A stretch of 64,000 bases of DNA from an uncultured Pelagibacteraceae bacterium (GTDB taxonomy: Bacteria; Pseudomonadota; Alphaproteobacteria; Pelagibacterales; Pelagibacteraceae), in contig CACFTE010000005.1 in the NCBI GenBank assembly GCA_902569105.1, positions 1 to 64,000 of the forward strand, given 5' to 3'. The position numbers were made by a program, and so were the translations under genes. Numbering within the stretch: position 1 is the first letter of the stretch; each line of letters begins with the position of its first letter. Positions 1 through 64,000 of this stretch are shown here, piece after piece. The notes under the pieces were generated by a model that saw only the letters and a program-made list of their open reading frames with translations, had not been told where the DNA came from and did no database searches.

Positions 1-2294
1 TTTTTATTTACATAAGAGAATGCAATGCTTTTATTAACATAATGGGCAAAACCGCCTGATGTAACATATCCTATACTTTTATCTTTTTTCATAACGGCCT
101 CATTGTTAGTTACATCGATATCATTTGTTTGAACAATTAAAGGGACAAGTTGATTTGAGCTATTATCTTTTTTAGCATTTTCTTTTCCAATAAACTCTTT
201 ATCCCAATTTATAAATATATTTAAACCAGTCTCTTTTGCAGTAAAATCAGGTCTATAGTCTAATGTCCAGGCACCCCAATTTTTTTCTAATCTCATTGAC
301 ATTAGCGCTCTTCCACCAAATGGTTTAATATTAAATTCTTTTCCAGCTTCCATAATTTCTTCATAAAGTTTTAGTTGAAAATGAGGAGCTACATAAATTT
401 CATAACCTAATTCTCCAGTAAAAGAAATTCTATTTACAATAGCAGGAACTCCACCCACAAACATATGTCTAGAGTCCCTAAATTTTAATTTTGTATTTGA
501 AACATCATCTCTTGTTATTTTTTGAAGTAACTCTCTAGATCTTGGTCCAGCAATCGATAAGCCATGAAATTCATCTGATCTATTATTATATGACACATTA
601 AATTTATTAATATGACTTTCAAACCATCGTCTATGCATTTCTTGTGCAGCACCTGAACCAAAAACCATAAAATCATTTTCATCAAAACATGCTACTGTTA
701 AATCGCCATACAATTTTCCTCTATAAGAAAGCATTGGTGACAAAGAAATTCTTCCTGGTTTAGGCAACCTTCCAGCTAAAATATGATCTAAAAATTTTCT
801 TGCATCGGGTCCTTTGAATTCGTGTTTAGAAAAATTTGCAACCTCTATCACTCCTACATTTTCTCTAACATTAATTACCTCTTTAGAAACATAGTTGTGC
901 GATCTTGATCTTTTGATAGTTGGTTCTTCAAATGCATCTTCTTTATTTTTAGCAAACCACAGTACATTTTCTAAACCAAAACTATCTCCCATAACTGCAC
1001 CTTGTTGTACAAATCTATCATAAAGGGCTGTAGTTTTTTGTTTTCTTCCTTTTGGTAAAGTCTCGTTAGGAAAAGTCATAATAAATCTTCTTTCATAGTT
1101 TTCAGAAGATTTAATTGTTCCATATTGAGGAGATGCATAATTTCCAAATCTTGCAACGTCCATTGCCCAAACATCTATTGAAGGTTCGCCGTCTATAATC
1201 CATTCTGCAATACATTTTCCAACTCCACCACCTTGGCAAAAACCTGCCATTACACCTACTGCCACCCAATAATTTTTTAAACCTGGTACTGGTCCAATTA
1301 AAGGGCTTCCGTCTGGACCAAAAGTAAATGGTCCATTTACAATATTTTTAATTCCAGCTTTTTCAAGTGCTGGCATTCTTTCAAATCCGATTGCTAATCT
1401 ATCTTGAATATTATCAAGCTTAGGTTCTAATAATTCGTGACCAAAGTTCATTGGGGTTCCTTCTACTTTCCAAGGTGTAGATTTTGGCTCATATGTCCCA
1501 AGCAACATTCCTTTACCTTCTTGCCTAAAATAGATATTTCCCTCAAAATCTGTTCCTATCGGTAATCTTTGATCTCCCATTGCTTCTATTTCTGGGATTG
1601 CCTCTGTAATTAGATAGTGATGTTCCATTGGTTGAACCGGTAGATTTAAACCAGCTAGTTGACCAACCTCTCTAGCCCATAAACCTCCAGCGTTAATCAC
1701 TATTTCTGCGTTAATATTTCCTTTTTCAGTAACAACATCCCATGATCCATCTTTTCTTTGTTTAGTATCCTTAACAACTGTATGAGTATAATATTTTCCA
1801 CCATAAACTTTAGCTGCTTTTGCAAATGCATAAGTAACTCCAGATGGGTCAACCTCACCATCTATTGGATCCCAAAGTGCTAAAAGATATCGCGACGGAT
1901 CAATTAATGGGTTCTTCTTTTTAACTTCCTCAAGAGAAATAAACTCTTGATCAAGACCCATATATCGAGCTTTTGATCTCTCTCTTTTTAGATAATCAGC
2001 CCAAGTTTCATTTGATGCTAAGTAAAAACCACCACTTGCTTTAAAACCCACAGAATGGCCAGACTCTTTTTCAATCTCTTTATATAGACCTATGGTATAA
2101 GCCATCATTCTAGAAATATTTGGGTCATTTGAAATTACATGTACATTTCCAGCAGCATGCCAAGAAGATCCTGAAGTAAGTTCATTCCTTTCTAAAAGAA
2201 TACAATCTTTTAATCCAAATTTTGAAAGGTGGTAAAGTATTGAACAACCAACTACACCACCTCCAATAATTACTACCTTAGCATTTTTTTCCAT
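1..2294 (-). CDS. FAD-dependent dimethylglycine/sarcosine dehydrogenase-like protein with C-terminal GcvT domain (3' end truncated by window edge)
   Basis: Not in the ORF track because it runs off the window. Reverse-strand reading from ATG at 2294 gives MEKNAKVVIIGGGVVGCSILYHLSKFGLKDCILLERNELTSGSSWHAAGNVH..., a Rossmann GxGxxG motif and DMGDH-like signature, followed by GcvT-like sequence (GPRSRELLQ..., SFTGELGYEIYV). Confidence 0.88.
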   Translation of the reverse strand, partial: MEKNAKVVIIGGGVVGCSILYHLSKFGLKDCILLERNELTSGSSWHAAGNVHVISNDPNISRMMAYTIGLYKEIEKESGHSVGFKASGGFYLASNETWADYLKRERSKARYMGLDQEFISLEEVKKKNPLIDPSRYLLALWDPIDGEVDPSGVTYAFAKAAKVYGGKYYTHTVVKDTKQRKDGSWDVVTEKGNINAEIVINAGGLWAREVGQLAGLNLPVQPMEHHYLITEAIPEIEAMGDQRLPIGTDFEGNIYFRQEGKGMLLGTYEPKSTPWKVEGTPMNFGHELLEPKLDNIQDRLAIGFERMPALEKAGIKNIVNGPFTFGPDGSPLIGPVPGLKNYWVAVGVMAGFCQGGGVGKCIAEWIIDGEPSIDVWAMDVARFGNYASPQYGTIKSSENYERRFIMTFPNETLPKGRKQKTTALYDRFVQQGAVMGDSFGLENVLWFAKNKEDAFEEPTIKRSRSHNYVSKEVINVRENVGVIEVANFSKHEFKGPDARKFLDHILAGRLPKPGRISLSPMLSYRGKLYGDLTVACFDENDFMVFGSGAAQEMHRRWFESHINKFNVSYNNRSDEFHGLSIAGPRSRELLQKITRDDVSNTKLKFRDSRHMFVGGVPAIVNRISFTGELGYEIYVAPHFQLKLYEEIMEAGKEFNIKPFGGRALMSMRLEKNWGAWTLDYRPDFTAKETGLNIFINWDKEFIGKENAKKDNSSNQLVPLIVQTNDIDVTNNEAVMKKDKSIGYVTSGGFAHYVNKSIAFSYVNK

Positions 2295-3340
2295 TAGTAT
2301 TTATTTCTCATGCTTGTGTTTATCTCTTTTAAGGATTTATCTGTCCCATGTAAAAAATGTTTACTCATATTTGGGTAATATTTATATGATATTGGTTTTC
2401 TACCTAAAGCAACTGCCATTTCTCTAACATGATGAGGCTCTGCTCCACAGCAAATACCGATCAAGTTTATTTTTTGTTTTTGACAATCCTTTGCAAACTC
2501 AGCCATTTCAAATCTGTTACAATACAAATTGTCTAACGCAACAGGAAATGCATTTCCACCAGGTATACAATCACAACCATGGTCAGTTTGATTCAAAAAA
2601 CCTGGCTCCTCTTCAGTTGTTCTATACGGAACTGGTAAGGCAGCAACATGACAGGAAACTTTTTCTCTTATTTCTGGCAAAAGTTTCATTGTCATCTTTG
2701 GTCCTCTATAGCAATTTAACCCTACTACATCAGCTCCAAGATCCTCCATTATTTTGCAAGCATCACCTGGGGTATGTCCTTCTCTTGTCTTATCACCTTT
2801 TTTTATAGAAAAATTTGTTACCGCAATTAAACCTTCATCCTTTATAGCTTTAAGTGCAATTTTCATCTCCTCAGTCCAATTTATTGTTTCTGCAACTATA
2901 AAATCTACACCTGCCTCTTTTGCCCAAGCAACTTGTTCCTCATACATTTTTTGACACTGGGAATGACTTTTTTTATCATTGGGATCATAAATATTTGTAT
3001 TAGCTACATCGCCACAAACCAACAAGTTAAGATCTTTAAATTCGTCTCTTGCATCTTTTGCTATTTGAAGAGCATTTTTTTGTAAAGGTTCCAATAAATC
3101 CTCTTTACCAATTATACGTAACTTTTCTCTATGCCCATAATATGTAAACGCTTGGACAATATCGCTCCCAGCTCTTATAAATTCTCTATGCAGTTGAGAA
3201 ACAACTTCTGGATGTTCTAATACCACTTCTGGAACGAATGCACCTGCTGATAAATAACCTCTTCTTTCCATTGCAAATAAATATCCTTCTGCAAAAAGAA
3301 CAGGTCCTTCATTTAATCTTGTTATTAAATCTTTTGTCAT
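2294..3340 (-). CDS. bhmT: Betaine-homocysteine S-methyltransferase family protein
   Basis: 348 aa; homocysteine methyltransferase features including VGLNCYRGP and the C-terminal GICCGAEPHHVREMA zinc-cysteine motif. Stop overlaps the start of the DMGDH-like gene by 1 nt. Confidence 0.85.
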   Translation of the reverse strand: MTKDLITRLNEGPVLFAEGYLFAMERRGYLSAGAFVPEVVLEHPEVVSQLHREFIRAGSDIVQAFTYYGHREKLRIIGKEDLLEPLQKNALQIAKDARDEFKDLNLLVCGDVANTNIYDPNDKKSHSQCQKMYEEQVAWAKEAGVDFIVAETINWTEEMKIALKAIKDEGLIAVTNFSIKKGDKTREGHTPGDACKIMEDLGADVVGLNCYRGPKMTMKLLPEIREKVSCHVAALPVPYRTTEEEPGFLNQTDHGCDCIPGGNAFPVALDNLYCNRFEMAEFAKDCQKQKINLIGICCGAEPHHVREMAVALGRKPISYKYYPNMSKHFLHGTDKSLKEINTSMRNKY

Positions 3341-3552
3341 TAATCCTCCTTTAAATTTTTGATTTTTTTAAAAAAAAAGATTATCGACTCTGGAAATAAT
3401 TTGAATGTAATCTGTAGTGGTGTCTGTTTAAATATAAGTCCTCAAAAGCAAAATATCCAAGAACACAAAATTTTTTTATGAAATTGTAAACTTCTTTAGA
3501 CATTGATTTAAAGATTACATCTGAAAAGTATGATTAGCAAAACATTTTGTCT

Positions 3553-3567
3553 ACAACTAAAAGTTGT
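3553..3567. repeat. Short inverted repeat ACAACT-AAA-AGTTGT upstream of the betaine-type SBP gene
   Basis: Perfect 6-3-6 palindrome read directly in the divergent intergenic region. Confidence 0.5.
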
Positions 3568-3632
3568 AACAAGTTTGCATTTTTCTCCTAGATATGTTCT
3601 CATAACTTTAATTAATTTATTAAAGGGAGAAT

Positions 3633-4652
3633 ATGAAAATAAAAAACATAATTATTTCTGCTTTAGTTTTGCTAGGTTTCACTTCATTTTCTGGAATTGC
3701 AAACGCTAAATGTGGAAAGCTAGTTATTGCTGAGCAAAACTGGGCGTCAGCTGAATTAATGGCTAACGTAGATAAAATTATCTTAGAGGAAGGTTACGGT
3801 TGTGACGTGGAACTTGTTCCAGGTGCTACAATGCCAACTTTTACCTCTATGAATGATAAAGGATCACCTGACATGAATCCTGAACAATGGGCTAATGCAG
3901 TTTATACACCATTAAAAAAAGCAGTAAGTGAAAAAAGATTAATTATTGCTAATGGTGCGCCAATTACTGGTCTTGGTGAAGGTTGGTGGTTAAATCCAGC
4001 AGCTTTAAAAAAACACCCAGAACTAAAAGGTATGACAGCTGTTCAAATTTTAGAACGTCCTGATTTATTTCCTGATAAAGAGGATCCTTCAAAAGGTGCT
4101 TTCATGGGATGTCCTGCTGGTTGGGGTTGTCAGTTAGCAAACGCAAATCTTTTTAGAGCATTTGATATGGAAAAAAAAGGTTGGAAGCTAATTGACCCAG
4201 GTTCAGCTGCAGGTTTAGATGGCTCTATTGCAAAAGCTTCAGACTCTGGTGAACCTTGGTTTGGATATTACTGGAACCCTACATCAATGGTTGGAAAATA
4301 TAATTTACAACCAGTTGATTTTGGAGTGCCATTTGCTGGAAGAGATAACTGGGATAATTGTATAACACTTGCAGAGCAAGATTGTGCAAATCCAAAACCA
4401 ACGGCTTGGACAAAATCAGAAGTTAACTCAATAGTAACAGCTAATTTTGCGAAGACTGGTGGAAAAGAAGCTTTAAGTTATGTTGAAAAAAGAGTATTTC
4501 CTGGTGAAGTAATGAATGGAATGCTTGTTTACATGGCTGACAACCAAGCAAAAGGATCTGATGCAGCAGTTGAATTTTTAATTAAGCATGAAGATGTTTG
4601 GACTAAATGGGTATCTTCGTCAGCTGCAAAAAAAATCAAAAAAAGTTTATAA
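3633..4652 (+). CDS. Glycine betaine/proline-type ABC transporter substrate-binding protein (OpuAC/ProX family)
   Basis: Signal peptide (MKIKNIIISALVLLGFTSFSGIANA) followed by OpuAC-like sequence (VIAEQNWASAELMANVDKIILEEGYGCDVELVPG). Confidence 0.88.
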   Translation: MKIKNIIISALVLLGFTSFSGIANAKCGKLVIAEQNWASAELMANVDKIILEEGYGCDVELVPGATMPTFTSMNDKGSPDMNPEQWANAVYTPLKKAVSEKRLIIANGAPITGLGEGWWLNPAALKKHPELKGMTAVQILERPDLFPDKEDPSKGAFMGCPAGWGCQLANANLFRAFDMEKKGWKLIDPGSAAGLDGSIAKASDSGEPWFGYYWNPTSMVGKYNLQPVDFGVPFAGRDNWDNCITLAEQDCANPKPTAWTKSEVNSIVTANFAKTGGKEALSYVEKRVFPGEVMNGMLVYMADNQAKGSDAAVEFLIKHEDVWTKWVSSSAAKKIKKSL

Positions 4653-4664
4653 TAACTTAAATTT

Positions 4665-4694
4665 AACGAGCCTATTTAAAAAATAGGCTCGTTT
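4665..4694 (+). terminator. Intercistronic stem-loop between SBP and permease genes (attenuator or RNA-stabilising hairpin)
   Basis: Perfect 13-bp inverted repeat AACGAGCCTATTT-aaa-AAATAGGCTCGTT, followed by only a short T stretch. Confidence 0.7.
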
Positions 4695-4709
4695 ATAGAA
4701 AAAATAATT

Positions 4710-5594
4710 ATGGAATTTTTAACTGAATTTCCTGAGCTAGGTAGACGATCACAAATGGAGCTAAGAAAAGGTATAGACTTAGCTTTTAGAAATTTTTCAA
4801 GAGAGTACGGAGATGGAATTGAAGCTTTTTTTGATCCATTATTATTTTTTTTAGTTTCATTAGAAAAACTATTATTATCAACACCATGGGTTATAATCAT
4901 TGGTGTAATTTGTGGTTTAGCTTGGTTAGGTTCAAGAAGTTGGAAACTTGTTGTTGGAAGTGCAATTGCTTTTTTATTAATTGGTTATTTTGGCATGTGG
5001 GAAGATTGCATGGCAACAGTTGCTATTATTACTGTATGCACAATTATATGTATTGTTGTTGGAATACCAATAGGAATTGTTATGTCAAGATCTGCAAGAG
5101 CAGAAAGGACTATACTGCCTGTATTAGATATGATGCAAACAATTCCAAGTTTCGTATATTTAATTCCTATACTAATGTTGTTAGGAATAGGTAAAGTACC
5201 AGGCTTGATAGCTGTTTGTGTCTATGCTGTTCCTCCAATAATTAGATTGACTAATTTGGGGATTAGAGAAGTAGATAAAGAGACTTTAGAGGCTAGTGAG
5301 GCATTTGGCGCAACCACTGTTCAGAAGCTAAAATCGGTTCAAATACCTCTAGCATTACCAACTGTCTTTGCCGGAGTTAACCAAACAATTATGATGGCAC
5401 TTGCCATGGTCGTCATTGCATCAATGATTGGAGTAAAAGGGCTTGGGGTGCCAATTTTAAGAGCGGTATCAAATCAATACCTGGCTCTTGGTTTATTTAA
5501 TGGCTTAGCAATAGTTGCTCTAGCAATAGTATTCGACAGGGTCACCCAAGAGTATGGAAGAAGAATTCAGAAGCATAGAGGCCAGAGAAAGTAA
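4710..5594 (+). CDS. Betaine-type ABC transporter permease (ProW/OpuAB family)
   Basis: 294 aa multi-TM protein with binding-protein-dependent transport motif (EASEAFGATTVQKLKSVQIPLALPTVFAGVNQTIMMALAMVVIASMIG). Confidence 0.9.
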   Translation: MEFLTEFPELGRRSQMELRKGIDLAFRNFSREYGDGIEAFFDPLLFFLVSLEKLLLSTPWVIIIGVICGLAWLGSRSWKLVVGSAIAFLLIGYFGMWEDCMATVAIITVCTIICIVVGIPIGIVMSRSARAERTILPVLDMMQTIPSFVYLIPILMLLGIGKVPGLIAVCVYAVPPIIRLTNLGIREVDKETLEASEAFGATTVQKLKSVQIPLALPTVFAGVNQTIMMALAMVVIASMIGVKGLGVPILRAVSNQYLALGLFNGLAIVALAIVFDRVTQEYGRRIQKHRGQRK

Positions 5595-5635
5595 AATTTT
5601 CTAGACAGTTATTGTAAAATAAATAAATATCTCGA

Positions 5636-6364
5636 ATGAATTTTTCAATTGAGATTAGTCCATCTACTGACCTTGAAACATTACCGGCTTTAAAAGATGT
5701 TTATATTACCCTTTTGCCTGGTGGTAATTTTAAGGATACAGCAGATCAGGCTGAAAAATTGGTTAAAAAAGGATTTAATCCAATACCTCACATTCCTGCT
5801 AGATCAATTGAGAGCGAAACACAACTAAAAGAATACCTTTCTAGATGTAAAGACGGAGGAACAAAACAAGTCTTAGTAATTGGTGGTAGTAGAGAACCTA
5901 TTGGACAGTTTGATAGTTCCTTTCAGCTTCTAGAAACTGGTTATTTTGAGGATATGAAGATTGGAATTGCTGGACACCCTGAAGGGAGTCCTGATATATC
6001 TGACTCAAATTTAGAAAAAGCTATGAACGATAAAAAGCCTTATGCTGACTATATAGTTACTCAATGGTTACTAGATCCTCAGCCAATCATAGATTTCATT
6101 TCTAAACAATCAGTACCAGTTCATGTTGGAATTACTGGACCTTTAAAAATTACAAGCTTAATAAAGTTTGCGAATATTGTTGGGGCAAAAAATTCCTTAA
6201 ACTTTCTTAAATCTAATTTTAGTAAGGCGTTAGATTTAATGAAACCTAAAGACCCTAATGATTTAATTGGGAAGGTTAAATCGCATACTGATAACTTCCA
6301 CATTTATACATTCGGCGGCTTGAAGGAAACTAACAAGTGGTTGATGGAGAATAAATATGTCTAA
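5636..6364 (+). CDS. Methylenetetrahydrofolate reductase (MetF)-like protein, shorter than typical MetF
   Basis: 242 aa; MTHFR-like TIM barrel segments (PHIPARSIESETQLKEYLSRCKDGGTKQVLVIGG; IGIAGHPEGSPD; DYIVTQWLLDPQPIIDFI). Confidence 0.75.
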   Translation: MNFSIEISPSTDLETLPALKDVYITLLPGGNFKDTADQAEKLVKKGFNPIPHIPARSIESETQLKEYLSRCKDGGTKQVLVIGGSREPIGQFDSSFQLLETGYFEDMKIGIAGHPEGSPDISDSNLEKAMNDKKPYADYIVTQWLLDPQPIIDFISKQSVPVHVGITGPLKITSLIKFANIVGAKNSLNFLKSNFSKALDLMKPKDPNDLIGKVKSHTDNFHIYTFGGLKETNKWLMENKYV

Positions 6365-7715
6365 AGAGTTTGATTATAGTAAAATGAGACATGTAACGTC
6401 AGTAAATCAAACTGACAGAAAGGTTCCGTATAATTTAAGACAAAGCGGACCTACAAAAGTAGAAATGCTAATTTCAACAAGGGTAAGAAAATCACCTTAT
6501 TGGCATTTATCAATGAAAGCAGGTTGTTGGAGAGCAACTGTATACAATCGTATATATCACCCAAGAGGATATGTAAAACCTGAAGATGGTGGAGCAATGG
6601 TTGAGTACGATGCAATTGTAAATCATGTAACCATGTGGAATGTTGCAGTTGAAAGACAAATACAAGTTAAAGGTCCAGATGCAGAAAAATTTGTGGATTA
6701 TGTAATTACTAGAGATGCAACAAAAATTTCACCAATGAGAGCAAGATATGTAATTCTATGTAATCAATACGGTGGAGTATTAAATGATCCTATACTTTTA
6801 AGAATTTCTAAAGATGAGTTTTGGTTTTCATTATCAGATAGTGATATCGGAATGTATTTACAAGGAGTAAATGCTGATGGAAGATTTAATTGTGAAATAC
6901 ATGAAATAGATGTATCTCCAGTTCAAATACAAGGACCAAAATCAAAAGCATTAATGCAAGATCTTTGTGGTGACCAAGTTGATTTTGATAATATACCATT
7001 CTATGGTTTAGCATCTGCAAAAATTGGAGGGAGAAGTTGCATAATATCTCAATCAGGTTTTTCAGGAGAAGCTGGTTATGAAATATATCTAAGGGAATCT
7101 ACTCTTTATGCAGAGGATATGTGGAATGCAGTGCTTGATGCAGGGAAAAAACATCAACTAATGGTTATTGCACCAGCACATCACAGAAGAATTCAAGCAG
7201 GAATTCTTTCTTGGGGTCAAGACATGGATCATCAACACAATCCTTACCAGTGTAATTTGGGTTATCAAGTTTCATTATCAGGAAAAGGTGAGTGGAATAA
7301 AAAAGGTGATTATGTTGGTAAAAAAGTCTTAGAAGCGATGGGAGCTGAAATTAAAGCTGGAAAAAAACCTTATGCACTTCAATTAGTTGGTATGGAGTTA
7401 GGCGGAAAACCTATTGATGATTATGCGCCAGATTTTTGGTTAATTTCCAACGATGATGGTGGAGAACCTGTGGGTTTTATAACATCGCCATGGTGGCATC
7501 CTGAGAAAAAAACTAACATTGCAATGGGTTACGTGCCTTTTGATGGCACATTAAATGCAAATGGTTTTCCAAAAGGTAAAGTTGGTACTAAATATAAAGT
7601 TCATTTACCTGAAAAATATTCAGATAATCCAGGACAACCAGTACATGCAGTTGTTGTTGATATTCCTTTTAAAGAATCTTTCAATGCAAACACAAGAGAA
7701 GTTGTAAAAGGTTAA
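6357..7715 (+). CDS. GcvT-fold THF-dependent aminomethyltransferase/demethylase-like protein
   Basis: 452 aa; GcvT/DmdA/LigM-type motifs (VQIQGPKSKALMQDL, SQSGFSGEAGYEIYL, GRRI/RIQAGILSWGQD). Overlaps the MTHFR-like ORF by 8 nt. Confidence 0.8.
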   Translation: MSKEFDYSKMRHVTSVNQTDRKVPYNLRQSGPTKVEMLISTRVRKSPYWHLSMKAGCWRATVYNRIYHPRGYVKPEDGGAMVEYDAIVNHVTMWNVAVERQIQVKGPDAEKFVDYVITRDATKISPMRARYVILCNQYGGVLNDPILLRISKDEFWFSLSDSDIGMYLQGVNADGRFNCEIHEIDVSPVQIQGPKSKALMQDLCGDQVDFDNIPFYGLASAKIGGRSCIISQSGFSGEAGYEIYLRESTLYAEDMWNAVLDAGKKHQLMVIAPAHHRRIQAGILSWGQDMDHQHNPYQCNLGYQVSLSGKGEWNKKGDYVGKKVLEAMGAEIKAGKKPYALQLVGMELGGKPIDDYAPDFWLISNDDGGEPVGFITSPWWHPEKKTNIAMGYVPFDGTLNANGFPKGKVGTKYKVHLPEKYSDNPGQPVHAVVVDIPFKESFNANTREVVKG

Positions 7716-7723
7716 TGCTTAAT

Positions 7724-7748
7724 TTAGGGGAAGTGCAACTTCCCCTAA
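7724..7748 (+). terminator. Stem-loop just downstream of the GcvT-like gene
   Basis: Perfect inverted repeat TTAGGGGAAGT-gca-ACTTCCCCTAA; weak U tail. Confidence 0.6.
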
Positions 7749-7802
7749 AATTAATTAATCATTCGACATTCCTTATATAATTCTGTAATAGATAATTTTG
7801 CA

Positions 7803-7907
7803 ATGAGCAGCGCATTAATAGTTATATGTATATTTATAATTATTGCTTTAATTATATTTCCACTAATAGTGTCGTATATTGCAGAAAAGGATGAGAGCGA
7901 AAAATGA
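7803..7907 (+). CDS. 34-aa single-TM microprotein MSSALIVICIFIIIALIIFPLIVSYIAEKDESEK
   Basis: Below the ORF-track cutoff. Stop codon overlaps the next start (ATGA), suggesting translational coupling. Confidence 0.55.
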   Translation: MSSALIVICIFIIIALIIFPLIVSYIAEKDESEK

Positions 7908-8473
7908 TTTTTTCACAATTTGTTAATATCTATTTGAATATTTTAAAAATAAACAAAAATTATTTTAATAATAAAAATAATTTCGGTGAAGCAGCTATTT
8001 ATTTTGCAATTTCAATTGTAATTATAAATGCATTAATAAGTATAATTCCTAACTCTGCTTTTTTAGAATTTATGAGTTCTTACTTTAGCCTAGGAAAAAT
8101 AGCAGGACCATCTTTAAAAGCTGCTGTTATAACATCAATTATAGGATGGTTTATAAAGTCCTGCTACATTCATTTTGCTGGAGTTGTTTTATTTCCAAAT
8201 AAAAATACGAATTGTAATTTTAGAAAAACTTTAATTCTTACAGGCCTTACCCAATCTCCATTAATATTCAATGTTTTAGTATTAAATCAAGTTATGCTTC
8301 CTTTAGTCTTTGTAACTTATATTTGGTATAATATTTGTTTAATTGTTGGAATAAATGTAGTTTATAATTATAAAAGTATAGTTAAATCTTCTTTAATTGT
8401 TCTCGCACCTTTTTTATTTTTCTTATTGTATATTCTTTCAAATTTTGCGGGGAGTTCAGTTACACTTACCTAA
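7904..8473 (+). CDS. Small integral membrane protein, possibly Yip1-like
   Basis: 189 aa with several hydrophobic helices; Yip1-like pattern is a weak impression. Confidence 0.6.
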   Translation: MIFSQFVNIYLNILKINKNYFNNKNNFGEAAIYFAISIVIINALISIIPNSAFLEFMSSYFSLGKIAGPSLKAAVITSIIGWFIKSCYIHFAGVVLFPNKNTNCNFRKTLILTGLTQSPLIFNVLVLNQVMLPLVFVTYIWYNICLIVGINVVYNYKSIVKSSLIVLAPFLFFLLYILSNFAGSSVTLT

Positions 8474-8625
8474 ATAGGGAATATAGTTTTTGATATTTTA
8501 CAAGAACTACAAAGTTTATATCCTGTGAGAATTAAATTTTGTGAAACACTTTGATCTTCTTTTTTACATTCCTCACAAATATTATCTAAATTTTCACTGT
8601 CATTAATTTTGTTTTCATCAGTCAT
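8470..8625 (-). CDS. 51-aa zinc-ribbon-like microprotein (two CxxC motifs)
   Basis: Reverse-strand translation MTDENKINDSENLDNICEECKKEDQSVSQNLILTGYKLCSSCKISKTIFPI; start overlaps the stop of the upstream gene (8618..9229). Confidence 0.6.
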   Translation of the reverse strand: MTDENKINDSENLDNICEECKKEDQSVSQNLILTGYKLCSSCKISKTIFPI

Positions 8626-9229
8626 TATCAGTTAAACCAGCTCCTGCTGATTTCTCTTTTAATTCATCGGTTTCCTCTACAAAAGTTTCATTTGCAAATT
8701 TAGTCATTTCTTTCCACTCTTCTTCACTAAATGAATTGCTATTTTCTATAAAATTAATTAAGACAGTGTTAGAATTTTCCCATATCTCGCTTTTGGAATA
8801 GTTTCCAAAAATACTTTGATTAAAATTCAACATAAATTCTTTTTCATCCATTTTAATTAGAATTTTTTTACCTAAAACCTCAGATGCTCTACTTACAAAA
8901 GATAAAAATAAAATTGGATAAGCAATTTTATTAAATTCTAATGATTTGAGTTTTTCTAAAGATTTAACTTGATCTAAAAAACTTATTCCTGAACTAATTG
9001 GACAATGGAACTTATTTTCAGAAATATTATTTTTAGATATAAGTTTAATTTGTTGAAATTTATTTTGGTCATATATTTTTAGATATTGATTAAGATTTTT
9101 AAGACCTGGCAAACCAAATAATTCTAACTGCTTTACACTTTTGCCTATTTCTTCAGAAATGCCCCAACTGAAACCTTTTGCTCTTAAAGCACGTTTTGAA
9201 ATAGTATCAATTTCACTTAAAGATCTCAT
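8618..9229 (-). CDS. DUF3726-like conserved protein
   Basis: 203 aa; N-terminus LSEIDTISKRALRAKGFSWGISEEIGKSVKQLELFGLPGL resembles DUF3726 proteins from memory; not searched. Confidence 0.65.
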   Translation of the reverse strand: MRSLSEIDTISKRALRAKGFSWGISEEIGKSVKQLELFGLPGLKNLNQYLKIYDQNKFQQIKLISKNNISENKFHCPISSGISFLDQVKSLEKLKSLEFNKIAYPILFLSFVSRASEVLGKKILIKMDEKEFMLNFNQSIFGNYSKSEIWENSNTVLINFIENSNSFSEEEWKEMTKFANETFVEETDELKEKSAGAGLTDND

Positions 9230-10888
9230 TTAATTTAAAGTTTCATAAACCCATTTATCATCAAAGTTTTTTAATTGATTAGGAAGAGGAGCTCCCTGAA
9301 ACATACAAATCCTTAACCATTTGTCTGATCTTGGATCAAATTTAATCGCTCCAAAAAATGATAATTTTAATCTTAGCATATCAATTGGCATTAATTGTTT
9401 TCCAATAGTGTTATCTAATATTTCAGAATAGGGAAATTTTTCAATTATAAACGCCCTTCTTACTACATGTCTCAGATCATTATTTTCTAATAAAAATTCT
9501 GCAATAGATAAACTGTTTTTTGTAACTATTACTCTTTCGTATAATTTTTTTATATCTCTTGCAATTGCGAGAGGTTGTTCTAATTCAGATCCATTAACCT
9601 CAAATCTGCTACCTAGCCGAGGTTCCTCTTTATTTTTCGAAATAAACCAAAAATTATGATTGTTTTCTTTTTTTTCAAAATCTAAATTTAGAATATCAGA
9701 ATAATTTTTTTCAAGAATGTCTCTTAATTCTGATGTTTTCCTTTCTGTAGGTATTGTGAAATATTTATCTTCATCCGAACTCATTTTATGTTTAAATTCA
9801 TTAACTATTTCATCAAATGGCTCCATAAAAATTGAAACTAAATATTCTAAACATTCCTCGCAAACTTGGTTTTCAGCCCATTTATAAATTTCGTTAAATA
9901 AGAATTTTTGACCAATATTAATTTTTTCTAAATATTTTATTGTTTTTTTTAAATCGTCGAGCAGTTTTTTAATTTTATTTTTTTGGAATTCGCTATCAGT
10001 ATTCCAATTTTCAACATTCTTAATTGATTTTTTGAGACAAGTAAAAAAAATGTTAAATTTATATTTATTTATACTTTCAACTTCTCTGATTTTTTTTAAA
10101 ATTGTCTCTCTAGCAAGAACCCAATTATTAAGCAATGTAGGATGATTTACTATAAAAGGTGCCATACCTAGCCCAGTTGAATTACCAATTCCAAGTCCTT
10201 TTGCAATTTTAATATCAAGTTCCACAAATTTCTTTGGATTTTTATTCTTCGCTATATGATTAATTTGATCAAACGTAAATTGTCTTACTAAATAAACTAA
10301 CATCATTTCTAATCTAAATGGCCCTTTGATTTCTGATCGATTTTTAACTCTAAATCTATCAGCTAAACCAAATTTACCAGATCCATATACCGCAGTTGTT
10401 CTGTATAAATATCCAACTTTTGATAAGATGTTTTTGTCTGGTTGTCTGCCATTAGATAAATTTTCTACTACATTATTAAATAATCTTACTGATCTGTTTG
10501 CTCTTGAAAGAGTTAGCTCTTTATAACTTAATCTACCAACTTCTTGCTTCGGAACATTTTTATTAAGCCTTTCAATATCTTGCTTGTTTGGAATACCATC
10601 GTATAATGCAAATGCAGCATCCCACTTTGTTGCGATAACTCTATCTGATCTTTCATCTTCGCTAAGTTCGTTTGCAAAACAGACCAAAGAATAAGTTCTG
10701 TTGTTTTTAGAAAAAGAATATACTGCTTTACCATAACCTTCTTTATTTAATTCAAATAAATCTCTTGAATAATTCCAGTCTTTAAATTCATCTAGAAATG
10801 ATCTTAAAAATGATAATTTAGACTGATGAAAGCAACCAAGTCTTGAAAGCTTCATTATTTCTTTTGGTGATCTTAATTGAACTTCCAT
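9230..10888 (-). CDS. Conserved protein of unknown function, 552 aa
   Basis: Long ORF abutting both neighbours on the same strand; no family recognised. Confidence 0.75.
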   Translation of the reverse strand: MEVQLRSPKEIMKLSRLGCFHQSKLSFLRSFLDEFKDWNYSRDLFELNKEGYGKAVYSFSKNNRTYSLVCFANELSEDERSDRVIATKWDAAFALYDGIPNKQDIERLNKNVPKQEVGRLSYKELTLSRANRSVRLFNNVVENLSNGRQPDKNILSKVGYLYRTTAVYGSGKFGLADRFRVKNRSEIKGPFRLEMMLVYLVRQFTFDQINHIAKNKNPKKFVELDIKIAKGLGIGNSTGLGMAPFIVNHPTLLNNWVLARETILKKIREVESINKYKFNIFFTCLKKSIKNVENWNTDSEFQKNKIKKLLDDLKKTIKYLEKINIGQKFLFNEIYKWAENQVCEECLEYLVSIFMEPFDEIVNEFKHKMSSDEDKYFTIPTERKTSELRDILEKNYSDILNLDFEKKENNHNFWFISKNKEEPRLGSRFEVNGSELEQPLAIARDIKKLYERVIVTKNSLSIAEFLLENNDLRHVVRRAFIIEKFPYSEILDNTIGKQLMPIDMLRLKLSFFGAIKFDPRSDKWLRICMFQGAPLPNQLKNFDDKWVYETLN

Positions 10889-11856
10889 TAATTCATTCTT
10901 TTATAAAAATTAAACCAATTGTTTCCAAGGATTCCGTTTATTTCACTTTTGCTAAATCCGACTTTGAATAAACCATTTTCTAAATTAAAAAATCCTCTTG
11001 AATCAATAAACCATTCAGGTTGTTGTGGAAATCCTGAATTTTTTTTTGTACCTTCGCCAAAATTTTTCGCTTTAGCCCAAGTACCATTTCTCATCCATTC
11101 AACAACAGAATCTGGTTGATTCAAACAAAGATCTGATCCAATTCCTATTTTTTCTACACCTATTAGTTCTGAAGTTTTAGCTACCATTTCACAAAAACTT
11201 TCTAACGAGCATTTTGTTCCATCTTTAAGATGATGGGGGTACAGAGATAGACCTAGCATTCCATCATTTTTAGATAAAATTTTAAGCAATTCATCTGATT
11301 TATTTCTTTTAGTCGCGTGCCAAAAAGTTGGGTTTGCATGTGTGATTGCAATCGGTTTTTGACTTATGTTTATTGCATCTATTGTACTTTTTTCTGCAGA
11401 GTGAGACATATCAATTACAAGTCCGAGTCTATTCATTTCTTTAATTACTTCTCTTCCAAAATTTGTAACTCCACTATCAAAATTTTCAAAACATCCTGTG
11501 GCTAATAGTGACTGATTGTTATATGTTAGTTGCATAAACCTACAGCCTAGATCGTAAACTTTTTCAACTAAACCTATGTCATCTTCGATAGGTGAACAAT
11601 TTTGAAAACCAAAAAATATTGCAGTTTTTTTTTCTTTTTTAGCTTTTTCAATATCTTTATAAGATTTTCCTTGGAAAATTAAATCTGAATTATCTTTAAA
11701 GAATATATTCCATTCATTAACTCTAGAATTGAATTCATCAAAATCTTCATGATAAACAACTGTAACATGGACAGCATCTAATCCAGCATCTCTATTAATT
11801 TTAAATACTTCTCTTGACCATTTGCAATATTGGAGATTGTCTATTTTATAATTCAT
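10888..11856 (-). CDS. Membrane dipeptidase family (peptidase M19)
   Basis: 322 aa; M19-type motifs (VIDMSHSAEKSTIDAI, AITHANPTFWHATKRN, EKIGIGSDLCLNQ). Confidence 0.87.
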   Translation of the reverse strand: MNYKIDNLQYCKWSREVFKINRDAGLDAVHVTVVYHEDFDEFNSRVNEWNIFFKDNSDLIFQGKSYKDIEKAKKEKKTAIFFGFQNCSPIEDDIGLVEKVYDLGCRFMQLTYNNQSLLATGCFENFDSGVTNFGREVIKEMNRLGLVIDMSHSAEKSTIDAINISQKPIAITHANPTFWHATKRNKSDELLKILSKNDGMLGLSLYPHHLKDGTKCSLESFCEMVAKTSELIGVEKIGIGSDLCLNQPDSVVEWMRNGTWAKAKNFGEGTKKNSGFPQQPEWFIDSRGFFNLENGLFKVGFSKSEINGILGNNWFNFYKRMN

Positions 11857-11896
11857 ATTATTAAAGGTATATTAGATTAAAAATATTTGCTATTAA

Positions 11897-12397
11897 ATGA
11901 ATAAAATGCCTCAAAAAAATAAACCTTTAGTATCAATAATTATGGGTAGTCAATCTGACTATTCAACAATGAAATATGCGGAGGAAGTATTAAAAAATTT
12001 GAGGATTAAATTCGAGATAAAAATTGTTTCTGCACATAGAACACCAAAAAGATTATACAATTATGCCTCTAAGGTTGATGGAGAAGGTATTGCAATAATT
12101 ATTGCAGGGGCTGGTGGCTCTGCACATTTGCCAGGAATGGTGGCTGCAATAACAACAGTTCCTGTTATTGGCGTTCCAATTGAAAGTAAAAAACTTAAGG
12201 GATTGGATAGCTTATTATCTATAGTACAAATGCCCAAGGGAATTCCTGTTGGATCAGTTGCGATAGGTAAAGATGGTGCTATAAACGCAGCTTTGTATGC
12301 AGCATCAATCTTAGCGGTAAGTGACAAAAAAATAAAATCAAAATTAAAACAATTAAGGTCTAAACAAACTAAATCTGTAAAAAAAAAACCAAAATAA
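11897..12397 (+). CDS. purE: 5-(carboxyamino)imidazole ribonucleotide mutase
   Basis: PurE signature [17 protein letters not shown] ... [13 protein letters not shown] ... [17 protein letters not shown]. Confidence 0.95.
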
Positions 12398-12401
12398 AAT
12401 A

Positions 12402-13448
12402 ATGTCAGAACAAACAATTGGAATTTTAGGTGGTGGTCAACTTGGAAGTTTATTATGTTTAAGTGCAAAAAAACTTAATTTAAAAACAGTAATTTATTGT
12501 AACGATATAGATGCACCTGCACAAAATTATGCCAATCAATTTATTTGTGGTGATTATAAAGATAAAATAAAGATTCAAGAATTTATTAGTAAAGTAGATG
12601 TTGTTACTTATGAATTTGAAAATATTCCTTTTGAAACATTGGATTTAATTAACCAATTTAAACAAGTTAAACCAAAGCCAACTGTAAATAAAATAGTACA
12701 ACATAGATTATATGAAAAAGATTTTGTTAATAAGTGTAATATAAGCACTACAAGATATGTATCAATAAAAGAGAGATCCGATCTTAATGCAAATGTAAAA
12801 TTAATTCCAGGAATACTTAAAACCTGCAGGCTTGGTTATGATGGAAAAGGACAATTTAAACTGAATAATATATCTGATTTAGAAAATTTAAATATTGATT
12901 TTTCACAAGAATATATTCTTGAGAAAATGATAAATTTAAAAAAGGAATTTTCAATTATATTAACTAGATTTGGTCACTCTATTCACTCAGTTTATGATCC
13001 GATTGAAAATGAACATGAAGATCAGATATTAAAATTTTCAAAAATACCTGCCGATATAGATGAAAAAATCTTAACAAAAGCAAAAGACTGGGCATCAATA
13101 ATTGCTGATGATTTAGATTATATAGGAACAATATGTATAGAATACTTTATAGATAAAAATGACAATTTATATGTTAATGAAATTGCACCTAGGGTTCATA
13201 ACTCAGGCCATTTAACAATTAATGCATTTAATATAAGTCAATTTGAAAATCATATCAGGGCAATCTGTGGCTTAGAAAAACAAGAATTAATAAAAATTTT
13301 TAATGCAAAAATGATAAACATTATTGGTGAAGAAATTGTCTCATATAGATTAAAACAATATTCTGATAATGAGTATTTTTTTGACTATGGAAAAAAAGAA
13401 ATCAAGGCAAAAAGAAAAATGGGTCATTTAACTGTTGTTGAAAAGTAG
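12402..13448 (+). CDS. purK: 5-(carboxyamino)imidazole ribonucleotide synthase
   Basis: ATP-grasp N-terminal GILGGGQLGSLLCLSAKKL; KTCRLGYDGKGQ; EIAPRVHNSGHLTI; follows purE. Confidence 0.94.
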   Translation: MSEQTIGILGGGQLGSLLCLSAKKLNLKTVIYCNDIDAPAQNYANQFICGDYKDKIKIQEFISKVDVVTYEFENIPFETLDLINQFKQVKPKPTVNKIVQHRLYEKDFVNKCNISTTRYVSIKERSDLNANVKLIPGILKTCRLGYDGKGQFKLNNISDLENLNIDFSQEYILEKMINLKKEFSIILTRFGHSIHSVYDPIENEHEDQILKFSKIPADIDEKILTKAKDWASIIADDLDYIGTICIEYFIDKNDNLYVNEIAPRVHNSGHLTINAFNISQFENHIRAICGLEKQELIKIFNAKMINIIGEEIVSYRLKQYSDNEYFFDYGKKEIKAKRKMGHLTVVEK

Positions 13449-14508
13449 ACGTGTGACAAAATTTTTTATTTTTCTATTTATTTTATTAAATTACTCAAAT
13501 AATTTGTTTGCTATGGACTCAAGACCGTATCACCATTTGTCTGATGGAACATTTAGAAATCCAGAAGGTTCACCCGTTAGAGACTCTTCTTTTAATTGGA
13601 GTTTTAGAATATTTAATGAAGAAAAGAAAAAACTTGATACTACAGTACCTGATGATCACGTCATTAAAAAGACGGAAGTATTAAACGATTTGAATAAATA
13701 TAAAAAAGGCAACTATATTGCTTGGATAGGACATGCAACCTTTCTAATAAAATTAGGAAATACAACAATTATAACAGATCCCGTATTTGAAAAAAATATG
13801 GGTCCATTAATATTTGGCCCAAAAAGATTTGTAGATCCTGCTTTAGAATTAAATGAATTGCCCGAAGTAGATTTGTTTTTACTTACACACAATCATTATG
13901 ATCATTTGAGTACAAGGACAATTCAAAGATTTCCGTACAAAAAAGCTAAAGTGCTTGCACCATTAAAATTAGGTAAATATTTCACACGTAACGGTTATCG
14001 GGATGTTGATGAAATGGATTGGTATGATGAAATTGAAATCAACGATTTAAAAGTTACACTTGTTCCTGCTGTTCATTGGTCAAAAAGAAGTTTGTGGGAT
14101 ACAAATAAAACACTCTGGGGTAGCTTTATTATTGAATATCAGGGCATGAAAATATTTTTTGCATGCGATACCGGTTATGGAAATATTTATAAAGATCTAG
14201 GAAAAAAATATGGACCAATAGATTTAACATTAATAAATATTGGAGCATATAATTTTTATCCAATGGCACCTGTTAAAGATAAATCAATATATCATACAAA
14301 TCCTGAGGAAGCGCTTCAAATAGGAAAAGATTTAAATAGTAAAAAAATGTTAGGAATGCATTGGGGAACAGTTGTTCTTTCTTTAGAGCCAATTTTGGAA
14401 CCAGCAAAAAGATTTAAGGACTCAGCCAATCAATTTGGATACGATCCTGATGATGCTATTATTTTTAAAATTGGACAAGTAGAGCCGATAGAAAAAATAT
14501 TAAAATAA
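13435..14508 (+). CDS. MBL-fold metallohydrolase (NAPE-PLD/UlaG-like), exported or membrane-anchored
   Basis: Signal-like N-terminus; LLTHNHYDHLS metal motif; overlaps the purK 3' end by 14 nt. Confidence 0.85.
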   Translation: MLKSRRVTKFFIFLFILLNYSNNLFAMDSRPYHHLSDGTFRNPEGSPVRDSSFNWSFRIFNEEKKKLDTTVPDDHVIKKTEVLNDLNKYKKGNYIAWIGHATFLIKLGNTTIITDPVFEKNMGPLIFGPKRFVDPALELNELPEVDLFLLTHNHYDHLSTRTIQRFPYKKAKVLAPLKLGKYFTRNGYRDVDEMDWYDEIEINDLKVTLVPAVHWSKRSLWDTNKTLWGSFIIEYQGMKIFFACDTGYGNIYKDLGKKYGPIDLTLINIGAYNFYPMAPVKDKSIYHTNPEEALQIGKDLNSKKMLGMHWGTVVLSLEPILEPAKRFKDSANQFGYDPDDAIIFKIGQVEPIEKILK

Positions 14509-14509
14509 A

Positions 14510-15133
14510 TCAATTAATTTTTTGTATTAAAGATATAGTGTTATTTGTAGGTTTATTAACATCCTTTGAAATTTCATAGAATTCTAAATTTGGCTTATTC
14601 GATTCCTTTAAAAAATTTGAACCATCTATTTGTAGGTTCAAATAATTATTGATATCCTTTTCATTTAAAATTACAGGTTGTCTATGATGAATTTCATTTA
14701 CATTTTGTGATGCTTGTTCGGTAATTAAACAAAATTGATTATCTGCAAAAATTCCCGCAATAAACATCATTTTTTTGTCATCTCTTAAAAAGTAAAATGG
14801 TTTTTTTTCCTTGCCATCTCTTTTCCACTCATAAAATCCATCAGCAACAGCAACACATCTGTGAATTTTAATATGCTTTTTGAATGAAATTTTTTCATCT
14901 ATCGTTTCGAGTCTTGCATTAATAAGAGGTTTGAAATCTTTTTGTTTTGACCATGATGGTACAATACCCCATTTTAGCAACTCTAGCGTGTTTCCATTTG
15001 TATATTTTTTAACAACAGGTAAATTTTGTGATGGGTGAGCGTTATAATTTTCAGTATCCTCTACTTTAATTGCAGTTTTTACAATTCCTTTAGTTTTAGC
15101 TACAGGATTGGTAATTACAAATCTTCCACACAT
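14510..15133 (-). CDS. SOS response-associated peptidase (SRAP/YedK/HMCES family)
   Basis: Starts MCGRF with catalytic Cys2; INARLETIDEK; GFYEWKR motifs. Confidence 0.92.
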   Translation of the reverse strand: MCGRFVITNPVAKTKGIVKTAIKVEDTENYNAHPSQNLPVVKKYTNGNTLELLKWGIVPSWSKQKDFKPLINARLETIDEKISFKKHIKIHRCVAVADGFYEWKRDGKEKKPFYFLRDDKKMMFIAGIFADNQFCLITEQASQNVNEIHHRQPVILNEKDINNYLNLQIDGSNFLKESNKPNLEFYEISKDVNKPTNNTISLIQKIN

Positions 15134-15144
15134 AAAAAAATTCT

Positions 15145-15639
15145 TTGTTTAATTTATTTTTAGATTATATGTTTTTCAGATTTATGAAATCAATAGAAAA
15201 TAACTTTGATAATCCAAGTGTAAATACACTTTTACATTATCATTTTTATCAGCTCAGATCTAATTCACCTGAGGGAAGTACACATGTTTTAGATATTGAG
15301 GGATTGAAAGTCCCAAGTATTAAATTTTGGAGTATTTGGGAAGAGGAAAAATTGATTGGATGTGGTGCACTTAAGTTTTTAGAAAAAAGTCATGGAGAAT
15401 TTAAATCTATTCGAATAGCTGATGAATTTAGAGGTAAGGGATATGGTATCAAACTATTAAATCATCTAATAATAGAAGCTAAAAAAAATGGAATAAATAA
15501 AATTAGTTTAGAAACTGGTGCTGGAATTTTTTTTGAACCTGCAAGAAAACTCTTCGAAAAAGCAGGTTTTAAAACTTGTAAACCTTTTGCACATTATAAA
15601 ATAGATTCAAACTCATGCTATTATTCAAAAGAAATATAA
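15145..15639 (+). CDS. GNAT family N-acetyltransferase
   Basis: IRIADEFRGKGYGIKLLNHLIIEAKKNG acetyl-CoA motif; true start may be an internal Met (e.g. MKSIENN). Confidence 0.85.
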   Translation: MFNLFLDYMFFRFMKSIENNFDNPSVNTLLHYHFYQLRSNSPEGSTHVLDIEGLKVPSIKFWSIWEEEKLIGCGALKFLEKSHGEFKSIRIADEFRGKGYGIKLLNHLIIEAKKNGINKISLETGAGIFFEPARKLFEKAGFKTCKPFAHYKIDSNSCYYSKEI

Positions 15640-15643
15640 ATAA

Positions 15644-16078
15644 ATGAGTAAGATTATTGAAAAACCTTATGTTCTACATGTTGCTGAAGTTATATATTTA
15701 GAAATTTTTCAAATTAAAAAAAGTGAGAATATCAATAATGTAGAAGCTGTTGAGAGATTTATTGGATCTGACAAATATAAAAAAATAAGCTCAGGTAAAT
15801 TTCATGACGAATGGTTTGCAGATCTAAAAAAAAATAATTTTGTCGATCAAGACACAGGGAAAAAAGTCCCCTCTGAAACAATTAGACTTTTAGAAATTCA
15901 AAAAGAAAGTATGATAAAACAGTTAATTCAATATCCTGACTTGTATTATGCAAAAAGCCACTTTCCATTGGAAATATCTCAGAGAGCTTTTGATCATTTG
16001 TGGAGAATTTGTGAAAGTTATGAGCTTTGGTGCAGAGAGACAAATCAAAAAAAACTAATTTATTTAAATTTAGTTTAA
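15644..16078 (+). CDS. Hypothetical protein, 144 aa
   Basis: ORF closely downstream of the GNAT gene; no family recognised. Confidence 0.65.
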   Translation: MSKIIEKPYVLHVAEVIYLEIFQIKKSENINNVEAVERFIGSDKYKKISSGKFHDEWFADLKKNNFVDQDTGKKVPSETIRLLEIQKESMIKQLIQYPDLYYAKSHFPLEISQRAFDHLWRICESYELWCRETNQKKLIYLNLV

Positions 16079-16408
16079 ATTAAGTTCTTTTCGAGTATTT
16101 TTAATATTATTTTGTAACAAAATAAATAATTGTTTATCATTAATATTTCTTTCTAATAATGATGATAGTTCTTTGTTTATTTTTAAATCTTTATTTTTAA
16201 TTTGCTGTTCCTCTACTTTTTTTACTAACAACTCGTGAGTTTGCATACCCGTCTCTTCTTCTACTGCTTTGTTAGTTACAAAGGTCCCAAAAGCATGAGT
16301 GGCGTTCCCTGAAGAAACTAAGGTCATAGCAGGACCTATCATGGCTGTACTCTGAACACAGCCTGTAAGAAAAGTTGCTGCAAACAAACATGCAAATATT
16401 TTTTTCAT
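16070..16408 (-). CDS. Small lipoprotein
   Basis: 112 aa with lipobox MKKIFACLFAATFLTGC. Confidence 0.75.
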   Translation of the reverse strand: MKKIFACLFAATFLTGCVQSTAMIGPAMTLVSSGNATHAFGTFVTNKAVEEETGMQTHELLVKKVEEQQIKNKDLKINKELSSLLERNINDKQLFILLQNNIKNTRKELNLN

Positions 16409-16519
16409 TCCCTACTTAATCAATACATATTTTATAATTCAACTCAATAGGGAAAAATACCAATTTACCTAGTTTGGACAATATCTTTATTATTTTAAAA
16501 AATTTGAATATTATGAGCT

Positions 16520-17203
16520 ATGATTTTCGAACAAATATTTGATAAAACATCATCAACCTATACTTACTTAATTTCGTCTGGACCTGGTAGAGAAGCATTA
16601 ATTATTGATCCAGTATTAGAACATGTGGATAATTATATAAATATACTAAATAAACTTAATTTAAAACTAGTTAAAGTAATAGATACCCATATTCATGCTG
16701 ATCATATTACAGGTATGTCAGAGCTAAAAAATTTAACTAACTGTGAAACAGTGATGGGGGATAAAACGCCAGCAGATATTGTCTCTATAAAAGTCAAAGA
16801 CCAAGAAGAAATAAAATTAGATAATTTAAAAATTAAAGCTGTTTATACACCAGGACATACTTATGAAAGTTTCAGTTTTTTGATGGAAGATAAAGTTTTT
16901 ACTGGAGATACACTTTTGATTGGAGGGACTGGAAGAACAGATTTTCAAAATGGAAATCCTTATGACTCATATAATTCAATATTTAATATTTTATTAAAAT
17001 TACCAGATAAAACTAAAGTTTACCCAGCGCATGATTATAACGGAAAATATTTTAGTACTATAGAAAATGAGAGAAAAAATAATCCAAGACTACAAGTTAA
17101 ATCTGCTGATGAATATGCGGATATAATGAATAATCTAAATTTGCCAGATCCAAAATTAATGGATGTAGCAATCCCCCGAAATTTGAAATTAGGTGCTAAA
17201 TAA
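16520..17203 (+). CDS. MBL-fold hydrolase, ETHE1/persulfide dioxygenase-like
   Basis: DTHIHADHITGMSELK; FTGDTLLIGGTGRTDFQNG; YPAHDYNGKYFSTI, typical of the ETHE1-like family. Confidence 0.85.
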   Translation: MIFEQIFDKTSSTYTYLISSGPGREALIIDPVLEHVDNYINILNKLNLKLVKVIDTHIHADHITGMSELKNLTNCETVMGDKTPADIVSIKVKDQEEIKLDNLKIKAVYTPGHTYESFSFLMEDKVFTGDTLLIGGTGRTDFQNGNPYDSYNSIFNILLKLPDKTKVYPAHDYNGKYFSTIENERKNNPRLQVKSADEYADIMNNLNLPDPKLMDVAIPRNLKLGAK

Positions 17204-17204
17204 T

Positions 17205-17783
17205 TTAAATTGATTTATAGCCAAATTCTAAACATGAGTCAGTTAAAGAATGATACAAAGACTCACCAAAGCTTCTCAAACCAAAAATTCTAATTGTATT
17301 TGGATCATTTGAAATAAAGTCTAAAGTTATAGTAATTCCATTATAAACTGTATTTGCGCAATTTCCCTCTTTCAATTTACCTACATCTAATGGGGATCCC
17401 TTTTTTAAAACTTCGTAAATCATTTCACCTTCTAGCTCAATAATTGATCTTGAATGAGAAAGATCTGTGATCGCAAAATCAGTTTCTTTAAAATTATTTA
17501 AATTTTCTCTGGTATCTTTTGACGAAAAAACAAACCAATTATCTGGACCCATCCAAATAATTCTTGTAGATGGGTTGCTCGATGTTTTATTTGCATTAGG
17601 CAAGTTAAGTCCATCTATTTTGAAATTAGATATATTTTTTTCTGTATTCTTATATTTTACAACCTGAAATAAATTTATATTTTTAATTTCTTTTATTTTA
17701 ATTATCTGATTTTCGTTTTTATCATTATGATCACCATATAATCCTAATTTGTGAACATTTTTTAAAGATGAAATACTGTTCAT
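17205..17783 (-). CDS. soxG: Sarcosine oxidase gamma subunit family
   Basis: 192 aa at end of soxBDA-like operon; TDLSHSRSIIELEG. Confidence 0.8.
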   Translation of the reverse strand: MNSISSLKNVHKLGLYGDHNDKNENQIIKIKEIKNINLFQVVKYKNTEKNISNFKIDGLNLPNANKTSSNPSTRIIWMGPDNWFVFSSKDTRENLNNFKETDFAITDLSHSRSIIELEGEMIYEVLKKGSPLDVGKLKEGNCANTVYNGITITLDFISNDPNTIRIFGLRSFGESLYHSLTDSCLEFGYKSI

Positions 17784-20776
17784 GATCTTACTCTCTTTCC
17801 CTCATGATCAACGTAATGGGATGAAATTACCTCAACTTCTATAGATTTATTTTTTAATGGAGATACTGCAAATAATTTTTTACCTATCATATTTTTTCCA
17901 TCTTTTATAATTGCTAATGAAAAAGGGTTATTATTTTCAACACTCCAGCATGAGGATGAGACGTGTCCTAATTTTGGGTTTGGTAATTTAGCATTTTTAT
18001 CTACAACGAGATGTGATCCCTCGGGAATGCTTGTTTTTCTATCAACCGGCACAAGGCCAACAATTTTTTGCCTATTAGCTTCGTTGAATGCTATTTTAGA
18101 TAAAGATCTTTTTCCAATAAAGTCTTTTTTCTTTGAAACCATTCCGTCAAGAGAAACATCGTAAGGAATAGTTCTTCCATCTAACTCCGGTCCTGCAACA
18201 TGTCCCATTTCTATTCTTAATGTAGATAATGCTTCTGTTCCATATGGCTGAATTCCAAATTCTTTACCTATCTCCATCATTTTTTCCCACATATATAATC
18301 CATAGTCTGACTGAACATTTATTTCATAAGCAAGTTCACCTGAAAACGAAATTCTAAAAATCCTTGCTGGGACACCAAAAAGATCACCTTCAATGTATCC
18401 CATAAATGGAAGTGACTCATTTGAAACATTTATATTTGGAAATAATTTTGCTAGAACATCTCTTGACTTAGGACCTGCTAGTGCAGCACCTGCCCACTGT
18501 TCTGTAGTTGATACAACGTTAACATTTAATTCTGGCCATACAATTTGCAGATAATATTCTAAATGAGACAGTACATTTGCCGCTTGTGCAGTTGTTGTTG
18601 TCATATGATAATGATGTTCTGAAATTCTTGTGGTTGTTCCATCATCCATTACCATTCCATCTTCTCTAAGCATAACTCCATACCTTGCTTTTCCTACTGG
18701 AAGCTTCATCCAAGCATTGGTGTATACTCTATTTAAAAACTCAGCTGCATCTGGACCTTTAACATCAATTTTTCCTAAAGTTGTAACATCGCATATCCCC
18801 ACTTTATCTCTTACATTTTTTGCCTCACGAGTAGCTGCCTCTAACATAGTTTCATTTCCGATTTTATAATACCTAGGTCTTTTCCAGGCTCCGGCATCTA
18901 CAAAGACTGCATTATTTTTAATATGCCAATTATGCATTGGGGTTAATCTTGTTGGCATAAAATGTTTTCCAACTTCTCTCCCAACAATTGTACCTATTGT
19001 TACTGGAGTGAAAGGTGGTCTAAATGTTGTATGACCAACTTCAGGAACAATTTTATTCTCAATATTTGAAACTAGCTGAAGTCCGTTTAGATTACTGGTT
19101 CTGCCTTGGTCAGTTGCCATTCCAAGAGTAGTATACCTCTTAACATGCTCGATTGATCTATAACCTTCTCTTAAAGCAATCTCAATATCTGTAACCGATA
19201 CATCATTTTGAAAATCAACGAATCTTTTTGCCTTAATATTTTTAGGCAATGGAGCACACCAAAACTTATCATGAGTTTTATGTTTTTTTTCTGTTACATT
19301 TGGTATCTGAATATCAACATCCTTATTATTTAGTTTTTTAGAAACTTTGCTTCCAGCATTAAAACCAGCATTCAATGTATCGTGTAGTGTGAAGTTACCA
19401 TTTGCTGCACCAACTGTTATTTCCTCTTGTTTTGACTTATCAGGTACAAAAGCATCAATTTCTTTATCAAATTTTAATTTATTTCCTGATTGTGATGCCA
19501 AGTGAACTGATGGTGTCCAAAATCCAGACACACAAATACAATCGCATTCTACACTACTAGTATTTTTATATGTTGTTTTATCTTCCGATAATTCTCCAAT
19601 AATTGCTGATTTTACCTTCTTGTAACCATCTGCTTTTATCACAGCATGATTAAATTTAATTTTAATACCCTTATTTTTTGCATCATTAATTAAATCTGAA
19701 CTTTGCTCTTTTCTTGTGTCTAAAATTAAAGGATCTACCCCATTATTTTTAAATTCTATTGCAGTTTCATATGCACTGTCGTTGTTGGTGAATATAATCG
19801 GTTTTCTACCTACAAGAACTCCATAAACTTTCATGTACTCTTTTGCCCCTGATGAAAGCATAACACCTGGTGTATCATTATTTCCAAAAACAATGGGTCT
19901 TTCTATAGAACCAGTTGATAGTATTACTTCTTTACATCTTATATACCAAAGTCTTTGTCTTGGAGTAAATTCTGATTTTTTTTCGAGATGGTCTCCTGTT
20001 CTTTCAAACATAACAAGCATGTTATGATCATAGTAACCAAAAACTTGTGACCTATTTTTTACAATCACATTTGGCATTTCTCTAAGTTCTGAAATAATTT
20101 TATCTGCCCAATCTTTTCCAGATAAATTGTCAATACTCACATCATCCATCAAAAGTGATCCACCAAATCTATGTTTATCCTCAGCTAAAATAACTTTAGC
20201 TCCACTTTTTGCTGCCGCGTATGCACTAGCAAGACCTGCTGGTCCAGATCCAGTTACTAATAAATCACAATATTCAAATTTATGCTCATATCTTTCTGTA
20301 TCCTTTTTGGTTGATGCAATTCCTAATCCTGCAGCTTTTCTGATGAATGGCTCATAAATTTTATACCAAAAACTCTTGGGCCACATGAAAGTTTTATAAT
20401 AAAAACCTGCAGGGAAAAATTTTTGCAAAAGATTATTTATTGCTCCAACATCAAATTCTACTGAGGGCCAACAATTCTGACTTGTTGCTGATATTCCTTC
20501 AACTAACTCTATCTCTGTTGCATTAACATTTGGTTCAGAATGTCCATTTAATTGAACCTGTAATTTTGCATTTGGCTCGTCCACTCCAGCAGCGAAAAAT
20601 CCTCTAGGTCTATGATATTTAAAACTTCTTCCAACTAAATGAATTCCATTTGCTAAAAGGGCAGATGCTAAAGTATCTCCTTCATATCCAGTATAATTTT
20701 TACCATTAAACTTAAAATTAATAATTTTATTTCTGTTAATGTATCCTTTTTCTTTTATTCTAAAATCCTGGGACAT
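17780..20776 (-). CDS. soxA: Sarcosine oxidase alpha subunit family (alternatively N-methylglutamate dehydrogenase large subunit)
   Basis: 998 aa; N-terminal 2Fe-2S-like segment and SFKYHRPRGFFAAG, central Rossmann fold, C-terminal GcvT domain. Confidence 0.9.
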   Translation of the reverse strand: MSQDFRIKEKGYINRNKIINFKFNGKNYTGYEGDTLASALLANGIHLVGRSFKYHRPRGFFAAGVDEPNAKLQVQLNGHSEPNVNATEIELVEGISATSQNCWPSVEFDVGAINNLLQKFFPAGFYYKTFMWPKSFWYKIYEPFIRKAAGLGIASTKKDTERYEHKFEYCDLLVTGSGPAGLASAYAAAKSGAKVILAEDKHRFGGSLLMDDVSIDNLSGKDWADKIISELREMPNVIVKNRSQVFGYYDHNMLVMFERTGDHLEKKSEFTPRQRLWYIRCKEVILSTGSIERPIVFGNNDTPGVMLSSGAKEYMKVYGVLVGRKPIIFTNNDSAYETAIEFKNNGVDPLILDTRKEQSSDLINDAKNKGIKIKFNHAVIKADGYKKVKSAIIGELSEDKTTYKNTSSVECDCICVSGFWTPSVHLASQSGNKLKFDKEIDAFVPDKSKQEEITVGAANGNFTLHDTLNAGFNAGSKVSKKLNNKDVDIQIPNVTEKKHKTHDKFWCAPLPKNIKAKRFVDFQNDVSVTDIEIALREGYRSIEHVKRYTTLGMATDQGRTSNLNGLQLVSNIENKIVPEVGHTTFRPPFTPVTIGTIVGREVGKHFMPTRLTPMHNWHIKNNAVFVDAGAWKRPRYYKIGNETMLEAATREAKNVRDKVGICDVTTLGKIDVKGPDAAEFLNRVYTNAWMKLPVGKARYGVMLREDGMVMDDGTTTRISEHHYHMTTTTAQAANVLSHLEYYLQIVWPELNVNVVSTTEQWAGAALAGPKSRDVLAKLFPNINVSNESLPFMGYIEGDLFGVPARIFRISFSGELAYEINVQSDYGLYMWEKMMEIGKEFGIQPYGTEALSTLRIEMGHVAGPELDGRTIPYDVSLDGMVSKKKDFIGKRSLSKIAFNEANRQKIVGLVPVDRKTSIPEGSHLVVDKNAKLPNPKLGHVSSSCWSVENNNPFSLAIIKDGKNMIGKKLFAVSPLKNKSIEVEVISSHYVDHEGKRVRS

Positions 20777-21042
20777 TATATTTCTTCATTCATCATTGCA
20801 GTTTTAAAAATTTCATGTGTTGCTGTATCTCTTTGAGCTTTAAACCATTGCCTGCAACCTGAAACATGGTGCCAAAGTTCTATATGTTTTCCTCTTAGGC
20901 TTTTTCTATTATAAACAAAGTCATCCCATTCTTTATCTGATACATCTTTATTTAATTCCGGCCGTTTAACACTAGCGTCTCCGCCGTATGCAAATTCATT
21001 TTGAGATCTCATTCCACAAAACGGACATTTAATGTAAAGCAT
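20776..21042 (-). CDS. soxD: Sarcosine oxidase delta subunit family
   Basis: 88 aa; CPFCGMRSQNEFAYGGDA, ELWHHVSGCRQWFKAQRDT. Confidence 0.93.
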   Translation of the reverse strand: MLYIKCPFCGMRSQNEFAYGGDASVKRPELNKDVSDKEWDDFVYNRKSLRGKHIELWHHVSGCRQWFKAQRDTATHEIFKTAMMNEEI

Positions 21043-21045
21043 AAG

Positions 21046-22302
21046 TTAACCTATCCAAGTTTTTGTACCAATGCCTTTTTCATCTAGAAGATACCCAGTT
21101 GAGAACCTGTTTAATGATAATTCTGAATTTAACTCGTGTGGTTTGTCTTGTGCAATTGTATGAGCAAAGGTCCAACCCGAAACTGGGGTGGATTTAAAAC
21201 CTCCATAACACCATCCACAATTTAAATATAGTCCATCAATATGTGTCTTATCAATTATTGGTGAACCATCCATCGACATGTCCATAATTCCTCCCCAAGT
21301 TCTAAGCATTTTAAGTCTACTTAAAAATGGAAACAAAGCTAAACCACCTGTTAATACATGTTGAATGGTTGGAAGATTTCCTCTTTGTGCATAACTATTA
21401 TAACCATCTAGATCTCCCCCCATTACCATCTCACCTTTATCAGACTGACTTATATAAAAATGACCAGCTCCAAATGTAACTACACCATCTAATAAAGGTT
21501 TTACTGGCTCAGAAACACAGGCTTGAAGACAATGTGTTTCTATTGGTAAAGTCATATTTAATTTCTCTGCAAGAATATTTGTGCTCCCTGCTACGCATAA
21601 CCCAACTTTTTTTGCTTTAATTTCTCCTTTTGAAGTTCTTACTCCAGTAATTTTTCCATTTGTAATATTAAATCCCTCAACTTCACAATGTTGAATTATG
21701 TCTACACCCATTGAGTCAGCTTGTCTTGCATATCCCCATGCAACTGCATCATGTCTTGCTGTACCAGCGCTTGGTTGCATCAACCCTCCAAATATTGGAA
21801 AACGTACGTCATCAGAGAAGTCTGCCATTGGAATGTATTTTTTAACTTCTTCTCTTCCTAATAAAACTGCATCAATTCCGTTTAATCTCATTGAATTACC
21901 TCTTCTTGCATAAGCATTCATTTGAGCATCTGAATGTGCAAGGTTAATAATTCCTCTTGGTGAAAACATTACATTGAAATTTAATTCCTGACTAAGATTT
22001 CTCCATAAGTCCATTCCAAATTCATTGAAGCGTCCGTTGGCATCATACATAAAGTTTGAACGAATTATTGTTGTATTTCTTCCAACATTTCCTCCACCAA
22101 TCCAACCTTTTTCGATTATTGCTACATTCGTTATTTTATGTTCTTTTGCTAAATAATATGCGGTAGCTAAACCGTGTCCCCCTCCACCTATTATTATGAC
22201 GTCATATTCTTTTTTTGGTGTTGGATCTTTCCAGGCCACTTCCCAGTTCATGTGGTCTGAAAAAGCATTTTTTATTAAGCTAAAAACAGAATATTTCTGC
22301 AT
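21046..22302 (-). CDS. soxB: Sarcosine oxidase beta subunit family
   Basis: 418 aa; DVIIIGGGGHGLATAYYLA FAD motif; CGWCYGGFKSTPVSGW. Confidence 0.92.
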   Translation of the reverse strand: MQKYSVFSLIKNAFSDHMNWEVAWKDPTPKKEYDVIIIGGGGHGLATAYYLAKEHKITNVAIIEKGWIGGGNVGRNTTIIRSNFMYDANGRFNEFGMDLWRNLSQELNFNVMFSPRGIINLAHSDAQMNAYARRGNSMRLNGIDAVLLGREEVKKYIPMADFSDDVRFPIFGGLMQPSAGTARHDAVAWGYARQADSMGVDIIQHCEVEGFNITNGKITGVRTSKGEIKAKKVGLCVAGSTNILAEKLNMTLPIETHCLQACVSEPVKPLLDGVVTFGAGHFYISQSDKGEMVMGGDLDGYNSYAQRGNLPTIQHVLTGGLALFPFLSRLKMLRTWGGIMDMSMDGSPIIDKTHIDGLYLNCGWCYGGFKSTPVSGWTFAHTIAQDKPHELNSELSLNRFSTGYLLDEKGIGTKTWIG

Positions 22303-22418
22303 GTAATAATTTTATATAAATAAAACCAATTATTTCTTATTTTTTATATATATATTTTTTAGAAGTTTAAATATATATAAAAGCCTATACTAATTCGTTT
22401 CATAAATAGGGAGACAAA

Positions 22419-24098
22419 ATGCCTAAATCAGATATTGAAATAGCAAGGGCAGCAAAAATGAAACCTATCAAGGAAATCCTTGATAGATTAAATGTACCTG
22501 ATGAACCTGAAGCCTTTAGTCCAATGGGAAGGCATATCGCGAAAATTAATTTAGAATATTTAGATAAACTTAAAGACAAAAAAAGCGGCAAACTAATTCT
22601 AGTTACTGCAATCACTCCAACTCCTGCTGGGGAAGGTAAAACAACTACTTCTGTTGGTTTAAATGATGGCCTTAATAAAATTGGAAAAAAATCTATTGTT
22701 TGCCTTAGGGAACCAAGTCTTGGTCCATCTTTTGGTTTAAAGGGAGGCGCTGCTGGAGGAGGATACGCTCAGGTCGTTCCAATGGAACAAATAAATTTAC
22801 ATTTTACTGGTGACTTTCATGCAATAACATCTGCGCACAATTTATTATCAGCTCTTATAGACAATCATATTTACTGGGGTAACAAACTAAACATAGACGT
22901 AAGAAGAGTTTCATGGAGACGAGTGATGGATATGAACGACAGATCCTTAAGATCAATAATTGTTGATCTAGGTGGCGTAGCAAATGGATATCCACGTCAA
23001 GATAGTTTTGATATAACCGTAGCTTCAGAATTAATGGCTATATTTTGTTTAGCAACTGATTTGAAAGATTTAGAAAATAGAATTGCAAATATTACAATAG
23101 GATATACTAGAGATAAAAAACCAATTCATGCAAAAGACTTAAATGCACAAGGGCCAATGACAGTTCTTTTAAAGGATGCTATTAGACCAAACATAACGCA
23201 AACTCTAGAACACAACCCTGCAATAATACATGGGGGTCCATTTGCAAATATCGCTCATGGATGTAACTCTGTCATAGCAACTAAAGCAGGATTGAAATTG
23301 GCTGACTATGTAGTAACTGAAGCAGGTTTTGGTGCTGACCTTGGCGCAGAAAAATTTTTAAATATTAAATGTAGAAAATCAGGAATAAAACCTGATTGTG
23401 TAGTTATTGTTGCAACAATCAGAGCACTCAAAATGCATGGAGGACTAGGTAAGGATGAACTTAAAAATGAAAATGTTAGTGCTCTTAAAAAAGGATTAGT
23501 AAATTTAGAAAGACATATTAATAATACGAGAAAATTTGGTATACCTGTTACAATTGCTGTAAATCATTTTATAACAGATACAGATAAAGAGATGAAAACA
23601 CTGCTGGACTTCTGTAAAACACAAGGTGTCAAAGCATCAAAATGTACCCATTGGTCAAATGGAGGAGAAGGTACAAAAGAGCTTGCTGAAAACGTTGTAG
23701 AAATTTGTAAAGATAATCAAACAACATTTAAATATTTATATGAAGACAGTTTAAGTTTATTCAAAAAAATCGAAAAAATAGCTCAGGAAATTTATCATGC
23801 CAGTGAAGTAGTTGCTGACACAAAAGTAAGACAACAGCTTAAAGATTTTGAGGAAAAAGGTTATGGAAAACTTCCTGTATGTATTGCAAAAACTCAATAT
23901 AGTTTCTCTACTGATCCAAATTTGAAAGGTGCTCCAACTGGTCATGTGTTACCAGTGAGGGAAGTTCGTTTATCATCAGGAGCTGAATTTGTTGTTGTTG
24001 TATGTGGAGAAATAATGACAATGCCAGGACTGCCAAGAGTGCCTGCAGCTGACTCTATCAAGCTCAACAATAAGGGTGAAATAGAAGGTCTTTTTTAA
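22419..24098 (+). CDS. fhs: Formate-tetrahydrofolate ligase
   Basis: 559 aa; [46 protein letters not shown]. Confidence 0.97.
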
Positions 24099-24101
24099 TT
24101 T

Positions 24102-24884
24102 TTAAATAGAATTTAACCAATTTCTTAACTCGATCATTCTTTGTTGATTATCAGAAATTGATATTTCTTTTTCTATAAAAGAAATATGTTCATTAACTTG
24201 ATCATGATTAGCAAACACTTTCCTTGTTTCAATTAATCTATCTTTTCTAAACTTTATAAGTTGTATCATTTTTTGATAAGTGATTTCTGGGTGATACTGC
24301 AAGCCCCAAACATTATTATTATTTATTTTAAAATACATTCCTTGAACTTTGTTTATTTTATTTGATGCTAAACAAACTCCATTTTCTGGAAGTGTGACCA
24401 CTTCATCAAAGTTAAATGCAGGGGTATTAAAATTATTTTTTTTTCCAGTGTACAATGGATGTTTTAAACCTTGTTCGTTTATTATTAATTGATTTGCAAT
24501 TCCTATATGAGCTCCATTTGATGATTTTTTCACAACTCCTCCAGCTGCTGTAACAGCAACTTGCATTCCCCAACAAATAGCAAGAATATTTTTTACTTTT
24601 TTTTGACATTCTTTCATAAATTGAATTTGTCTTTTTATTTCAGGAGTATCATTGTAGATGTTTAAACTACTACCACCCCATATGAGGCCATCATATTTAT
24701 TAAGTTCCTTTACTTTTACATCAATATCTTCATCTGATGATGGGTTAACTACATCCATATCAAGTTCATTTGTAAAATTGGCTATGCTATCTTGAAGACT
24801 TTGAGTATGAGTTTGTATACCAGAAGTAGAAAAATTTTGATTTTCTTCTCTCAGATTGCCTTCAACAATTAGAATTTTTTTCAT
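24102..24884 (-). CDS. Class I glutamine amidotransferase-like protein
   Basis: Nucleophile elbow ILAICWGMQVA and YHPE His-Glu motif. Confidence 0.85.
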   Translation of the reverse strand: MKKILIVEGNLREENQNFSTSGIQTHTQSLQDSIANFTNELDMDVVNPSSDEDIDVKVKELNKYDGLIWGGSSLNIYNDTPEIKRQIQFMKECQKKVKNILAICWGMQVAVTAAGGVVKKSSNGAHIGIANQLIINEQGLKHPLYTGKKNNFNTPAFNFDEVVTLPENGVCLASNKINKVQGMYFKINNNNVWGLQYHPEITYQKMIQLIKFRKDRLIETRKVFANHDQVNEHISFIEKEISISDNQQRMIELRNWLNSI

Positions 24885-24943
24885 AGTCTAAATGAAAATT
24901 ATATTTTAATTTTTTTATTTTACTTATAAGATAATAGATAAAT

Positions 24944-26284
24944 ATGACAAAAGTTGCAATCATAGGCACAGGACCATGTGGTCTTTCGATGTTGAGAGCT
25001 TTTGAACAAGCTGAAAAAAAAGGTGAAAAAATTCCTGAAGTAGTTGCTTTTGAAAAACAAAGTGATTGGGGTGGATTATGGAATTATAGTTGGAGAACTG
25101 GCTCAGACGAATACGGTGATCCAGTTCCTAATAGTATGTACAGATATCTTTGGTCAAATGGACCGAAAGAATGTTTAGAATTTGCTGATTATTCCTTTGA
25201 TGAACACTTCGGAAAGCCTATTCCTTCATTTCCTCCAAGGGAAGTACTTTATGATTATATATTAGGTAGAGTTAAAAAAGGTAATTCTAAAAGCAAAGTA
25301 AGATTTAATAGCACTGTAACCAGTGTGAAATATGATGGAAACAAATTTGAAGTTGTTTCAAATGACAAAAAAAATAACAAATTAGTGAAAGAAAACTTTG
25401 ACTATATTGTTGTTTCATCAGGACATTTTTCTGTACCATATATTCCTGAATACCCCGGTATGAGTTCTTTTCCTGGAAGAATAATGCATTCACATGATTT
25501 TAGAGATGCTGAAGAGTTTAGAGGCAAAAATGTAATTGTATTAGGCAGCAGTTATTCAGCTGAAGATGTTGCTTTGCAGTGTCATAAATACGGAGCTAAA
25601 ACTGTAACGATTGGTTACAGACATAATCCAATGGGATTTAAATGGCCTAAAGGTGTAACAGAAGTTTTTCATCTTGATCGATTAGATGGAAAAAAAGCAA
25701 TATTTAAAGATGGACACGAACAAGAAGCAGATGCAATTATATTATGCTCAGGATATCTTCATCACTTCCCTTTCTTATCTGAAGATCTAAAGCTTAAAAC
25801 TAGAAACAGATTATATCCACCAAAATTATATAAAGGTGTGGTTTGGCAAGACAATCACAAATTATTATATTTAGGAATGCAAGATCAATTTCATACATTT
25901 AATATGTTTGACTGTCAGGCATGGTATGCAAGAGACGTTATTATGGGAAAAATAAAAATGCCCGATAATAATGAAATTGAAAAAGATATTAACAAATGGG
26001 TAGCTATGGAGGAAAAATTAGAAAATCCAGATCAGATGATTGATTTTCAAACTGAATATACAAAAGAGCTTCATGAGTTATCAGATTATCCAAAAATTGA
26101 TTTTGAATTAATTAGAAAACACTTCAAAGAATGGGAGCATCATAAAGTAGAAGACATTATGACATACAGGAACAAATCCTTTTCTTCGCCTGTTACTGGG
26201 TCAGTCGCCCCAATCCATCACACTCCATGGGCAACAGCGATGGATGACTCTTTAAAAGTATTTTTGGACCAGCCTAAAAAATAA
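24944..26284 (+). CDS. tmm: Flavin-containing monooxygenase, trimethylamine monooxygenase (Tmm) type
   Basis: 446 aa; GTGPCGLSML, FMO fingerprint-like HSHDFRDAEEFRGKNVIVLGSSYSAEDVA; overall resemblance to Tmm. Confidence 0.85.
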   Translation: MTKVAIIGTGPCGLSMLRAFEQAEKKGEKIPEVVAFEKQSDWGGLWNYSWRTGSDEYGDPVPNSMYRYLWSNGPKECLEFADYSFDEHFGKPIPSFPPREVLYDYILGRVKKGNSKSKVRFNSTVTSVKYDGNKFEVVSNDKKNNKLVKENFDYIVVSSGHFSVPYIPEYPGMSSFPGRIMHSHDFRDAEEFRGKNVIVLGSSYSAEDVALQCHKYGAKTVTIGYRHNPMGFKWPKGVTEVFHLDRLDGKKAIFKDGHEQEADAIILCSGYLHHFPFLSEDLKLKTRNRLYPPKLYKGVVWQDNHKLLYLGMQDQFHTFNMFDCQAWYARDVIMGKIKMPDNNEIEKDINKWVAMEEKLENPDQMIDFQTEYTKELHELSDYPKIDFELIRKHFKEWEHHKVEDIMTYRNKSFSSPVTGSVAPIHHTPWATAMDDSLKVFLDQPKK

Positions 26285-26293
26285 ATATAAATT

Positions 26294-27265
26294 CTATTTA
26301 TTTTGCCATCTGATTTTTAATTTTTTATTTTTTAAAATTGATCTTAATAAATCAACCATTAAAGGTATTTTCTTCTTATTAATTTTCTTTAAAATATATC
26401 TACCAATTTCTCTAGCAAGTTCTGCTCCTTCAACAGTATCATTTGGCATAAATTTTTTTTTCGCATTTTTAAATGTAAAACCTTTACCTAAAAACTCACC
26501 CATTTTACTATTTCTTCCACCTACAGCACTTACATACAAATCTCCAACACCAGCTAAACCATAAACAGTTTCTTCTTTTCCTTTAAAATGTTTTGTTAAA
26601 TACATCATCTCTTTAATAGATTTTATAAATATAGAGGATGAAGTATTTGAACCTTCTCCCGAACCAATTAACATAGAATAAATATTTTTAATCGCAGAAC
26701 ATACCTCTACACCTTTAACATCTCTCGAATATTCTATGTTGTAGTATTTAGTTGAGATTAAATTTCCAATTGATTTTGCTTTTTTAATATCTTTGTTTGC
26801 AATAATAGTGCTAGATTTTATTTTTCTAGCCAATTCTTTTGCTAAACAAGGTCCTTTCAATACTGATATATCAAATTTTCTCGCTCCTTTATTAAGCTGT
26901 TCGGACATTGTAATGATTTTTTTTGAAATCTTGTCGTATTTTAAACCTTTAGTTAATACTAATATTTTTGAGCTAAATTTTAATTTTTTTAAACAATCCC
27001 TAACAAGATCAATTCCAATAGAACTAACCGCTACAACTACAAGATCCCATCTTTTGTTCAATAATTCACTTGAAAAATTTTTTACAATTAAATTATTATG
27101 TAATTTTAATTTCAAAGATGGATGATATTTTTTATTTGAATTGATTTTTTTAATTAATTTAAAATTAAATGGTTCTGACAATGTAACTTTATGTCTATTA
27201 TCCATACAAGGGACTGAAAATGCTGCTCCCATTGCTCCTGCTCCAATAATAAGTATATTTTTCAT
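26294..27265 (-). CDS. gpsA: Glycerol-3-phosphate dehydrogenase NAD(P)+
   Basis: GAGAMGAAFS N-terminus; YGLAGVGDLYVSAVGGRNSKMGEFLGKG. Confidence 0.88.
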   Translation of the reverse strand: MKNILIIGAGAMGAAFSVPCMDNRHKVTLSEPFNFKLIKKINSNKKYHPSLKLKLHNNLIVKNFSSELLNKRWDLVVVAVSSIGIDLVRDCLKKLKFSSKILVLTKGLKYDKISKKIITMSEQLNKGARKFDISVLKGPCLAKELARKIKSSTIIANKDIKKAKSIGNLISTKYYNIEYSRDVKGVEVCSAIKNIYSMLIGSGEGSNTSSSIFIKSIKEMMYLTKHFKGKEETVYGLAGVGDLYVSAVGGRNSKMGEFLGKGFTFKNAKKKFMPNDTVEGAELAREIGRYILKKINKKKIPLMVDLLRSILKNKKLKIRWQNK

Positions 27266-27273
27266 GTTTTAAA

Positions 27274-28752
27274 TTATGCTAGAGTTTTTCTAATTGCTTG
27301 TCTCCATCCTTGCAATAACTTATTTCTCAAAGATTTGTTAAGTTTTGGTGAAAAAACTCTATCTTTTTTCCATTTAACTTTAATTTCATTTAATGATTTG
27401 AATTCTCTAATTTGATATCCTGCTAATAGTGCAACACCTAATGCAGTAGTTTCTGAAACTTTTGGTCTCACTACTTTTAAATTAATCGTATCTGATAAAA
27501 ACTGCGCAAACCAATTGTTTGTTACCATTCCACCATCCACTTTTATTATTTTTGGTTTTAGCCCATCTTTTTTCATAGATTCAAATAAATCAAAACTTTG
27601 ATACGCAACAGATTCTACAACTGCCCTAACTAAACTTTTCCAATCACTATTCCTAGTTAGGCCTGTAATCAATCCTCTTGCTTCTGGCCTCCAATACGGC
27701 GCTCCTATTCCACTAAATGCAGGAACAACATAAACACCCTCATTATTTTTTTTTGATTTAGCAATTTGTTCAGTTTCATATGCATTATTTATCAACTTTA
27801 TTTTATCTCTCAACCATTGAACCCCAGCACCAGCTATAAATATCGAGCCTTCTAATGCATAAGTGTTTTTGCCATTCAGCGTATAGCAAATTGTGGTTAA
27901 TAATTTATTTTTAGAATAAATTTTTTTAGATCCTGTATTCATAATCACAAATGCTCCAGTTCCATATGTGCTTTTTGTTGAACCACTTTCAAAACAAGCT
28001 TGTCCAACAGCTGCTGATTGTTGATCTCCAAGAACAGCTGAAATAGGTATCTCTTTACCTAAAATTTTTTTATTTGTTGTTCCAAAATTATCTGCAGAAT
28101 TTTTTACTTTTGGTAAAATTTTGTAAGGAATTTTTAGTTTTTTTAATATCTCATCGTCCCATTTATTAGTATTAATGTTGAAAAGCATTGTCCTCGAAGC
28201 ATTAGTAGTCTCTGTTAAATGGTTATGTTCTTTAGTAAGTTTCCAAATTAAAAAAGTATCAATTGTACCAAACAATAAATTATTTGATTTTAATAATGAT
28301 TTAGTTTTTTTTACATTATCTAATATCCATTTTATTTTTGTTGCAGAAAAATATGGATCAATAAATAAACCGGTTTTCCTTCTGATTTTGCTTTCAAAAT
28401 TATTTTTTTTTAAAAATTTACAATAATTTTGTGTTCTTCTATCTTGCCAAACAATTGCATTATAAACTGGTTTTCCATTTTTTTTATTCCAAAGAACTGT
28501 TGTTTCTCTCTGATTTGTTATTCCGATAGTTAATATTTTACCTTTTAGTTGTTTTGCTTTTTGAATTACTTTTTTTAATGATAAAAGTGTAGTTTCCCAA
28601 ATCTCATTTGGATCATGTTCTACCCAGCCATTTTTAGGAAAATATTGTTTAAATTCTAGCTGATAAATAAATTTTATATTGCCACTAGTATCAAACAAAA
28701 TTGCTCTTGAAGATGTTGTTCCCTGATCAATGGCAACAAGAAATTTTTTCAC
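27274..28752 (-). CDS. glpK: Glycerol kinase
   Basis: AIDQGTTSSRAILFD; GITNQRETTVLW; YGTGAFVIMNTG; VDGGMVTNNWFAQF. Confidence 0.96.
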   Translation of the reverse strand: MKKFLVAIDQGTTSSRAILFDTSGNIKFIYQLEFKQYFPKNGWVEHDPNEIWETTLLSLKKVIQKAKQLKGKILTIGITNQRETTVLWNKKNGKPVYNAIVWQDRRTQNYCKFLKKNNFESKIRRKTGLFIDPYFSATKIKWILDNVKKTKSLLKSNNLLFGTIDTFLIWKLTKEHNHLTETTNASRTMLFNINTNKWDDEILKKLKIPYKILPKVKNSADNFGTTNKKILGKEIPISAVLGDQQSAAVGQACFESGSTKSTYGTGAFVIMNTGSKKIYSKNKLLTTICYTLNGKNTYALEGSIFIAGAGVQWLRDKIKLINNAYETEQIAKSKKNNEGVYVVPAFSGIGAPYWRPEARGLITGLTRNSDWKSLVRAVVESVAYQSFDLFESMKKDGLKPKIIKVDGGMVTNNWFAQFLSDTINLKVVRPKVSETTALGVALLAGYQIREFKSLNEIKVKWKKDRVFSPKLNKSLRNKLLQGWRQAIRKTLA

Positions 28753-28757
28753 AGAGT

Positions 28758-30911
28758 TTAATCAATGCCTAGGTGTTTTTTTCTTTGTCCTACCCAAGTT
28801 CTAATCAAGTTATCAAATATCAAACCTATAAATGCTACACAAATACCAAGAGTTAATCCTATTCCAGCTCCATTTTTATCTGAAAGAGCTTTAAGGATGT
28901 ATTGTCCCAAATCTTCTGTTCCTATAAATGCTCCTATTATCACCATAAACAAAGCAAAAACTATAGTTTGATTAAGACCAAGCATCATATGTGGAAATGC
29001 TAATGGAAATTCTATTTTTGTTAATCTTTGGAATTTATTTACTCCTGACATTGTTGCCGCATCGTGTAGACCTGCTGGAACACTTCTTAATCCTTCAATT
29101 GTATATCTTGTTGCAGGTATTGTTGCGTAAACTATAACAGCTATCAATACAGATGTATCAGTGATTCCAAAAAGCATCATAACTGGTATCAAATAAACAA
29201 AAGAGGGGAATGTTTGAAATATATCGCATACACCAAGCATAAAAGCAGCTGCACGTTTGCTTTGGAAACATAAAGTTCCAACTGTAAATCCAATTGCACA
29301 AGACATAATTACTCCAAAAGTTGCCATGTACGTTGTAACCAAGGCTCTATCCCACCACGGGCTTAAAGCTATAAATAAAGTTAATCCAAAAACAACTAAA
29401 GCGGAACGAATTCCACCAATTAAATATCCCGCTCCTACAACTAAAACTAAGGTAGCTACTGCCGGCATTCTTAAATATAAAGCTCGCATTGGCTGAAGGA
29501 CTTCAACAATCAGCCAGGTATTAAATGCTTTTATATATACAAAAAAAGTATCAAAAATCCAGTCAACACCTTTATTCCAAAAATCTGCTGTTGATATTCC
29601 CTTATTATGTGGAACTTCAAATAAATAATTAAATGTATCTTTGAATATAAAAGTTCCAACATAAGCAAGTATAATTCCTATAATTACTGATGCGCCAAAA
29701 AATAAAGAATTTTTATTTCTTTGGTAGAATGTAAGATTTCCAAAATAATCTGTTTGTTTATTCGCCCAAGCTAAAGACATTTTATCTAAAAGAATTGCAA
29801 TTAAACTAATACATAGTCCTGCCTCTAAAGCTAATCCAATATTTAATTGGTTTAAAGCTAATAATAAATTAAATCCTAAACCTTTTGCACCTATAAAGGC
29901 CGAAATAACAGCCATAGAAAAACAAACCATGATTACTTGGTTCACCCCTATTAGGATATCTCTTCGTGCAGTTGGAATTAAAACTTTTGTCATCAATTGC
30001 CAATTATTACATCCGCTCATTCTGCCTGCTTCGATTACTTCTGGAGGTACTGCTCTTAGACCCAATAAAGTTAAAAGTATCATTGGGGGAACAGCAACAA
30101 TCATAGTTATAATTACAGCGGCATGATCTCCTACTCCAAAAAGAACAAGTGCTGGGACTAATACTGCATATTGTGGCATTGTTTGCATAACTAGAAGTAT
30201 GGGATATAACGCTTTTTCAACACGTTTACTTTTATATGCTGCTACACCTAATCCTAAACCAAATATAAATGACAATGGTGCTGCTACTAATATAAATGAT
30301 AGCGTTTGCATAGATGGCTTCCACTGACCAAATATAGAAATATAAACCATTACTAAACCAGCAAATATAGCTAAACCCTTGCCACTTAATTTGTATGCAA
30401 GTATAGCGAAACCAGCGGCAACAATTGTCCAAGGTAGACCTGGTAACTCTGCCCAAGGATTTTTATCAATCCAATCCCAGCTAGTAAACGCTACAATTGT
30501 TTCAAGTCCACCTAATAAAGTTTCTCTAATTAAAAATATTAAAAATGTCATAAATGAAGTTAAGGTTCTTGATATTTCTAATACTAGTGGTCTAGTTTTA
30601 TATTCTTGTGTATCTTCATTCCAAAATTCCATTGGCATCCACTCATTCATTAAAAAAAATAATGAATCATTGATCCAAATAGGTAGCCATCCAAGAAGTG
30701 GTGGTAGTCTCCAAAATACATCAAAAGCGTAATACCTTACTTCTTTACCTAAAAAAACATATGTACTTTGATTTGGGTCTTTTACAAATTCTGCTTGTCC
30801 TCTTATAAATTTGTATGTTTCAGGAACATCGATAGAAAAACATAAAGCAAAAAATATGATTAATAAAAATAACCATTGAAATAATTTTGGATATTTTTTT
30901 AAGTAATCCAT
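28758..30911 (-). CDS. tmoW: TMAO/betaine-type ABC transporter permease with two fused permease domains (TmoW-like)
   Basis: 717 aa with two separate permease cores, each carrying an EAA-like loop (VPPEVIEAGRMSGCNNWQLMTKVLIP and VPAGLHDAATMSGVNKFQRLTKIEFP). Confidence 0.85.
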   Translation of the reverse strand: MDYLKKYPKLFQWLFLLIIFFALCFSIDVPETYKFIRGQAEFVKDPNQSTYVFLGKEVRYYAFDVFWRLPPLLGWLPIWINDSLFFLMNEWMPMEFWNEDTQEYKTRPLVLEISRTLTSFMTFLIFLIRETLLGGLETIVAFTSWDWIDKNPWAELPGLPWTIVAAGFAILAYKLSGKGLAIFAGLVMVYISIFGQWKPSMQTLSFILVAAPLSFIFGLGLGVAAYKSKRVEKALYPILLVMQTMPQYAVLVPALVLFGVGDHAAVIITMIVAVPPMILLTLLGLRAVPPEVIEAGRMSGCNNWQLMTKVLIPTARRDILIGVNQVIMVCFSMAVISAFIGAKGLGFNLLLALNQLNIGLALEAGLCISLIAILLDKMSLAWANKQTDYFGNLTFYQRNKNSLFFGASVIIGIILAYVGTFIFKDTFNYLFEVPHNKGISTADFWNKGVDWIFDTFFVYIKAFNTWLIVEVLQPMRALYLRMPAVATLVLVVGAGYLIGGIRSALVVFGLTLFIALSPWWDRALVTTYMATFGVIMSCAIGFTVGTLCFQSKRAAAFMLGVCDIFQTFPSFVYLIPVMMLFGITDTSVLIAVIVYATIPATRYTIEGLRSVPAGLHDAATMSGVNKFQRLTKIEFPLAFPHMMLGLNQTIVFALFMVIIGAFIGTEDLGQYILKALSDKNGAGIGLTLGICVAFIGLIFDNLIRTWVGQRKKHLGID

Positions 30912-30914
30912 ATT

Positions 30915-31946
30915 TTAATTACTATTTTTTCTTCCTCCAAAAACTGTGTTAATTATTTTTGTAGGATTGATAGAACCGATTACTTTATTGTTTTCATCTG
31001 TAACGGCCACTGATTTTTCTTGAGAAAGAATTTTTTCAGCCACATTTTCTATGACTTCATCTTTTGAAACCTTTAAATCACCTACATCCTCTGTAATTGA
31101 TGTATCCATTACATCTTCTATTAATAAAACTTTTTCTCTTGGCACTTCTTCAGTGAATTTTCTCACATATTCAGTCGCAGGATTTAAAACAATTTTTGCA
31201 GGAGTGTCTAATTGCTCAATTATACCATCTTTCATAATTGCAATACGGTCAGCAAGTTTTAAAGCTTCATCAAAATCATGCGTAATAAACATAATTGTTT
31301 TTTGTAATTTTTCCTGAAGTCTTAAAAACTCATCTTGCATTTCTTTACGAATTAAAGGGTCTAATGCAGAAAAAGGTTCATCTAAAAACCATATATCAGG
31401 TTCCACTGCTAAGGATCTTGCTATTCCTACCCTTTGCTGTTGACCACCTGAAAGTTCTCTTGGAAAATAATTTTCTCTTCCATCTAGGCCAACTAATTTA
31501 ACCATATCCATTGCTTTGCTAATACTATCTTCAGTTTTAATTCCCTTAATTTGAAGTGGAAAGGCAATATTTTCAACTACTGTTTTATGAGGCAGCAAAG
31601 CAAAACTTTGAAAAACCATTCCCATTTTATTTCTTCTAAGGTCTATAAGTTCTTTATTATTTAATTTTAGAAGATCCTGACCTTCAATAAAAATTTTTCC
31701 ACCTGTTGCATCTGTCAATCTGGATATACATCTTAACAATGTTGATTTGCCTGAACCTGATAGGCCCATTACGACCAACATTTCTCCTTTTGAAACTTCA
31801 AATGAAGCATTATTGACACCCACAATGCATCCATTATCTTGGAAAGTTCTAGCATCAACATTACCATTTGATTCTTGAAGCATTTTTTCTGCATTTGCTC
31901 CGAAAATTTTATAAACATTCTCACATTTAATAACTGGTTCTGACAT
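30915..31946 (-). CDS. tmoV: TMAO/betaine-type ABC transporter ATPase (TmoV-like) with C-terminal regulatory extension
   Basis: Walker A GLSGSGKSTLLR, signature LSGGQQQRVGIARS, Walker B WFLDEP. Confidence 0.88.
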   Translation of the reverse strand: MSEPVIKCENVYKIFGANAEKMLQESNGNVDARTFQDNGCIVGVNNASFEVSKGEMLVVMGLSGSGKSTLLRCISRLTDATGGKIFIEGQDLLKLNNKELIDLRRNKMGMVFQSFALLPHKTVVENIAFPLQIKGIKTEDSISKAMDMVKLVGLDGRENYFPRELSGGQQQRVGIARSLAVEPDIWFLDEPFSALDPLIRKEMQDEFLRLQEKLQKTIMFITHDFDEALKLADRIAIMKDGIIEQLDTPAKIVLNPATEYVRKFTEEVPREKVLLIEDVMDTSITEDVGDLKVSKDEVIENVAEKILSQEKSVAVTDENNKVIGSINPTKIINTVFGGRKNSN

Positions 31947-32010
31947 AAATTATTAATTAAATTATATGAAATTAATATAAAATTAAATCTATTTAATTAG
32001 TATTTTCCCC

Positions 32011-32589
32011 CTAAAAGTTTTTTATAAAATATACCCTTGTATCAATACCAGTACTTAAAAAGCTTAATGCTTCTCCACTAACAGTAATTGACTCGTTTAC
32101 TCCTACATTATCTCCACTTACAGTAAAGCCAGCAAAACATTTATTTTCTTCTTTATCCCATTTTACATATGTATCATCTATTTTATTTCCATTTATTGTA
32201 TAAATTTCATGCGCTCTAAAATTTAAAAAATTTGCACCCATAATCGCACGTTGTGGTATAAGTTTTGTTGCTTTGCAAACCTGCTCGTAAATATCATCTG
32301 TTAGTTTGTAGTGATCTGTACCATCAAAAGTTACTAATATCCCTGATGGAAGTTTTGATATTAATTCACTAAGTTTTTTTTCTTGTGCAATTCTCTCTTC
32401 CTCTATTTTCATTTTTTCTACTAATTCATCACCTTCCCCAAACATGACATTTAAAATAAAAAAAAATGAAATTACTATAATTGTTACTATGACTAAGCCT
32501 GCAAACTGTCTGAAAAATTCTGGTAATTCTTTAATTCTATTTTGGTAATTTTCTTTTAACATTATTCTTGTAACTTTCCATTTTGCCAA
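32011..32589 (-). CDS. Membrane-anchored hypothetical protein, 192 aa
   Basis: Single TM helix (AGLVIVTIIVISFFFILNVMF) followed by extracytoplasmic domain. Confidence 0.7.
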   Translation of the reverse strand: MAKWKVTRIMLKENYQNRIKELPEFFRQFAGLVIVTIIVISFFFILNVMFGEGDELVEKMKIEEERIAQEKKLSELISKLPSGILVTFDGTDHYKLTDDIYEQVCKATKLIPQRAIMGANFLNFRAHEIYTINGNKIDDTYVKWDKEENKCFAGFTVSGDNVGVNESITVSGEALSFLSTGIDTRVYFIKNF

Positions 32590-32939
32590 ATTCCAGATTT
32601 TTGCGATCCATCAGACCAAGTAAAGGTGCCCTTGCCATTCATAAAACCATTAGCCCATTCTCCTTCATATGTTGATCCATCTGGAAAAGTTAGCACACCT
32701 ATGCCGCTCCATTCACTATTCTTGAATTCGCCTTTATAAATATATCCGTTAGGCCAAGTCTCAACTCCTTGGCCATTTTTTTTTGTACCTACCCACTCAC
32801 CTTCATAAGTTGTTTTATCTGTATAAACCCATTTACCATAACCATTTTCGCAATTTCCCTCCTTGCATCCAGTACTACGAGCTAATGCAACAGATGAGAT
32901 GAATAAACTTAAAATAATGCTTATAAGAATTTTTTTCAT
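32562..32939 (-). CDS. Secreted MORN-repeat protein
   Basis: Signal peptide and repeated YEGEW.../YKGEF.../YEGEWANGxMxGKG units. Confidence 0.88.
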   Translation of the reverse strand: MKKILISIILSLFISSVALARSTGCKEGNCENGYGKWVYTDKTTYEGEWVGTKKNGQGVETWPNGYIYKGEFKNSEWSGIGVLTFPDGSTYEGEWANGFMNGKGTFTWSDGSQKSGIWQNGKLQE

Positions 32940-32962
32940 TTTATTATTTTACACATTATTGA

Positions 32963-33000
32963 TAAAAAAAAAATCCCCCCCAACATGGTCGGGGGAGATT
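32963..33000 (-). terminator. Intrinsic terminator/attenuator after tmoX
   Basis: Reverse strand AATCTCCCCCGACCATGTTGGGGGGGATTTTTTTTT: ~10-bp stem (one G-U) followed by poly-U. Confidence 0.85.
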
Positions 33001-33022
33001 TCTAAAATTTATTAGCTAAACC

Positions 33023-33970
33023 TTATTTAGTAAAAGCTTGCCAAACTTTCTTGTTATCTTTCAGCCATTTTTTAGCTGCATCTTCGTGAGTCATTTTGTC
33101 AACATCAACTAAAGCTGCCATTGCACCAATTTGACTTGTTGAAAACGAAAGTTTTTTGAACATTGCTGCCGCTTTTGGATGAGTTTTTGGAAAGTCAGCA
33201 TTTACTGCTTTTTTCAAATAACCATCTGGCGAACCACATTTTCCATCTCCACCATCTTCTGGTCTACAACCAGCTGTATATGGAGGAAAGTCTATAAATG
33301 TAAAACCAGCACCATCTGTAAAGTTAGGTGTCCAGTTAAAGATGATTGTTCCTCTTCCTTCTTTTTCAGCAGCTGCTAATTCCGCCCAAAGTGCATCCGC
33401 ACTTCCAGCAAATTTAACCCACCAAAGATCTCCTAAACCTAAAGCGTCAACCCTTTGTGGAATTAAGTCACCGTGCCAAGTTTGTGGACCTTCCAACATT
33501 CTTCCTTTTCCATCCGGAGAGTCAGGTGTTGTAAAGTTTTTTGCACAGTCAGGATTTTTTAAAGCAGTCCAGTCTGGTAGACCTGGGCATAATCCTTTTT
33601 CTGCAACCCAATTAGGATATCCCATATCCTCAAGTGTTCTTGCTTCATGGTCACCCCAATCAAGCAATCCACCTTTATCTAGAGCTGTTGTGAATGATTT
33701 ACCAAAAGCAGATTCCCATACCTCGTGAGATATAGTAACGTCACCAATTCTAATTGACTCGTATACTGCTTGTGAGTCAGCATTTACGTATTTTACGTTA
33801 TTACCCATGCTTTCCATAATTCCACCGATAACGTAAGCCATTACAATTTGACTTGACCAGTTATGAGTTGGGATTACGATGGGCTTTTTACTATCTGCCG
33901 AGTTAGCAATTCCAGCAAAAGAAACAGCTGAAATTATTACTGCAGATAAAAATGATATTATTTTTCTCAT
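33023..33970 (-). CDS. tmoX: TMAO/betaine-type substrate-binding protein (TmoX-like)
   Basis: Signal peptide MRKIISFLSAVIISAVSFAGIANSA; PIVIPTHNWSSQIVMAYVIGGIMESMGN. Track start at 34030 appears too long; ATG at 33970 has a good AGGGG ribosome-binding site. Confidence 0.85.
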   Translation of the reverse strand: MRKIISFLSAVIISAVSFAGIANSADSKKPIVIPTHNWSSQIVMAYVIGGIMESMGNNVKYVNADSQAVYESIRIGDVTISHEVWESAFGKSFTTALDKGGLLDWGDHEARTLEDMGYPNWVAEKGLCPGLPDWTALKNPDCAKNFTTPDSPDGKGRMLEGPQTWHGDLIPQRVDALGLGDLWWVKFAGSADALWAELAAAEKEGRGTIIFNWTPNFTDGAGFTFIDFPPYTAGCRPEDGGDGKCGSPDGYLKKAVNADFPKTHPKAAAMFKKLSFSTSQIGAMAALVDVDKMTHEDAAKKWLKDNKKVWQAFTK

Positions 33971-34093
33971 TTTTCCCCTTTCCTTAATATTAAGTAAGTT
34001 AATTAAAAGCATTATTGGTAAAAAGATCAATCAATATTTTTATATATAAAAATTATAAATAGTTTTATATTATTATTTAAATATAAGCATTTA

Positions 34094-36430
34094 ATGAAAA
34101 CAAGTTTTGATATCAAAGAACCGGGATTAAATGTCTTACCACCTGGAGTTGAGCGTCATGTAATTAATGGTGGAGGACTAACCGGCTTACAAATTTTTCC
34201 TGATGATGAAATTGAAATCATTAATGATGAAGGAAATCAAGTTTGTGAAATTGTTGTATTTGATAAAAATGGAAAATCTGATCTTGGAATATTAAATCTT
34301 AAAGAAAATTCAAAAAATTCGGAAATAAAAAAAATCTTAACTAGCAAAAATGAGAGTTCTTTAATTGCAAACCACCAACTTAAAAAAAGAAATTTAGATA
34401 TTACAAAGTCAAAATCTTCATTGATTTTTAGTAAAGACTCAATTTCAGGCGATAAAATTAATTTTAAATCAAAAGATAAGTGTTACGTTATTTTTGCCGC
34501 TCCAGGAGAAGATATGTTGGTACACGAACAAAATCCTGTAACAGATTTAACAATATTTATTAAAAGAGCAAATGTAATAAATGATAAAGAATTATCTGTA
34601 ATTCCAGATCCTGTATACGATCCAAAGCATGAACAGAATATTGATAGAACTACAGCAATTTCATATGAAGTAAAAGAAGGAGACTATATTCAAGTTATTA
34701 CACCAACTGGGAGACAATGCTCTGACTTTGTAGCATTTGATACTCAAAAATTAGATAAAAAAATAGAAAAAGGATTGGACTGGCAAACTACAAGGACTTT
34801 TATGGGTCATACTTTTCCAGGACCAGGTTTATTTTCGAAATTTTATGATACTGATCATCAGCCATTAGTAGAAGTTATAAGAGATACAGTTGGAAGACAC
34901 GATACTTTCAATTTGGCATGTACCTCAAAATATTATGAAGATGCAGGTTATTTTGGACATGCAAATTGCTCAGATAATTTAAGTAATGCAATGGAGCAAT
35001 ATGGAGTTCAAAGAAAAAAAGGTTGGCATGCAATAAACTTATTTTTTAATACTTCAGCAGGCGGATTAAACTCTGTGCTATCTGATGAATCTTTTGCAAG
35101 GCCTGGAGATTATGTTTTATTTAAAGCTTTGAAAGATATAACTGTTGGTACTTCAGCATGTCCAAGTGATATTGATGCATGTAATTCATGGAATCCTACA
35201 GATATTTTTGTTAGAACTTATGACGGAAAAAAAGAATTTAAAAAATCTTTTGCATTTAGAATGAAAACAGATTCAGAAAAAAAACTTACCAAACACTCTG
35301 GTTTCTATGAAAGAACATCTAAACTTACTAGAAATTTTGTAGACGCAAGAGGTTTTTGGTTACCAAATGATTATACGAAAAGTGGTTTGGTTAATGAATA
35401 CAACGCATGTAGGGAGCAAGCTGTATTAATTGACCTATCTTCTCTAAGAAAATTTGAAATTTTAGGACCAGATGCAGAAGAATTAATGAATTACACTCTA
35501 ACAAGAAATATTAAAAAACTTTCTGTAGGACAAGTTGTGTATTCAGCAATGTGTTATGAAAATGGAATGATGTTTGATGATGGAACTTTATTAAAATTAA
35601 GTGACACTGGTTATAGATGGATATGTGGTGATGAATACGGTGGAGAATGGTTAAAAGAAGTTGCGAAGAAAAAAAATTACAAAGTAATCATTAAAAATTC
35701 AACTGATCAAATTAGCAACGTTTCTATTCAGGGTCCAAATAGTAGAAAAATTTTAAATAAATTAATATTTACTCCTCCAACTCAGCCAACAATTGATGAG
35801 CTGCAATGGTTCAGATTTACTATATGCAGAATGGATGATTTAAATGGCATTCCCTTAGTGATATCTAGAACTGGATATACAGGCGAATTAGGTTATGAGG
35901 TTTGGTGCCACCCTAAAGATGCTCCTAAAGTTTGGGATAAATTAATGGATGCAGGAAAAAATGACGGATTAATTCCAGCAGGGTTTGCTGCATTAGACAA
36001 ACTTAGAATAGAAGCTGGTTTAATACTATTTGGAAATGAATTTGATGGTCAACAAGATCCTTTTGAGGCAGGCATTGGTTTTGCAGTTCCTTTAAAAACA
36101 AAAGAAGATGATTTTATTGGAAAAAAAGTTTTAGTTGAAAGAAAAGCAAACCCACAAAAAAAATTGGTCGGTCTTGAATTGATTGCTAAAGAACCTGCTG
36201 CACATGGAGATTGTGTTCATGTGGGAAGAGCACAAATTGGAATAGTTACAAGCGCATGTTTTTCAACAATTCTTAATAAAAATATCGCATTATGTAGAAT
36301 TGATCCTCAATACTCAGACATTGGCACTGAAGTAGAAGTAGGTAAAATTGATGGTCATCAAAAAAGAATTTCTGCTAAAGTAGTTAGATTTCCATTCTAC
36401 GATCCAGACAAAACAAAAGTAAGATCATAA
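34094..36430 (+). CDS. tdm: DUF1989 + GcvT fusion, trimethylamine N-oxide demethylase (Tdm) type
   Basis: 778 aa; Cys-containing DUF1989-type motifs (GRQCSDFVAFD, ACPSDIDACNSWNPTD) and C-terminal GcvT (SRTGYTGELGYEVW). Confidence 0.87.
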   Translation: MKTSFDIKEPGLNVLPPGVERHVINGGGLTGLQIFPDDEIEIINDEGNQVCEIVVFDKNGKSDLGILNLKENSKNSEIKKILTSKNESSLIANHQLKKRNLDITKSKSSLIFSKDSISGDKINFKSKDKCYVIFAAPGEDMLVHEQNPVTDLTIFIKRANVINDKELSVIPDPVYDPKHEQNIDRTTAISYEVKEGDYIQVITPTGRQCSDFVAFDTQKLDKKIEKGLDWQTTRTFMGHTFPGPGLFSKFYDTDHQPLVEVIRDTVGRHDTFNLACTSKYYEDAGYFGHANCSDNLSNAMEQYGVQRKKGWHAINLFFNTSAGGLNSVLSDESFARPGDYVLFKALKDITVGTSACPSDIDACNSWNPTDIFVRTYDGKKEFKKSFAFRMKTDSEKKLTKHSGFYERTSKLTRNFVDARGFWLPNDYTKSGLVNEYNACREQAVLIDLSSLRKFEILGPDAEELMNYTLTRNIKKLSVGQVVYSAMCYENGMMFDDGTLLKLSDTGYRWICGDEYGGEWLKEVAKKKNYKVIIKNSTDQISNVSIQGPNSRKILNKLIFTPPTQPTIDELQWFRFTICRMDDLNGIPLVISRTGYTGELGYEVWCHPKDAPKVWDKLMDAGKNDGLIPAGFAALDKLRIEAGLILFGNEFDGQQDPFEAGIGFAVPLKTKEDDFIGKKVLVERKANPQKKLVGLELIAKEPAAHGDCVHVGRAQIGIVTSACFSTILNKNIALCRIDPQYSDIGTEVEVGKIDGHQKRISAKVVRFPFYDPDKTKVRS

Positions 36431-36434
36431 ATTA

Positions 36435-36785
36435 ATGGGTAAAATTAAAAAAGATCTGTTGGAATTTTGGGAAGATCAAATGAGGCTATCTCATACCTCA
36501 AGCAATTATTTTTTTAGAAAATCTCCTTCTCATTACCATATGATGCTAATAGTTATGCATGCGTATAAATACGATGAAACATTATCGGTTGAAGAGTTAA
36601 AAACGAAGCTATTTAAGACATCTCGTCCTAAATCAGCATTAATGATTAAAGAAGCTTGTGATAAGAATTTCTTCATTTTAGAAAAAAAAGGCAAAGATCA
36701 CAGAAAAAAATACGTATTACCTACCCCAGAATTCGTGAGCGAGTTTAATGAATATCTAAAGACTCTTAACAATTTAAGCTTTTAA
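36435..36785 (+). CDS. MarR-like winged-helix transcriptional regulator
   Basis: 116 aa; SVEELKTKLFKTSRPKSALMIKEACDKNFFILEKKGKDHRKKYVLPTPEF resembles a MarR wHTH; 4 nt after tdm. Confidence 0.7.
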   Translation: MGKIKKDLLEFWEDQMRLSHTSSNYFFRKSPSHYHMMLIVMHAYKYDETLSVEELKTKLFKTSRPKSALMIKEACDKNFFILEKKGKDHRKKYVLPTPEFVSEFNEYLKTLNNLSF

Positions 36786-36876
36786 TAAGCAATCAAAAGT
36801 TGAAGTTTAAAACTTATATAAATTATATATAAAAAATAATATATTCTTTCTTAACACAAATAATAAAGTTTCAACT

Positions 36877-38202
36877 ATGTCATTACCGACAAAAGCAAAG
36901 GTAGTAATTATTGGTGGAGGAATTCACGGTTTAAGTACTGCTTGGAAACTTTCAGAAAAATATAAAAATCCAAACGACATAGTTGTCTTAGAAAAAAAAG
37001 ATACAGCAGCAGGAGCAAGTGGAATTGCTTGTGGTGTAGTTAGAAATAATTATTTTCAACCAGCAATGAGACAGTTAATGGCGCATTCTGTTGAAGTTTG
37101 GGAAAGTGATAAAGAAAATTTTAGATATAATCCAGTGGGATACATGCAGATTTCGCCAGAAGTTATGCATGGTGATGTTGCAAGCATTTATAAACAACAA
37201 CAAGATATTGGTTACGATTCAGTTTTCATAGAGGGTGAAAGAGATTGTATGAAATATATGCAGGGTATTTTTGATGACTGGCAAGCAAAAAATATTACAT
37301 CAGTACTTCACGAAAAAAAAGGTGGATATGCATTTAATAAAGATTCTATCAAAGCTTTAGAAAAGAAAGCAAACAATGGCGGAGTAAATGTACACAAAGG
37401 TGTTAAAGTAACAGGCTTTAAAAGAGGAAGTAATAGTAATGCGGTTACAGGTGTTGTAACTGATCAAGGTACAATTGATTGTGATCAAGTAGTTATTGGT
37501 GCAGGCCCTTGGGCAAGAGATTTTTGGAACATGTTAGATTTACCTAAAACTGTAGATATTAAAGGTAAAGATGGAAAATTATATACAACAGACATGTGGA
37601 CTTATTGGTTTTTACAAGAAGGTGTATTGGGAGTTCCTGCTGATTATTTAAAAACTAATGACGGTAAACAGCCTCCAGTAATTCACGTCGACACTGATGC
37701 TCCACTTTATTCAGATGTTGATGGAAAACTTATTACAGATAAATTATGGGGGATTTATTACAAACCAGATATTGAAGGATTAGGTGTTCAAGGGGGAACT
37801 TCACCTTACATTGTTAAAAAACATTTTGATCAAGTAAACGTTGATCCTTACGGAATAGATTCTCCAGAATTTCAAACTACAGATCAATTTTCTGTAATGT
37901 GGTCTTCGGCTTTAGCTCATTGTCAAAAGAGATTTGAGGGTAAGTCTAATTTATATAGAAAAGGTCCTTCCGGAGGACTTGGATGTTTAACTCCAGATTC
38001 TTTTCCAATTTTCGATAGATTTTGTGAAAACGTTTATATGATTGCAGATGCTAACCATGGTTATAAAATGATTGGTGTTGGGCATTTAGTTGCGCAAGAG
38101 ATTTTAGGTACTGAAAGTGATTTGTTGAAGCCTTTTCGATTCAATCGATACGCGAAAGGTGAATTACACCCTACTTCGAACAGTCCGTTCCCGTGGAGCT
38201 AG
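36877..38202 (+). CDS. FAD-dependent oxidoreductase, sarcosine oxidase beta/DAO family
   Basis: 441 aa; VVIIGGGIHGLSTAWKLSEKYK, IDCDQVVIGAGPWARDFW, ADANHGYKMIGVGHLVAQEI. Confidence 0.88.
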   Translation: MSLPTKAKVVIIGGGIHGLSTAWKLSEKYKNPNDIVVLEKKDTAAGASGIACGVVRNNYFQPAMRQLMAHSVEVWESDKENFRYNPVGYMQISPEVMHGDVASIYKQQQDIGYDSVFIEGERDCMKYMQGIFDDWQAKNITSVLHEKKGGYAFNKDSIKALEKKANNGGVNVHKGVKVTGFKRGSNSNAVTGVVTDQGTIDCDQVVIGAGPWARDFWNMLDLPKTVDIKGKDGKLYTTDMWTYWFLQEGVLGVPADYLKTNDGKQPPVIHVDTDAPLYSDVDGKLITDKLWGIYYKPDIEGLGVQGGTSPYIVKKHFDQVNVDPYGIDSPEFQTTDQFSVMWSSALAHCQKRFEGKSNLYRKGPSGGLGCLTPDSFPIFDRFCENVYMIADANHGYKMIGVGHLVAQEILGTESDLLKPFRFNRYAKGELHPTSNSPFPWS

Positions 38203-38203
38203 G

Positions 38204-38231
38204 TTTATCTCGTAGACAGATAAATTTTTTT
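38204..38231 (+). terminator. Intrinsic terminator after the FAD oxidoreductase gene
   Basis: TTTATCT-cgtagac-AGATAAA followed by T7, beginning 2 nt after the stop codon. Confidence 0.75.
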
Positions 38232-38235
38232 CAGC

Positions 38236-38265
38236 TAACTTTTTGTATCTAAAAAAGTTAAGGGG
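38236..38265 (+). promoter_or_regulatory. Hairpin immediately upstream of the gmaS ribosome-binding site
   Basis: TAACTTTTT-gtatcta-AAAAAGTTA (9 bp) directly followed by aGGGGG and ATG at 38270. Confidence 0.5.
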
Positions 38266-38269
38266 GAAA

Positions 38270-39739
38270 ATGACCGATCTAGAAAAACATGTTAACCGTC
38301 CAGGTAGAGACAAGCTTGTAAAGAAAGTAAGAGAAAAAATTAACGAATTAGGAATAACTTATATTTATTATCAATTTATTTCTGTGACAGGAAGAGTTGT
38401 TGGAAAAGGAATTCCAGCAGATCACTGGGAAAGAACCGCAGAGAAAGGATTTCAATTAGTTTATGGTGCAACAGCAAACTTATTTTTAGATCGTCATAAT
38501 AATTATATTGGATACGGACCTGAAGCTATGGAGCTAGTTGGTATTCCAGACCCTGAAACTTTCTGTCAATTACCATGGGATAAAAGAGTTGGAAGAGTTT
38601 TTGTAACTTGTTTTAGAAACAGAGAAGAGAGAAATAATCCAGGTGGTCATTTAACTTCTGACTGTAGAGGAAATTTAAGAATTTTCATGGATGAATTCCA
38701 AAAGAAACATGGTTTAGAACTAAGAGTTGGTACTGAACCTGAAATGATGTGGTTAACTAGAAATCCAGACGGAACACCTACTGGAAAAGGTTTTTCTAAA
38801 CCATTCTGTTATCACATTGACCAATTTGAATCATTAAGACCAGTATTTATGAAAGTAATTGAATACGCAAAAGCAATGGGGCTCGATATGATTCAAGGTG
38901 ACCATGAGGATGCTCCTGGACAACTAGAATTGAACTGGACATACGATAACGTTTTAAGAAACGCTGATAGACTATCAACTTACAGACAGATATGTGCGCA
39001 GGTTGCTAGAGAGCATAACTTAATAGCTTGCTTTATGACAAAACCTTTTATGGGTGTTTCTGCAAGTGGATGTCATACTAATATGTCTTTATGGAAAGGC
39101 GGAAAAATTTCAGTAAATAAATTAGGTAATAAAAAATTGCCAGGAGTAGAGGAAGTGTTTAGCTATGTCTCAGGTGGTACAAATACATTTATGCCAGATA
39201 CGAAAGATATGCAGCTACCAGGAAAAATTGGTTTACAATCAATTGCTGGTATCATGAAACATTTGCCTGCATTAACGGCATTAGGATCTTCAACAGTAAA
39301 CTCTTATAGAAGATTATGGGATCAAGGTTTCTGGGCACCAGTTTATGCTGACTGGGGATATCAAAACAGAACTTGTGGATTAAGAGTATCTGCACCAGGT
39401 CGTTTTGAATATAGATCAGTAGATTCAATGCACAATCCTTATTTATTAGGTGCGGCATTACTTAAAGCTTGTGATGAAGGAATTACGAAAAAAATGGTTC
39501 CTGCAAAACCTGAGTCTCGAAATATTTATGAAGCTCAGAAAGCTGGAAAAGATGTTAAAAAACTTCCATTAAGCTTAGGAGAGGCATTGGAAAGATTGTC
39601 AGAAGATGAGGTTATAAAATCAGCTATGCCAGATGAAATGTATAAAGTGTTTCATTGGTATAAAAACGATGAGTGGGAAAGATTCCTTGGTGCAACAACT
39701 CAATGGGATCTCGATACTTATCTTGACTGTTTACCTTAA
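38270..39739 (+). CDS. gmaS: Gamma-glutamylmethylamide synthetase (glutamine synthetase family)
   Basis: GS-type sequence (GTEPEMMWL, GDHEDAPGQLELNW, FMTKPFMGVSASGCHTNMSLW) followed by mgsABC. Start reassigned from track 38243 to ATG 38270 preceded by AGGGGG. Confidence 0.87.
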   Translation: MTDLEKHVNRPGRDKLVKKVREKINELGITYIYYQFISVTGRVVGKGIPADHWERTAEKGFQLVYGATANLFLDRHNNYIGYGPEAMELVGIPDPETFCQLPWDKRVGRVFVTCFRNREERNNPGGHLTSDCRGNLRIFMDEFQKKHGLELRVGTEPEMMWLTRNPDGTPTGKGFSKPFCYHIDQFESLRPVFMKVIEYAKAMGLDMIQGDHEDAPGQLELNWTYDNVLRNADRLSTYRQICAQVAREHNLIACFMTKPFMGVSASGCHTNMSLWKGGKISVNKLGNKKLPGVEEVFSYVSGGTNTFMPDTKDMQLPGKIGLQSIAGIMKHLPALTALGSSTVNSYRRLWDQGFWAPVYADWGYQNRTCGLRVSAPGRFEYRSVDSMHNPYLLGAALLKACDEGITKKMVPAKPESRNIYEAQKAGKDVKKLPLSLGEALERLSEDEVIKSAMPDEMYKVFHWYKNDEWERFLGATTQWDLDTYLDCLP

Positions 39740-39759
39740 AAATATAAAAGGGGAAATAT

Positions 39760-40701
39760 ATGTGCGGAATAGCTGGATTAATTCATAGAGGAAAATCTTC
39801 AAACGTTGGTAGTGAATTGCAACTAATGCTTCAAGCATTGAAGCATAGAGGGCCGGACTCAACTGGTTATGCTTTATATGCAGAAAATGATGGTAAGAAT
39901 TTTATTATGAGATTTAAAGTAGGAGAAAATGTTGGTGAAGGTAGTACATCTGTAAATGAAGACGCCAGTGTTTACGATGAAAGAAAAAAACTAGTAGATC
40001 AAATGTTAAAAGAATTAGGAGCAAATATAGTAAAAGATGAAAAGTTAACTCCATATTCTTATAGATATGAAATGCAATTTGATAAGGACTTGATGGAGTT
40101 TTCAAAAAAAATTGAAAGTATTAATGGAGTGGAAATTTTATCAATAGGAAAATCTTTAGAATTAATTAAAGATTTAGGCGATGCCGCTGCAGTTTCGGAA
40201 AGATATGGATTAGGTGATGTTAAAGGTACACATGCTATTGGACACGCAAGGATGGCAACTGAATCTGGTGTAGATATTAAATCAGCCCACCCTTTTTGGG
40301 GATATCCTTTTAGCGATGTTTCTGTGGTTCATAACGGTCAATTGACTAATTATTGGAACAATAGAAGAGTTTTAGAAAATAAAGGTATGAGGTTTATGTC
40401 TGAATGTGATTCAGAGTTAATCGCAGTGTATCTTGCTGAAAAAATGAGAAATGGTGCAACTTTAGAGGAAGGTATGAAAGACTCATTAACTGGCTTAGAT
40501 GGAGTATTTACATACTTTGTAGCAACAAAAGATTCTTTAGGTATGGCAAAAGATACAATGGCTGCAAAACCATTAGTGCTTTATGAATCTGATGATTTAG
40601 TAGCAATGGGATCAGAAGAGATTGCAATAAGGTCTATTCTCCCTCAAGAAATAGATACTTATGATCCATTCGACGGAGAGGTCAAGGTATGGCGAATTTA
40701 A
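39760..40701 (+). CDS. mgsA: N-methylglutamate synthase subunit A (type II glutamine amidotransferase)
   Basis: MCGIAGLIHRG N-terminus, HRGPDSTGYALY; order amidotransferase/GXGXG/FMN domain after gmaS. Confidence 0.87.
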   Translation: MCGIAGLIHRGKSSNVGSELQLMLQALKHRGPDSTGYALYAENDGKNFIMRFKVGENVGEGSTSVNEDASVYDERKKLVDQMLKELGANIVKDEKLTPYSYRYEMQFDKDLMEFSKKIESINGVEILSIGKSLELIKDLGDAAAVSERYGLGDVKGTHAIGHARMATESGVDIKSAHPFWGYPFSDVSVVHNGQLTNYWNNRRVLENKGMRFMSECDSELIAVYLAEKMRNGATLEEGMKDSLTGLDGVFTYFVATKDSLGMAKDTMAAKPLVLYESDDLVAMGSEEIAIRSILPQEIDTYDPFDGEVKVWRI

Positions 40702-41543
40702 AAACTTCAGAAAAAAAAACAAAAGCCCAATCAATGGGACTTCATACTGAAGTCTTAACTGGAAAAACTCAACAAAAATTCTTTAACCCTGATGAGGCTG
40801 AGAATTTCTACTATTGGGGAACATATGATGTAGATTTTAATAAAAGAATTGATCTTGATGTTATGGATTTAGATTGTAAAGAAGCTAACAGAAAGATTGA
40901 TGATTTAATGAGTCAAGGATATGGAACTATAGTAATTAAAAATCCACAAGGAAAACACAGCTTAGGTGTAGGGATACTTAACAAACTAAATTTAATCTTT
41001 GAGGGTAGCTTAGGGTATTTTGGAGTTGGTTCGATTGATGGTCCTACTGTAAGAATAAATGGTAGAGTTGGATGGTCTTGTGCAGAGAATATGATGGCTG
41101 GGAAAGTGGTTATAGAAAAAAATGCCGGATCGTGTTTTGGAGCTGCTATAAGAGGTGGTGATCTTATTTGTAAAGGAAGTGTTGGTGCGAGAACAGGGAT
41201 CGACCAAAAAGGCGGGACAATAATTATTGGCGGAGATGCAGGCGCATTTACGGGTTTCATGATGCAAAGAGGAAGAATAATAATTTTGGGTGACGTAGGC
41301 ATAAACCTTGGAGACTCTATGTATGATGGGACTATTTATGTAGGTGGAAAAATAGGTTCATTTGGAAGTGATGCCGTAGAGTCGCCTATGACAAAAAGTG
41401 ATATGGATTGGTTAAAAAGAAAACTTAAAGTAGCAGAGATCGGTGAAAATTTTGATTTGTCTAAAATGACAAAAGTAGTAGCTGGTAAAAAATTATGGAA
41501 TTACGACGCATTAGAACCAACTGAGAAAAAAGGAGCTATATAA
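40689..41543 (+). CDS. mgsB: N-methylglutamate synthase subunit B (GXGXG domain)
   Basis: Repeated glycine-rich GxGxG beta-helix (GGDLICKGSVGARTGIDQKGGTIIIGGDAGAFTGFMMQRGRIIILGDVG). Confidence 0.88.
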   Translation: MANLKTSEKKTKAQSMGLHTEVLTGKTQQKFFNPDEAENFYYWGTYDVDFNKRIDLDVMDLDCKEANRKIDDLMSQGYGTIVIKNPQGKHSLGVGILNKLNLIFEGSLGYFGVGSIDGPTVRINGRVGWSCAENMMAGKVVIEKNAGSCFGAAIRGGDLICKGSVGARTGIDQKGGTIIIGGDAGAFTGFMMQRGRIIILGDVGINLGDSMYDGTIYVGGKIGSFGSDAVESPMTKSDMDWLKRKLKVAEIGENFDLSKMTKVVAGKKLWNYDALEPTEKKGAI

Positions 41544-41544
41544 A

Positions 41545-42942
41545 ATGGCAAAAAAAAAGAAAAATGGAAAATCAAACGGCCACTCTAACGGAAATGGTAA
41601 GAGTGAGTTCTCAAAAAGAAATAAAAGTTTATTAGGTTATAATTCAATTTTTACACCTGAAGTAATTGATGACATCCATATAAAAGCTCAGCTAGGAAGA
41701 TACAGAATGAGAGGAATGGCTTTAATGAAAAAAATTCCTACATTTGATGATCTTGTGTTTTTACCTGGAACTTTAACAAGATTTGTAATTGAAGGTTACA
41801 GAGAAAAGTGTGAAACAAAAACTGTTATTGGGCCAAGATGTGAAAATCCAATTGAATTAGATATACCAGTTTATATTACTGGAATGAGTTTCGGTGCATT
41901 ATCTTATGAAGCAAAAACTGCTTTAGCAAGAGGTGCTACGATGGCTGGAAGTGCCACATGTTCAGGTGAAGGCGGAATGATACCAGATGAGAGAAGATAT
42001 TCGGAAAAATGGTACTATCAATGTATTCAATCTAGATATGGTTTTAATCCACATCACGCTCAACTTGCGGATGGTATAGAAGTATTTATAGGACAAGGTC
42101 AAAAAGTTGGTATGGGAGGACATTTAATGGGTCAGAAAGTTACTGACCAAGTTGCTGAAATGAGATCACTTCCAGCTGGTATTGACCAAAGGTCACCAGC
42201 AAGACACCCTGATTGGCTAGGACCAGATGATCTTGCATTAAAAGTTCAAGAGCTAAGAGAATTAACTAAAAATAAAGTACCAATCCAATTGAAACTTGGG
42301 GCTGCAAAAGTATATGACGATGTGCGTATGGCGGCTAAGTGTGATCCTGACTCGATTTACCTTGATGGAATGGAAGGATCAACTGGAGCTGGTCCACATA
42401 TCGCTGCAGCAAATACAGGCATACCTGGTATTGCAGCTATAAGAGAAGCTAGAAGAGCAATAGATGATGTTGGAAAAACTGGAAAAGTTACATTGATCTA
42501 TGCCGGTGGTGTTAGAGATGGCGCAGATATGGCAAAAGCACTTGCTTTAGGTGCAGATGCAATTGCAATAGGAACTGGAGCTATGGTAGCTTTAAATTGT
42601 AATAAAGAAATACCTGAGTCAAATTTTGAAAAAGAAATGGGTGTTCCGGCTGGACATTGTTATCATTGTCATACTGGCAGATGCCCAGTTGGTGTTGCAA
42701 CGCAAGATCCAAAATTAAGAAAAAGATTAAATCCAGATGAAGCAGCGTTAAGAGTATACAACTATTTACATGCAATGACTTTAGAGGCGCAACTTCTCGC
42801 AAGAGCTTGTGGTAAAACGAATATACACTCTTTAGAACCTGAAGATATGGCTGCTTTAACAATGGAAGCTTCTGCGCTTGCAAAAGTTCCATTATCAGGA
42901 ACTAATCATACTGTTGGAGTTGATGACTTTCATAAAATATAG
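41545..42942 (+). CDS. mgsC: N-methylglutamate synthase subunit C (FMN-binding glutamate synthase domain)
   Basis: ITGMSFGALSYEAKTALARGA, GEGGMIPDERR, CHTGRCPVGVATQDPKLRKRL. Confidence 0.9.
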   Translation: MAKKKKNGKSNGHSNGNGKSEFSKRNKSLLGYNSIFTPEVIDDIHIKAQLGRYRMRGMALMKKIPTFDDLVFLPGTLTRFVIEGYREKCETKTVIGPRCENPIELDIPVYITGMSFGALSYEAKTALARGATMAGSATCSGEGGMIPDERRYSEKWYYQCIQSRYGFNPHHAQLADGIEVFIGQGQKVGMGGHLMGQKVTDQVAEMRSLPAGIDQRSPARHPDWLGPDDLALKVQELRELTKNKVPIQLKLGAAKVYDDVRMAAKCDPDSIYLDGMEGSTGAGPHIAAANTGIPGIAAIREARRAIDDVGKTGKVTLIYAGGVRDGADMAKALALGADAIAIGTGAMVALNCNKEIPESNFEKEMGVPAGHCYHCHTGRCPVGVATQDPKLRKRLNPDEAALRVYNYLHAMTLEAQLLARACGKTNIHSLEPEDMAALTMEASALAKVPLSGTNHTVGVDDFHKI

Positions 42943-42950
42943 GAAATTAA

Positions 42951-43361
42951 ATGGCAAAGAAAAAAAATAAAGTAAAGAAAAAAGAAAAAGAAGTTAAAGG
43001 CCAACTAGGAAAAAAAAAAGAGACCGCTAGAGAAAAAATGATTGGTCAAACTATTGGTTATCGTTACGATGTTAACCTTTTGCCTGATTACGGTAGATTA
43101 ACTCCTTTCTTGAAAAAATATATTGAAGCAATGGGTTGGGATGATCTCAATTGGTTAGAAGATGTTCATATGGGATATGAAGAGGACAGGCCAGCAGTAT
43201 TTGATAGAAATGCTAATGGATGGGTAACAATACCTAAAAAAATTAAATTACCTAATAACCAGCAAGACAGAGATATGATTGCTAGAGAATTGTTAGTAAA
43301 ATTTCAAATGTCTCCCAATCATCCTTTGGTTGATCTTAAAAAAGCATATAGAAAATTTTAG
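42951..43361 (+). CDS. Lysine-rich conserved hypothetical protein, 136 aa, in mgs operon
   Basis: 8 nt after mgsC on the same strand; basic N-terminus MAKKKNKVKKKEKEVKGQLGKKKE; no family recognised. Confidence 0.7.
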   Translation: MAKKKNKVKKKEKEVKGQLGKKKETAREKMIGQTIGYRYDVNLLPDYGRLTPFLKKYIEAMGWDDLNWLEDVHMGYEEDRPAVFDRNANGWVTIPKKIKLPNNQQDRDMIARELLVKFQMSPNHPLVDLKKAYRKF

Positions 43362-43387
43362 AATCAAAAAATTATTTAGTTCTAGTG

Positions 43388-43419
43388 TTAGTTGATTAAT
43401 AATTAATTTTATCAACTAA
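43388..43419. repeat. Inverted repeat upstream of the ammonium transporter gene
   Basis: Perfect 9-bp arms TTAGTTGAT (43388-43396) and ATCAACTAA (43411-43419), no adjacent U run. Confidence 0.55.
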
Positions 43420-43538
43420 AGTGTACCTTTTTACTGTTGTTATTAGTTTTTCAATAAAATAAATTTATTAAAAGTTTAGGTATGCGGAAATATTCATAAA
43501 GCATTCTTAAATTTGTAAATTAAAGGGAGGAAAGCACG

Positions 43539-44939
43539 ATGACTGATCAACTTAGTGCATTGACGACCATATTTACTGAATTCTACTATTGGGTAACTGT
43601 AGTACTAATGTTCCTAATTCACGTAGGTTTCTGTATGTATGAGGTTGGAGCCTCTAGATATAAACATCACCAACATACATTGATGAAGAATACAATGTTA
43701 ATACCATTGGTTACAATAACATGGTTCTTTTTTGGTTGGTGGATATATTGGGCGTTTCCAACAGGACCGGGTTTAGCACCTTCTATTATGAATGAAAGTG
43801 CAGCATTAATTACGGACGAGTCCGCATTTAGTGCAACTTGGTATACTGCTACAAGTGATTTAATGGCAATAAACCTTAACGACCATATAAGTGGTGTGTT
43901 CTGGGCAGCATTTCTATTATTTTCATGGACAGCAGCTTCAATCGTTTCAGGTGCTGTAATTGAAAGAATTACAACATTTGCATTTGGTATCTTGGCAATA
44001 GCTATTGGTTCGGTATTCTGGACAATAGATGCTGCGTGGGGATGGCATTTCGACGGTTGGATGTTAAAAATATTAGGTTATCACGATGCTTATGCATCGG
44101 GAGTAATTCACGCAATAGCAGGAGGATTTGCTCTTGGAATTCTATGTGTATTAGGACCAAGAATAGGAAAATTCTCATCTAGCGGAGAACCTAGAAATAT
44201 AGGACCAAGAAATCCTTGGTTAGTAACAGTAGGATTATTTTTAATTTATACTGGTTTCTGGGGTTTTTATGCAGCGTGTAATATTCCAATCTATGATTTA
44301 GGACCTGAATATGGAATGGAAGGAGTAACATTCTGGACTGCAACAAACATTTATGTAACACCAACTACTTTAAGCGGTATTACATTTAACTTCTTGATGT
44401 CACTATCAGGAGGATTGTTGGCCGGATATGTTATATCTAAAGGTGATCCTTTCTGGACATATTCAAGTGGACTAGCAGGAGTAATAACAGCTTCGGCAGG
44501 TAACGACTTATATCACCCAATACAAGCAATGATAATTGCAATGATTGGTGTATGGGTTGCTTACAAACTGCATTATTGGGTTGAACGTAAGTTCAAAATT
44601 GATGATGCTGTTGGAGCAGTAGCTGTTCACGGTTATGCTGGTTTCGTAGGACTAGTTATTTGTGGGTTTGTTCTAAATGGTTATCCATCATCTGGTTACA
44701 GTGTTGGAGCTATGTGGGATGGATCAACTTATGCTGCAATAAATCCATTAGGAATGTTTATTGGGGCAATAATTATGTTCTTCGTTCTAGGGTTTTTCCC
44801 TGGCTACATAATTGCTAGAGTACTTCACGGTATGGGCAAATTAAGAATCCCAAGAGAAGTAGAATTAGCAGGTCTAGATTATCAAATATTAGAGGATGCG
44901 AGTAGTGATGAAAAAGCCGTCGCATCATCTTCAAGGTAA
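43539..44939 (+). CDS. amt: Ammonium transporter (Amt family)
   Basis: 466 aa multi-TM; GWHFDGWMLKILGYHDAYASGVIHAIAGGFALG, DDAVGAVAVHGYAGFVGLV. Confidence 0.88.
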   Translation: MTDQLSALTTIFTEFYYWVTVVLMFLIHVGFCMYEVGASRYKHHQHTLMKNTMLIPLVTITWFFFGWWIYWAFPTGPGLAPSIMNESAALITDESAFSATWYTATSDLMAINLNDHISGVFWAAFLLFSWTAASIVSGAVIERITTFAFGILAIAIGSVFWTIDAAWGWHFDGWMLKILGYHDAYASGVIHAIAGGFALGILCVLGPRIGKFSSSGEPRNIGPRNPWLVTVGLFLIYTGFWGFYAACNIPIYDLGPEYGMEGVTFWTATNIYVTPTTLSGITFNFLMSLSGGLLAGYVISKGDPFWTYSSGLAGVITASAGNDLYHPIQAMIIAMIGVWVAYKLHYWVERKFKIDDAVGAVAVHGYAGFVGLVICGFVLNGYPSSGYSVGAMWDGSTYAAINPLGMFIGAIIMFFVLGFFPGYIIARVLHGMGKLRIPREVELAGLDYQILEDASSDEKAVASSSR

Positions 44940-44951
44940 AGGAGGTTAACT

Positions 44952-45173
44952 ATGGCTACAGTAAGTAACTGGATAGATCATCTGAGTGCCTCTGAAGTTG
45001 CAGGGGCAGTTTACCCGGGCGTTGGATCCGAGGGTATTCTTGTTATTGTTGGTATTGTGATTTGGATAGGCTGGCATGTTGTTTCAAGCATGCAAGAGTC
45101 TAGTAAAATGAATGATATCGCAAGAAGAAGACCTGGAAAAGATGACTGGAAAAGCAACACACCTGACTGGTAA
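44952..45173 (+). CDS. 73-aa single-TM small protein downstream of amt
   Basis: MATVSNWIDHLSASEVAGAVYPGVGSEGILVIVGIVIWIGWHVVSSMQ...; preceded by AAAGGAGG ribosome-binding site, followed by terminator. Confidence 0.7.
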   Translation: MATVSNWIDHLSASEVAGAVYPGVGSEGILVIVGIVIWIGWHVVSSMQESSKMNDIARRRPGKDDWKSNTPDW

Positions 45174-45185
45174 ATAATAGGTCTT

Positions 45186-45213
45186 GAGGGCGCATTAAAA
45201 TGCGCCCTCTTTA
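45186..45213 (+). terminator. Intrinsic terminator after amt and small protein
   Basis: GAGGGCGCATT-aa-AATGCGCCCTC followed by TTT. Confidence 0.85.
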
Positions 45214-45217
45214 AAAG

Positions 45218-45376
45218 ATGGAAGAAAATAATCATAAAGAACAAGAAAATAAAACACCAAGTAAAATGGCTAGGCTAGCTTGGCCTAAAGCCAAGTATGG
45301 TGTTATAATCGCAATAATTATAATTGTGATAGTAAACTTAATATATTACAAAGATGTAATAAAAAGTTTTTTTTAA
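45218..45376 (+). CDS. 52-aa single-TM microprotein upstream of glnT-like gene
   Basis: Translation MEENNHKEQENKTPSKMARLAWPKAKYGVIIAIIIIVIVNLIYYKDVIKSFF; not in the ORF track; stop 2 nt before the next ATG. Confidence 0.5.
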   Translation: MEENNHKEQENKTPSKMARLAWPKAKYGVIIAIIIIVIVNLIYYKDVIKSFF

Positions 45377-45378
45377 TA

Positions 45379-46704
45379 ATGTCTAAAAATCTTTCAAGAA
45401 TTGCTAAACAAAAAAAAATAAAATACTTTCTTATAAGCTTTGTAGATTTATTTGGAGTTTTAAGGTCTAAACTTGTTCCAGCAAGAGCAATTGGTGAAAT
45501 GCAAAAAAATGGAGCTGGATTTGCTGGATTTGCTACTTGGCTAGATATGACGCCTGCAGACTCTGATATGTTTGCAATTCCCGATCCTGATAGTCTAGTA
45601 ATTTTACCATGGAATAAAGAAGTAGGATGGTTGGCATCTGATTTATGGATGGATGGAAAGCCTGTGGATGCATCTCCAAGAATAATGCTAAAAAGACAAA
45701 TTGAAAAATTATCTAAAAGAAATCTAAAAATGAAATCAGGTGTGGAATGTGAATATTTTTTATTATCAGAAGATGGAAAATCAATTTCAGACCCAAGAGA
45801 TATCCAATCAAAGCCGTGTTATGATCAATCTGCTCTAATGAGAAGATATGAATTAATAAAGGAAATATGTGATTGTATGATTGAACTTGGATGGAACCCG
45901 TATCAAAATGATCACGAGGATGCTAACGGACAGTTTGAAATGAATTGGGACTATTCAGATAGTTTAATAACTGCTGACAGGCATACTTTCTTTAAGTTTA
46001 TGGTAAAATCTTTAGCTGAAAAACATGGATTAAGAGCAACTTTTATGCCGAAACCATTCGAAAATTTAACAGGAAACGGTTGCCATGCTCACATTTCTTT
46101 ATGGAATGGTAATTCAAATAAATTTTTAGAAAAAGGAGATAGGTTAGGTTTAAGTAAGTTGGCTTATAATTTTTTAGGTGGAATAATAAAAAATGCAACA
46201 TCCTTAGCAGCATTCTTTAATCCAACGATCAATAGTTATAGAAGAATAAATGCACCCCCAACAAAATCAGGTGCAAGTTGGTCTCCTAGTAGTATTTCTT
46301 ATACAGGAAATAACAGAACCCATATGATTAGAGTACCAGATCCAGGTAGATTTGAACTTAGATTAATGGATGGATCTTCTAATCCTTATCTATTGCAAGC
46401 AGGAGTTATGGCTGCAGGCCTAGATGGTATAAATAATAAAATTGATCCAGGAGAACCATTATTCTGTAACATGTACACGGATCATAAAAATTATCCAAAT
46501 TTAGAAAGGTTACCAAATGAACTTGAGGAGTCTTTGGAGAATCTAGAAAATAACAAAATATTAAGAGAAGCTTTCGGAGAAAAAGTAATTTCAAGCTACA
46601 TAAAACTTAAAAAGCAAGAAATAGTGTCATTTGATATTGAAGAAAGATTTGACAAAAGATCCCCAATAACAACTTGGGAAAGAAATAACAGTCTAGATTG
46701 TTAA
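45379..46704 (+). CDS. glnT: Glutamine synthetase family protein (GlnT/type III-like)
   Basis: 441 aa; GVECEYFLLSEDG, NDHEDANGQFEMNWDYSD, FMPKPFENLTGNGCHAHISLW. Confidence 0.8.
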   Translation: MSKNLSRIAKQKKIKYFLISFVDLFGVLRSKLVPARAIGEMQKNGAGFAGFATWLDMTPADSDMFAIPDPDSLVILPWNKEVGWLASDLWMDGKPVDASPRIMLKRQIEKLSKRNLKMKSGVECEYFLLSEDGKSISDPRDIQSKPCYDQSALMRRYELIKEICDCMIELGWNPYQNDHEDANGQFEMNWDYSDSLITADRHTFFKFMVKSLAEKHGLRATFMPKPFENLTGNGCHAHISLWNGNSNKFLEKGDRLGLSKLAYNFLGGIIKNATSLAAFFNPTINSYRRINAPPTKSGASWSPSSISYTGNNRTHMIRVPDPGRFELRLMDGSSNPYLLQAGVMAAGLDGINNKIDPGEPLFCNMYTDHKNYPNLERLPNELEESLENLENNKILREAFGEKVISSYIKLKKQEIVSFDIEERFDKRSPITTWERNNSLDC

Positions 46705-46710
46705 TATATA

Positions 46711-47850
46711 ATGAGTGATACTGAAGTATTCGGTTGGAAATTTTCTAAACTTATTAATAATAAAAATTACGATTTTAAAAGAGATAAAATTCTTGATGTT
46801 TGTGGAGAAGATAATGTGCTTGATGCCTACGAGGTTATATCTGGATGGCAAAATTACAATACAACACCATTAATAAATTTAGAAAAACTTTCAAAAAAGT
46901 TGAAGCTTAATAATATTTTTTACAAAGATGAGTCAAAAAGATTTCATTTAAAATCTTTTAAAGCTTTAGGTGGTGCGTATGCTGTTCAAAAAATTACACA
47001 AGGAGATAAGTCTACCACCGTTGCAACAGCTACGGCAGGCAACCATGGCAGATCAGTATCATGGGGAGCACAAAGACTTGGTTTAAATTGTAAAATATTT
47101 ATTAGCGAGTTTGTTAGTGAGGCACGTGCTGATGTAATGAGAAATCTCGGTGCTGATGTTATTAGAGTAAAAGGTAACTATGAAGCATCCCTAAAAGAAT
47201 GTATTAAACAATCAAAAATAAATGGTTGGGAAATAATACAAGATGTTGCATGGGAAGGATATGAAAAAGTTCCAAAACTGACCATGGCTGGATACTCTGT
47301 TATGATAAAAGAAATTTCAAATCAAACAGATAAATACATCACCCATGTTTTTTTACAAGCAGGTGTAGGTGGAATGGCCTCAGGTGCAATTGCAGGTATT
47401 GCCAAATATTTTAAAAGAATACCAAAAATTATTATTGTTGAACCTGAAACAGCTGATTGTGTTTTACAAAGTGTAGAAAAAGGAGAAATACAAAAAATTG
47501 ATATCAAAAAAGAAAGTATTATGGGTGGAATGTCTTGTGGAGAAGTTTCGTTAGTTCCTTGGAGAATATTAAAGAACGCAGTAAATATCTGTGTAAGTAT
47601 ATCAGATGATAATATAGCCAAAACAATTGCTATGCTCGAAAAAAAATATTTTAGTAATGAACCAATTATTGCAGGTGAATGTGCAACACCTGGTATAATT
47701 AGCTTAATAGCAGCTTCTGAGAACGAAAATATTAAAAATAAGTTAGAATTAAGTGATGAATCAAATATTCTATTAATAGGTTGTGAAGGTGATGCAGATG
47801 AAAACCTTTACAAAAAATTATTAAATGAAGGTATTAAAGAATTAATTTAA
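46711..47850 (+). CDS. PLP-dependent diaminopropionate ammonia-lyase-like enzyme
   Basis: YKDESKRFHLKSFKALGGAYA PLP-Lys motif; TATAGNHGRSVSWGAQRLG. Confidence 0.82.
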   Translation: MSDTEVFGWKFSKLINNKNYDFKRDKILDVCGEDNVLDAYEVISGWQNYNTTPLINLEKLSKKLKLNNIFYKDESKRFHLKSFKALGGAYAVQKITQGDKSTTVATATAGNHGRSVSWGAQRLGLNCKIFISEFVSEARADVMRNLGADVIRVKGNYEASLKECIKQSKINGWEIIQDVAWEGYEKVPKLTMAGYSVMIKEISNQTDKYITHVFLQAGVGGMASGAIAGIAKYFKRIPKIIIVEPETADCVLQSVEKGEIQKIDIKKESIMGGMSCGEVSLVPWRILKNAVNICVSISDDNIAKTIAMLEKKYFSNEPIIAGECATPGIISLIAASENENIKNKLELSDESNILLIGCEGDADENLYKKLLNEGIKELI

Positions 47851-47854
47851 AACT

Positions 47855-48301
47855 ATGAAAAAATTTAAAGAAGAAGATATATATAAGATATTTAAGCCAG
47901 AATTAACTCCAAAAAGAATGCTCGAGATGGGTGTTTTTGGTGGATCATATTTTGGAAACAACGTAAAAGAATATCCAAAAAGTTGGTTTACAAATGTTAA
48001 ATTAAGTAAAAATTTTGATGTAAATTTAAATAGATTTAAAATCAGAGCAGGTCTCTCTAGAGAACATTGGATAGAAAAGGGATGGATATTTAATGAGGAT
48101 CCATTAGGTTGGTTTCAATGGTACTGCAGGTTTACAATGGGAAGACGTATACCAAATGTTGATATAACTCAAATAAAAAGATGGAAAAACTTTAAAAGGC
48201 ATGTCACCGCCATTGAAAAGAATTGTGAAAAAGGCAATTTAGATTGCAGGAAAAGACAAAGACAAGCAATCTTACAATGGGCTTATAATCCTTACAGATA
48301 A
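47855..48301 (+). CDS. Conserved hypothetical protein, 148 aa
   Basis: Immediately downstream on the same strand; aromatic/basic-rich (GWFQWYCRFTMGRR, RQRQAILQWAYNPYR). Confidence 0.75.
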   Translation: MKKFKEEDIYKIFKPELTPKRMLEMGVFGGSYFGNNVKEYPKSWFTNVKLSKNFDVNLNRFKIRAGLSREHWIEKGWIFNEDPLGWFQWYCRFTMGRRIPNVDITQIKRWKNFKRHVTAIEKNCEKGNLDCRKRQRQAILQWAYNPYR

Positions 48302-48303
48302 AA

Positions 48304-48735
48304 TTATTCTATTTTAGTTTTAAAATCTATTCCGTATTCTGATCTTGGTCCATTTCTTAAACCAAAAGGTCCAGGGAAAAATAATGTCATTGGTCGAGTA
48401 CCAGGCTTTAAATCAACCCTATGAAAAGTATTTGCAGATCTAAATCCTATATATCCAGGCGGCCTCCAATGCCTTCCATCTTTAAGGGTCTCGTAATAAC
48501 CTCCACGTATAATTATTGTCATAAATGGACATAAATGGTTATGAACTCCATCTCCATGATCATCATCTAACATTTCGTGAATTAAAATATTAAATGGAAA
48601 CCACTTTGGTCTATTCCTAAATAATACATAATACCTATTCATCCAAGGTTTAGCCTCATCAAATTTTGGATGAGATGGGCCTCTATCTAAAACTACTTTT
48701 TTTCTCCCAAGTTTTTCAAGTATTTTCAAAAACAT
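48304..48735 (-). CDS. Cupin-like hypothetical protein, 143 aa
   Basis: HNHLCPFMTIIIRGGYYETL...WRPPGYIGFRSANTFHRVDL resembles a cupin metal-site arrangement. Confidence 0.6.
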   Translation of the reverse strand: MFLKILEKLGRKKVVLDRGPSHPKFDEAKPWMNRYYVLFRNRPKWFPFNILIHEMLDDDHGDGVHNHLCPFMTIIIRGGYYETLKDGRHWRPPGYIGFRSANTFHRVDLKPGTRPMTLFFPGPFGLRNGPRSEYGIDFKTKIE

Positions 48736-50030
48736 TAATGAATTTTAATTATCGCATCATTTCTTAAAAGATACATTTTTTTATTTAAAATATATGGTCT
48801 AGAAATTTTATTTGTATCTATTTTTATTTGATCTTTAGTTTTTCCGTCTTCAATACTGACTTTTAATAGTCTACCGTTACTTAAGCTTATATAAACAAAA
48901 TTTTTTGCAACTATAAATCCAGTTGGAAAAGCTTTTTTATTTTTCAAAAAATTGAAAATATTTGTTGATCTTAAAATATTTCCATTATTTTTGTCTATAA
49001 TTATTAAAAACCCTTCATTTGAAACAGTAAAAACAAGATTTTCTACTATAGTAGGTTCGAGATAAGAATTAATATTTTGTACCCATTTGATAATTCCATT
49101 TCTTGAGTCTATTGCAAAAAATTTATTTTGGTTATTTGAAACAAAAATAGTATCACCGTCAGACACTATTCTAGAGTTTTTAAGCAAAAAAGCACTTTCA
49201 AATATGTCTTCATTTATAGTTTGAGCTTGCCATCTTAAACTTCCTGTATCAATATCGAGTGCATTGATATCACCAAATGTATCAATAAATATGACAAGTC
49301 TATTTTGAATGATTAAAGATAATTTTCTTTGAGATTTGATGATTGATTGTTGTGTTCCAAATTTCCACAACTCTTTACCATTTTTAATAGAAATACATCT
49401 AATTACATTTTCAAAATCTATTAAAAAAATTTTATCATCTTTAACTTTAATTTCAGAATTGAAGGAGGCTTTATTAAAATTTTTCCACAATAAATTACCA
49501 TTCAAATAATCTAGTGCATATAAATTTGCTATACTATCTGCAGCAATTAAAATTTTATTATTTGATGAAAAATATATCGATGGTCTTTGTTTGATTTGTT
49601 TTTTATCATAATAATTTTTTTTCCAAATAAGTTTTGAATTTTGATCAAATTTAAGAATTGAGCCTTTTTCATCAAAAAAAACTAAAGAATTATCTTTTCC
49701 AATAAATAAATCTGGATTAATGAGATCAAAATTTTTAATTTTTTTAAATTTAAATTTTGAAATTTTCTCAAAATCACTCTCAAAATTGACATAACCATTG
49801 TTGTTATTTAAATTATCTATGAATGAATTTTTTTTAAATGAACTCTTTACTCTAATTTTTAAATTTGGATTAAATTCTTTTTCTAAAATTTTTTCTGATT
49901 TAAAAATTTCCTCTATATTTCCATTTTCTTTTTTTACTATTTCAGTTTCAGTCCAAAACCCCGTTTTTGTATCTAAAGAACACTGATTTATAAAAGTAAA
50001 TATTACTATTATTAAGATATTTTTATACAC
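48735..50030 (-). CDS. bamB: BamB-like lipoprotein with PQQ-type beta-propeller repeats
   Basis: Repeated LDYLNGNLLWKN/ISIKNGKELWKFG/LDIDTGSLRWQA/IDSRNGIIKWVQ. Start reassigned from track 50087 to GTG at 50030 giving signal peptide VYKNILIIVIFTFINQC with lipobox. Confidence 0.8.
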   Translation of the reverse strand: MYKNILIIVIFTFINQCSLDTKTGFWTETEIVKKENGNIEEIFKSEKILEKEFNPNLKIRVKSSFKKNSFIDNLNNNNGYVNFESDFEKISKFKFKKIKNFDLINPDLFIGKDNSLVFFDEKGSILKFDQNSKLIWKKNYYDKKQIKQRPSIYFSSNNKILIAADSIANLYALDYLNGNLLWKNFNKASFNSEIKVKDDKIFLIDFENVIRCISIKNGKELWKFGTQQSIIKSQRKLSLIIQNRLVIFIDTFGDINALDIDTGSLRWQAQTINEDIFESAFLLKNSRIVSDGDTIFVSNNQNKFFAIDSRNGIIKWVQNINSYLEPTIVENLVFTVSNEGFLIIIDKNNGNILRSTNIFNFLKNKKAFPTGFIVAKNFVYISLSNGRLLKVSIEDGKTKDQIKIDTNKISRPYILNKKMYLLRNDAIIKIH

Positions 50031-50667
50031 TAAAATCTCTTCGTAATCTTTTTTGCGCTTCCAATTTAATTCTTGGATTAGATCCATCTATTTCTAATAT
50101 TTTTTCAAAAAATTCTTTTGATTTTTTCATCTCATTTTTTGAAAAAAAATATTCAGCAATTACATATAAACTGTGAGATCTCCATAAATTTTCATTATTT
50201 ATTAATGGTTTGAATATTTTTAAAAGCTCTTCTTCATTGGCTGTTGCAGAATTATATAATCCTTTTTTATAAATAATTAAGTTTTTTATTTCAGTATCTA
50301 GACCTGTATCATTAATTAAAATATCAAAGTATTGATTTATCTCAGTTTTATTTTCCAAAAGATTGTTATCTAATAAAAAATATAATGCTAATGGTGAATA
50401 AGTTGAGTCCTTAATGCTAACTATATCTTTCATTGCTTTAATTGAATCATTCGGATAATTAATATCATATGTGATTAAAGCTAAATTATATTTCTCAGAA
50501 ATTTTTACTTTTACATTCTTTTGTTGATCAACATAGAAAAAATAAGCAAATAATAATAATAATAAAATAAACGCAGAAAATAAAAACGATTTTTTATTTT
50601 TTAATATAGTATTTTTAAAATTTGATTTGTTTTGATCATTTATTTCAGTTTGAATTTGTTCACTCAT
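50023..50667 (-). CDS. YfgM-like membrane-anchored TPR protein
   Basis: 214 aa; N-terminal TM helix, helical repeats, upstream of and overlapping bamB-like gene. Confidence 0.7.
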   Translation of the reverse strand: MSEQIQTEINDQNKSNFKNTILKNKKSFLFSAFILLLLLFAYFFYVDQQKNVKVKISEKYNLALITYDINYPNDSIKAMKDIVSIKDSTYSPLALYFLLDNNLLENKTEINQYFDILINDTGLDTEIKNLIIYKKGLYNSATANEEELLKIFKPLINNENLWRSHSLYVIAEYFFSKNEMKKSKEFFEKILEIDGSNPRIKLEAQKRLRRDFSV

Positions 50668-53337
50668 CTATATCATATTCCTTAATACGTATTGTAAAAT
50701 TCCACCATTCTTATAATACTCTAACTCGTTCTTAGTGTCTATTCTTGACAATAGCTTAATTTTTTTTATCTCACCATTATTATATTTAATTTCTAATTCT
50801 ACTTCTTGAGATGGTTTGATGCCATTTTCCAATTTAGTCACAGTAAATAATTCTGATCCATTTAAATTAAGATTTTTCCTATTAATTCCATCAATAAATT
50901 GTAAAGGTAAAACTCCCATTCCAATTAAATTTGATCTATGAATTCTTTCAAAGCTTTCGGCGATTACAGACTTGATCCCTAATAATTTTGTACCTTTAGC
51001 TGCCCAATCCCTAGACGATCCTGTTCCATATTCTTTACCTCCAATTACAATAAGATCTGTGCCTCTTTTTTTATACTCAACTACAGCGTCATATATTGGC
51101 ATCACTTTATTCTCAGGAAATAATTTGGTAAAACCTCCTTCTGTTTCAGGGGCAATTTCATTTCTGATTCTGATATTTGCGAAAGTTCCTCTCATCATAA
51201 CCTCATGATTTCCCCTCCTAGATCCATATGAATTATAATCTTTAGGAAGTATCTGATGTTCCATAAAATATTCTCCTGTTGGACTTTCTTTTTGAATAGT
51301 GCCTGCAGGTGAAATATGATCTGTTGTTACGCTATCTCCTAAAATTAGTAATGGTCTTGCATCTTTAATAGCTTTGAAGCCTTCTGGTGAAGGTGACAAA
51401 TTTTCAAAAAAAGGTGGTTTTTTTACATAAGTAGAACTTTCATCCCAATCGTAGATACTGCTTTTTTTAGTTTTAATATTTTGCCACTGTTCGGGTCCTT
51501 TTGATATATTTGAATACCTTTCTCTAAACATTTCAGCATTTAAAGACTCTAATAAAACCTCTTCAATTTCTTTATTACTTGGCCATATATCTTTTAAATA
51601 AACATCTTTATTATTTTTATCTTTTCCTAAAGGATCTTTATACAGATCAACATTCATAGATCCCACTAAAGAGTACGCTACCACCAAAGGAGGTGAGGCT
51701 AAATAGTTTGCTTTTACTACTGGTGATATCCTGCCTTCAAAATTTCTATTTCCTGATAGAACTGAAACAGCGTAAATATCATTCTCCTTAATTGACTTTG
51801 AGATATTTTCAGGTAATGGTCCAGAATTACCTATGCATGTTGTGCATCCATAACCAACTAGATTAAATCCAAGCTCATCCAAATATTTGTTTAATCCAGA
51901 TTTATTTAAATAGTCCGTAACAACTTGAGATCCTGGTGCTAAAGAAGTTTTTACCCATGGTTTAGTTTTTAATCCCATTTCAATTGCATTTTTTGCAAGA
52001 AGCCCGGCACCAATTAAAACATTTGGGTTTGAGGTATTTGTGCATGAAGTAATTGCAGCAATTACTATGGATCCATCTTTTAGTTTAAATTTCTCTCCCG
52101 CTACTTCGGATATATTTTCTTTATTTCTTTTTGTAATTTCTTTAAAGTTTTTTTGGAAAGAGTTTTTTGCTTCTGTAAGCAAAACTTTATCTTGTGGCCT
52201 CTTAGGTCCTGAAATAGTAGGTACGACAGTAGACATGTCAAGTGATACTAAATCTGAAAATTCAATTTCTTCACTAGCCCACAATCCTTGCTCTTTAGCA
52301 TAACTCTCAACTATTTTCACAGTTTGACTATCTCTTCCAGAAAATTTTAAATATTTTAAAGTTTCATCGTCCACAGGAAAAAAACCGCAGGTAGCACCAT
52401 ATTCAGGGGCCATGTTTGCAATTGTTGCTCTGTCAGCCAAACTTAAATTTTTTAAACCTGAGCCGTAAAATTCTACAAATTTACCTACAACCCCTTTATC
52501 TCTTAAAATTTTTACAACTGTTAACACCAAGTCAGTTGCTGTCGTCCCTTCGGGTAATTTATTATATAATTCAAATCCAATAACTTCAGGTATTAACATT
52601 GATATAGGCTGACCTAACATGCCGGCTTCGGCTTCTATTCCACCCACTCCCCAACCTAAAACAGATAAACCATTAACCATAGTTGTATGGCTATCGGTGC
52701 CAACAAGAGTATCTGGAAATATATATTCATCATCTCCTGATTTTGCACTCCATACAACTTTAGACAAATATTCTAAATTTACTTGATGACAAATTCCAGT
52801 CCCAGGTGGAACAATTCTAAAATTATTAAATGCTTGTTGTCCCCATTTTAAAAATGAATATCTCTCTCCATTTCTATTAAATTCAATATCAACGTTTTTT
52901 TTTAGTGATGATGTATTTGCAAAATCATCGACTTGAACAGAATGATCTATAACCAAATCTACTGGGGATAGAGGGTTAATTTTTTTTGGATCTTTATTTT
53001 TGTCCTTTACAGCTTCTCTCATAGCAGCCAAATCTGCAACGGCTGGTATTCCAGTATAATCTTGTAACAAAACCCTTGCTGGTCTATATGCAATTTCAGT
53101 GTTTGATTTTTTAGTTTTAAGCCAGTTTTTAATTGCATCTATCTGACTTTTGGTAACTGATAATTCATCTTCAAATCTTAATAAATTTTCTAATAATACT
53201 AACAATGACTTTGGGAGTTTTGAAATCCCACTTAGACCGTTTTTTTCCGCTTCTTTTAAAGAAAAATATTTATAATTCTTTCCATTTATTATTAAAGATT
53301 TTATACAATTATAAGAATTTTTTTTTCCTGGTTTCAT
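50668..53337 (-). CDS. acnA: Aconitate hydratase
   Basis: 889 aa; VGTDSHTTMVNGLSVLGWGVGGIEAEA, ITSCTNTSNPNVLIGAGLLA, YGTGSSRDWAAKGTKLLG. Confidence 0.97.
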   Translation of the reverse strand: MKPGKKNSYNCIKSLIINGKNYKYFSLKEAEKNGLSGISKLPKSLLVLLENLLRFEDELSVTKSQIDAIKNWLKTKKSNTEIAYRPARVLLQDYTGIPAVADLAAMREAVKDKNKDPKKINPLSPVDLVIDHSVQVDDFANTSSLKKNVDIEFNRNGERYSFLKWGQQAFNNFRIVPPGTGICHQVNLEYLSKVVWSAKSGDDEYIFPDTLVGTDSHTTMVNGLSVLGWGVGGIEAEAGMLGQPISMLIPEVIGFELYNKLPEGTTATDLVLTVVKILRDKGVVGKFVEFYGSGLKNLSLADRATIANMAPEYGATCGFFPVDDETLKYLKFSGRDSQTVKIVESYAKEQGLWASEEIEFSDLVSLDMSTVVPTISGPKRPQDKVLLTEAKNSFQKNFKEITKRNKENISEVAGEKFKLKDGSIVIAAITSCTNTSNPNVLIGAGLLAKNAIEMGLKTKPWVKTSLAPGSQVVTDYLNKSGLNKYLDELGFNLVGYGCTTCIGNSGPLPENISKSIKENDIYAVSVLSGNRNFEGRISPVVKANYLASPPLVVAYSLVGSMNVDLYKDPLGKDKNNKDVYLKDIWPSNKEIEEVLLESLNAEMFRERYSNISKGPEQWQNIKTKKSSIYDWDESSTYVKKPPFFENLSPSPEGFKAIKDARPLLILGDSVTTDHISPAGTIQKESPTGEYFMEHQILPKDYNSYGSRRGNHEVMMRGTFANIRIRNEIAPETEGGFTKLFPENKVMPIYDAVVEYKKRGTDLIVIGGKEYGTGSSRDWAAKGTKLLGIKSVIAESFERIHRSNLIGMGVLPLQFIDGINRKNLNLNGSELFTVTKLENGIKPSQEVELEIKYNNGEIKKIKLLSRIDTKNELEYYKNGGILQYVLRNMI

Positions 53338-53341
53338 AGTT

Positions 53342-53932
53342 TTATATATAAAATGTAATTATGCTCAAAAGAAGAAGGCAGGACATAGCATAATTGAAGT
53401 ATTTAATAAATTTATCATTTGTCGCAAATTTTCTTAAAAATTTACCAATAAATGTCCATAATGTAATGCTTGTTGATGAAAAAAGAAGAGCAAGAACTAC
53501 AACTTGAGTCGCATAATTTAGGTAATTCTCACCTAGTTCTACATAAGTTGACACAACTATAATCGCAACTGTAACACCTTTAGGATTTAAATATTGAAAA
53601 AAGAAAGTTTCGATGAATTTAACTGGATTTTCTTTTTTTGTATCGTCTGATGTTGTAGCGGTTGCAATTTTATAAGCTAAATAAATTAAAAAAAATGTAC
53701 CAAGATACTTCATCACTACTTGAATAATTGGAAATAATTTAAATACATTTATTAGTCCAATTGTTAAAAATAATACTAAAGATGTAAATCCAAGTGTAAC
53801 ACCAAAAATATGTGGGAGGGTTTTAATTATACCAAAATTAAACCCCGAGTAAGAGGCTACAACGTTATTTGGTCCTGGTGTATATGCTGTGACAAACCAA
53901 AACAAAGCAATTGAAACTATCTCAGGATGCAT
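53342..53932 (-). CDS. LysE family translocator
   Basis: TPGPNNVVASYSGFNFG N-terminal LysE/RhtB motif; 5-6 TM. Confidence 0.88.
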   Translation of the reverse strand: MHPEIVSIALFWFVTAYTPGPNNVVASYSGFNFGIIKTLPHIFGVTLGFTSLVLFLTIGLINVFKLFPIIQVVMKYLGTFFLIYLAYKIATATTSDDTKKENPVKFIETFFFQYLNPKGVTVAIIVVSTYVELGENYLNYATQVVVLALLFSSTSITLWTFIGKFLRKFATNDKFIKYFNYAMSCLLLLSIITFYI

Positions 53933-53935
53933 ATT

Positions 53936-54277
53936 TTAAGCTATAGGTAACCCATTCTCTGCTTCTTGTGATGGGTGAACTAATGTAACCCTTCCCTCTT
54001 TGTCTATAGAGCCCAAAATTAAAACTTGAGATTTAACTCCTGCTATATTTTTTTCTGGAAAATTACAAACACCAATTACTTGTTTTCCAACTAAATTTTC
54101 AGCATTGTAATAGTGAGTGATTTGGGCTGATGATTGTTTAACGCCTATTTCACTTCCAAAATCAACTTCGACAACAAGAGAAGGTTTTCTTGCTTTTTCG
54201 TTTTTTTTTACACTCAAAACTGTGCCTAATCTTATATCTACTTTGTTAAAAATATCGTAGGTTATTTGTTCTTTCAT
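53936..54277 (-). CDS. tRNA-binding domain protein (CsaA/YgjH-like)
   Basis: 113 aa; VDIRLGTVLSV...SAQITHYYNAENLVGKQVIGVCNFPEKNIAGVKSQVLILG. Confidence 0.88.
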   Translation of the reverse strand: MKEQITYDIFNKVDIRLGTVLSVKKNEKARKPSLVVEVDFGSEIGVKQSSAQITHYYNAENLVGKQVIGVCNFPEKNIAGVKSQVLILGSIDKEGRVTLVHPSQEAENGLPIA

Positions 54278-54300
54278 AATAATAATATATAGTTAAGTTT

Positions 54301-55479
54301 ATGAGTTTAGACAGCAATTTATACGAAAAATCAATCAAGATTTTAACAGATCTAATTAGTTTTAAAACAATATCTGGAAAAGAGAACGGGCAATTAATCG
54401 ATTATTGCGATAATATTTTAAAAGCTAATGGAGTATCAACTTTTAGAGTTTTTGATGATAATAAAGAAAGAGTAAATCTTTTTGGTACCATCAAAGCAAA
54501 AAAAACTAATGGAAAAAAACCTATAATTTTATCAGGCCATACCGATGTAGTCCCAGTTTCAAAAGGTTGGTCAACTGATCCATTTGTTGCAACTATAAAA
54601 CACGATAAACTCTTTGGAAGAGGTTCTTGTGATATGAAAGGATTTATTGCATGTGTGCTTGCATATGTTCCTACTCTTTCTAATTCAAATTTAGATAGGA
54701 ATATTCACTTTTCATTTACCTTCGATGAAGAGACAGCATGTATTGGTGCGCCACTACTCATTAGAGAATTAAAAAAAAGGAATATTCAAGATGGTATTTG
54801 TATTATTGGTGAACCAACAAAAATGAAAATTATAGATGCTCACAAAGGCATGAATGAATATACAATACACTTTGAAGGTTTAGCTGGTCATAGCTCTCAA
54901 CCTGATAAAGGTGTTAATGCAATAGAATATGCAACAAGATATATTAACAAACTATTAGAATTACGAAAAGAATTAATAAATAGAGCTCCAAAAGATTGTA
55001 TATTTGATCCACCTCATTCAACTATTTCTATTGGAGGAGTATCAGGTGGAATAGCCCATAATGTAATTGCAGATAAATGTAAAGTTGAATGGGAAACTAG
55101 GCCAGTTGTAAAAGAAGACGGGATTTTTGTGACAAAACAAATTGATAAATTTGTTAATGAAGAGCTTTTACCTCAAATGAAAAAAGTATTTCCTCATTCA
55201 AATATTCGTAAAGAAACTATAGGTGAAGTGATCGGATTTAATAGAGTAAATAATTCTGAAGCATGTGAGTTTGTTTCAAGTATAACTGGAGACAACTCAA
55301 GAGAGGTAGTTTCTTTTGGAACAGAGGCTGGTCTATTCCAAGAAATTGGAATTAGCACAGTTGTTTGTGGACCAGGATCTATTGAACAAGCTCACAAAAT
55401 TGATGAATTTATTGAGTTAAATGAAATTAAAAAATGCTTATCGTTTCTTGAGGGTGTTAAAAATAAATCAATTAACTAA
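54301..55479 (+). CDS. argE: Acetylornithine deacetylase (M20 family)
   Basis: LSGHTDVVPVSKGWSTDPF, GRGSCDMKGFIACVLAYVP, TFDEETACIGAPLLI. Confidence 0.88.
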   Translation: MSLDSNLYEKSIKILTDLISFKTISGKENGQLIDYCDNILKANGVSTFRVFDDNKERVNLFGTIKAKKTNGKKPIILSGHTDVVPVSKGWSTDPFVATIKHDKLFGRGSCDMKGFIACVLAYVPTLSNSNLDRNIHFSFTFDEETACIGAPLLIRELKKRNIQDGICIIGEPTKMKIIDAHKGMNEYTIHFEGLAGHSSQPDKGVNAIEYATRYINKLLELRKELINRAPKDCIFDPPHSTISIGGVSGGIAHNVIADKCKVEWETRPVVKEDGIFVTKQIDKFVNEELLPQMKKVFPHSNIRKETIGEVIGFNRVNNSEACEFVSSITGDNSREVVSFGTEAGLFQEIGISTVVCGPGSIEQAHKIDEFIELNEIKKCLSFLEGVKNKSIN

Positions 55480-55513
55480 AAAAAATCCTGCCACGTTCAC
55501 AACGTGACAGGAT
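55477..55513 (-). terminator. Intrinsic terminator at convergent gene ends
   Basis: Reverse strand ATCCTGTCACGTTGTGAACGTGGCAGGATTTTTTTT: 13-position stem with one mismatch then poly-U. Confidence 0.85.
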
Positions 55514-55537
55514 AAGTTTAACCTCTTAAAGAGAATA

Positions 55538-56992
55538 TTACTTACTTCTATTTGATATTGCTAAGTGAATAATAGCACCTAAAGCAGCACCAATTATCCA
55601 AGCATATCCTCCACCACCACCAAGGTTAGCAAAGAAATCATCTAAACCAAATACTAAGATATTTGGCCAAACTGTTCCAACGGCAATATATCCTGATAAC
55701 ACCCATGCTATCATTCCTTTACCATTGAAACCATCATTGTAGTGATATTTACCAGTCTTGCTGTCAGAGAAAAGATCATCTACATCAATTTTTTGCTTCT
55801 TGATGATATAATAGTCAGTAATCATTATACCAAACACGGGAGCTAATATAGCGCCTAAAGTGTTTACAAATGGGAATAGTCCCATCTTAGTTATTGTTGA
55901 TACCCACAAACCACCAATTATAAAACCAAATATTGCAGTAATTAATCCACCTATTCTAAAATTAATTTTGCTTGGTATTAAATTAGCTAAGTCATATGCA
56001 GGTGGTACAAAGTTCGCAACCATGTTTATACCAACTGTTGCTGCAAAAAATGCAAAAGCTGCAATAATCGTAAGTAGTAAATTATCTACCCTTGCAACCA
56101 TATCAGTTGGTGAAGCAACATACTCACCAAATATAGCAATGGTTCCGCCAGTAATCATTAAAGTAATAAATGAGAAGAAAACAACGTTACCTACTAGGCC
56201 CCACAAATTTCCTTTTTTCATTTCATCTTCATTTTTAACAAATCTTGCGAAGTCACCAAAGTTAATCACAACTGCTGCAAAGTATCCTACCATGATTGAA
56301 AATACTGCTAAGAAAGCACCAAATGATCCTAATCCCTCAAAACCACCTGATCTTTCTCCACCAGAAAATATATTTCCAACCTCTGTTAGCAAGCCTCCTC
56401 CAGCTTTTGCCCATATTGCAATCATTAAAACAACCATCACAACATAAACTGCTGGACCAGCGAAGTTTAAAAACTTTCTAACTAAATCTATTCCTTGCCA
56501 GAATAGATAAACTTGGAAAACTGAAACAAATATAAATGAAATCCACATTACTCCTGACATTCCAAGAAGCATTGGCTCACCTTCTATTCCAGTTAAACCT
56601 GTTATTAATAATGCAACTGCAGTTGAGGCTGCATAAGTTTGTGCACCGTACCAGAACATTGCAACAATTCCTCTAGCCATAGCTGGGAAGTTTGCTCCAA
56701 ATACACCCATACTTACTCGAGCAAATACTGGGTATGGAATACCATGTTTTACACTTGGTTTTCCTGAAAGGTTTACGAGCCACATTATAAAAAATCCTGC
56801 AAGAACTAACGCAAGCATTACTGCCCAACCATTTAAGCCTGAAGCTAAGAATAGTGATGCAGCCAAAGTATATCCAAATAAACTCTGAACATCGTTAGCC
56901 CAAACGTTAAAGATTTCAAACCATCCCCATTTTTTATCGCTACTTGGGGTAGGAGCTAAATCTTTATTATATAATTTAGAAGATCTTGACAT
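55538..56992 (-). CDS. NCS1 family nucleobase/allantoin/hydantoin-type permease
   Basis: 484 aa; KWGWFEIFNVWANDVQSLFGYTLAASLFLASGLNGW, KHGIPYPVFARVSMGVFGANFPAMARGIVAMFWYGAQTY. Confidence 0.88.
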   Translation of the reverse strand: MSRSSKLYNKDLAPTPSSDKKWGWFEIFNVWANDVQSLFGYTLAASLFLASGLNGWAVMLALVLAGFFIMWLVNLSGKPSVKHGIPYPVFARVSMGVFGANFPAMARGIVAMFWYGAQTYAASTAVALLITGLTGIEGEPMLLGMSGVMWISFIFVSVFQVYLFWQGIDLVRKFLNFAGPAVYVVMVVLMIAIWAKAGGGLLTEVGNIFSGGERSGGFEGLGSFGAFLAVFSIMVGYFAAVVINFGDFARFVKNEDEMKKGNLWGLVGNVVFFSFITLMITGGTIAIFGEYVASPTDMVARVDNLLLTIIAAFAFFAATVGINMVANFVPPAYDLANLIPSKINFRIGGLITAIFGFIIGGLWVSTITKMGLFPFVNTLGAILAPVFGIMITDYYIIKKQKIDVDDLFSDSKTGKYHYNDGFNGKGMIAWVLSGYIAVGTVWPNILVFGLDDFFANLGGGGGYAWIIGAALGAIIHLAISNRSK

Positions 56993-57090
56993 ATCTCCCT
57001 CCTTTGTTTTCTCAACAATAAGTTTTTAGATATTTAATAAAATGAAAAAATTTATAAGTATTTATAAGTGTTGTTTAAGAACATATATTT

Positions 57091-57154
57091 AACCCATAAT
57101 GTTCATAAAAATAAAAAACCCATTATGTTCATGTAAATAAAAAACCCAAAATGA
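57091..57154. repeat. 26-bp-period short tandem repeat (about 2.5 copies)
   Basis: AACCCATAATGTTCATAAAAATAAAA / AACCCATTATGTTCATGTAAATAAAA / AACCCAAAATG read directly. Confidence 0.85.
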
Positions 57155-57187
57155 AATTTGGTGTTGTTTAATTAATTTTAAAAATTA

Positions 57188-58621
57188 TTAGCTCCAACCA
57201 CCAACAGATTTAACTTCTAGAAATTCTATTAAACCTTCTTTACCTGCTTCCCTTCCTATTCCAGAATGTTTGTAACCACCAAACGGTGCATCGACAGCAA
57301 TACCTGCTCCATTAACATCAACCATTCCTGATCTCAACTTTCTAGCAACTCTTTGAACTTTTTCCCCATCTTGAGTTTGTATATAGTTTGTTAATCCATA
57401 ATCAGTATCATTTGCTATTTTGATTGCTTCTTCCTCTGTATCAAAAGGTATAACTGATAAAACTGGACCAAAAATTTCTGTTCTAGCAATATTCATACTA
57501 TTGTTAACGTCTGCAAATACTGTTGGTTTTACATAGTAACCATCTTTTAAACCATCAGGTTTTCCTGGACCTCCTGAAACTAGTTTGGCACCTTCATCAA
57601 TCCCTTTTTGAATTAGTCCCTGAATTTTGTTGAATTGAGTTTCAGAAATGACCGGTCCTATGTGCTCTCCTTCTTTATTTGGATCATCAACCTTAAAATC
57701 ATCAGCATATTTTTTTAATCTTTGAACAGCCTCATCATACATAGATTTTTCCACCAACATTCTAGTTGGAGCGTTACATGATTGACCAGAATTTCTAAAA
57801 CATCTTAAAGCACCTCTTTCAATAGCCTCTGGATCTGCATCTTTAAATATTATGTTTGCCCCTTTTCCACCTAACTCTAAGCTTACACGCTTAAAGTCCT
57901 TTGCAGCATTTTGAGATATTAAAGCTCCTGCTCTTGTTGATCCAGTAAATGAAATCATATTTACATCAGGATGACTAGTCAGAGCATCACCAGTAATAGC
58001 TCCATCTCCATTTACCAAATTAAAAACGCCCTTTGGAAATCCCGCTTCATCAATTAATTCTGCAATAATAATTGCTGATAGTGGTGCAAGTTCTGAAGGC
58101 TTTAAAACCATTGTGCATCCAGCTGCAAGTGCTGGGATAACTTTTAAACAGACTTGATTTATAGGCCAATTCCACGGAGTTATTAAAGCGCAAACACCTT
58201 TTGGCTCATATAAAATTCTTTGATTTTTTGCATGATCTCCTAATCCTTTTTCAAATTCAAAATCTTTTAGATATCTAATAAACGATTTAATATGACTTGC
58301 TCCAGTTCCAGTTTGGAGTTTTGTTGAAAAATCTTTCGGTGCCCCCATTTCTAAAGTTATTGCCTCTGAAATATCATTCCATCTTTTTTTATATAATACA
58401 TAAAGTTTTTCTAATAGCTCAATTCTCTCTTCCTTAGTTGAAAAACCCCAACTATTAAATGCTTCTTTCGAAGCAACAACAGCATCATGAATATCTTCTT
58501 TTCCGCCTAAAGAAATTACCGCACATGCTTTTTCTGTTGCAGGATTTATGACTTCAATATTTTGTTTATTTTTTGGTGCTACCCAGGCACCATTAATATA
58601 AAAATTTTTCTTTTCTAACAT
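57188..58621 (-). CDS. Aldehyde dehydrogenase family
   Basis: ITPWNWPINQVCLKVIPALAAGCTMVLKPSE; FTGSTRAGALI; LELGGKGANII; NSGQSCNAPTRML. Confidence 0.95.
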   Translation of the reverse strand: MLEKKNFYINGAWVAPKNKQNIEVINPATEKACAVISLGGKEDIHDAVVASKEAFNSWGFSTKEERIELLEKLYVLYKKRWNDISEAITLEMGAPKDFSTKLQTGTGASHIKSFIRYLKDFEFEKGLGDHAKNQRILYEPKGVCALITPWNWPINQVCLKVIPALAAGCTMVLKPSELAPLSAIIIAELIDEAGFPKGVFNLVNGDGAITGDALTSHPDVNMISFTGSTRAGALISQNAAKDFKRVSLELGGKGANIIFKDADPEAIERGALRCFRNSGQSCNAPTRMLVEKSMYDEAVQRLKKYADDFKVDDPNKEGEHIGPVISETQFNKIQGLIQKGIDEGAKLVSGGPGKPDGLKDGYYVKPTVFADVNNSMNIARTEIFGPVLSVIPFDTEEEAIKIANDTDYGLTNYIQTQDGEKVQRVARKLRSGMVDVNGAGIAVDAPFGGYKHSGIGREAGKEGLIEFLEVKSVGGWS

Positions 58622-58641
58622 ATTTAAAAATTATCCTTTCT

Positions 58642-59601
58642 TTATTTTTTTGCAAATAAATTTGTTAATTCATATACTATAGTTGCTGCTGCTAATGACG
58701 TAACCTCAGCATGATCATATGCTGGAGCTACCTCAACTACATCTGCTGAAATTAAATTCATACCTGAAAGACCTCTTATAACATTTACAATTTCTCTTGT
58801 AGTCATTCCAGCAATTTCAGGGGTACCAGTTCCAGGTGCAAAAGCTGGATCTAAAACATCTATATCTATTGATAAATATAAAGCATTATTACCTACTCTT
58901 TTTTTAATTCTATCAACTATTTTATCAATACCTTCAATTTGAAAATCATCACAATGAATAATTTTAAATCCAAAACTTTCGTCATTTTTAATATCGTTTC
59001 TACTATAAAGTGGACCTCTTATTCCAACATGCATTGAGGCATCATCTAAAAATAATCTTTCCTCTCTTGCTCTTCTGAATGGGGTTCCATGAGTATAAGG
59101 CGCTCCAAAATAAGTATCCCAAGTATCTAAATGTGCATCGAAATGAACTAAGGCTACTGGACCTTTGTTAATTTTATTAATTGCTCTTAAAAGTGGAAAT
59201 GCAATCGTGTGATCTCCACCCATACTGATTATTCCTCCAGTTTTTTGTAAAAGATCATAAGCACCATCCTCTATTTGTTTTATTGCTTCATCAATATTGA
59301 ATGGATTACATGTGATGTCACCCGCATCTGCAACTTGTTGAACTTTAAATGGCTCAACATCATAATTTGGATGATAATTGGTCCTTAAATGTCTTGATGC
59401 TTGTCTTATACTTTGGGGACCAAATCTTGCACCAGGTCTATAACTTGTACCAGCATCAAATGGTATCCCAACAATAGCTACATCACAACTTTCAACATCT
59501 CTAAGTTCCGGCAACCTAGCAAATGTTGATGGCCCAGCAAATCTTGGGACTTTTGTTCCACTTACTGGCTGGATTGGATTTTTATTTTTTTCTTTTTTCA
59601 T
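58642..59601 (-). CDS. Ureohydrolase (agmatinase/guanidinobutyrase-like)
   Basis: SMGGDHTIAFPLL, VHFDAHLDTWD, SIDIDVLDPAFAPGTGTPEIAGMT metal-binding motifs. Confidence 0.9.
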   Translation of the reverse strand: MKKEKNKNPIQPVSGTKVPRFAGPSTFARLPELRDVESCDVAIVGIPFDAGTSYRPGARFGPQSIRQASRHLRTNYHPNYDVEPFKVQQVADAGDITCNPFNIDEAIKQIEDGAYDLLQKTGGIISMGGDHTIAFPLLRAINKINKGPVALVHFDAHLDTWDTYFGAPYTHGTPFRRAREERLFLDDASMHVGIRGPLYSRNDIKNDESFGFKIIHCDDFQIEGIDKIVDRIKKRVGNNALYLSIDIDVLDPAFAPGTGTPEIAGMTTREIVNVIRGLSGMNLISADVVEVAPAYDHAEVTSLAAATIVYELTNLFAKK

Positions 59602-59653
59602 TTTTATAAATGTAAGTTAATATAATCTTATACAATTCGTCTATAACTTTTTA

Positions 59654-60385
59654 ATGAGAATATTATTAATTTTAATTTCAATTGCCTTTATTACAGCTGT
59701 TAAAGCTGATGAAATATATAATTTAATTAAAATACCTAATTTGGATATATATAAAATCGACACAAAAAATAAAATTAGATATTTAAATACAAGTAATGAT
59801 TTTAGAATTGGTTTAGAGAAAAATATAACTTGCGCCAGAACTGACTCGAAAAACCTTAGTAATAAGTTTTTGATAATAGAAAAAAACTTAAATAGTTACA
59901 GCCCTAGTTTTTTAAAAAAAAACAATATTAGATATTTAGTAATGTGTGAAAATTTATTTATTTCTAATATAAACACAGGTGGAATACCTGATACTAAGAA
60001 AAGAACACTTATTATTGATATTAATTTTAATCCAAAATATTTTCAAAGAATGATACATCATGAAATTTTTCATATGATACAAAAAAGTAATTCTAAATAT
60101 TTTGACGAGGAAAAATGGGTTTCATTAAATACAGTAGACTTTGAATATGCGAAATGTTCTACTTGTTCAGATCGTTTAAATTTAGATCTTTATAAAAATA
60201 CAGAAGGTTTTTTGACAGAGTACTCTAAATCAATTCCATCTGAGGATATGGCTGAAGTATTTTCATTTTTAATGACGGATAAAGCTAAGGTTGAGGATAA
60301 ATCGGACAATGATATAATTTTAAAAAATAAGATAAATTTTATTAAATCTAGCTTATCAAAAATAGATAGTTCATTTAAATTTTAA
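59654..60385 (+). CDS. Putative exported zinc metallopeptidase
   Basis: Signal peptide MRILLILISIAFITAVKA; HEIFHM motif (HExxH). Confidence 0.65.
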   Translation: MRILLILISIAFITAVKADEIYNLIKIPNLDIYKIDTKNKIRYLNTSNDFRIGLEKNITCARTDSKNLSNKFLIIEKNLNSYSPSFLKKNNIRYLVMCENLFISNINTGGIPDTKKRTLIIDINFNPKYFQRMIHHEIFHMIQKSNSKYFDEEKWVSLNTVDFEYAKCSTCSDRLNLDLYKNTEGFLTEYSKSIPSEDMAEVFSFLMTDKAKVEDKSDNDIILKNKINFIKSSLSKIDSSFKF

Positions 60386-61029
60386 TGATTAACAAAGTTA
60401 AGGCCTCACTTTCTGAAAAAATATTACTTATTTTTCTTGTTTTGCTATTTCTGATCACTTTTGGTTCATATTTTTTATTGAAAGATAAATGTTTATTTGT
60501 AAAAAAAATTAATCTGAATGAAGTCAATTTTACAAATAAAGAAAATATTGTTGTTATGAATATAGAATGTGGAAATGTTATAATAGAGTTAGATCCTGCT
60601 ATCTCTCCAAACTCAGTGGAACGTTTTAAATTATTAATAAAAAATGGATCCTATGATGGCTCAACATTTTATAGAGTTATTAAAAATACTTTGATTCAAG
60701 CAGGTGATTTAGAGTACGGTAATATTGATGATATTAACTATACAAAAATAGGAACAGGTAAATCAGGTCTGGGATTATTGAAATCTGAACTTAGCGATGA
60801 ATTTGAATTTAAAAAAGGTAGTGTGGCGTTTGCAAGAAAAGATAATTTTGATACAGAAGACAGTGAATTTTTTATTACTTTGAAAGATATTCCTATATAT
60901 CAAGGAGAATATACACCGTTAGGTAAAGTTATTTATGGATTGGACGCTTTAGAAAAGATTAAATCAGGAAATAAATCAGCATATGTTTTAAGGCCTGACT
61001 ATATAAATTATTTTAAATTGATAGACTAA
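60385..61029 (+). CDS. Cyclophilin-type peptidyl-prolyl cis-trans isomerase, membrane anchored
   Basis: N-terminal TM; GNVIIELDPAISPNSVERFKLLIKNGSYDGSTFYRVI, SVAFARKDNFDTEDSEFFITL. Confidence 0.88.
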   Translation: MINKVKASLSEKILLIFLVLLFLITFGSYFLLKDKCLFVKKINLNEVNFTNKENIVVMNIECGNVIIELDPAISPNSVERFKLLIKNGSYDGSTFYRVIKNTLIQAGDLEYGNIDDINYTKIGTGKSGLGLLKSELSDEFEFKKGSVAFARKDNFDTEDSEFFITLKDIPIYQGEYTPLGKVIYGLDALEKIKSGNKSAYVLRPDYINYFKLID

Positions 61030-63248
61030 TTTACTAATGGTTTTCCAGTAGTTAATGTATGTTTAATTCTTTCTTGAGTTTTTTTATTTTCAATTAATCT
61101 CATAAAAGCATCTAATTCTAATTTAAAAAATTCATCCTCTGAAATTGTTTTATCTAAAGTTGTATCTCCACCACTCAAAACATTTGCTAGCTCCATTCCA
61201 ACAACCATACCATGATCTAAAATAACTTTTTCGTTGTATAATTTTTCTAATACTTTAATCATTTTTTCCTTCAAAGGTTTTCCTGAGAGTTTAAACTTAC
61301 ATTCAGCTGGAGGTGTGAAATTTTTATTTTCATCTAATAGATTTTTTGATGCTGAAAATAAACTATTTCTATTCATAATTTTTTTGTCCTCAGGCTTTAA
61401 ATATTTTAATGGTTCAGCTTCAACTGGTGAAGTTGCAGTCCTAGCATAACCAATAATATCGAATACTTTTAAAGGGGCATAATCTGGATCTTTTTTTGCC
61501 TCGTCTGTTTGTGACCAACGCCACAACATTTCTTTACAACCCCCTCCTGCAGGAATTAAACCTACGATGGTTTCAACTAATCCAATTACTATATTTGTAT
61601 GTGATGCAACAAAATTACTTTGAACCAATACCTCAAAACCTCCACCCAAAGTTAAACCTGATGGGGCTGATACAACAGGATATTTTGAATATTTTAGTTC
61701 TTTACAAGTATCTTGAAAATATTTAATAAATTTTTCTACAGATTTTAAATCTCTGTTATCTACAAAATTCATTGTATAAGTTAAATTTACACCAGCAGAA
61801 AATTGCATACTTTCATTCATAATTATTAAAGGTTTATCTGTTGCTGCCTTTAGAGCATCCATCGAGTCATAATCGAGAGCATTGGCTTTGGTTGTAAATT
61901 CAACAATATTAAAATCTTTAAACCTGTGTGTTATAGCTGATTTATTTTTTTCTGACTTAAGAGCACTGGGTTTAATTTTTCCAAGTGTTTCGATATTTGT
62001 ATAAAGCTGTCTTTCACCATAAAAATTTTCATTTTTAGATTTTGATAAATCTTCAAGAAATTTATTTCCTTTAAATTCATCTACTCTTTCAAAAAAATTT
62101 TTTACACCTATTTCTTTTAACATTTCAAATGGACCCATTGCCCAATTGAAACCAAGTCTCATTGCTTCATCAATATCATTAAATTTATCTGTTATTCCCG
62201 GAACTAATGAAGATGCGTATTTTATTATTTTAGAGATCACTGACCATGCATAATCTCCATACTTATCTTTTCGACTTATCAAGTTATTGATATCTGTAAT
62301 TTCAATTTTAAGATCAATTTTTTTTGATGGTGAATACTCACCACTATCTAAATTTATTGCCTCTAAAATCTTTTGATTATTTTCTTTATTCATCCGATAA
62401 AATCCACCTTTACCTTTTCTTCCAGTATAACCGTTCTCAATTAATTTATTTATTAGTGGAATATTTTTTGCAACTGGTTGGAAAGGATCGTTTTCAGGAA
62501 GTTCTTTAATAAAACTTTTCAGTACATCTGCCATTAGATCAATTCCAATCAAATCATAGAGGCCGAAAACACCTGTTTTTGGGACTCCCATTGGTCTACC
62601 AAATACTGCATCGGCTTCCTCTATAGATAATTTCATTTTAAATGCTTCAGTCATTGCGACTTGCATCGCATATACGCCAATTCTATTTCCTAAAAATCCT
62701 GGTGTATCATTACAAACTATAGCTCCTTTACCAAGCTCCTCCTCGCAAAAATTTTTAAGTGAATTAATTTTATTAAGATCATTATTTTCATTTTTTACAA
62801 TTTCCAACAAACCCATATATCTAACTGGGTTAAAGAAATGAGTAATACAAAAATCTTTCTTTTCTTTATCAGTTAATTTTTCAGATAAAACTTTAATAGG
62901 AATAGAAGAAGTATTAGATGAAACGATCGCACCATCTTTTCTATTTTTAAAAATTTTTTCATAAATATTATGTTTAATATCAATCCTTTCAACAACCGCC
63001 TCGACTATCCAATCCGCTTCTTTAACAACATCAAAGTTATCATTAATGTTACCAACTTTGATATTATCTATTTTTGATTTATCTATTAAAAGAGGCGGTC
63101 TTGATTTATAAATCCTATCTCTAGCTTTTTCACTTATTTCAGTTTTAAGATCTAAAAGTGTAACTGGGACATTTGCGTTGCACAAATGAGCAGCTATACC
63201 ACTTCCCATTGTACCCGATCCAATAATTACTACTTTTTTTATATCCAT
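61026..63248 (-). CDS. Bifunctional 3-hydroxyacyl-CoA dehydrogenase/enoyl-CoA hydratase family
   Basis: 740 aa; VVIIGSGTMGSGIAAHLCNANVPVTLLDL, THFFNPVRYMGLLEIV, C-terminal crotonase-like APSGLTLGGGFEVLVQSN. Confidence 0.92.
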   Translation of the reverse strand: MDIKKVVIIGSGTMGSGIAAHLCNANVPVTLLDLKTEISEKARDRIYKSRPPLLIDKSKIDNIKVGNINDNFDVVKEADWIVEAVVERIDIKHNIYEKIFKNRKDGAIVSSNTSSIPIKVLSEKLTDKEKKDFCITHFFNPVRYMGLLEIVKNENNDLNKINSLKNFCEEELGKGAIVCNDTPGFLGNRIGVYAMQVAMTEAFKMKLSIEEADAVFGRPMGVPKTGVFGLYDLIGIDLMADVLKSFIKELPENDPFQPVAKNIPLINKLIENGYTGRKGKGGFYRMNKENNQKILEAINLDSGEYSPSKKIDLKIEITDINNLISRKDKYGDYAWSVISKIIKYASSLVPGITDKFNDIDEAMRLGFNWAMGPFEMLKEIGVKNFFERVDEFKGNKFLEDLSKSKNENFYGERQLYTNIETLGKIKPSALKSEKNKSAITHRFKDFNIVEFTTKANALDYDSMDALKAATDKPLIIMNESMQFSAGVNLTYTMNFVDNRDLKSVEKFIKYFQDTCKELKYSKYPVVSAPSGLTLGGGFEVLVQSNFVASHTNIVIGLVETIVGLIPAGGGCKEMLWRWSQTDEAKKDPDYAPLKVFDIIGYARTATSPVEAEPLKYLKPEDKKIMNRNSLFSASKNLLDENKNFTPPAECKFKLSGKPLKEKMIKVLEKLYNEKVILDHGMVVGMELANVLSGGDTTLDKTISEDEFFKLELDAFMRLIENKKTQERIKHTLTTGKPLVN

Positions 63249-63285
63249 TTTAAGATTGTATATATCAATAGACTATTTAGGTAAA

Positions 63286-64000
63286 TTATCTATTTATTCC
63301 TCTTAACCTCTCAGATCTTCTTCTAAGAAGCTCGGCACTCACCAGAATTAAAACTGACAAAACAATTAAACAAGTCGCGACTGCTAAGATTGTTGGGCTT
63401 AGCTGTTCTCTTAAACCTGTCCACATTTGAATTGGAATTGTTGTATTATCTAATCCTGCTAAAAATAGGACAACTACAACCTCATCAAAAGATGTAACAA
63501 AAGCGAATAATCCACCTGATATGACGCCAGGTAAAATTAATGGAAGTGTGATTTTCATAAAAGTATTAATTGGATTACTGCCTAAACTTGCTGCAGCTCT
63601 CGTTACACTATGGTCAAATCCAGATAGCGTTGCTGTAACTGTTATTACTACAAACGGTGTGCCTAAAATAATATGTGCTATTACAATTCCAAGATGTGTT
63701 GCTGCTAATCCAACCTTTGCTATAAAGAAAAAGATTGCTACACCTGAAATAATTAATGGAACTATCATTGGTGATATTAACGTGGCCATGATTAATCCTT
63801 TGTAAGGCATATGCCTACTACTTAAACCTAATGCAGCAACAGTTCCTAAAATTACTGATCCAAGAGTTGCAAAAATTGCAATTATAAAACTATTTTTTGC
63901 CGCAAGTCCCCATGGGTTTTTTGTCCCATAAATCATATCCTCATACCATCTTAATGAAAAAGCATCTGGATCTAGTCTTTTCATCCCTTCTGAGAATACT
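63286..64000 (-). CDS. ABC transporter permease, PotC-like (spermidine/putrescine type), 5' end truncated by window edge
   Basis: Permease motif TRAAASLGSNPINTFMKITLPLILPGVISGGLFAFVTSFDEVVV; reading frame stays open upstream of 63984 to the window end. Confidence 0.85.
   Translation of the reverse strand, partial: VFSEGMKRLDPDAFSLRWYEDMIYGTKNPWGLAAKNSFIIAIFATLGSVILGTVAALGLSSRHMPYKGLIMATLISPMIVPLIISGVAIFFFIAKVGLAATHLGIVIAHIILGTPFVVITVTATLSGFDHSVTRAAASLGSNPINTFMKITLPLILPGVISGGLFAFVTSFDEVVVVLFLAGLDNTTIPIQMWTGLREQLSPTILAVATCLIVLSVLILVSAELLRRRSERLRGINR

Follow-up and report, generated by a model that had tools for sequence, protein, structure and literature searches.

The window analysed here, i.e. 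the whole stretch of 64,000 nucleotides, belongs to a SAR11 genome (Pelagibacteraceae) that is 84% complete. At its beginning the following genes were identified:

3..2294, minus strand: FAD-dependent oxidoreductase (DAO) fused to a GcvT domain, dimethylglycine dehydrogenase (DMGDH)-like; accessory cassette
2294..3340, minus strand: betaine-homocysteine methyltransferase (homocysteine S-methyltransferase) paralogue, divergent from the substrate-binding protein (SBP) gene; PF02574, 151 bits; accessory cassette
3633..4652, plus strand: OpuAC-type SBP, DmpX-like, 339 aa; Pfam OpuAC (PF04069), 149 bits; accessory cassette
4710..5594, plus strand: ProW/ChoW-type permease, 294 aa; BPD_transp_1, 89 bits; TIGR03416, 265 bits, under the cut-off of 363; accessory cassette
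5636..6364, plus strand: short MTHFR-like (MetF-like) protein, SAR11_1264 type, 242 aa, proposed 5-methyl-THF oxidase; PDB match 7xg9
6357..7715, plus strand: GcvT-fold methyltransferase, SAR11_1265 type, 452 aa, proposed THF-dependent glycine betaine demethylase; Pfam GCV_T (PF01571), 137 bits

Coordinates, strand and collinearity of the four plus-strand genes and the 8-nt overlap of metF and gcvT were as given in an earlier note on this DNA, which had regarded the four as one module. The divergent genes upstream lay outside of that module. The fusion protein, whose C-terminus passes beyond the start of the window and contig, yielded DAO-, SoxA- and GcvT-type NCBIfam matches, and the homocysteine methyltransferase is 50% identical to the product of the SAM-V-preceded bhmT of the same genome. 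A SAM or other riboswitch was considered for the divergent promoter, but none was detected in the window, even with a relaxed threshold. No ATPase gene is located alongside the SBP and permease genes at this locus; a second permease and a ProV-like ATPase are encoded elsewhere in the genome (L196).

By comparing 80 SAR11 loci, the importer was ruled out as the defining partner of metF-gcvT. It belongs to an accessory cassette, which additionally comprises the betaine-homocysteine methyltransferase paralogue, the DMGDH-like enzyme and a Rieske oxygenase, and which was present at 37 of 57 SAR11 loci and missing at 20. The DMGDH-like fusion accompanied BHMT in the cassette at these 37 loci, and the SAR11 Rieske oxygenase, closest to carnitine monooxygenase, varied between lineages. 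In contrast, metF and gcvT were adjacent with the identical 8-nt overlap at 76/80 loci, i.e. at all 76 that could be checked, the remaining four having lost the upstream side at a contig end. This fixed adjacency is far beyond chance. Thus, the co-conservation assumed previously holds for the metF-gcvT pair but not for the importer. Nor is the pair undescribed, as had been thought, since it matches SAR11_1264/SAR11_1265 of HTCC1062, for which the same reasoning was published in 2011. In the passages of Sun et al. (2011; PMC3160333) dealing with these genes, the products are a methylene-THF reductase and an aminomethyltransferase of unknown substrate, and SAR11_1265 was speculated to remove the second methyl group from MMPA. 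The sole reported expression data, an approximately tenfold drop of SAR11_1265 mRNA in stationary phase (PMC5069961), do not favour one substrate over another.

The MetF-like protein scored only 20.4 bits with the Pfam MTHFR model (cut-off 24). Its sole match in a PDB search was the MTHFR of Sphingobium SYK-6 (7xg9, E 2.8e-33; 34% identity over the aligned part), which supports the assignment better than the Pfam score does. By its sequence, the protein is classed with the S6MTHFR type rather than with the E. coli-type MetF. The SYK-6 enzyme has been reported to oxidise 5-methyl-THF (PMC12585457). An MTHFR devoted to the GcvT-like enzyme, as initially suggested, is not borne out: no second MetF was found in the genome (84% complete), whose DmdA would need one too. 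As SAR11 reportedly contains neither MetE, MetH nor MtgBCDE (PMC12478193), methyl-THF would have no other obvious use.

The GcvT-like protein reached 231.4 bits with the NCBIfam DmdA model NF009133 (equivalog cut-off 410), 34.5 and 38.4 bits with the LigM and DesA models (equivalog cut-offs 580 and 800) and 147 and 124 bits with the GcvT models (cut-offs 300 and 235.85), and thus stayed below each of these cut-offs; a separate GcvT gene precedes a GcvP-like gene on contig C10 of the same genome. In the phylogeny the family formed its own clade beside DmdA (support 98/100), while three DmdA made up a branch of their own (100/99), which places the protein outside the characterised DmdA clade. 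Outside SAR11 the family extends, at 50-82% identity, to gammaproteobacteria, haloarchaea and further alphaproteobacteria; the homologue of Haloarcula hispanica is HAH_RS18290. In 30 homologues from alpha- and gammaproteobacteria and haloarchaea, 122 residues were invariant, among them N143, D144, E242 and Y244. Equivalents of the folate-contacting Glu and Tyr of DmdA are kept, as expected for THF binding, and the protein thus combines the GcvT fold with the folate-site residues of THF-dependent GcvT-fold demethylases. Among solved structures, P. ubique DmdA (3tfh) was the nearest in both sequence and fold; the underlying model, built from a shallow alignment, is of moderate confidence (pLDDT 63.7), most of the first 82 residues being unreliable. 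For DmdA, a Trp that contacts DMSP specifically has been reported (position 171 as numbered in PeerJ 2020, corresponding here to Trp197). At this site all 30 family members carry Phe (Phe235), whereas SAR11 DmdA has Trp. The exchange was dropped as proof against DMSP because two Roseobacter DmdA possess Tyr there, and the site is therefore not diagnostic.

For the SBP, the best PDB match was RnDmpX (7yle, E 1.9e-52). Seven of eight pocket residues are identical (WTWEWGYW vs WTWEWAYW, Ala153 to Gly), including Tyr200; the TmoX-like SBP of the same genome reads WSWYWHFW at these positions. By its eight-residue pocket the protein is accordingly classified as DmpX-like. For the DmpX homologue of HTCC7211, a possible orthologue of our SBP, a Kd of 100 nM has been published (PMC10030565).

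Outside SAR11, 25 family loci were compared with 22 paralogue loci, whose products have the same fold, considering neighbours within 9.5 kb. A DMGDH/sarcosine-oxidase gene was found at 15/25 family and 2/22 paralogue loci (Fisher p 0.0006) and, with SAR11 queries only, at 12 and 2 (p 0.004), the latter queries revealing it in just 6 of 15 lineages. MetF occurred at 12 family loci and one paralogue locus, DmdB/DmdC at 0/25 and 7/22, respectively. The family gene is often associated with dimethylglycine/sarcosine-oxidising enzymes, MetF, formate-THF ligase, serine deaminase, GbdR or a BCCT transporter; around six copies (L138, L141, L142, L143, L150, L167) betaine-pathway markers were absent. 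On haloarchaeal plasmids an MTHFR was encoded nearby in 5/6 cases, along with varying sets of a BCCT transporter, one or two DMGDH-like oxidases, FolD, formate-THF ligase, SHMT and serine/threonine ammonia-lyase. Creatininase genes were seen near some haloarchaeal copies. Gammaproteobacterial clusters contained gcvT-like, metF, fhs, gbdR (500.8 bits, cut-off 480), L-serine ammonia-lyase and DMGDH-like genes. In two complete (100%) gammaproteobacterial genomes with such a GbdR cluster (G535, G502), we detected no MttB, Rieske alpha subunit, GbcA or BHMT-like enzyme and, besides MetH, only MmuM-like homocysteine methyltransferases; the GcvT-like protein is therefore a candidate for the first step there. 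Other family genomes harbor a genuine GbcA (G730) or a near-GbcA and three MttB (G301). Absence of GbcA alone is weak evidence and counts only in the GbdR-type clusters, because a match at E 1e-100 is likewise missing from most genomes that lack the core family.

From gene order, co-conservation, the separate clade, the folate-site residues and the neighbourhood, all present in the sequences, we infer a reaction, its substrate and the direction of MetF. The GcvT-like protein would transfer a methyl group of glycine betaine, or of a quaternary ammonium compound much like it, to THF independently of cobalamin and O2, yielding dimethylglycine and 5-methyl-THF. The overlapping MetF would oxidise the latter to 5,10-methylene-THF, which may enter the route via FolD, formate-THF ligase and formate dehydrogenase. 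SAR11 would thereby have the pair for energy alongside Bhmt, which is under SAM-V control and would serve methionine synthesis. We give this reading a probability of roughly 0.55. A GcvT-fold onium demethylase with an oxidative MTHFR, as proposed in the earlier note and here of the SYK-6 type, is the best interpretation. The non-SAR11 neighbourhoods favour glycine betaine, dimethylglycine and sarcosine; of the substrates named in the earlier note, DMSP is conceivable mainly through the DmpX-like SBP, and nothing points to homarine or trigonelline. Counted against glycine betaine were that the nearest relative of known function, DmdA, is an S-demethylase, that the adjoining SBP is DmpX-like, that SAR11 already has Bhmt, that the SAR11 queries revealed a DMGDH/sarcosine-oxidase neighbour in just 6 of 15 lineages, and also the six loci devoid of betaine-pathway markers and the GbcA or MttB of G730 and G301.

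A role on the DMSP route, either as second DMSP demethylase or as the enzyme for the second methyl group of MMPA, is a rival because of this SBP with its DmpX pocket; the likeness to 3tfh and the speculation voiced for SAR11_1265 in the passages cited (PMC3160333) point the same way. We consider it unlikely, since the genome already possesses a dmdC-dmdB-dmdA operon on another contig, DmdB/DmdC are confined to paralogue loci in the comparison outside SAR11, the haloarchaeal and GbdR-type clusters resemble betaine clusters, and many SAR11 keep the gene without the importer.

It is doubtful, too, that the protein, as a THF-dependent N-demethylase, acts chiefly on a different quaternary or tertiary amine (e.g., carnitine, proline betaine, choline, dimethylglycine) and on glycine betaine only as a side substrate. 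The lineage-dependent, carnitine monooxygenase-like Rieske oxygenases and the haloarchaeal creatininase genes would fit this, but what the loci of the different lineages have in common is the dimethylglycine/sarcosine branch, which lies one step downstream of glycine betaine, and GbdR is named for choline/betaine metabolism. A free-standing T-protein-like partner, converting formaldehyde-level C1 units from neighbouring oxidases to methylene-THF instead of methyl-THF, would agree with the GcvT fold and the frequent proximity of sarcosine/dimethylglycine-oxidising enzymes. This is very improbable, as those oxidases have their own GcvT domain, the strict partner in SAR11 is MetF, required only for methyl-THF, and the DmdA-like N-D-P motif is retained.

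Glycine betaine ranks among the major osmolytes of the sea, and SAR11, the most abundant bacteria of the ocean, are major consumers of it. The Bhmt reaction proposed for their betaine demethylation depends on homocysteine and is under the control of SAM riboswitches, a poor fit with the use of betaine as an energy source. A glycine betaine demethylase linked to THF would decouple the two, explain an orphan pair present in every sampled SAR11 locus, and name the missing first step of haloarchaeal betaine islands and of GbdR clusters without GbcAB. There is about an even chance that an additional route for step one of glycine betaine catabolism, by direct methyl transfer to THF without cobalamin, O2 or homocysteine, is core to SAR11 and common to other marine proteobacteria and haloarchaea. 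The pair was known before as an orphan; new is that its haloarchaeal and other bacterial relatives point to a specific job.

SAR11_1264/SAR11_1265 of Ca. Pelagibacter ubique HTCC1062 resemble our pair in organism group, gene order and the metF plus aminomethyltransferase reasoning. The passages of Sun et al. (2011) on these genes leave the substrate unknown, with MMPA as a guess, and discuss neither relatives outside SAR11 nor the accessory importer cassette. With DmdA (3tfh; NF009133) the GcvT-like protein shares the GcvT fold, the equivalents of N107/D108, E204 and Y206 and, as proposed here, an onium methyl donor and THF as acceptor. It differs by only 25% identity in the structural alignment, the separate clade, Phe235 for Trp197, the absence of dmdB/C/D neighbours and, as remarked earlier, its length (452 vs 369 aa), with an extra N-terminal region. 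LigM and S6MTHFR of Sphingobium lignivorans SYK-6 follow the same logic of a demethylase with an oxidative MTHFR; LigM, however, is an aryl O-demethylase, whose model the GcvT-like protein falls far short of. GbcAB, MtgBCD and Bhmt perform the same net step as proposed here, glycine betaine to dimethylglycine, but with O2, cobalamin and homocysteine, respectively, whereas the GcvT-like protein would use THF directly.

The earlier note had described an importer linked to metF-like and gcvT-like genes as a candidate THF-dependent demethylation module. The coordinates and strands of all four genes and the 8-nt metF/gcvT overlap were confirmed, while the interpretation was supported only in part. 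Two divergent genes precede them:

3-2294, minus strand: DAO+GcvT fusion upstream of the importer, running off the contig start
2294-3340, minus strand: homocysteine S-methyltransferase, directly upstream of the SBP gene
3633-4652, plus strand: SBP
4710-5594, plus strand: permease
5636-6364, plus strand: MetF-like protein
6357-7715, plus strand: GcvT-like protein

The window starts with contig C5 of a 1.04-Mb assembly (84% complete). With the GcvT-like protein as query against genome_contigs, the top 80 matches listed (90-98% identity) all came from Pelagibacteraceae/Pelagibacterales, confirming SAR11 origin.

In SAR11 the 8-nt overlap was found in 76/76 loci with a complete metF; in four further loci metF was cut off by the contig end. 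Upstream sequence of 8.5 kb or more was available for 57 loci, many of them from near-identical and thus non-independent single-cell genomes; of these, 37 harbored the full cassette (SBP, permease, BHMT paralogue, DAO+GcvT protein and Rieske oxygenase), whereas 20 lacked the importer and contained in its stead a different DAO+GcvT protein of ~811 aa, followed by ETF genes in the loci examined. Thus, the importer belongs to the BHMT/DAO cassette and not to the module as originally proposed, whose core is metF-gcvT alone. The Rieske oxygenase, present upstream of metF in 51/57 loci (L013-L088), is closest to carnitine monooxygenase (CntA) among solved structures; its nearest NCBIfam is GbcA (125 bits, below the cut-off of 670). 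Its position varies, with ~65% identity between the two arrangements.

No ATPase gene was found in the cassette; candidates are a ProV-like protein at 30915-31946 or one on contig C15. The former lies in a TMAO cluster (28758-36430) that also encodes a 717-aa double permease and:

33023-34030, minus strand: TmoX-like SBP
34094-36430, plus strand: Tdm (1082 bits, below the cut-off of 1100)

On C15 (L196 3-5999), a second betaine-type permease and ATPase are followed by genes for an SDR, a 295-aa protein, a thioesterase-like and a TauD-like protein, possibly a carnitine-type cluster. The main bhmT resides elsewhere, downstream of a SAM-V riboswitch (L096 5020-5086, 77 bits); no such riboswitch precedes the window paralogue (50% identical).

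Out of 385 alphaproteobacterial genomes, 17 besides the own genome carry the GcvT-like protein at 65% identity or more; below this, matches drop to 51% and then to 40% and lower. Four genomes outside this class (399 genomes of the phylum sampled), labelled gammaproteobacteria from gene content, gave 64-68%, and homologues on haloarchaeal plasmids 50-57% over 91-97% of the length. In a maximum-likelihood tree, SAR11, other proteobacterial and haloarchaeal members formed one clade (support 98/100) apart from DmdA (100/99). DmdA-like paralogues were likewise separate, some adjoining osmC and an acyl-CoA synthetase gene. On Phaeobacter and Loktanella plasmids (L194 7318-12049, L195 5322-10121) the order is Lrp, DmdA-like paralogue, osmC, enoyl-CoA hydratase, acyl-CoA synthetase. 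Thirty family members share 122 invariant positions, including N143-D144, E242 and Y244 (the latter two corresponding to DmdA E204 and Y206). A fold search with a moderate-quality model ranked DmdA first.

Within 9.5 kb around the gene, 25 family loci outside SAR11 were compared with 22 loci of same-fold paralogues: DMGDH-/sarcosine-oxidase-type genes occurred in 15 vs 2 (Fisher p 0.0006; with SAR11-derived queries only 12 vs 2, p 0.004, spread over 6/15 lineages), MetF in 12 vs 1 (p 0.001) and DmdB in 0 vs 7 (p 0.003), p values that serve as guides only because some marker queries stem from family loci and loci are related. Five of six haloarchaeal loci examined, all except Haloarcula sp. GH36, showed islands with varying sets of BCCT transporter, MTHFR, FolD, formate-THF ligase, SHMT, two DAO+GcvT proteins and serine/threonine ammonia-lyase. 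Three non-alphaproteobacterial genomes of one genus carry, in this order, gcvT-like, metF (fragments only in G442), fhs, gbdR (500.8 bits, above the curated cut-off of 480), L-serine ammonia-lyase and DMGDH-like genes. Searches of two GbdR-cluster genomes (G535, G502) disclosed no MttB, Rieske alpha subunit or GbcA, and MetH and MmuM-like proteins were the only homocysteine methyltransferases found; this leaves the GcvT-like protein, the proposed demethylase, as the only candidate seen there for converting betaine to dimethylglycine. GbcA or near-GbcA occurs in two family genomes (G730, G301), and both lack DMGDH/Sox beside the gene. In G535 (L210, contig C1), a DmdA-like paralogue outside the family likewise has MetF and FolD as neighbours and may form a second module of demethylase and MTHFR.

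We consider THF-dependent demethylation of glycine betaine the probable function of the GcvT-like protein (about 0.55, judged from sequence). Action on DMSP/MMPA would fit the SBP, which is 35% identical to RnDmpX and retains 7/8 pocket residues including Tyr200; such a pocket points to DMSP or, more generally, to some betaine-type ligand. The enzymes around the SBP, a BHMT paralogue and a DMGDH-like protein, argue for glycine betaine instead, and DMSP/MMPA appears quite an unlikely substrate. Demethylation of another quaternary amine is likewise doubtful. Two SBP types (63-65% vs 81-99% identity), with Gly (26 loci) or Asn (22 loci) at the DmpX Ala153 site, occur in the same cassette and perhaps bind different ligands.

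The only PDB sequence match of the window MetF was S6MTHFR, reported to oxidise 5-methyl-THF in LigM-dependent metabolism (PMC12585457). An MTHFR profile search of the own genome disclosed no other family member, with a sensitivity so limited that the window copy was missed too; with the GbdR-cluster MetF as query, this copy was the only match. Since MetE, MetH and MtgBCDE are absent from SAR11 (PMC12478193), MetF would be required for methyl-THF from either source, the GcvT-like protein or DmdA. MTHFR relatives from SYK-6, the G535 GbdR cluster and haloarchaea have a VIAGD motif whose Asp is absent from MetF of SAR11 and of genomes G337/G030 (GGSREP/GGGG), although a Glu in the N-terminal strand is retained.

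Judged from gene content and order, we take the window pair as orthologues of SAR11_1264/SAR11_1265, whose mRNA falls in stationary phase (Smith et al. 2016, PMC5069961). The earlier note put the module forward as a candidate undescribed one, yet the idea is largely published: Sun et al. 2011 (PMC3160333) describe metF (SAR11_1264) adjoining SAR11_1265, a probable aminomethyltransferase that is akin to DmdA and occurs in metagenomes at nearly one copy. They leave its substrate unnamed and speculate that, when DMSP is degraded, this enzyme takes off the second methyl group. In the open-access literature we found no publication on the substrate and wider family. The pairing of BCCT and dimethylglycine oxidase in haloarchaea was seen in 2011, with betaine use left undecided (PMC3102087). 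The metF-gcvT pair is thus a known orphan, for which the functional prediction is new and well anchored.
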